A stretch of DNA of 25,163 bases. It comes from a virus. This document shows, in pieces, positions 1 to 25,163 of this stretch. Below the pieces are notes generated by a model. That model was not told the DNA's origin, did no database searches, and saw nothing but the letters and a program-made list of their open reading frames with translations. Every line of letters starts with the position of its first letter. Position 1 is the stretch's first letter. A program made the translations under genes and the position numbers. The DNA lies in IMG/VR virus record IMGVR_UViG_3300018424_000235, positions 1 through 25,163 of that record; one strand, given 5' to 3'.

Positions 1-496
1 CATCGATGAAACGTGTGACTGGTGCGAACATACTTTTTAGTCTAGTAGAGATGTTCTTTACGATAGCACTTTCTTTGATGGATGTTGTGATACCTTTGAC
101 GATGTTACCAACTCTAGTAGTAACACCAGAAAACATGAGTTTAATACCATTTGTAATAGCAGCCGCAAATCCTGCAACAAAGCCTGCAATCGCCGCACCG
201 ATTCCTGCAACAATTTGAAGAACACCTTTAAGTTCAAAACTTTCCCTGTCGATACCACCTTTTTCTTTTTCCTTCTTATCGTCAGTCGCACCTTTTTTAG
301 ATTCTCGGCGAGACTCTTCGGCATCCAACAATCCTTGTTGAGTCATTTTCAGTTGTTCACGAAGAAGTGTGGCAATATCACCCAAAGATTCAGACGCACT
401 AGACTGCTTAGAGATCATCTCTTTACTCTGAGTAGCGTTTTCTTCACGCAATCTAATGATTGCGTCTGTTACTTTGCCTAGGTTTTGTTCGGCCAT
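1..496 (-). CDS. Probable tail tape-measure protein, N-terminal 165 residues (runs off the window)
   Basis: The frame opens at ATG 496-494 and stays open to the window edge, so only the N-terminus is seen. It starts MAEQNLGKVTDAII, followed by a charged, heptad-like helical region (about residues 10-60) and a Lys/Glu/Asp-rich stretch (about 65-85). Next is a long hydrophobic Ala/Gly/Ile segment (about 92-125) that could insert in a membrane. Helical, charged sequence followed by hydrophobic segments is usual for tape-measure proteins, which set tail length and sit inside the tube. Context supports this: it directly follows a tail-tube-family gene and the gp26 frameshift pair, the position of the tape measure in lambda and P2. 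The T4 counterpart would be gp29. The ribosome site is weak (AAGAA), and the gene starts 6 bases after the frameshift frame ends, so translational coupling is likely. It could instead be another long internal tail protein; the rest of the gene would settle this. Confidence 0.6.
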   Translation of the reverse strand, partial: MAEQNLGKVTDAIIRLREENATQSKEMISKQSSASESLGDIATLLREQLKMTQQGLLDAEESRRESKKGATDDKKEKEKGGIDRESFELKGVLQIVAGIGAAIAGFVAGFAAAITNGIKLMFSGVTTRVGNIVKGITTSIKESAIVKNISTRLKSMFAPVTRFID

Positions 497-502
497 TTCT
501 TA

Positions 503-697
503 TTATCCGTGTTTCATCTGTTCTCGTTTTATGCGATCATTCTCTTCCTTCACCCATTCAACTAACATTGCAACGTAAATCTCCCTCTCCCACGGCATCA
601 TCATTTCAAGTTCGCTTAGACTGTAATGATGATGTTGCATTAACGAAAAGTTGGTCTTATAATGATTGACCAAATTATCGTGCGAGAGGTTTATGAT
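503..697 (-). CDS. -1 frameshift extension of gp26 (gp51-like C-terminal segment)
   Basis: If ribosomes slip back one base on T TTT TTA (703-697), translation continues for 64 codons from 697 to the TAA at 505-503. The product is a 297-residue protein made of 233 gp26 residues and this tail. The segment contains YSLSELEMMMPWEREIYVAM followed by a charged helix, a pattern I associate with small hub-assembly proteins next to gp26 in T4-like phages. The frame has no stop across its full length. Internal ATGs (640-638 and the ATG triplet at 604-596) lack a clear ribosome-binding sequence, so independent translation looks weaker than frameshifting, though it is not excluded. The tape measure begins 6 bases downstream of its stop. 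By analogy with lambda GT, the extension would bind the tube subunit or tape measure during tail assembly. Confidence 0.7.
   Translation of the reverse strand: MINLSHDNLVNHYKTNFSLMQHHHYSLSELEMMMPWEREIYVAMLVEWVKEENDRIKREQMKHG
651..673 (-). other. Inverted repeat downstream of the slippery site
   Basis: TTGGTC (673-668) and GACCAA (656-651) are perfect reverse complements with an 11-base loop. It could fold as a small mRNA hairpin inside the frameshift extension. It is too short and too far from the heptamer to be called a proven stimulator, and it lacks a U-run, so it is not a terminator. Confidence 0.35.
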
Positions 698-1395
698 AAA
701 AAATCGTTTATCCCCTTCAGTGTATATGTGTTGGTTTCACCACAACTCATGCAAGGGTAGGTTACTTCCTTTTTCAAAGAAGGCAAGTCCTGTAAGAACT
801 TAGACACTTCCTGAAACTGTTCGCTAGTCATCTGTTCGATGAACTCTTGCAATTCTTTCTCCGAAACATCTTTAGTATCGATGCGTTCTTCTTCAGTCTG
901 AATAGCAGACATACACTTGGACAACATCGCAAATCCAAGTTCGGTTTCGTTACCTTCCAGATCAAGAGCAACAATGTCTGTATAAGAAGGATACTTCATT
1001 TCAACAGAAATAGTGTCTGTCAATGGAATGACATTACTTTTTTCAGGCATATCCACTTCTATTGAAGAAATCTCTACGTCTACTTCATTCTTGGTTTTAC
1101 AACTAGAACAAGTTAACACGATAGTAGAAACTTCACCAACAGACTTTGAACGCACCTGAGTAAACAAGTATTCTATGTCGAAAGTTGTCAATGATTTTGT
1201 ATCGACATCTTCGGTGATACATGCACTTAGGGTATCTACAATAGCACCTAGTGCCTGTTTTTGTTCGCCTGTTTCAAATGCAATCATCAAAACCTTTTCT
1301 TCTTTTACCAAGTAAGGTCGGTAAGTTATACTTTGTCCAGTCGAAGGGACTTTCGTTGTATAACTAGGTGATGTATTTAACTTAGGTAATGCCAT
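691..1395 (-). CDS. 26: gp26-like baseplate hub/tail assembly protein
   Basis: This 234-residue protein resembles the T4 gp26 (T4_baseplate) family seen in T4-like phages. It begins MALPKLNTSPSYTTKVPSTG and contains two CxxC pairs, C96-x2-C99 and C215-x2-C218, which could form a zinc ribbon. The ATG at 1395 is preferred over the upstream in-frame TTG at 1407 because GGAG lies 6-9 bases before it. It follows the tube-like gene and precedes the tape measure, the place of the G tail-assembly chaperone in lambda. Its last codons, GAT TTT TTA TCA TAA, contain a T TTT TTA slippery heptamer, so a fraction of ribosomes may extend the protein in the -1 frame. Family assignment is from memory of the sequence pattern. 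The chaperone role is inferred from gene order and the frameshift. Confidence 0.75.
   Translation of the reverse strand: MALPKLNTSPSYTTKVPSTGQSITYRPYLVKEEKVLMIAFETGEQKQALGAIVDTLSACITEDVDTKSLTTFDIEYLFTQVRSKSVGEVSTIVLTCSSCKTKNEVDVEISSIEVDMPEKSNVIPLTDTISVEMKYPSYTDIVALDLEGNETELGFAMLSKCMSAIQTEEERIDTKDVSEKELQEFIEQMTSEQFQEVSKFLQDLPSLKKEVTYPCMSCGETNTYTLKGINDFLS
697..703 (-). promoter_or_regulatory. Programmed -1 ribosomal frameshift site (slippery heptamer)
   Basis: On the minus strand, T TTT TTA lies in the gp26 frame as GA[T TTT TTA] TCA TAA. This fits the X XXY YYZ rule exactly, and the gp26 stop is two codons on. A 6-bp inverted repeat (TTGGTC/GACCAA, 11-base loop, 673-651) lies 23 bases downstream. 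That is farther than usual for a stimulatory hairpin, so its role is uncertain. Confidence 0.75.
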
Positions 1396-1410
1396 GATAT
1401 TCTCCAATAA

Positions 1411-2142
1411 TTAACCAAATATTCCCAACACTCCGCCAAGTACAGATTGAACAACGTTCTGTCCTTCAGAGATATAAGAACCAGGCTCACTTTCCCAGTC
1501 GGTGTAAGACAACTGTACAGAAAGTTCCATTAGTTCCGTACCATTGCCTATAGCTTGGTCTGTAAGAGTGGTTGGGTAACACTCTAATAATTTACATGTA
1601 TATGTAGTTTCCTTTTTAAAAGCAATTCCTACATCAATCTCACCTTGACTGAAATCTACTGGGCCAAGGTCGGGAATCTTGTTTGATATCGCAGAAGGTA
1701 TCTTGTTCAGTCCACCAAGTTGTTTCTTAAACGCTGACAATCTTTGTCCTTTTTGAATAGTGGACAACTCTACAGGATATGTGTAATCGTCAAAATAACC
1801 GACTTCTTTGGTCACAGGATTGTGTGCTAATCCCTGCCATACTTCGAAGTATTGACGAATCTTGTGACTGTTAGTTACAATAAAGGTAAGACTAATATCA
1901 GTGGTCGCAAACCCATTTGCAATTTTTCTCATGGTGGTTCCGATCTGATAGTCTTGCGATACGATTTGTCTGCCAGGCAATGCCGCTGCAGTACAAAGTA
2001 TATCTAATTCGTTGGGGTCAATCTCAAATCCTTCTATCTGCGGAAACTTTACCATGAACTGATTGCCCATGGCTGCACCACCAGACGAAACCAGTTGTCC
2101 CTTTAGGTCTTCTATTCCATACCCTGCTGCACTAGCACTCAT
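1411..2142 (-). CDS. Tail-tube-family protein (gp54 tube initiator or gp19-like)
   Basis: The 243-residue protein looks like the T4 gp19/gp54 tube family. GNQFMVKFP (26-34) is followed by a segment with ALPGR (54-58), SQDYQIGT (62-69) and RKIANGFATTDISLTFIV (72-89). This matches the tube pattern of an LPGR loop, a G-T-x-x-R-K-I-x-x-G-F strand and a T-F-x-V strand. Tube proteins stack as hexamers; gp54 forms the first ring on the baseplate. The ATG at 2142 overlaps the upstream stop as ATGA. Upstream of gp26 and the tape measure, this is the tube position of a lambda- or P2-type tail cassette. I cannot distinguish initiator from main tube subunit. gp54 is preferred because the main tube gene normally sits beside the sheath gene, which is not in the window. 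Confidence 0.65.
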   Translation of the reverse strand: MSASAAGYGIEDLKGQLVSSGGAAMGNQFMVKFPQIEGFEIDPNELDILCTAAALPGRQIVSQDYQIGTTMRKIANGFATTDISLTFIVTNSHKIRQYFEVWQGLAHNPVTKEVGYFDDYTYPVELSTIQKGQRLSAFKKQLGGLNKIPSAISNKIPDLGPVDFSQGEIDVGIAFKKETTYTCKLLECYPTTLTDQAIGNGTELMELSVQLSYTDWESEPGSYISEGQNVVQSVLGGVLGIFG

Positions 2143-2723
2143 CGAATCATGTTCCTACTGTCGTTAAATACTTTCTGACTAGACGCTTTGCGGAAGTCTG
2201 CGGTTGGTAGAAAGGTTGCAATCTCCCATTCTGGTGCAGGTACTTCAGCAAAACGACTCTTTACATGAGAATTCAAATAGTGTTTAAAACACGGTTTGAA
2301 GTATCGCAACTTTGACGATTTCTGCAACATACGATAGGTCACTGCAAACTTAGCGTCTTCGGTAAGCTTGCTTCCTTGTATGTCCATCAAGTTAGAGAAA
2401 AACTGCAATCTCAACTTAGGAGGCAGATAGTGCAAGTTCAAACCATAGAAACCGCCTGGCGCAGGTTTTACAACGATCACCAGTGGAAATGTGTCATAGT
2501 AAGGCAACTGATCTTTTGTTTTTGGATCATAGAAGAACATAAACATTCCACCTATGATTTGCTTAGATCTTGCCTTTATAGGATCTTCTTTCATCAATTC
2601 TGTACGATTGATTGATCGAAGATTACTTGCCTTCTTTTGAAACCACTTGCGACTCTCTTCTGTGCGAGGTGTAATTCCAGCACGAAACGCCTGTCGTTCC
2701 AGTCTGTCAAAGATGTTAGACAT
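2139..2723 (-). CDS. Conserved T4-like phage protein, possible gp2 DNA-end protector
   Basis: This 194-residue soluble protein is rich in Lys and Arg. It has a recognisable core, MFFYDPKTKDQLPYYDTFPL, followed by GGFYGLNLHYLPPKLR, and a C-terminal segment with PEWEIATFLPTADF. I associate this pattern with a protein of marine T4-like phages found close to the gp4 gene and sometimes labelled DNA end protector (gp2). In T4, genes 2, 4 and 53 are adjacent, and here gp4 and gp53 are also near, which supports gp2. The name rests on memory and context only. The ATG at 2723 lies just below a minus-strand TATAAATA, so the gene probably has its own late promoter. It overlaps the downstream tube-like gene by 4 bases. 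Confidence 0.5.
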   Translation of the reverse strand: MSNIFDRLERQAFRAGITPRTEESRKWFQKKASNLRSINRTELMKEDPIKARSKQIIGGMFMFFYDPKTKDQLPYYDTFPLVIVVKPAPGGFYGLNLHYLPPKLRLQFFSNLMDIQGSKLTEDAKFAVTYRMLQKSSKLRYFKPCFKHYLNSHVKSRFAEVPAPEWEIATFLPTADFRKASSQKVFNDSRNMIR

Positions 2724-2750
2724 CTATAAACCCTTTAAATACTCTGTCTG

Positions 2751-2758
2751 TATTTATA
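2751..2758 (-). promoter_or_regulatory. T4-type late promoter (minus strand)
   Basis: The minus strand reads TATAAATA, the exact T4 late consensus recognised by RNA polymerase with the gp55/gp33/gp45 system. It lies 28 bases before the ATG at 2723. The TAA inside the box is also the stop codon of the upstream sulfotransferase-like gene. Confidence 0.75.
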
Positions 2759-3326
2759 CACGAACCCAATGTTTTTCTTTCAAAAAGAAGTCGGGTTTTA
2801 GAAAGTCTATAAGATTAACAATGGGGTCGTTCTCTACATCAAACTCTATAAACTTTGAATAGTTTTGAAAATATGTTCTAATATCGGATTCGGTTTTTTC
2901 ACGATCCCTCTTAAACCAATCTAACATGCCTTGTTCGTCTAGGTTATGGTATTCCATAGACCTTTTTAGATAAGCTCCCTTTTTATGATTTTTCTTGCTC
3001 TCTAACCAACCGTCCATTTCTCGGGTATTCAATATAAAATAAGAATCTGGATATTCTTGATTAAACTTGTCGTATAGTTTTATTCCGTCTATCCATTCGT
3101 TTTCACGATGCCAGAACATATCACTATACACATTTGCATGGTCAATATCATGCAACAAGTTATAATAAGACTCAAGGTTCGCTTTCATTTTTTGAGCAAG
3201 AACCGCAACATTGCCTTTTCGATCATGGCAGGCATAGTGAAAAGAAACATAACCACCTTTCTTGAACATTTCGCTAAATGCTTTGGTTGCGGTTCGATTG
3301 AATCCAATAATAAAGACTTTCTTCAC
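2754..3326 (-). CDS. Sulfotransferase-like protein (PAPS-dependent family)
   Basis: The 190-residue protein has the order of motifs of PAPS-dependent sulfotransferases. An N-terminal strand and phosphate-binding loop, VFIIGFNRTATKAF (4-17), matches FVVGxPRTGTTS-type loops. YSDMFWH (67-73) corresponds to the family's FSDxPxW region. FILNTREMDGWLES (97-110) corresponds to the 3'-phosphate-binding segment with the R-x(4)-W-x-x-S pattern. It is not a known T4 virion gene. It lies between the gp4-like and gp2-like genes, starts with GTG, and overlaps the gp4 stop by 4 bases (GTGA), so it is probably translated with the late genes. The substrate cannot be inferred; phage-encoded relatives could modify a virion glycan, host surface sugar or small molecule. 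A generic P-loop transferase is the main alternative. Confidence 0.6.
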   Translation of the reverse strand: MKKVFIIGFNRTATKAFSEMFKKGGYVSFHYACHDRKGNVAVLAQKMKANLESYYNLLHDIDHANVYSDMFWHRENEWIDGIKLYDKFNQEYPDSYFILNTREMDGWLESKKNHKKGAYLKRSMEYHNLDEQGMLDWFKRDREKTESDIRTYFQNYSKFIEFDVENDPIVNLIDFLKPDFFLKEKHWVRV

Positions 3327-3832
3327 TTCTTTGGTTTCCTGTAGGGTTTTAGTTTCTTTAGAGGTTTAAAAGGTTTCTTGCCAAGAGGTTTGGGAAGTAT
3401 TCCCATTTCACGCAGACGATGTTCTGTCCATATTTCGAAATGCCATCCTCTATCCGCAACGTATTGTTCTGTTGCGCTCCACTTACTCATGTTCTTTATA
3501 TATGTCAATGTTTCGTTGATGACTTGTCGTCTAGCACGTCCTTGGCCTGTTTTGGGAGGCGTGGTTTCCTTTGCAGGTTTGACTTCTACCAGAACTGTTC
3601 TTCCGTTATTATAGACAATCATAAAATCCATAAAATATCGATGCATACGTTTGTCGGTTTCGCATAGATAAGGTATGACAATTTCTTCGGAAGACCATTC
3701 CTTTACTTGAGAAGAGTCATCACACCAGCGCATGACAGCCTGTTCCCATCCCGAACGATAAACGACATTTCGGGGGTCGCCTCTATATTTGTGGGGATTA
3801 CGGATTTTATAGAATCCTTTGTAGGTTTTCAT
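3323..3832 (-). CDS. 4: gp4-like head completion protein (nuclease fold)
   Basis: This 169-residue basic protein resembles T4 gp4 (gp50/gp4 head completion), needed to finish filled heads before tails attach. Residues fitting a PD-(D/E)xK/TnsA-like nuclease core are E30 (YRSGWE), D69 (HRYFMDFMIVY) and E83-V-K85 (VLVEVKPAKE). These three positions and their spacing support a possible DNA-end-trimming role, although activity is unproven here. The last 30 residues are a Lys/Pro-rich tail (GKKPFKPLKKLKPYRKPKK) that could bind DNA. The ATG at 3832 is the first gene of the leftward operon, 28 bases below a minus-strand late promoter. Length fits the family. Confidence 0.8.
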   Translation of the reverse strand: MKTYKGFYKIRNPHKYRGDPRNVVYRSGWEQAVMRWCDDSSQVKEWSSEEIVIPYLCETDKRMHRYFMDFMIVYNNGRTVLVEVKPAKETTPPKTGQGRARRQVINETLTYIKNMSKWSATEQYVADRGWHFEIWTEHRLREMGILPKPLGKKPFKPLKKLKPYRKPKK

Positions 3833-3839
3833 ATAAATA
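3832..3839 (+). promoter_or_regulatory. Late promoter for the rightward operon
   Basis: Exact TATAAATA on the plus strand. Initiation is expected near 3845, giving a leader of about 30 bases before gp48 at 3878. Its first T is the last base of the complement of the gp4-like start codon, so promoter and divergent gene touch. Confidence 0.75.
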
Positions 3840-3859
3840 GAATTAGTTATCTTTAGACC

Positions 3860-3867
3860 TATTTATG
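3860..3867 (-). promoter_or_regulatory. Late promoter for the leftward operon
   Basis: The minus strand reads CATAAATA, one base from TATAAATA. Initiation would fall near 3854, about 20 bases before the gp4-like ATG. It points toward the plus-strand box at 3832-3839, so the two transcripts would overlap at their 5' ends. Confidence 0.55.
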
Positions 3868-3877
3868 GACAAGACTA

Positions 3878-4894
3878 ATGGCGGAAACTCCAACACAAAA
3901 TTTGCGATATCCCTTAGACGACACAGAATACAAAGCGAAAGTAAAATTCACTTTGGTAGAGAATGCAGTTTCGGGGGAAGCAGCCACAGGAAGTTTTAAA
4001 ACTCAAATTGAAAGAAATCAAGCTAAAATTAAACAGATCGAAGCGCAATATGATCAATTAAAAAGTGAACTTGACACAGAAGAAATAAGTCAAGCGCAAT
4101 ATCAAGAAAAACTTGATGCTTTAAAAGCACAAGTCGAAGATTTGAAAAAACAAATATCAGAGTGGGAAGGACAATCCTCTGAAGCTGCTCAAGCTCCCAC
4201 AATAGATGTGTCGAAAGATACTATCGAATTATATCTTCCACTTGGTCTTGCCTTTCGTGACAATGTGACCTATGAGAACTTTGACCTTGGTGCAGCGGGT
4301 GCTGCAATGGAAGGTGGTTTGGGTTTTGCGGAATCGATGGTTAAGGGTATTGGTTCTTTTGTTTCTGGATTGACTGGCGGTAGTGGTGCTGATGTTGCAA
4401 AACTCGCTGGAATCCAGTTGTCATCAAAGTTTGGTTCTTTTGCCGCAGAGGCAGGAGCGGTACAAAAACTTGCAGGCGGTGTTACACTAAATCCAAACAC
4501 TCGTGTCTTGTTCAAACAACCAAATATACGAGAGTTTTCTTTTGCTTTTAAGTTCATTTCACGATCTCAAAAAGAAGCAGAAGAAGTCAACAAGATTATT
4601 AAGTTCTTTCGTACTGAACTGTATCCCAGCGAGATTGCGGCAAATGTCGGAGACACAGAGATTTCTTTAGGTTATCGTTTTCCTAATAAGTTTAACATCT
4701 CTTTCAGTTATAATGATGATGAAATCCCTGGCTTGGCAAAACTGAAACCATGTTATCTTAGGGATGTATCTACCACATATAACTCAAGTGCTATGGCTAT
4801 GCACTCTGACGGAAACTTTACGGAGATTGACATGACTCTTAGTTTCCAAGAGACCAAAGCTCTTGTTAGATCAGATATAGAGGAAGGATTCTAA
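3878..4894 (+). CDS. 48: gp48-like baseplate tail-tube cap
   Basis: The 338-residue protein resembles T4 gp48 (364 residues), the tube-like ring protein on the baseplate from which the tube and sheath grow. The C-terminal half holds the family pattern NPNTRVLFKQPNIREFSFAF (about 208-227), FISRSQKEAEEVNKIIKFFR and YPSEIA, then a final strand with TEIDMTLSFQETKAL. The N-terminal part contains a strong coiled coil (about 41-100, KTQIERNQAKIKQIEAQYDQ and onward). That coil interrupts the domain between PLDDTEYKAKVKFTLV and IELYLPLG. The middle 145-205 is Gly/Ala-rich. GGA lies about 9-11 bases before the ATG. Its stop overlaps the gp53 start as TAATG. In the wedge/hub operon, gp48 next to gp53 is common in marine T4-like phages. 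Confidence 0.85.
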   Translation: MAETPTQNLRYPLDDTEYKAKVKFTLVENAVSGEAATGSFKTQIERNQAKIKQIEAQYDQLKSELDTEEISQAQYQEKLDALKAQVEDLKKQISEWEGQSSEAAQAPTIDVSKDTIELYLPLGLAFRDNVTYENFDLGAAGAAMEGGLGFAESMVKGIGSFVSGLTGGSGADVAKLAGIQLSSKFGSFAAEAGAVQKLAGGVTLNPNTRVLFKQPNIREFSFAFKFISRSQKEAEEVNKIIKFFRTELYPSEIAANVGDTEISLGYRFPNKFNISFSYNDDEIPGLAKLKPCYLRDVSTTYNSSAMAMHSDGNFTEIDMTLSFQETKALVRSDIEEGF

Positions 4895-5952
4895 TGTCAT
4901 TTTTCGATAATTTTGGAGTAACATTATACAAGTTTGGTAATGAAGAGTCCTTTGCCTTACACACTAATCTGACGCAATATGTGGATCTCTTTGATCAAAT
5001 CAAATCAAGAGACTTGTTCCTTGAAGATTATCTAATACCAGAGAACGAAAGACCAGATCAGACATCGTTTGGTCTGTATGGAACTACAGATTATTACTGG
5101 ATGTTTTTTCTTGCAAATGATCACATTCGTGAGAATGGTTGGCCATTAACATTAAATGAAGTTACCGAAGCGGCAAAGAAAAGATATCCGCATCGTCTGG
5201 TTACAGTCAAACTTCAACAAGAAGACGTGATTGATTACTATGATGATGACAACCAACCGATCTTTAGAAGCAAACTAGTTGGGACTGCTCCTGATCAATT
5301 TGAAGTTGGTGCTATTGTAACAGGTAGTACCAGTGAGACAATCGGAAGAATTATCAAACGAGATCTTTCTTTAGGCACCTTTGTGATTGATACTCAGAAT
5401 GTAGTGACTACCGCAGAAACACAAGACGAACCTGTCACTCCTAACTCTAACGGAATTGTGGAATTAACATTAACAGTCGAACAAGAGACTTTCGCCAATC
5501 CTCTTCTTTGGGTTATGCGAAAAGACGGAGAATCGATAGCTGGACAATACAGAGTAGAACTAGATGCGTTTTCAAAGGTTGCAACCATACGAGATATACC
5601 TTTTGATCCTACATCAACATACACGCTGTCCTACTATAAAAGTACCGCTAACCTAACAGACGGGACTTTCACTGTTGGGGAAGAATTGTCGTATCAGAAT
5701 CCAGCAGGAACTCAAACATCAATGGTAGTTCATGCAGAAACGCCTCAGTATTTGGGGACTCACCATTACGAAGATGCTGATGGTAATTGGGTAGATATTG
5801 ATCCTTTGACACAGAACAAAGGTAGTGCAATAGAAAAGACGCACCTAGATTTTCTGACAGACAAGAACGAAGAACTTCGACAGATAAAAATAGTTAAACC
5901 TACTTCAGCCAAAAAGTTAGCACTTGACTTTGCTAGACTTATGGGTCAGTAA
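4894..5952 (+). CDS. 53: gp53-like baseplate wedge protein with an inserted beta region
   Basis: The N-terminal 100 residues (SFFDNFG, then YLIPENERPDQTSFGLYGTT and YYWMFFLANDHIREN) and the C-terminal segment match T4 gp53. That C-terminal segment has THLDFLTDKNEELRQIKIVK and a terminal helix, FARLMGQ. gp53 binds assembled wedges and lets them join around the hub. The protein is 352 residues against 196 in T4. The extra 110-310 region is beta-rich and Thr/Ser/Asp-rich, with Gly-turn segments such as FEVGAIVTGSTSETIGRII and FTVGEELSYQNPAGTQTSMV. Related turn segments occur in gp8 here. It overlaps its neighbours by single bases (TAATG at both ends), so translation is probably coupled. Confidence 0.82.
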   Translation: MSFFDNFGVTLYKFGNEESFALHTNLTQYVDLFDQIKSRDLFLEDYLIPENERPDQTSFGLYGTTDYYWMFFLANDHIRENGWPLTLNEVTEAAKKRYPHRLVTVKLQQEDVIDYYDDDNQPIFRSKLVGTAPDQFEVGAIVTGSTSETIGRIIKRDLSLGTFVIDTQNVVTTAETQDEPVTPNSNGIVELTLTVEQETFANPLLWVMRKDGESIAGQYRVELDAFSKVATIRDIPFDPTSTYTLSYYKSTANLTDGTFTVGEELSYQNPAGTQTSMVVHAETPQYLGTHHYEDADGNWVDIDPLTQNKGSAIEKTHLDFLTDKNEELRQIKIVKPTSAKKLALDFARLMGQ

Positions 5953-7310
5953 TGAACAGACAACAACAGTTTAAATACAAAGAAGCTAAGATCACCGCTG
6001 ATAGACTTGGTGAAGACTTTTTTATTGATGTGAGATCTTTGATTGTTGAATTAGTGTTCTTTGAAAATCTGGAAAAACCTTATATCTCTGGCCAAGTTGC
6101 AATAACAGACGATCAAGGCGCATTTGATAGTATCACTTTCAGTGGAACCGAAAGATTAGAAATACAAATGTTGACAGAACTTGCTTCTTCGGAAAGCGAA
6201 GCTGTTGTGATGGATAGATCCTTTATATTAACAGGGATTGATACGATTGTCAAGTCTTCAAATTCGGGAACTTCTTCGATATATGTGTTTAGTTTCATGG
6301 ACGAACACGCATTTGTTAGTAAAACAAAACACGTATCAAGGGCAATAAGAGATCCTATTGATATAGAAATACTTAAACTTATACAAAATGAATTGGCTAG
6401 AAACGTTGATTTGTCTTATGCTGGAAAGGTAGCGCAAAACAACTACAAAGGAATCATACCTTATATGCATCCTCTTGAAGCTGCATCTTGGTTAACCGAA
6501 AAAATCACAACACCACTAGGAATGCCCTTCTTTTTGTATGCTTCTATACACGACACCAATCTTCGTTTCGGAAGTCTTGACAAGATGTTAGAAGAACCTG
6601 CTTGGAACGAAAGCGTTCCTTATATTTTCTCTCCTAGTAATACTCAAAAACAGGAAGAGAGTGGGGATCCTACTAAACAATATTTTCAAGTACAATCAAT
6701 GAAGTCAACGAAACTTCAAAACACTATGAAACAACTTATGTCTGGTGGAATCGGATCACAATATTCTGTCACTGATATTAACAACGGAAGAACTACTGCA
6801 AATCATTTTGATTTGTTTGCTTCTTTGGGAAGAGCAAACGCAGAAGGTCTTATCAATCTTGGAAAACAGAATATCTATGACAACCTTTATAAAACTTATG
6901 CCGATGACAGAGTGAATATCGAATCCCAGTATTTGCACGATACGGATGCGGTGATCTTTCATAACATCGTATCAAGGGGGGTCTATAGTGACAAGAAGAG
7001 TCTACACGAAGAATCTAGTCCCGAAATGTACTTGAGAAAAGTAGAAAATCTTGCATATAGAAACGCCCTGTATAAGAACATGTTTGATGTCACAGTTCCA
7101 GGCCCAGGCTTTATTGCTTCGAACGGAAGTGTGGGTGACATAATTCGAATTGAGGTTTTGGGTGATGTCAATGATCCAGACGCAGATCAACCATTGGATG
7201 CACTTAGAAGTGGGGACTTTATTGTCTATAATACTAGACATACCTTCAAAGATACTCGACACGATGTTGCTATGACTGTTTGTAAGTTGGAGAGAGGCCC
7301 AGCGGTATGA
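5952..7310 (+). CDS. 27: gp27-like baseplate hub protein
   Basis: The 452-residue protein sits directly before the gp5-like gene, as expected for the gp27 hub trimer that holds the gp5 spike and adapts sixfold tube to threefold spike symmetry. It has no cysteine-rich or catalytic motif. Its pattern of beta strands (DFFIDVRSLIVELVFFENLE, YISGQVAITDDQGAFDSI, SIYVFSFMDEHAF) and the late segment GDIIRIEVLGD fit the tube-like domains of hub proteins. The family call rests on order, length and the N-terminal pattern, since gp27 diverges strongly between phages. The stop overlaps the next ATG (ATGA). Confidence 0.65.
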   Translation: MNRQQQFKYKEAKITADRLGEDFFIDVRSLIVELVFFENLEKPYISGQVAITDDQGAFDSITFSGTERLEIQMLTELASSESEAVVMDRSFILTGIDTIVKSSNSGTSSIYVFSFMDEHAFVSKTKHVSRAIRDPIDIEILKLIQNELARNVDLSYAGKVAQNNYKGIIPYMHPLEAASWLTEKITTPLGMPFFLYASIHDTNLRFGSLDKMLEEPAWNESVPYIFSPSNTQKQEESGDPTKQYFQVQSMKSTKLQNTMKQLMSGGIGSQYSVTDINNGRTTANHFDLFASLGRANAEGLINLGKQNIYDNLYKTYADDRVNIESQYLHDTDAVIFHNIVSRGVYSDKKSLHEESSPEMYLRKVENLAYRNALYKNMFDVTVPGPGFIASNGSVGDIIRIEVLGDVNDPDADQPLDALRSGDFIVYNTRHTFKDTRHDVAMTVCKLERGPAV

Positions 7311-8176
7311 TTAAGTACTACGGCGATAATGTTCGCTGGTTCATTGGAGAGGTGGTTGATACCAGTCCACCATACGGATTAGAAGGTCGTGTGCGTGTGC
7401 GTATACACGGAGTGCATAATCCGTCTACAAGAAAAGTTGCACAGAATGATCTACCTTGGGCTCAGTGTGTTCTTCCAACCACTGAAGGTGGTGCAAGCGG
7501 AGTAGGTTCAACTCCTAAACTAGAATCTGGATCATTGGTGTTTGGTTTCTTTATGGACGGAAAGGAATCACAGGTTCCTATTGTCTTGGGGTCTCTTCCT
7601 AGAATAGAATTACCTTCGCCGGTGCAGAAGTCTTTGTCTTTCGAAGATCTTTTGGCAAGAACAGATCCTAATGTGGATTTTTATAATCAGGCAGTAGGTT
7701 CTCTAAATGAAAACGATGAAGCGTTGCAAAACGAAGTAAGGGATGTGACTATAGATGGTACTACTGCAAAGTATAGAAGAGACACAGCGGTTCAGTTTTT
7801 CTTGTACAATGGTTATACACTCAAACAGTCTTGTGCTTTAGTTGGTGGAATATCAAAGGTTGTTCCTTCTTTTAACACCACAATCAACAACAACGGTGGT
7901 GTTGGACTTCTTGGTTGGGACGATGTAAGGTTCACTCGACTAAAGTTCTTTAGTAATCAGTGGTGGCATTATTCATCACAACTTGCGTTTATCTTGTATG
8001 AACTAAATACAACTCATGTGGACGCTAACATTAGAATACTGAATTCGGATGTTATTGATCCCAGTAAAGGTAAAGCTCTTGGGGATATTTTGAGAAAGTA
8101 TTACATGCCTATAGACAATGACTATAACGGCGAAGTCAAAAAAATCTACGAGTTGTACGCTAATAAGAAGGTTTAA
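7307..8176 (+). CDS. 5: gp5 N-terminal part: OB domain plus lysozyme-like domain, probably inactive
   Basis: Residues 10-97 are an OB-fold/VgrG-type hub domain (VRWFIGEVVDTS, GRVRVRIHGVHN, DLPWAQCVLP, GSLVFGFFMDG, VPIVLGSLP). Residues 160-235 resemble a tail-lysozyme domain (FFLYNGYTLKQSCALVGG, then NNGGVGLLGWDDVRFTRLKF). In that family the loop usually reads VGNIQAESGFNP with a catalytic Glu; here it reads VGGISKVVPSFNTT, with Val (V185/V186) at the Glu position. The domain may therefore be structural. T4 gp5 joins OB, lysozyme and beta-helix in 575 residues. Here the beta-helix is on a separate gene (10038-11510), with an amidase gene between. The start overlaps gp27 as ATGA. The next ATG follows two bases after its stop, with AAGAAGG as a ribosome site. 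Confidence 0.75.
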   Translation: MIKYYGDNVRWFIGEVVDTSPPYGLEGRVRVRIHGVHNPSTRKVAQNDLPWAQCVLPTTEGGASGVGSTPKLESGSLVFGFFMDGKESQVPIVLGSLPRIELPSPVQKSLSFEDLLARTDPNVDFYNQAVGSLNENDEALQNEVRDVTIDGTTAKYRRDTAVQFFLYNGYTLKQSCALVGGISKVVPSFNTTINNNGGVGLLGWDDVRFTRLKFFSNQWWHYSSQLAFILYELNTTHVDANIRILNSDVIDPSKGKALGDILRKYYMPIDNDYNGEVKKIYELYANKKV

Positions 8177-8178
8177 TA

Positions 8179-10041
8179 ATGGCAGATATCGCAGACGTAA
8201 ACAGATCGTTATCAGCAAAGACTAGAAATCGTGCTAACGAAGAAAAAGTAGAAACGAAGCGCCGCCGAGCAAAAGACAAAAACTCGGCTGAAAATACTAC
8301 TGTTCTTGGTGTAGAGATTGGTCAGAACGTAGAAGGATATGTATCTGTTGAATCCGATGCAGTTAAGTATACTTCAAAAGAAGACACTGCAGAAGTAGAT
8401 TATGAAAATGCAAAGAGCAAAAAGAAAGCTGCCAAGGTCACTAAAGAAGCAGACACACATCCCAATACTTCGGAAGTAGGATCTGGATACGACATTAAGA
8501 GAGATAGTGACGGTACTACAGTATCAGAGGTTAAAACTCAAAAACAATCTACTGCAAGTTTAACAGGAACAACTCCTCCAGATGAAAGTATTGAGATTGT
8601 TTCTTTGGGTGGTGCATCAGTAATAGAATTAGTTGCAGCAGTAAAGGTCTCTGCAGAAAGAAGAAAAACTCTGATCGAAGAGATAAAGGCAGTCGCAAAT
8701 GAAGTAGGTACGCTTGGTGCAAATTCTGCTTCGACATTAAACACTCTTCAAAGAGGAATGTCGGTTGATACAAAAGAAGCAACCGAAAGTGTTTTGTCGG
8801 ATGTTTCTGCTGTCACGAAATATGCAAAAGAGTCTACTGCATCTATCGCTTCGGATATTGGTATAGCAGTAGACGATGCGGTTTCTAGTGCAAATCAAGT
8901 CTCTACTGATATCGTTCAGGCTTCTCTTGGATTTGACGATGTGCTGGATGATGTAGGTGATGCGATAGATGATGTCGTAGACTCTATAGTACCTGATATT
9001 GACACTGGATTTGGTGCAATTCAAGATCTGTTCGAAGATATTACAGGTAATGTTCAAGCTACTCTACAGAGTGCATTAAGTTCTTTTGGTGCAATACCCA
9101 AATCTCTTGTCGCTGATATTACCAAAGACATCCTAGAAGGCGGAGACTTAGGTTTCGCAAAAGCGACTAAGAAACTGTTGTTGCAGGACAACTCTCTTAG
9201 TCCACAGATGAAGGCGATTGTCGCATCGACTGACGGAAGCAGTCCAGGCGATCTTGTCAGTAAAATTGAAAACAAAGCAAATGCCGCAGGACTTTCACAA
9301 TCCGAAGTCGCAAATGTAAAATCTTCTGCTTCTAATATCGAAACTGCACTGTCTCAGGTCGATCAAACCATTGCGGGATCTATTGTTTCTGAGGTGGGAG
9401 ATTACTTTACTGAAGATACTGACTTGGCAGAACTGGTTAAGAGATACCTAAGATCTGTCACAGAATCATTCCCTTATGTGGACTCCAAAGAAGAATTAGG
9501 ACTAGAGTTCAGAAAGGTCACAAGACCGATCAGCGAACTTGTTGTTCATGCTACAGAGACATACACTAATGCGAACATTGGTGCAGAAGAAATTCATGCT
9601 AGACACAATGATGCAGGACATGACGGTATTCAATACCATTACGTTATCAGACGTGACGGAAGACTGCAACGTGGTGTACCACTAGACAATCAGACCGTTG
9701 CAAGTGATATCAACGGACATGCCGCAAACTGTATTGATGTTGTGTTGGTTGGAGGAATTAACGTACCTACCGAAGCAGACAATCCTCTATTGAATCGATC
9801 CTTCCAGTCGTTTACACAGGCACAGATGAAAACACTAGAAGCATTACTGGAAGTGTTCTATCAACACCAGCCAGGCGGACAAGTATTTGGTCACAATGCA
9901 ATAGATCCAAACTCACCTGATCCATATTTTGATGTGATCTCTTTTGTTGAAAACAAGTTTGGTAAGAAGAGTGTATACGAAGATCCAATGAGCGAAACTT
10001 CTTTGTCAGTTAAAGATATGATTAGTAAGAGAGCAGTATGA
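8179..10041 (+). CDS. Tail hub protein with C-terminal N-acetylmuramoyl-L-alanine amidase domain
   Basis: The 620-residue protein has three parts. Residues 1-120 are highly charged and probably unstructured. Residues 140-430 are helical and Ala/Ser/Asp-rich, with an acidic heptad-like stretch (DVLDDVGDAIDDVVDSIVPD). Residues 440-600 are an Amidase_2/T7-lysozyme-type domain. Zinc ligands are H457 (VVHATET), H572 (FGHNAID) and D581 (NSPDPYF); Y486-H487 in QYHYVIRRDG correspond to the T7 lysozyme Y46-H47 pair. Asp as the third ligand is usual in AmiD-like members. The T7 Lys128 position is Ser here. The enzyme would cleave the muramoyl-alanine bond of peptidoglycan as the tail penetrates. It sits between the two halves of gp5, so it is probably hub-bound rather than a free endolysin; no holin is adjacent. 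The stop overlaps the next ATG (ATGA). Confidence 0.8.
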   Translation: MADIADVNRSLSAKTRNRANEEKVETKRRRAKDKNSAENTTVLGVEIGQNVEGYVSVESDAVKYTSKEDTAEVDYENAKSKKKAAKVTKEADTHPNTSEVGSGYDIKRDSDGTTVSEVKTQKQSTASLTGTTPPDESIEIVSLGGASVIELVAAVKVSAERRKTLIEEIKAVANEVGTLGANSASTLNTLQRGMSVDTKEATESVLSDVSAVTKYAKESTASIASDIGIAVDDAVSSANQVSTDIVQASLGFDDVLDDVGDAIDDVVDSIVPDIDTGFGAIQDLFEDITGNVQATLQSALSSFGAIPKSLVADITKDILEGGDLGFAKATKKLLLQDNSLSPQMKAIVASTDGSSPGDLVSKIENKANAAGLSQSEVANVKSSASNIETALSQVDQTIAGSIVSEVGDYFTEDTDLAELVKRYLRSVTESFPYVDSKEELGLEFRKVTRPISELVVHATETYTNANIGAEEIHARHNDAGHDGIQYHYVIRRDGRLQRGVPLDNQTVASDINGHAANCIDVVLVGGINVPTEADNPLLNRSFQSFTQAQMKTLEALLEVFYQHQPGGQVFGHNAIDPNSPDPYFDVISFVENKFGKKSVYEDPMSETSLSVKDMISKRAV

Positions 10042-11510
10042 CAACTACAACGAAAAAACAACCACTAGGCACTAACCCTCCAATAGAGAACACCGAAGGT
10101 GCGCCTATGGATGGATTTCAAGATCCTACAGGTGAGTACCCCAAACGGGAATATCACTACGGATCTTCGATTAATCTATCTGCTCGTGGACTAAAGGTAG
10201 AGAATCTATATCTTGGTGGTTCTGTCAACAAAACTGATTTTGATCTAGAGGATCAAGAACCCTCTCGTTTTCCGTTTAACCAAGTAAAAGAAACTTCTTC
10301 GGGTCATGTCATCTCCTATGATGATACGCCTGGCGGTGAACGTATTCTTATCAAACATCGTAAAGGTGCTGGTGTAGAAATACGTGCAGATGGTTCGGTT
10401 GTAATCTCTGCACTCAAGAACAAGGTAGAGGTCACTGGCGGTGATCAGACTGTTATCGTTGAAGGTAATGGTAAACTGGTTTATAACGGAAACCTAAACC
10501 TTGAAGTCACTGGCGACTACAATGTCAATGTGGGTGGTGACTACAACGTAGATGTACAAGGTAATATCAACACCAGCGTTCGAAAGAACAACTTTACGAC
10601 TGTTGGACTCAACACTGAATATGTGACAAAAGGAACGGCAACCTACAAGACTATAGAACACGAAGCACGTCTTGTTCTGGGCAATGAAGACCATATTGTC
10701 AAAGGTTATTGGCATAACAATGTCGGTGCAGAGATAGAAATGTTCTCTGCAAACCGTTTCACGGTATCTGCTGAAGAAGAGTTTTCGATGTCTTCTTTGC
10801 AAGGGGTTCTGACCGCAACTCATATCTCTGTCCTTGGTATGAAAGGTGCGATTGGTGGAGAAGCGGTAGAGTTTACGGGCCCAGTTTATATGGGGCCTCA
10901 AGGTGCGGTTCCGTTCACTTCTGGTGCTTCTTTCTATGGTTCTTTCCACGGACAGGCGTCTGAAGCGATAGAGTCCTACAATGCAAATGTCGCACAAAAG
11001 GCAGAACATGCAAAGGCAGCTCATGTTGCGGATTATCATATTCTTGGTGTTGACACTGAAGCGGCCGCGGTTGGTGATATGGCTCAGACCGCTGTCCTAG
11101 CAACAGAATCACAAGAGAATCAATTACCGAACTTACCTATCATAACCGTTGATCCTGTCACTGCAATATTGACCGAAGGACACTTGTCGATTAAAACAAT
11201 CACTATTGACAGTGGTGATTCTATTCGTGAAGCAACTCTTTTACGAGATGACTTTGCGGGACTGTTTGAAAAGGTTCCGACTATGATGGAACTTCGATCA
11301 AGTCTACGTGATGTTGATAATAGAGAGTTGTTGTTCCCCGATGAAACCAAACTGGTTGATAAACTAGTTTCTATTGGATTCCTTTCTTCGGACTGGAAGA
11401 AACCACTTCCCAAGAAGATAGGACGTGTTGCTAAGAAAGATGTGTCTCCTAGATTTGGTTATAATGCTTTGGGCAACTCTATTACAAACAGAGGTAAGAG
11501 ATTTAGATGA
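10038..11510 (+). CDS. gp5 C-terminal part: beta-helical tail spike on its own gene
   Basis: The 490-residue protein carries the VgrG/gp5 entry pattern GHVISYDDTPGGERILI (89-105) and HRKGAGVEIRADGSVVI. A run of short beta repeats follows, such as KVEVTGGDQTVIVEGNG, NLEVTGDYNVNVGGDYN and VDVQGNINTSV, to about residue 270. This is the triple-stranded beta-helix that forms the membrane-piercing needle in T4 gp5. After it comes a Gly-rich segment (280-310), an Ala/His-rich stretch (325-350), and a C-terminal region ending PRFGYNALGNSITNRGKRFR. The N-terminal 85 residues are not recognised and may dock to the OB/hub proteins. No lysozyme domain is present. The start overlaps the amidase gene, and the stop overlaps the next gene (ATGA), which supports co-production. 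Confidence 0.75.
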   Translation: MTTTTKKQPLGTNPPIENTEGAPMDGFQDPTGEYPKREYHYGSSINLSARGLKVENLYLGGSVNKTDFDLEDQEPSRFPFNQVKETSSGHVISYDDTPGGERILIKHRKGAGVEIRADGSVVISALKNKVEVTGGDQTVIVEGNGKLVYNGNLNLEVTGDYNVNVGGDYNVDVQGNINTSVRKNNFTTVGLNTEYVTKGTATYKTIEHEARLVLGNEDHIVKGYWHNNVGAEIEMFSANRFTVSAEEEFSMSSLQGVLTATHISVLGMKGAIGGEAVEFTGPVYMGPQGAVPFTSGASFYGSFHGQASEAIESYNANVAQKAEHAKAAHVADYHILGVDTEAAAVGDMAQTAVLATESQENQLPNLPIITVDPVTAILTEGHLSIKTITIDSGDSIREATLLRDDFAGLFEKVPTMMELRSSLRDVDNRELLFPDETKLVDKLVSIGFLSSDWKKPLPKKIGRVAKKDVSPRFGYNALGNSITNRGKRFR

Positions 11511-12112
11511 TTATTGTACCAGATCAAAAATACAATCCGAACTTTATTGATCACATTCACAGTGGAACCAAACTTGCTCCAGGCGTGACTATTTCGAAGT
11601 TTCTGGGAACAAGAGGAAATCCTGCCAGTCTGAGTACGATTTACAAGTATCGACACGATCAAAACAATCGCAAACAACTTGCACGTAATCTTTATTTACA
11701 TGCGGAGTTGTTTAGGATGATCAATGGTAAAACTGACTTCTTTAAGGATGTTAGACTTTCTGTAATTGAAGGTGTATACAGAGGTGGCCCACTAGAAAAC
11801 GTTGCAAATGAAAACCTAAAGAAACAAGACGGACTTCTAATTGGGTACACAATGATAGACGAAAAAGGAACCGCAGATCTTGAAAGAGTATTTGATCTTG
11901 CGGAGTACTGGAAAGACTATGCTAACTACGAAAAACTGATACTAGAGTATGACAACTGGAATCCTAACGGAGAGTTGCATGGTCAAGTGACCATAGAAAT
12001 CCCTGTTATTCCCGAATCATTTGAAGTAGAATTTGGAATGAATGTAGAAACTCGTTATAATGGACAACTTTTAGCTACTAATGAGTTAGTAGAAGTTCTA
12101 AATGAAGTATAA
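11507..12112 (+). CDS. Conserved hub-region protein, possibly a degenerate peptidase M15_3-like domain
   Basis: The 201-residue protein is not firmly recognised. Its order of features recalls M15_3 peptidases: a start like TISKFLGTRGNPASL (28-42, compare FTLSEF...), an NLYLHAELFRMI helix (61-72), and SVIEGVYRGGP (85-95, compare itSGYR). ERVFDLAEYW follows, then YEKLILEYDNW and LHGQVTIEI (157-165, compare WhHvs). The zinc-binding SxHxxGxAxD segment is not visible (GLLIGYTMIDEKGTAD instead), so it would not be an active peptidase if this is right. It lies between hub and wedge genes, suggesting a baseplate structural protein. Its GTA TAA end is part of the next late promoter box. Confidence 0.35.
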   Translation: MIIVPDQKYNPNFIDHIHSGTKLAPGVTISKFLGTRGNPASLSTIYKYRHDQNNRKQLARNLYLHAELFRMINGKTDFFKDVRLSVIEGVYRGGPLENVANENLKKQDGLLIGYTMIDEKGTADLERVFDLAEYWKDYANYEKLILEYDNWNPNGELHGQVTIEIPVIPESFEVEFGMNVETRYNGQLLATNELVEVLNEV

Positions 12113-12115
12113 ATA
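12108..12115 (+). promoter_or_regulatory. T4-type late promoter upstream of gp25
   Basis: Exact TATAAATA. The TAA in the box is the stop codon of the upstream gene (12110-12112). Initiation would be near 12121, giving a leader of about 20 bases before gp25 at 12143. It would let wedge genes be transcribed separately from hub genes. Confidence 0.75.
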
Positions 12116-12142
12116 GAACTAGTATAATTCAAAGGTATAAAA

Positions 12143-12592
12143 ATGGCATCACGTGCATTCTCTTTAGAAGATGGAAATCTTACAGGAACTACTGTTCGTG
12201 CATCTTCGAATCGTGAATATCTGGACTTAGATATTGCTTTCTCCGCAAAAGGTGCTGGTGATGTGTATAAGAAGGAGTCTCTCGCTTCTGTCAAACAAGC
12301 ATTGAAACTGTTGTTGATGACGAACAGAACAGAGAAACCTTTCTCACCTTACTTTGGCGCAAACATGCAGAGTTATTTGTTTGAGTTGGCTGACAAACAA
12401 ACTGTTTCAGACATCAACTTTGCGATTCGTGAGAACATTCGTGTTTTTGAACCAAGGATTAATCCCAGAACGGTTCAAGTAAAAACCAATCTAGACGCAG
12501 ACAACAATAGTCTAGAAATAACAATAATTTTCCAAGTGATTAACTCTGTTGATCAAGTAGAGTTCACAACCAGACTGAATAGGTTACGATAA
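12143..12592 (+). CDS. 25: gp25-like baseplate wedge protein
   Basis: The 149-residue protein belongs to the GPW/gp25 family. The core is SLASVKQALKLLLMTNRTEK, then PFSPYFGANMQSYLFE, with the conserved EPRI motif (FEPRINPRTVQV) and a closing strand ITIIFQV. T4 gp25 is 132 residues; it starts sheath polymerisation and joins gp6 in the wedge core. The gene precedes gp6 with a one-base TAATG overlap, and a late promoter lies just upstream. Confidence 0.92.
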   Translation: MASRAFSLEDGNLTGTTVRASSNREYLDLDIAFSAKGAGDVYKKESLASVKQALKLLLMTNRTEKPFSPYFGANMQSYLFELADKQTVSDINFAIRENIRVFEPRINPRTVQVKTNLDADNNSLEITIIFQVINSVDQVEFTTRLNRLR

Positions 12593-14607
12593 TGGCAACG
12601 ACTATCAATTCATCGTCTTTAGAATTTCAATCGATAAAGAACAATCTAAAGACGTATCTGAAAAGACAATCAGAGTTTGCAGACTATGATTTTGAAGCGT
12701 CTGCTTTATCTAACATATTAGATGTTCTTGCATATAATACTCATATCAATGGATTGACCGCAAACTTTGCTTTGAACGAATCCTTTTTGAGTACTGCACA
12801 ACTTCGAAGTTCTGTTGTATCACATGCCGAAACACTAGGTTATATTCCACAGTCTAAGACTGCAGCTCAGGCCACGTTAAACATATCTTTCAACATTGGT
12901 TTAGAACAAGCCGATGTGCCTGAAGTTCTACAGATAGCTTCAGGATATCGATTCACTGCTTCTGTAGATGACGCAACATACACGTTTCAGACACAAGAAC
13001 TTATTGAAGCGATAAATGATGGAAACAACTTTTTCCAGTTTCAGACTTTGGATGGTGCAACCGCTATTCCTGTCTATGAAGGTATCGCAAAAACAAAGAC
13101 CTTTTATGCAGGTGAAGATGGCGAAGAGGTACTTTACATTATTCCAGACGAAAACCTAGATCGACAAACTGTTGTAGTAAAGATCTTTGAAAGTGCTACG
13201 TCCACGGACTTCACTACCTATGTCAATCTTGAAACTGCAAGTAATATCACTGCAACTACTCCCGCTTATATTCTCAAAGAAGCACCTAACGGATACTATG
13301 AACTAACATTTGGTAATGGTTCTACACTTGGTGCAGTACCAAAAGCCGGAGCAAAAATCACAGTCGAGTATCTTTCTGTCGCAGGTTCTGCTGCAAACGG
13401 TGCACGATTGTTCGATCCCGTAAACACAGTAGAAGTCACTGAACCGCCTAGTGGTGTTGGTTTGGAAAGACTTCCTATTGTATCTACTGTGTCCCGTTCG
13501 GTGGGTGGTTCAAATAAAGAGACTTTAGACAGTATTCGGCGTAATGCTCCTTTCCGATATGCAACTCAGAATCGAATGGTGACTTATGCAGATTACTCTA
13601 GTTTGGTTCTTCGCAACTATGGATCTCTGATTAAAGACATTATTGCTTGGGGTGGAGAGGACAACATCAATCCCGAATATGGTGTCACTTACATGTCTAT
13701 CAAGTTCAATGATGACGTGACTACAACTATTGCGAATCAAACAAAAAACAACATTCGTACACTGGTAGATCAACTATCAATCGCTTCTTTTGGATTGGAG
13801 TTTACTGATCCTATTACAACCTTTGTTGAAACAAATGTTTTCTTTCAGTACAATCCTGACTACACTAACCTGTCGATCAATGCGTTACAAGAACAAGTAA
13901 GAACCGTGATGACAAATTATTTTGCAGCGAACACAGGAAATTTTGGACAAGCATTCAGACGATCTGGTTTGTTAGCAGATATTGATGATGTAAGTGCCGC
14001 TATTTTATCTTCACGTATGGATGTGAAGATGCAACAACGATTCACTCCCTCTGCTGGTGTAGAACAGAACTTTAGTTTTTCGTTTCCGCAGTCTATTGCT
14101 GTACCTGACGATGTAAACTTGATTGTCGAAAGTTCGATCTTTAAATTGACCATTGGTGGAACTCCTTATAATGCTAAGATTCGAAACCAGTTAATTAAAC
14201 CAACACTCAGTACGACTCTTGGTCAAACTCAATATGACATCTATGGTAATGTTATTAGTTCTGATGTTCAGACAACGACTGCGACTGGTTTGACTACTCG
14301 ACAAGTGTTGAATCCTAACGCTTCAGGTCAAGTAGTATCAACTGCTGAGGTGACTCTAACAAAGGGACTTAAACTGCAAGTTATTGACACCAACTCTGAT
14401 TCTGTTCTTTTGGACAATGTGGGTTCTTATAACCCCGCCACTGGAACTATTTCATTGGTAGGATTCAAGGCTGATGAAACAAAAGAAATAAAATTAAGTT
14501 GTACGCCTGCTAACCAGTCTGCTATTGTGCCTTCACGAGAGTATATCTTGAACTTCGATAATACTCGACTGGTGGCTAAAGGTATTCGTACATCTGCAAA
14601 GAACTAG
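12592..14607 (+). CDS. 6: gp6-like baseplate wedge protein
   Basis: The 671-residue protein matches T4 gp6 in size (660) and pattern. The start has SSLEFQSIKNNLKTYLKRQ, then DFEASALSNILDVLAYNTHI and LNESFLSTAQLRSSVVSHAE with LGYIPQS, the gpJ/gp6 N-terminus. gp6 dimers form the inner ring of the baseplate and rearrange on contraction. Mid-region PPSGVGLERLP, RSVGGSNKETLDSIRRNAPF and YADYSSLVLRNYGSLIKDII are the gpJ-like core (about 280-350). It follows gp25 with a one-base overlap, the standard wedge order. Confidence 0.93.
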   Translation: MATTINSSSLEFQSIKNNLKTYLKRQSEFADYDFEASALSNILDVLAYNTHINGLTANFALNESFLSTAQLRSSVVSHAETLGYIPQSKTAAQATLNISFNIGLEQADVPEVLQIASGYRFTASVDDATYTFQTQELIEAINDGNNFFQFQTLDGATAIPVYEGIAKTKTFYAGEDGEEVLYIIPDENLDRQTVVVKIFESATSTDFTTYVNLETASNITATTPAYILKEAPNGYYELTFGNGSTLGAVPKAGAKITVEYLSVAGSAANGARLFDPVNTVEVTEPPSGVGLERLPIVSTVSRSVGGSNKETLDSIRRNAPFRYATQNRMVTYADYSSLVLRNYGSLIKDIIAWGGEDNINPEYGVTYMSIKFNDDVTTTIANQTKNNIRTLVDQLSIASFGLEFTDPITTFVETNVFFQYNPDYTNLSINALQEQVRTVMTNYFAANTGNFGQAFRRSGLLADIDDVSAAILSSRMDVKMQQRFTPSAGVEQNFSFSFPQSIAVPDDVNLIVESSIFKLTIGGTPYNAKIRNQLIKPTLSTTLGQTQYDIYGNVISSDVQTTTATGLTTRQVLNPNASGQVVSTAEVTLTKGLKLQVIDTNSDSVLLDNVGSYNPATGTISLVGFKADETKEIKLSCTPANQSAIVPSREYILNFDNTRLVAKGIRTSAKN

Positions 14608-14614
14608 GTAATCC

Positions 14615-15727
14615 ATGACAACTCATCATTCTGACAAAACCTTAAAGGACACGAATCGAAGAGACATTAACTTGAGGGAGCCTCAAGTTGAAACTGTCCT
14701 GCCTTCGTTTATCTTGTCAGAATATCCCAAGTTTGTTTCTTTTCTTAAAGCGTACTATGAGTTTGAGAATGAAGATGTTCCATTTAATCAGTTCATCTAT
14801 AATCTTTTCGAAACAAGAGATATTACTGAAACTGATTTAGCTCTTCTTCAGTTTTTCGAAGATGATTTTCTGCTTGGTCAAAACTACTTTCAGGGATTTA
14901 CTGATAAAAGGACTGCAGTAAAATATTCCAGTTACTTGTATCGTGCGAAAGGTACTAGATATTCTATACGACAATTTTTCAAGACATTCTTTGATATTGA
15001 ACCAGACGTTGTTTATACCAAACAATACATATTTAAATTGAACGATTCTAAGATAGGTGCTGAATCTGCACGTTATCTTACTGACAACAAACTATATCAA
15101 ACTTATGCGATTCAGATTCGATCTGAACTATCGGTTGCACAGTGGAGAGATCCATATAAATTACTAGTGCATCCTGCTGGAATGTATCTCGGTGGACTTA
15201 CTCAGATTGTGGGTGAGGCTGGGTTTGAAGATTTGCAGTTCGATCCAGGCGAAGCTATTCTCGCTCCAGTGGTATTGGAAGGAGAGGCGTTGTTCGTTGG
15301 AACAGGATTTGCACAACACACTGCATTGTTTGATATAAACAACACAACCGATACAGGTGATGCCATCAAGTACAGAACTAACTTAGGTACAAGTAGCGAC
15401 TATCCAAACCCAGGCGGCAACGATCTCAGCGATGTAGGAGATCTAACCCTTGAGAACCTTGATAACTTGTACTCAAGTGTTGCTGAATATCTGACACCAG
15501 ATTCACCGACATTAGACGATGATTCAGATGGAACATCAACATATGCTGGATTCGACATCTCTAGCACAGAGAGTATCGATCAAGAAATATTTACTTGGAA
15601 CCCACAGGTTTCTCGTGTAGACAGTGATAACCTACAGTTGTTAGATTCTGACGGTATCTCTCAGTTGCCCGTAGGTGATTCAGATGACGAAATTACTCTT
15701 CGTGAAGTATTAGACCGTGGTTATTAG
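14615..15727 (+). CDS. Probable gp7/gpI-like baseplate wedge protein
   Basis: The 370-residue protein directly follows gp6, where P2 places gpI after gpJ and where marine T4-like phages keep a conserved structural gene. The N-terminal half has LPSFILSEYPKFVSFLKAYY (29-48), and DKRTAVKYSSYLYRAKGTRY (97-116) leading into SIRQFFKTFFDIEPDV. The KR...(Y/H)R-x-KGT motif and the helix after it match tail protein I/gp7-type wedge domains. IQIRSEL and HPAGMYLGGL follow. Residues 245-370 are an acidic Asp/Ser tail, with DSDG-type turns at about 295-365. It is far shorter than T4 gp7 (1032), so equivalence is partial and inferred. The start ATG is 7 bases after the gp6 stop. Confidence 0.55.
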   Translation: MTTHHSDKTLKDTNRRDINLREPQVETVLPSFILSEYPKFVSFLKAYYEFENEDVPFNQFIYNLFETRDITETDLALLQFFEDDFLLGQNYFQGFTDKRTAVKYSSYLYRAKGTRYSIRQFFKTFFDIEPDVVYTKQYIFKLNDSKIGAESARYLTDNKLYQTYAIQIRSELSVAQWRDPYKLLVHPAGMYLGGLTQIVGEAGFEDLQFDPGEAILAPVVLEGEALFVGTGFAQHTALFDINNTTDTGDAIKYRTNLGTSSDYPNPGGNDLSDVGDLTLENLDNLYSSVAEYLTPDSPTLDDDSDGTSTYAGFDISSTESIDQEIFTWNPQVSRVDSDNLQLLDSDGISQLPVGDSDDEITLREVLDRGY

Positions 15728-15735
15728 TATAAATA
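15728..15735 (+). promoter_or_regulatory. T4-type late promoter upstream of the fibre-connector gene
   Basis: Exact TATAAATA directly after the TAG of the upstream gene (15725-15727). Initiation would fall near 15741, about 20 bases before the ATG at 15762. AGGTAA precedes that ATG as a ribosome site. Confidence 0.75.
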
Positions 15736-15761
15736 AAGACATAGAATTTTAGGTAACAATA

Positions 15762-16769
15762 ATGACTAAACAAATATTAAATAGAGGCACAATCGCTAAC
15801 GATGGTACAGGCGATACCCTGCGTACTGCCGCACTGAAAATCCAACAGAATTTCGATGAGATCTATTCTAAGTTGGGTGATAGTTCTACTCTGTTGCCTC
15901 TCATTAATTTTGATTCTTCGGGTATTATCTTTGAAGGAACTACTGCTGATGACTTTGAAACTCGGTTAAGTGTTGTTGATCCTACGGCAGATAGAGCCGT
16001 CTGGATTCCCGACTATTCGGGTCAGTTAGTCATGGACTCTGCAACTCAGACTCTTGCAAACAAGACTCTGACAAGTCCAGTATTGACTACTCCTCAGATC
16101 AACGACACAAGTGCTGATCATCAATACATTGTTGCGGTAAGTGAACTCGCTGCAGATAGAACTATTACTCTACCATTGTTGTCTACTAATGATGAGTTTA
16201 CATTTAACACTCATACCGCAACTCTGAAGAACAAGACGTTAAAGTCACCTAACATAAGCAGACCGACTATCTATCCAGAAATACTTGATAGTTCGGGTAA
16301 CGAACTTTTGGTGTTTGGTAAGAACGCTTCTGCAGTTAACTATGTCAAGGTTCAAAACGCTGCAACTGGAAGTCCCGCTATTGTCGAAGCGGCGGGTGAA
16401 GCAAATAGTTCACTATCATTGAAAGGTACTGGTAATGGTGGCGTACAAGTCAACTCTAAACTAGTATTGAAGACACAAGGACTTTCTTCAAATGGTGCAG
16501 TAGATGCGGTTTCTCCAGTCACGAATATTTCTCAGAGTTCTGGTGGTGCTTATACATTAACCAGCGGAACAACTTCGCAGAACGGAGAGTTGAAATATAT
16601 AGTAGCAACTGGTTCGGGAACTCATGTTATCACCGAAACGGCTGGTAACTTAAATAGTGGTACTACAATAACATTAGACCAAGGTCAAGCAATCACTTTG
16701 ATTTGGTTATCTAACGCTTGGTATCCCGTAAACGTTTACGGCGATAGTTCTGGCGGAATAATCTCTTAA
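15762..16769 (+). CDS. Fibre-like baseplate protein with gp9/gp10-type N-terminus
   Basis: The 335-residue protein opens with LNRGTIANDGTGDTLRTAAL and KIQQNFDEIYSKLG (5-38), the GTGDxLRxxxxKINxNFxEIY pattern shared by T4 gp9 and gp10 N-termini that bind the baseplate. Fibre-type repeats follow: QTLANKTLTSPVLTTPQI (about 95-112) and ATLKNKTLKSPNISRPTI (about 149-166). A Gly-rich segment and a beta-rich C-terminal domain (SGTHVITETAGNL, GQAITLIWLSNAWYPVNVYG) come after. The role is probably a short fibre or connector on the wedge between gp7-like and gp8. It is preceded by its own late promoter. I cannot say whether it equals gp9, gp10 or a phage-specific fibre. Confidence 0.65.
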   Translation: MTKQILNRGTIANDGTGDTLRTAALKIQQNFDEIYSKLGDSSTLLPLINFDSSGIIFEGTTADDFETRLSVVDPTADRAVWIPDYSGQLVMDSATQTLANKTLTSPVLTTPQINDTSADHQYIVAVSELAADRTITLPLLSTNDEFTFNTHTATLKNKTLKSPNISRPTIYPEILDSSGNELLVFGKNASAVNYVKVQNAATGSPAIVEAAGEANSSLSLKGTGNGGVQVNSKLVLKTQGLSSNGAVDAVSPVTNISQSSGGAYTLTSGTTSQNGELKYIVATGSGTHVITETAGNLNSGTTITLDQGQAITLIWLSNAWYPVNVYGDSSGGIIS

Positions 16770-16785
16770 TAAGTAGGACAGATAA

Positions 16786-18159
16786 ATGCCTGTAATAACT
16801 GATCAATTTAAAAAACAAGTTCTAGATGATATTCTGGTCGATTTTGCCGACTCAGATAACGTCAGATATTACGCAGCGATTGGAAGATCCGAAGACTGGA
16901 ATGATTCTGATATCGCTACGGTTCCAACCAATGACGCACTTTCGGTAAGACGTGCAAGACATTCTATACAGTCAATGAAACTGATTGAAGATCTGTCTTA
17001 TGTTATTCCTCGCCGTTCTTGGGTTGCTAACCTTATCTACTCTGCATTTGATGACAACGATGTAGGTTTTCCTGAGAACCCATTCTACATCATCAACTCT
17101 AATAACGAGATTTATATTTGTCTAGAACAGGGTAAAAAACAGGACGGAACTTCTCAGTTGTCTACTGTAGAACCTACTGGTAATACAACTGGTACTCCTT
17201 TCCGCACTTCGGATGGTTATACATGGAAGTTCTTGTATTCTATCGGTGCACTTCGTGCAGATAAGTTTTTGTCTTCTGCGTTTATGCCTGTCAGATATGT
17301 TGCTTCAACTGACTCGGATTCACCTGCTGAAGATCTACAACAAGAGATTGTACAAAACAATGCGGTTAAAGGTCAGATCGTTGGTTACAAGGTAACTAAT
17401 GGCGGATCTGGATATACTTCTACACCAACAGTTTCTATTATAGGTAACGGACAGAATGCGGCCGCATACGCAGTTCGTGCAGGTGAAACTATTGTAGACG
17501 TTAAAGTAAAAGAAGATTCTGCTGGTAATTCTGGTGCGTCTTACTTTGGACAAAACTATGATTATGCAAATGTTGTTATTGATGGCACCGGTGACTCATG
17601 TACTGTACGTCCTATCATTGTACCCAATCCAAAAGGTATGGGATCAAATCCAGTTATTGATTTGAAAGCAAGTGGTGTTATGCTTAACACTAAACCAGAC
17701 GGAAGAGAGAATGATGACTTTATCTTGGGTAGTGAAATCTTCCGACAAGTTCTGTTGTTACGTAATCCACGTACTGATAGTTCAGAAGGAACTCTGTTGA
17801 CATCCGCTTCTGCACAAGCAGTAAGAAAGATTGTACATGACGGAGTTGGATTCACTAAGGCACTGGTTCAAAGAGGACAAGTACTTGGAGGAACATCTGG
17901 TGCACTAGCAATCATTGACGACACCAACGATTCAGATAGTCTTTTCTTCCATCAAAACGAAACAACTGGTTTTACACCTTTTGAAACTGGAGAAGAAATC
18001 AGTATTGTGGGTAATGAATCTTTGAGTGGAACCATTTCATCAATAGACTCTGCAGATGTAAATCCTTATACGGGAGAACTCCTATATATTGATAACCGTT
18101 CTGCTGTAACACGTTCTGCTGATCAGACCGAAGACTTAAAAATTGTAATTACTATCTAG
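16786..18159 (+). CDS. 8: gp8-like baseplate wedge protein
   Basis: The 457-residue protein matches the gp8 pattern of T4-like marine phages. Examples are FKKQVLDDILVDFADSDNVR with YYAAIGRSEDW at the start, PRRSWVANLIYSAFDDND, NPFYIINSNNEIYICLEQG, TSDGYTWKFLYSIGALRADK and RYVASTDSD. T4 gp8 has 334 residues and forms dimers in the wedge arm. The extra C-terminal region (about 345-457) is beta-rich with Gly turns (LGGTSGALAIIDD, FETGEEISIVGNESLSGTIS). These turns recall segments in the enlarged gp53 here. The upstream AGTAGGACAG provides the ribosome site. Confidence 0.85.
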   Translation: MPVITDQFKKQVLDDILVDFADSDNVRYYAAIGRSEDWNDSDIATVPTNDALSVRRARHSIQSMKLIEDLSYVIPRRSWVANLIYSAFDDNDVGFPENPFYIINSNNEIYICLEQGKKQDGTSQLSTVEPTGNTTGTPFRTSDGYTWKFLYSIGALRADKFLSSAFMPVRYVASTDSDSPAEDLQQEIVQNNAVKGQIVGYKVTNGGSGYTSTPTVSIIGNGQNAAAYAVRAGETIVDVKVKEDSAGNSGASYFGQNYDYANVVIDGTGDSCTVRPIIVPNPKGMGSNPVIDLKASGVMLNTKPDGRENDDFILGSEIFRQVLLLRNPRTDSSEGTLLTSASAQAVRKIVHDGVGFTKALVQRGQVLGGTSGALAIIDDTNDSDSLFFHQNETTGFTPFETGEEISIVGNESLSGTISSIDSADVNPYTGELLYIDNRSAVTRSADQTEDLKIVITI

Positions 18160-18169
18160 GATTTAAGAG

Positions 18170-21100
18170 ATGCCAATTAATTTTACTGAACAAACTTTTA
18201 GATCAACGTATAAGGACGATCATACAGATAGTGATAACTATTCACGTATCTTGTTCAATGCTGGTAGAGCACTGCAGGCGAGAGAACTCACTCAGATGCA
18301 AACCATCATTCAGAAAGAGATCAAAAGGTTTGCAGACAACATCTACGGAAAGGACGGTGTACCCACTAAAGCTGGTGGTGTTTCTATTAACAATGCCTAC
18401 CCTTTCATTAAGATTTCTAATGACGCAAACAATTCTTTTGATGATGTCACTGCATTAGAAAACGTTATTCTTACTGGCGCATCTGGTATCAAGGTTCGTA
18501 TTCACAAGGCTGTCGCTTCTGAATTAAACGCAGATGGATTTACTGATCCAGATACATTGTATGTTCAGTACTTGGATGATACCAATACTATTGATCCCGC
18601 AACCGAAACCAAAACTTCTGCATCAAAGGTAACGCCTGGCGAAGTATTATCAAATGGCGGTGCGATCAGTCTTACTGTTCAGACCACTAACACTATTGCA
18701 AACCCAGCAGTCGGTTATGGTAGTACTATCTCTATTGGAGCAAGTGAGTTTTATGCTCAGGGACACTTTGTCTTTGCACCAAAGCAAACTATATTTTTGT
18801 CAAAGTACCAAAAAGACAAAAGTGCGGATATTGGATTTAAAATTGTACAAGACATCGTAACGGTTTCTGATACGGATGCTCTTTATGACAACCAAAACAT
18901 AACTCCAAATCGTTCTTCGCCTGGAGCAGATCGATATCGTATACGACTTGTATTAACCCGAAGACAAGACATTGAAACTGGAGATACCTTTGTTTATTTC
19001 TGTCGAGTAAGAGCTGGACTGTTAGTCCACACCATGACTTCTATTGCATCTCAAGATCAAGTAGAAACTCTTGTCAATCATCGAATCAAAGAAATTCACG
19101 GCGACTTTATTAAGAAGTACTGGAAGTTGCGGGTTTCTCCGAACGGAGACAATTCGACTTCAACTCTTCGAATGAAGGTTGAGCCTGGTATTGCCTATCT
19201 TAACGGACGCCGACTTGAAACTTTAGCGCCTTGGACACTAATCATTCCAAAGGCAACCGATACTTTTGTTGACGAAGACGAACAGATTGGCATCAACTAC
19301 GGAAACTACTATTACTTTGATAGTGGAAAAGGTATGTTGGATGTTGATACTGCTGAGAGCGTCACTCTTTATGACAGTTTTGATAGTGGTGCTGGAAATA
19401 TAATTGGTACTGCAAATATTCGTGCAATTACCGAAGGATATAACCGCCGAAGAGTTGGAAAATATACTTACCAAACGAATCCTACTTATAAGGCACACCT
19501 GTTCAATATCAAGAGAACTAACTACAACTATTCTTTACAAGACGTAAAAAGAATTGAAGCTGCAAATGGTGACAAGATTCGTCTTGTTTTGTTGGATAGT
19601 GCAACTCATCCAACTCTTTTAAATAAAACCATTCTTCATGAACCAAAATCAAATGGACTGTTGACTAGAACTCCTATTGTAAGACCTAAGTCATTTACTG
19701 AAGTCTCTTATACTTTTATGAAGAAGTATGAGTTCACTGCTTCTGGAACTAGTCATACTCTTACGCTGACTGATGCTGGCGAAACCTTTGTAAACGAAAA
19801 TGATATTGTTGTGTCTAGTTCAACTTCTTTTGTTGATCCTTCTGCTACTCCTTCTATCACAGGCGGAAACAAACAGATTTCTATTACAGGATTAACGAAT
19901 GGTCGGCGATATGAAGTACTTTCTTTTGTATCAAAGACTAACGCAAGTGTTAAGACCAAGACTCTTACCGAAACTACTGTTTCTTCTGTCATGGATTCAG
20001 ACGGAAATGGTGTTCGGTATCTGAACCTTGGTAAGTCTGACATCTATAGCGTGTCACGAATAACGACAGTAGATTCGGATGGAACGGACGTATTTCCTCA
20101 CTTCCTATTTGATGATGGTGGACGTGAAGGTTTTGTTGGGGATGGTCGATTAGTTTGGACTGGTGGTGGTCTTGACAGTGCAAATCAACCAGTATTTGCA
20201 AGGTTTAAGTATTTTGCTCCTTCTGTCACGGGTCAGTTCTACGCTGTAAACTCTTATGACGGTGAGGTAGACTATAACAAAATACCTGCCTTGAAAACCA
20301 ATACGATTCAAGTTAACCTTAGAGACTTCCTTGACTTCCGTCCTTCGACTGACGGTTCTGGAAACTTTACTACTATACCGCCTCTTCCTGTTCCTACCGA
20401 TACGGTTCAAACTAAGGCAGAGTATTACTTACCACGAAAAGATAAGTTAGTAATCACGAAGAACTCTGAACTCAAGTACCTGAAGGGAATTTCTAGTTTA
20501 AATCCCAAGTACCCAACTGTTCGTGCAGATGAAATGGATCTGTACAACATCAAGTTGAATCCAAATACCTTGAACTCTCAAGACATGAAGTATACCCTTA
20601 TTCCTCGTAGGGGATACACAATGAAAGAGATTGGAGCATTAGAAGATCGTATTGATCGTCTTGAAGAAATGACCACTCTTTCTCTTCTTGAGTTGAATAC
20701 AAAGTTCTTGTCTGTGTTAGACTCTAATGGTCTTGATAGAACTAAGTCTGGTTTCTTTGTTGACAGTTTCAAGGATCATAAGTTTTCGGCAGCTTCAAGT
20801 CCTGAATATAGAGCATCAATCGATAACGTTGATGGTGGTCTATTTCCAGACAAGTTAGAAGACGCTATTGACGTTTATTTCGATTCCGCAGAAGCCGCAA
20901 ACACAACCACGATTAGTGGTGATTTGGTCACTCTCAACTATAATAGTTTGGTGTATCAGGCTCAAGAACTTGCTTCTAATACAGAAAACTTATCGCCTTT
21001 CTTTGTTCCTCAAATTATAGGCGACTTGGAACTTTCTCCATCGGTAGATCGTTTCTATGATGTGGAAATTGTTGGTGAGAATGTTCTTAACGAAAGTACT

Positions 21101-24100
21101 GTTTTAGATCTTACGGATGCAAAAAACTGGAACAGTTCTCAAAATAGTTGGTTCGGTGTGGATCCAAGCACTTTAGAAGTCGGCGATACCAGTTCATTTT
21201 CGACAACCTTTAGTTATGATTTTCCAATTTTTGACCTTCCAGACGATAAAGATGATGATGGTTTAGGATTTGGTCATGAACAACTTAGCGGGATGTTACC
21301 ACCTGTCGAGGATGCCTACTACTGGTATGAAGATGGAAGTACTGTCTCTGTATCAGCGGGTGGTACTACCGTTGCAACCAAAGGGGGTACAACTGGATTC
21401 TTACGAACAGCTATTGATGCCGCCAGTGATGGAATTTCCGCTTTAACCGATAATTCTGGTGATGGTGGAGCTTGGTATTCAACATCTTCTACTTCTATAG
21501 ATTTTGACTTTAATGGACTAGCAGATCTTTGGCCAATATATGAACTCGGAAGCACTTCAGTTGATACAAGTTCTATTAAAGATTCTTTTATTGATCTTAT
21601 AAACGAGTTTGAAAATGGCGGAAGTAGTGGTAATGATGATAGAAACCAGATTACACGCACTACAACTACAGTTAACCGTGTTGCCAGTGAATCTACTATA
21701 CGAGACGTTATTGGAACAAACGTTGTTCAAACCATTGTCATTCCTTGGATGCGTTCTAGAAAAGTATTGTTCAAGGCGACTGGTTTACGTCCAAACACTC
21801 AATACTTCCCATTCTTTGACAATGTGAATGTAAGTAATTTCTGTAGAGAAGAAACTTTCAAGGACGTTAATACCCTTAACACTCAAGAAGCTGCAGGAAA
21901 CAATGACCAGAACGGTGCTGCTTCGATAACTAATGAACACAGTGAAGGAAAGTCCAACTTAATCGCTAATAATGATGGTGTTGTTGAAGGTTCTTTCGAA
22001 ATACCAAATAACAATGTGATGCGATTCGCTACTGGCATAAAAGAATTTATATTGTTAGATACTAACGCAAGAGATCTTGGTCGTTCTCTTTCTTTTGCGA
22101 GAGGAATGTATGAAGCATCTGGACAACTGACTAAAAAGACTCAGGATGTTACTTATACAAGAACTCTAAAAATTATTGGTACAGAAAGTACAACTACTAG
22201 TGGAGGTAATCAAACTGGTGGATCTTCTGGAGGCGGCGGAATTAGTTTCTATCCCTCTTATGATGAAGATGGTAATGTCATTCTTTCTAGTTCCAGTAAA
22301 GAAGCACAACAAATATCAGCGTTGTCAACCGACACCACTGACAACAGGGAGTACACAACTGCCGATGATAGGTTCAGATATGTTGATGCAAGCGCAACAA
22401 CTTATGTAGAAGATCATAGTTCTGATACTGACACTCCAGCCGGAGGAAACTCAAGTGCAGAGAAAGATACTGCCGATGTAACTCAGACCGCACCCGCTGA
22501 AGGGGACGTTGCAGAGTCTTTGAGTTATATTATTGGTAGGGCAATGTCTTCATTCAATGGTGACGATACTGGTAGGGTTTATTATGATCCAGTAGCACAA
22601 ACCTTTGAGGTTCCAGAACAAGAAGGTCGATTCGTGACTTCTATTGAAGTGTTCTTTGCTAGTAAAGGTGAAGCTGGTGTGCGAATGGAACTTCGTCCAA
22701 CAGTGAACGGTGTTCCACACTCTAGTCTTGCAATAGCTACAGTTCGTTTGAGTGCATCTCAGGTAAATCTGGTTCCTTCAGGATCTAACAACAAGACTAT
22801 GTTGCAAAACGGAACAACATTTACTTTCCGTGAACCTGTTTACCTTTCGGGTGGAACAGACTATGCAATCGTACTGATTCCAGAAAGAAACGATCCTAAC
22901 TACAACGTTTATGTTGCGACTGTTGGAGAAAATCAACTTAACTCAAATGAAGCGTTCATTGCACAACAACCTACTTTGGGTTCTTTCTTCAAGTCTCAGA
23001 ACAGTAGAACTTGGGAACCTGCCAGCAATGTTGACTTGGCTTATCGAATCAAGATTGCTAAATTTGCAAGTGCGGGTAGGGCATATCTCCACAATGTTAA
23101 CCTTCCACCTAAATCACTTCATAAAGATCCTTTCGTAGTAGACTCTGGATCTAATGTTGTTCGTGTTATGATGCGTGGACATGGTTTACGAACAGGTGAT
23201 AAAGCTTGGATTCGTGGAATCGATTCCGCTACTAACTTTGGTAATGGGTTGACTGGTGCATCTGTTGTTGGTGTACGTACAGTTGTTGGTTACGACAACA
23301 CTAGTTACACTTTCATTGCAGATGATAGTGCTACTTCACGCAAATGGTTTGGAGGAACAAGTGTTACTTCCTCAAGAAACCTTAACTTCGAAGCGCTTCG
23401 TCCAGAGTTGGATATAACCACCTTTGATGATACTGTCGTTACGGTTAACGCTAAGACAACATCTCAACAGGCTTTGGCTGGTGCTCAAACACGATATGTG
23501 AAAGACACCAACTACTCTATCATAGAGAACAATAAGAGAAACTATTTCTCTCAACCAAAGGCAATTTACAACCGAAGAAACGAAGTGGCGTCTCTTAGTG
23601 GAAACAGGTCACTTGATTTTGAAGTTGTGTTACGAAGTGCTAACCCATACATCTCTCCAGTGATAAACATTGGTGAGTCTACGGTTAACACATTCCATTA
23701 TATGATTTCCAGACAGGCTAGTGTATCTTCTACTGGTTTCCATGCACCTTTGACATACATTCCAGAAACTAACTTTAAGTATGGAACGGAATCAGCAAAG
23801 CATGTTACTCGGGAAGTTACATTAGCAACTGACGCTGTTGGTTTGAAAATAATGTTGGCGGCAAACCGTCCTCCAGAAGCAGACTTCCAGTTGTACTATC
23901 GAACCGCACAAGAGGGTGATCCTTTGAATAGAAAGGGTTGGACGATAGTTACTCCTCAGACAAGTCCCTCCCCGAATACTAACGTTAATATATTCTCTGA
24001 ATATCGTTATCTGATCGGTGGAGATGGAGGAGCGCTAGAACCGTTCACGAAGTTCCAGTTGAAGATTGTTATGAGATCAACAAACTCAGCAAGAGTTCCA

Positions 24101-24139
24101 AGTTTCCGTGACTTGAGGGTAATTGCACTGGCGATATAA
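18170..24139 (+). CDS. Giant baseplate/fibre protein with DUF4815-type N-terminus (1989 residues)
   Basis: The N-terminus (NFTEQTFRSTYKDDH, FNAGRALQARELTQMQTIIQ and RFADNIYGKDGV) matches a large structural protein family of marine T4-like phages, often labelled DUF4815. A short coiled coil with EDRIDRLEEM lies near residues 815-850. Residues 1004-1173 are an acidic, Gly/Ser-rich insert (DLPDDKDDDGLGFGHEQ, TTVSVSAGG-type, NGGSSGNDD). QTIVIPWMRSRKVLFKATGL and YFPFFDN (about 1184-1210) recall a gp10-type domain. Residues 1340-1447 form a second low-complexity linker. From about 1473, DPVAQTFEVPEQEGRFVTSI starts a beta-rich C-terminal domain, with LGSFFKSQNSRTWEPASNVD. It probably forms wedge-arm or receptor-contacting parts of the baseplate, replacing the roles of gp10/gp11/gp12. 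No catalytic motif was seen. TAAGAG lies before the start. Confidence 0.7.
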   Translation: MPINFTEQTFRSTYKDDHTDSDNYSRILFNAGRALQARELTQMQTIIQKEIKRFADNIYGKDGVPTKAGGVSINNAYPFIKISNDANNSFDDVTALENVILTGASGIKVRIHKAVASELNADGFTDPDTLYVQYLDDTNTIDPATETKTSASKVTPGEVLSNGGAISLTVQTTNTIANPAVGYGSTISIGASEFYAQGHFVFAPKQTIFLSKYQKDKSADIGFKIVQDIVTVSDTDALYDNQNITPNRSSPGADRYRIRLVLTRRQDIETGDTFVYFCRVRAGLLVHTMTSIASQDQVETLVNHRIKEIHGDFIKKYWKLRVSPNGDNSTSTLRMKVEPGIAYLNGRRLETLAPWTLIIPKATDTFVDEDEQIGINYGNYYYFDSGKGMLDVDTAESVTLYDSFDSGAGNIIGTANIRAITEGYNRRRVGKYTYQTNPTYKAHLFNIKRTNYNYSLQDVKRIEAANGDKIRLVLLDSATHPTLLNKTILHEPKSNGLLTRTPIVRPKSFTEVSYTFMKKYEFTASGTSHTLTLTDAGETFVNENDIVVSSSTSFVDPSATPSITGGNKQISITGLTNGRRYEVLSFVSKTNASVKTKTLTETTVSSVMDSDGNGVRYLNLGKSDIYSVSRITTVDSDGTDVFPHFLFDDGGREGFVGDGRLVWTGGGLDSANQPVFARFKYFAPSVTGQFYAVNSYDGEVDYNKIPALKTNTIQVNLRDFLDFRPSTDGSGNFTTIPPLPVPTDTVQTKAEYYLPRKDKLVITKNSELKYLKGISSLNPKYPTVRADEMDLYNIKLNPNTLNSQDMKYTLIPRRGYTMKEIGALEDRIDRLEEMTTLSLLELNTKFLSVLDSNGLDRTKSGFFVDSFKDHKFSAASSPEYRASIDNVDGGLFPDKLEDAIDVYFDSAEAANTTTISGDLVTLNYNSLVYQAQELASNTENLSPFFVPQIIGDLELSPSVDRFYDVEIVGENVLNESTVLDLTDAKNWNSSQNSWFGVDPSTLEVGDTSSFSTTFSYDFPIFDLPDDKDDDGLGFGHEQLSGMLPPVEDAYYWYEDGSTVSVSAGGTTVATKGGTTGFLRTAIDAASDGISALTDNSGDGGAWYSTSSTSIDFDFNGLADLWPIYELGSTSVDTSSIKDSFIDLINEFENGGSSGNDDRNQITRTTTTVNRVASESTIRDVIGTNVVQTIVIPWMRSRKVLFKATGLRPNTQYFPFFDNVNVSNFCREETFKDVNTLNTQEAAGNNDQNGAASITNEHSEGKSNLIANNDGVVEGSFEIPNNNVMRFATGIKEFILLDTNARDLGRSLSFARGMYEASGQLTKKTQDVTYTRTLKIIGTESTTTSGGNQTGGSSGGGGISFYPSYDEDGNVILSSSSKEAQQISALSTDTTDNREYTTADDRFRYVDASATTYVEDHSSDTDTPAGGNSSAEKDTADVTQTAPAEGDVAESLSYIIGRAMSSFNGDDTGRVYYDPVAQTFEVPEQEGRFVTSIEVFFASKGEAGVRMELRPTVNGVPHSSLAIATVRLSASQVNLVPSGSNNKTMLQNGTTFTFREPVYLSGGTDYAIVLIPERNDPNYNVYVATVGENQLNSNEAFIAQQPTLGSFFKSQNSRTWEPASNVDLAYRIKIAKFASAGRAYLHNVNLPPKSLHKDPFVVDSGSNVVRVMMRGHGLRTGDKAWIRGIDSATNFGNGLTGASVVGVRTVVGYDNTSYTFIADDSATSRKWFGGTSVTSSRNLNFEALRPELDITTFDDTVVTVNAKTTSQQALAGAQTRYVKDTNYSIIENNKRNYFSQPKAIYNRRNEVASLSGNRSLDFEVVLRSANPYISPVINIGESTVNTFHYMISRQASVSSTGFHAPLTYIPETNFKYGTESAKHVTREVTLATDAVGLKIMLAANRPPEADFQLYYRTAQEGDPLNRKGWTIVTPQTSPSPNTNVNIFSEYRYLIGGDGGALEPFTKFQLKIVMRSTNSARVPSFRDLRVIALAI

Positions 24140-24140
24140 T

Positions 24141-24374
24141 ATGGATTTGAAAAAGTTACAACCTGTGAAAGATGAACCCGATCTGGCGAGAGATCCAGAT
24201 ACGGGTGCTATTTTGTTTATAAATAGAGATGAAGTGAATAAGTTACGTGAACAAAAACGTATTCGTCAAATGAAAAACCAACAAGAAAAAAATCTGAAAG
24301 ATAAGGTGGAAAGTCTTGAGAAAGACATGAGCGATATCAAGTCCTTACTTTCCCAAATAGTAGAGAAACTATAG
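24141..24374 (+). CDS. Small coiled-coil protein between baseplate and fibre genes
   Basis: The 77-residue protein starts at ATG 24141, one base after the preceding stop; an upstream in-frame TTG (24123) lies inside the previous gene and is not preferred. It has the pattern KLQPVKDEPDLARDPDTGAI (residues 4-23), which I associate with small proteins of marine T4-like phages. A charged coiled coil (about 35-77, EKNLKDKVESLEKDMSDIK) follows. Function unknown. A late-promoter box lies within its codons. Its stop TAG directly abuts the next ATG, so translation of the fibre is probably coupled. Confidence 0.65.
   Translation: MDLKKLQPVKDEPDLARDPDTGAILFINRDEVNKLREQKRIRQMKNQQEKNLKDKVESLEKDMSDIKSLLSQIVEKL
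24218..24225 (+). promoter_or_regulatory. Late-promoter-like box inside the small coiled-coil gene
   Basis: Exact TATAAATA on the plus strand, coded as part of LFINRD. It could start transcription of the fibre gene about 145 bases downstream. The box alone does not prove use; an 8-base match within coding sequence can arise by chance. Confidence 0.45.
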
Positions 24375-25163
24375 ATGGCCAGACCGTTTACAAAACTAAG
24401 CGATTCGTTTAAGATTCTAAGAGACAATTTAAACACTGTTTCATATAACATTGGTGATCCTGCCAGTCTAACCACCTATGGTGATAGTGATGTTGTTCAG
24501 GCAATCAATGAAATTGAAAATGTCTTTGATGCATCTTCTGGTGAGATTTTATATCCTACTGGAGCTACAGGCGAAACTCAAGCTCGACTTCTGATTAGTA
24601 CAAATCAAAACTCTGGTACCGACATCCAGCTAGATGCAGGTAATGATGTCAAGGTATCTACTAACAACGATTTCTTTGTAGATGCAACCAATGATATCAT
24701 ATTGGATGCTGGTGGGTCAAGTGATATCTACTTCAAGAATGACAGTTCTACTCGTATCCAATGGAGTCTAGATGCAACTCCATCGATGGAGATTACGGGT
24801 GACTTCGATATCAATGCGACTTCGCATTGCAAGATAGACGCTGAAGATGAGATCTTCCTTGACACCAATTATGGCACAATCAAGATGCAAAAGAATGGTG
24901 CCGATGCTATCAGTTATAATTTGACTGGTGGTGGTCAGACCATGACATCAACAGGCAGTTTGTCTGTATATTCTACTGGTAATGTATTGTTCGATGCAAC
25001 AGGTGATATTATACTTGCTGCAGACGGTGGGGATATCTTCTTCAAAGATAGTGTTAATACCACTCGTTTTCAATACAGCTTAGGTACTACCAATACCGTT
25101 GCTGTAACAGGTAACTATACTCTAGACGTATCGGGAGACATTATCCTTGATGCCGATGGTGAC
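24375..25163 (+). CDS. Tail fibre protein, N-terminal 263 residues (runs off the window)
   Basis: The frame opens at ATG 24375 and has no stop to the window end. It begins MARPFTKLSDSFKILRDNL, a helical start. It then turns into beta-rich repeats with alternating Asp/Gly turns: NDIILDAGGSSDIYFKNDSS, STRIQWSLDATPSMEITGDF, GDIILAADGGDIFFKDSV and TRFQYSLGTTNTVAVTG, with a third GDIILDADGD at the edge. The pattern suits a trimeric fibre shaft. The receptor-binding end lies beyond the window. Location after the baseplate genes fits a long or side tail fibre. Confidence 0.75.
   Translation, partial: MARPFTKLSDSFKILRDNLNTVSYNIGDPASLTTYGDSDVVQAINEIENVFDASSGEILYPTGATGETQARLLISTNQNSGTDIQLDAGNDVKVSTNNDFFVDATNDIILDAGGSSDIYFKNDSSTRIQWSLDATPSMEITGDFDINATSHCKIDAEDEIFLDTNYGTIKMQKNGADAISYNLTGGGQTMTSTGSLSVYSTGNVLFDATGDIILAADGGDIFFKDSVNTTRFQYSLGTTNTVAVTGNYTLDVSGDIILDADGD
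24697..25163 (+). repeat. Tail-fibre shaft repeats
   Basis: Protein-level repeats of the form (N/G)DIILDAxGGxDIxFK followed by (T)R(I/F)Q(W/Y)SL occur at about 24694-24775 and 25004-25085. A third copy begins at about 25136 and runs out of the window. At DNA level they are diverged, consistent with ongoing variation. Confidence 0.55.

Follow-up and report, generated by a model that had tools for sequence, protein, structure and literature searches.

The window, that is, the whole stretch of DNA that was analysed (25,163 nucleotides), is a 25-kb virus record in its own right, and the features of its tail locus are collected in Table 1. The gp26-like gene starts with an ATG at 1395, preceded by GGAG, stops with the TAA at 693-691 of the minus strand and ends AAG GGG ATA AAC GAT TTT TTA TCA TAA. 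In this 3' end T703, TTT (702-700) and TTA (699-697) form X XXY YYZ, a phase that fits a -1 slip, after which the reading would go on as ATC ATA AAC (I I N) from 697. The protein of the -1 frame begins IINLSHDNLVNHYKTNF, its 64 codons are open and closed by a TAA at 505-503, and the predicted fusion of gp26 and extension (TAC-NC) has 297 aa. A first-pass annotation made from the letters alone had described the end GAT TTT TTA TCA TAA, the in-phase heptamer and the 64-codon -1 frame, and all three are base-exact on the minus strand.

Table 1. Features of the gp26 locus and the evidence for each.
Feature	Position	Strand	Evidence
gp26-like gene, predicted short tail assembly chaperone (TAC-N), 234 aa	691..1395	-	Pfam, PHROGs, AF2 model
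Slippery heptamer T TTT TTA, candidate -1 frameshift site	697..703	-	Phase and conservation
-1 frame extension (TAC-C), 64 codons and stop	503..697	-	phrog_634
Shine-Dalgarno-like AAGGGG, candidate stimulator	712..717	-	8 nt upstream of heptamer
Candidate stimulatory stem-loop 3' of slip site	643..681	-	Core TTGGTC/GACCAA, 668-673 pairing 651-656
Probable tape measure gene, start only, runs off the window	1..496	-	phrog_3981, E 4e-4 (weak), and position
Tail-tube-like protein gene, upstream of gp26-like gene	1411..2142	-	phrog_45 tail tube, E 1e-23

The gp26-like gene matches Pfam PF12322 (T4_baseplate, E 1.7e-58) and phrog_150 (baseplate hub, E 4e-60), while the extension matches phrog_634 ('baseplate hub assembly catalyst', gp51, E 1.4e-26) and also positions 232-277 of phrog_150. 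The gene order tube-like protein, gp26, extension and tape measure, as first annotated, was recovered, the tape measure match being weak; this is the position of a chaperone pair, with a tube-like gene upstream and a weakly tape-measure-like gene downstream. The gp26 of the window (691-1395) also contains two CxxC pairs (CSSC and CMSC), which may make up a zinc ribbon; the second pair is substituted in some marine relatives. Elsewhere in the window, a gene located between the gp2-like and gp4-like structural genes (2754-3326, minus strand) is sulfotransferase-like (PF17784, E 1e-8).

An in-phase T TTT TTN was identified in 175 of 178 homologous loci and in 50 of the 52 representatives (sequences with <80% identity to each other); the conservation of heptamer and open -1 frame among relatives, which the first-pass annotation had proposed to look for, is thus found. 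In a first set, formed by 80 environmental loci and four named phages, the heptamer was present in all, and among relatives its final base varies (C, A, T or G). Carriers include KVP40, phiM12, Rhizobium N34, Cronobacter LPCS28 and Desulfovibrio phage 7757, together with the single records Rhizobium AF3, S-CREM2, Ochrobactrum ORM_20 and Vibrio EniLVp02. The two-frame layout is preserved in all full-length relatives of this type examined, and homologues of the extension, conserved at the protein level, occur across several phage families. TTTTTT in phase was identified at 7 of 11,376 codon positions elsewhere in the gp26 genes, compared with 50 of 52 representatives at the 3' end. With the amino acids taken as fixed, the choice among synonymous codons fell on the slippery ones every time, with a log10 P of about -26 for 50 representatives, -14 for 26 clusters at 60% identity, -10 for 17 clusters at 50% and -6 for 8 clusters at 40%, the larger of these figures being overstated because the sequences are related. 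The arrangement of heptamer and open -1 frame is real, not a product of chance, and deeply conserved.

Similarity among the extensions starts at their first residue, exactly at the slip site, in the 80 environmental loci and four named phages. Before extension residue 18 the sole start-like codon in the -1 frame of the window is one TTG, without a Shine-Dalgarno match; over the same interval 30 of 50 representatives have neither ATG nor GTG, and 16 of 50 have no ATG, GTG or TTG. These counts bear on a first alternative, in which a small, separate gp51 gene supplies the extension from a start of its own, by translation coupled to gp26 termination. Separate CDSs are indeed given in the deposited annotations of P-SSM2, KVP40 and Mosig, and the P-SSM2 clade has a -1 frame ATG after the gp26 stop. 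Since this ATG, shared with several other lineages, lies 12-18 nt downstream of the first heptamer base, gp51 might start independently too in these organisms, which are the exceptions to an otherwise conserved -1 frame domain without a start of its own. As a general explanation the independent start is rejected, given the 16 representatives without any start codon. A start at the first -1 frame ATG of the window (about 640) would remove the conserved N-terminal part of the extension; furthermore, a separate start does not fit a conservation that begins exactly at the slip site or a T4 gp51 that continues across the junction, and it leaves the conserved choice of slippery codons unexplained. 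The separate gene is on these grounds highly improbable.

Candidate stimulators of a -1 slip were identified on both sides of the heptamer. Upstream there is a Shine-Dalgarno-like stretch whose best 8-nt window, at -15 to -8 from the heptamer, has a mean duplex energy of -6.0 kcal/mol against a background of -0.98 kcal/mol (50 representatives); it is the lowest-energy window of the gene studied here and falls within the best tenth of windows in 44 of 50 representatives. The corresponding position of T4 gp26, which has no slip site, gives -5.8, and the signal is therefore partly forced by conserved Lys/Glu-Gly codons. The Gly codon at this place is purine-ending (GGA/GGG) in 35 of 50 cases versus 130 of 351 elsewhere (p 1e-5). 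Downstream, the 70 nt after the heptamer have a mean folding z of -2.17 (s.e. 0.22, 49 representatives), computed against dinucleotide shuffles, and eight windows upstream of the heptamer have z from -0.61 to 0.02 (about -0.3 on average). All pairs (12/12) of the stem-loop of the window are preserved in the nearest relatives only, and a stem conserved pair by pair was searched across all families and found in those nearest relatives alone. As candidate parts of a dnaX-type signal, the Shine-Dalgarno-like element and the downstream structure are both statistically enriched, the former being confounded by conserved residues and the latter varying in its stem pairs.

The exceptions to the heptamer are grouped in the Ackermannviridae and related vibriophages, where the equivalent place is occupied by N-NTT-TTC/T instead of T TTT TTN and the -1 frame is open. 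This group comprises phiA8-29, Vibrio D528, Serratia 3M, Klebsiella UPM 2146, Salmonella STML-13-1, Dickeya Ds9CZ and Vibrio SD25, with CTT TTC, GTT TTC, ATT TTC or GTT TTT as the codons at the site, and its -1 frame codes for a related domain with an MPWHL-type motif in most members. The canonical heptamer is present in Vibrio Bakedbeans and Stenotrophomonas Bhz51. The first-pass annotation had named a missing slippery site, or stops between the frames, as findings that would speak against it; the site is missing only in the Ackermannviridae branch, and there the -1 frame is still open. G GTT TTC is the shift site of T7 gene 10, which the Ackermannviridae-type sequence resembles, and a switch to a shift site of that kind possibly took place. 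A search of viral contigs for relatives of the Vibrio D528 gene found none. The gp26 3' ends of the Ackermannviridae-type loci L092, L097, L191, L198, L199, L200 and L201 have N-NTT-TTC/T and no T TTT TTN.

A second alternative is that the frames are joined by transcriptional slippage on the T run and not by ribosomal slippage. Polymerases can slip on homopolymers, and T runs of 6-8 are present at these junctions, although six T are short for polymerase slippage. The Ackermannviridae relatives keep the layout with TTTT only, and the Shine-Dalgarno-like element and the downstream RNA structure fit ribosomes, which makes transcriptional slippage very unlikely. An extension that is non-functional read-through or a sequencing artefact is hardly credible, and sequencing error is rejected, since the junction is identical in three other, independent metagenome contigs (L001-L003) and the extension is conserved at the protein level across several phage families.

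The AlphaFold2 model of gp26 has a pLDDT of 87. The top VIA-align matches of its residues 1-96 were 3FGX (Z 8.1) and HK97 gp13 (2OB9, Z 7.5), followed by a next match at Z 4.5; Foldseek gave E-values that were not significant, with 3FGX and 2OB9 having the highest probabilities among the matches listed. Both proteins are described as phage tail assembly chaperones (PMC9603447). By sequence, gp26 had no match among solved structures (PDB search) and T4-type gp51 had none that was credible. A T4-type gp51 model derived from 8 sequences matched no chaperone in the fold search (best Z 3.6), and neither sequence nor structure searches matched lambda G/T or P2 E. In lambda, the partner of the short form is the tape measure protein, and that of the T domain is the tail tube protein (PMC5009743). 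T4 gp51 is needed for assembly and is not in the particle (PMC3004832). Because of the moderately strong fold match of gp26, the absence of gp51 from the particle and the roles known for lambda G/GT, gp26 and its extension are taken to be a G/GT-type tail assembly chaperone pair, by homology, model and analogy. The first-pass annotation had proposed G/GT-like chaperones, and the proposal gains support from the fold (3FGX, 2OB9) and from the fact that the fusion is homologous over its full length to T4 gp51, which serves in assembly and is not found in the virion.

The T4 genes 26 and 51, on opposite strands, are separate as first annotated, and represent the two-gene version of the same pair. 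The profile of the fusion aligned with that of T4-type gp51 over essentially the whole length and unbroken across the junction (E 1.5e-22), the short form with T4 gp26 (E 3e-27), and T4-type gp26 with the N-terminal 200 residues of gp51 (E 7.7e-19), versus E 0.1-0.3 for the controls (four unrelated T4 proteins and a reversed gp51 profile). On this sequence comparison T4 gp26 and gp51 are paralogues, the fusion corresponding to gp51 and the short form to gp26, and T4 therefore has the short and long chaperone forms as two genes. T4 gp26 ends GAG TTC TTT GAG, with the slip site absent. The gp51 of cyanophages and a marine vibriophage had been reported without the first 200 residues of T4 gp51 by Sullivan et al. 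2010 (PMC3037559). In the simplest reading, an ancestral frameshifting gene would have been duplicated; the short form would have been retained by one copy (26), and in the second the long form would have become fixed in a single frame (51). In one T4-type isolate genome (L106, 3001-3746) gene 51 is broken by a frame change near codon 120, from sequencing error or decay.

Taken together, 1395-503 very probably encodes a G/GT-type (TAC-N/TAC-NC) chaperone pair of a T4-like marine phage, the long form being made by a predicted -1 slip. Most ribosomes would end at the gp26 stop codon and yield the short chaperone, and we infer that a minority would shift back by one nucleotide at T TTT TTA and yield the fusion, probably aided by the internal Shine-Dalgarno-like sequence 8 nt upstream and by the downstream RNA structure. 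The C-terminal part of the predicted fusion corresponds to that of T4 gp51. On the lambda model, coating of the tape measure protein would fall to the short form, and recruitment of tail tube subunits to the long form. We see an even chance that a three-part stimulated signal (Shine-Dalgarno-like element, U-run heptamer and downstream RNA structure) lies at the gp26/gp51 junction and has been kept in Kyanoviridae, Schizotequatrovirus, Emdodecavirus and Pootjesviridae, with a switch to N-NTT-TTC/T at the equivalent position in the Ackermannviridae and a loss of the site in T4 following gene duplication.

In deposited genomes the extension appears as an independent gp51 or as a 'hypothetical protein', or is missed, being unannotated in S-WAM1 (L083) and ACG-2014d (L091), and the long chaperone is therefore missing from those records.

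The lambda slippery sequence is GGGAAAG and differs from the T TTT TTA of the window, and gp26 differs from lambda G/GT and P2 E/E' in having an extra C-terminal part after the chaperone-like domain. HK97 gp13 and RBSTP2171 (3FGX), the best fold matches to residues 1-96, have about 100 aa against the 234 aa of gp26, with no sequence similarity in the PDB search. The -1 signal of E. coli dnaX comprises a Shine-Dalgarno-like element, the heptamer AAAAAAG and a downstream structure; candidates for the same three parts are present here, with TTTTTTN and not AAAAAAG as the heptamer and with putative stimulators.

The closest scheme is the one published for T4-like phages in 2022, which reportedly names T4 genes 26 and 51 and has frameshifting retained in several T4-like groups. 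It has the same genes with a short and a long form, produced by frameshift in some T4-like groups and by separate genes in T4, and the window is an additional marine member. The paper on T4-like tail chaperones (Vladimirov, Gautam & Davidson 2022, Virology 566:9-15, doi 10.1016/j.virol.2021.11.003) is cited in PMC9603447, and the passages on it in PMC10885494 and PMC12846349 credit it with the two-gene solution of T4 and the poly-T frameshift signals. The frameshifted T4-like pair was already described in that year, as was the link of T4-type hub assembly to the general chaperone scheme, and the window adds one more case of a known device. Added here are the counts over 178 loci, the codon statistics, the upstream Shine-Dalgarno-like element and the downstream structure; the candidate stimulators and the possible Ackermannviridae site switch may be new to the literature. 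A 2016 review still had T4 as the exception to the conserved frameshifting of tail chaperones (PMC5009743). This exception is explained, as marine and many other T4-like phages retain the frameshift and T4 has two genes instead.
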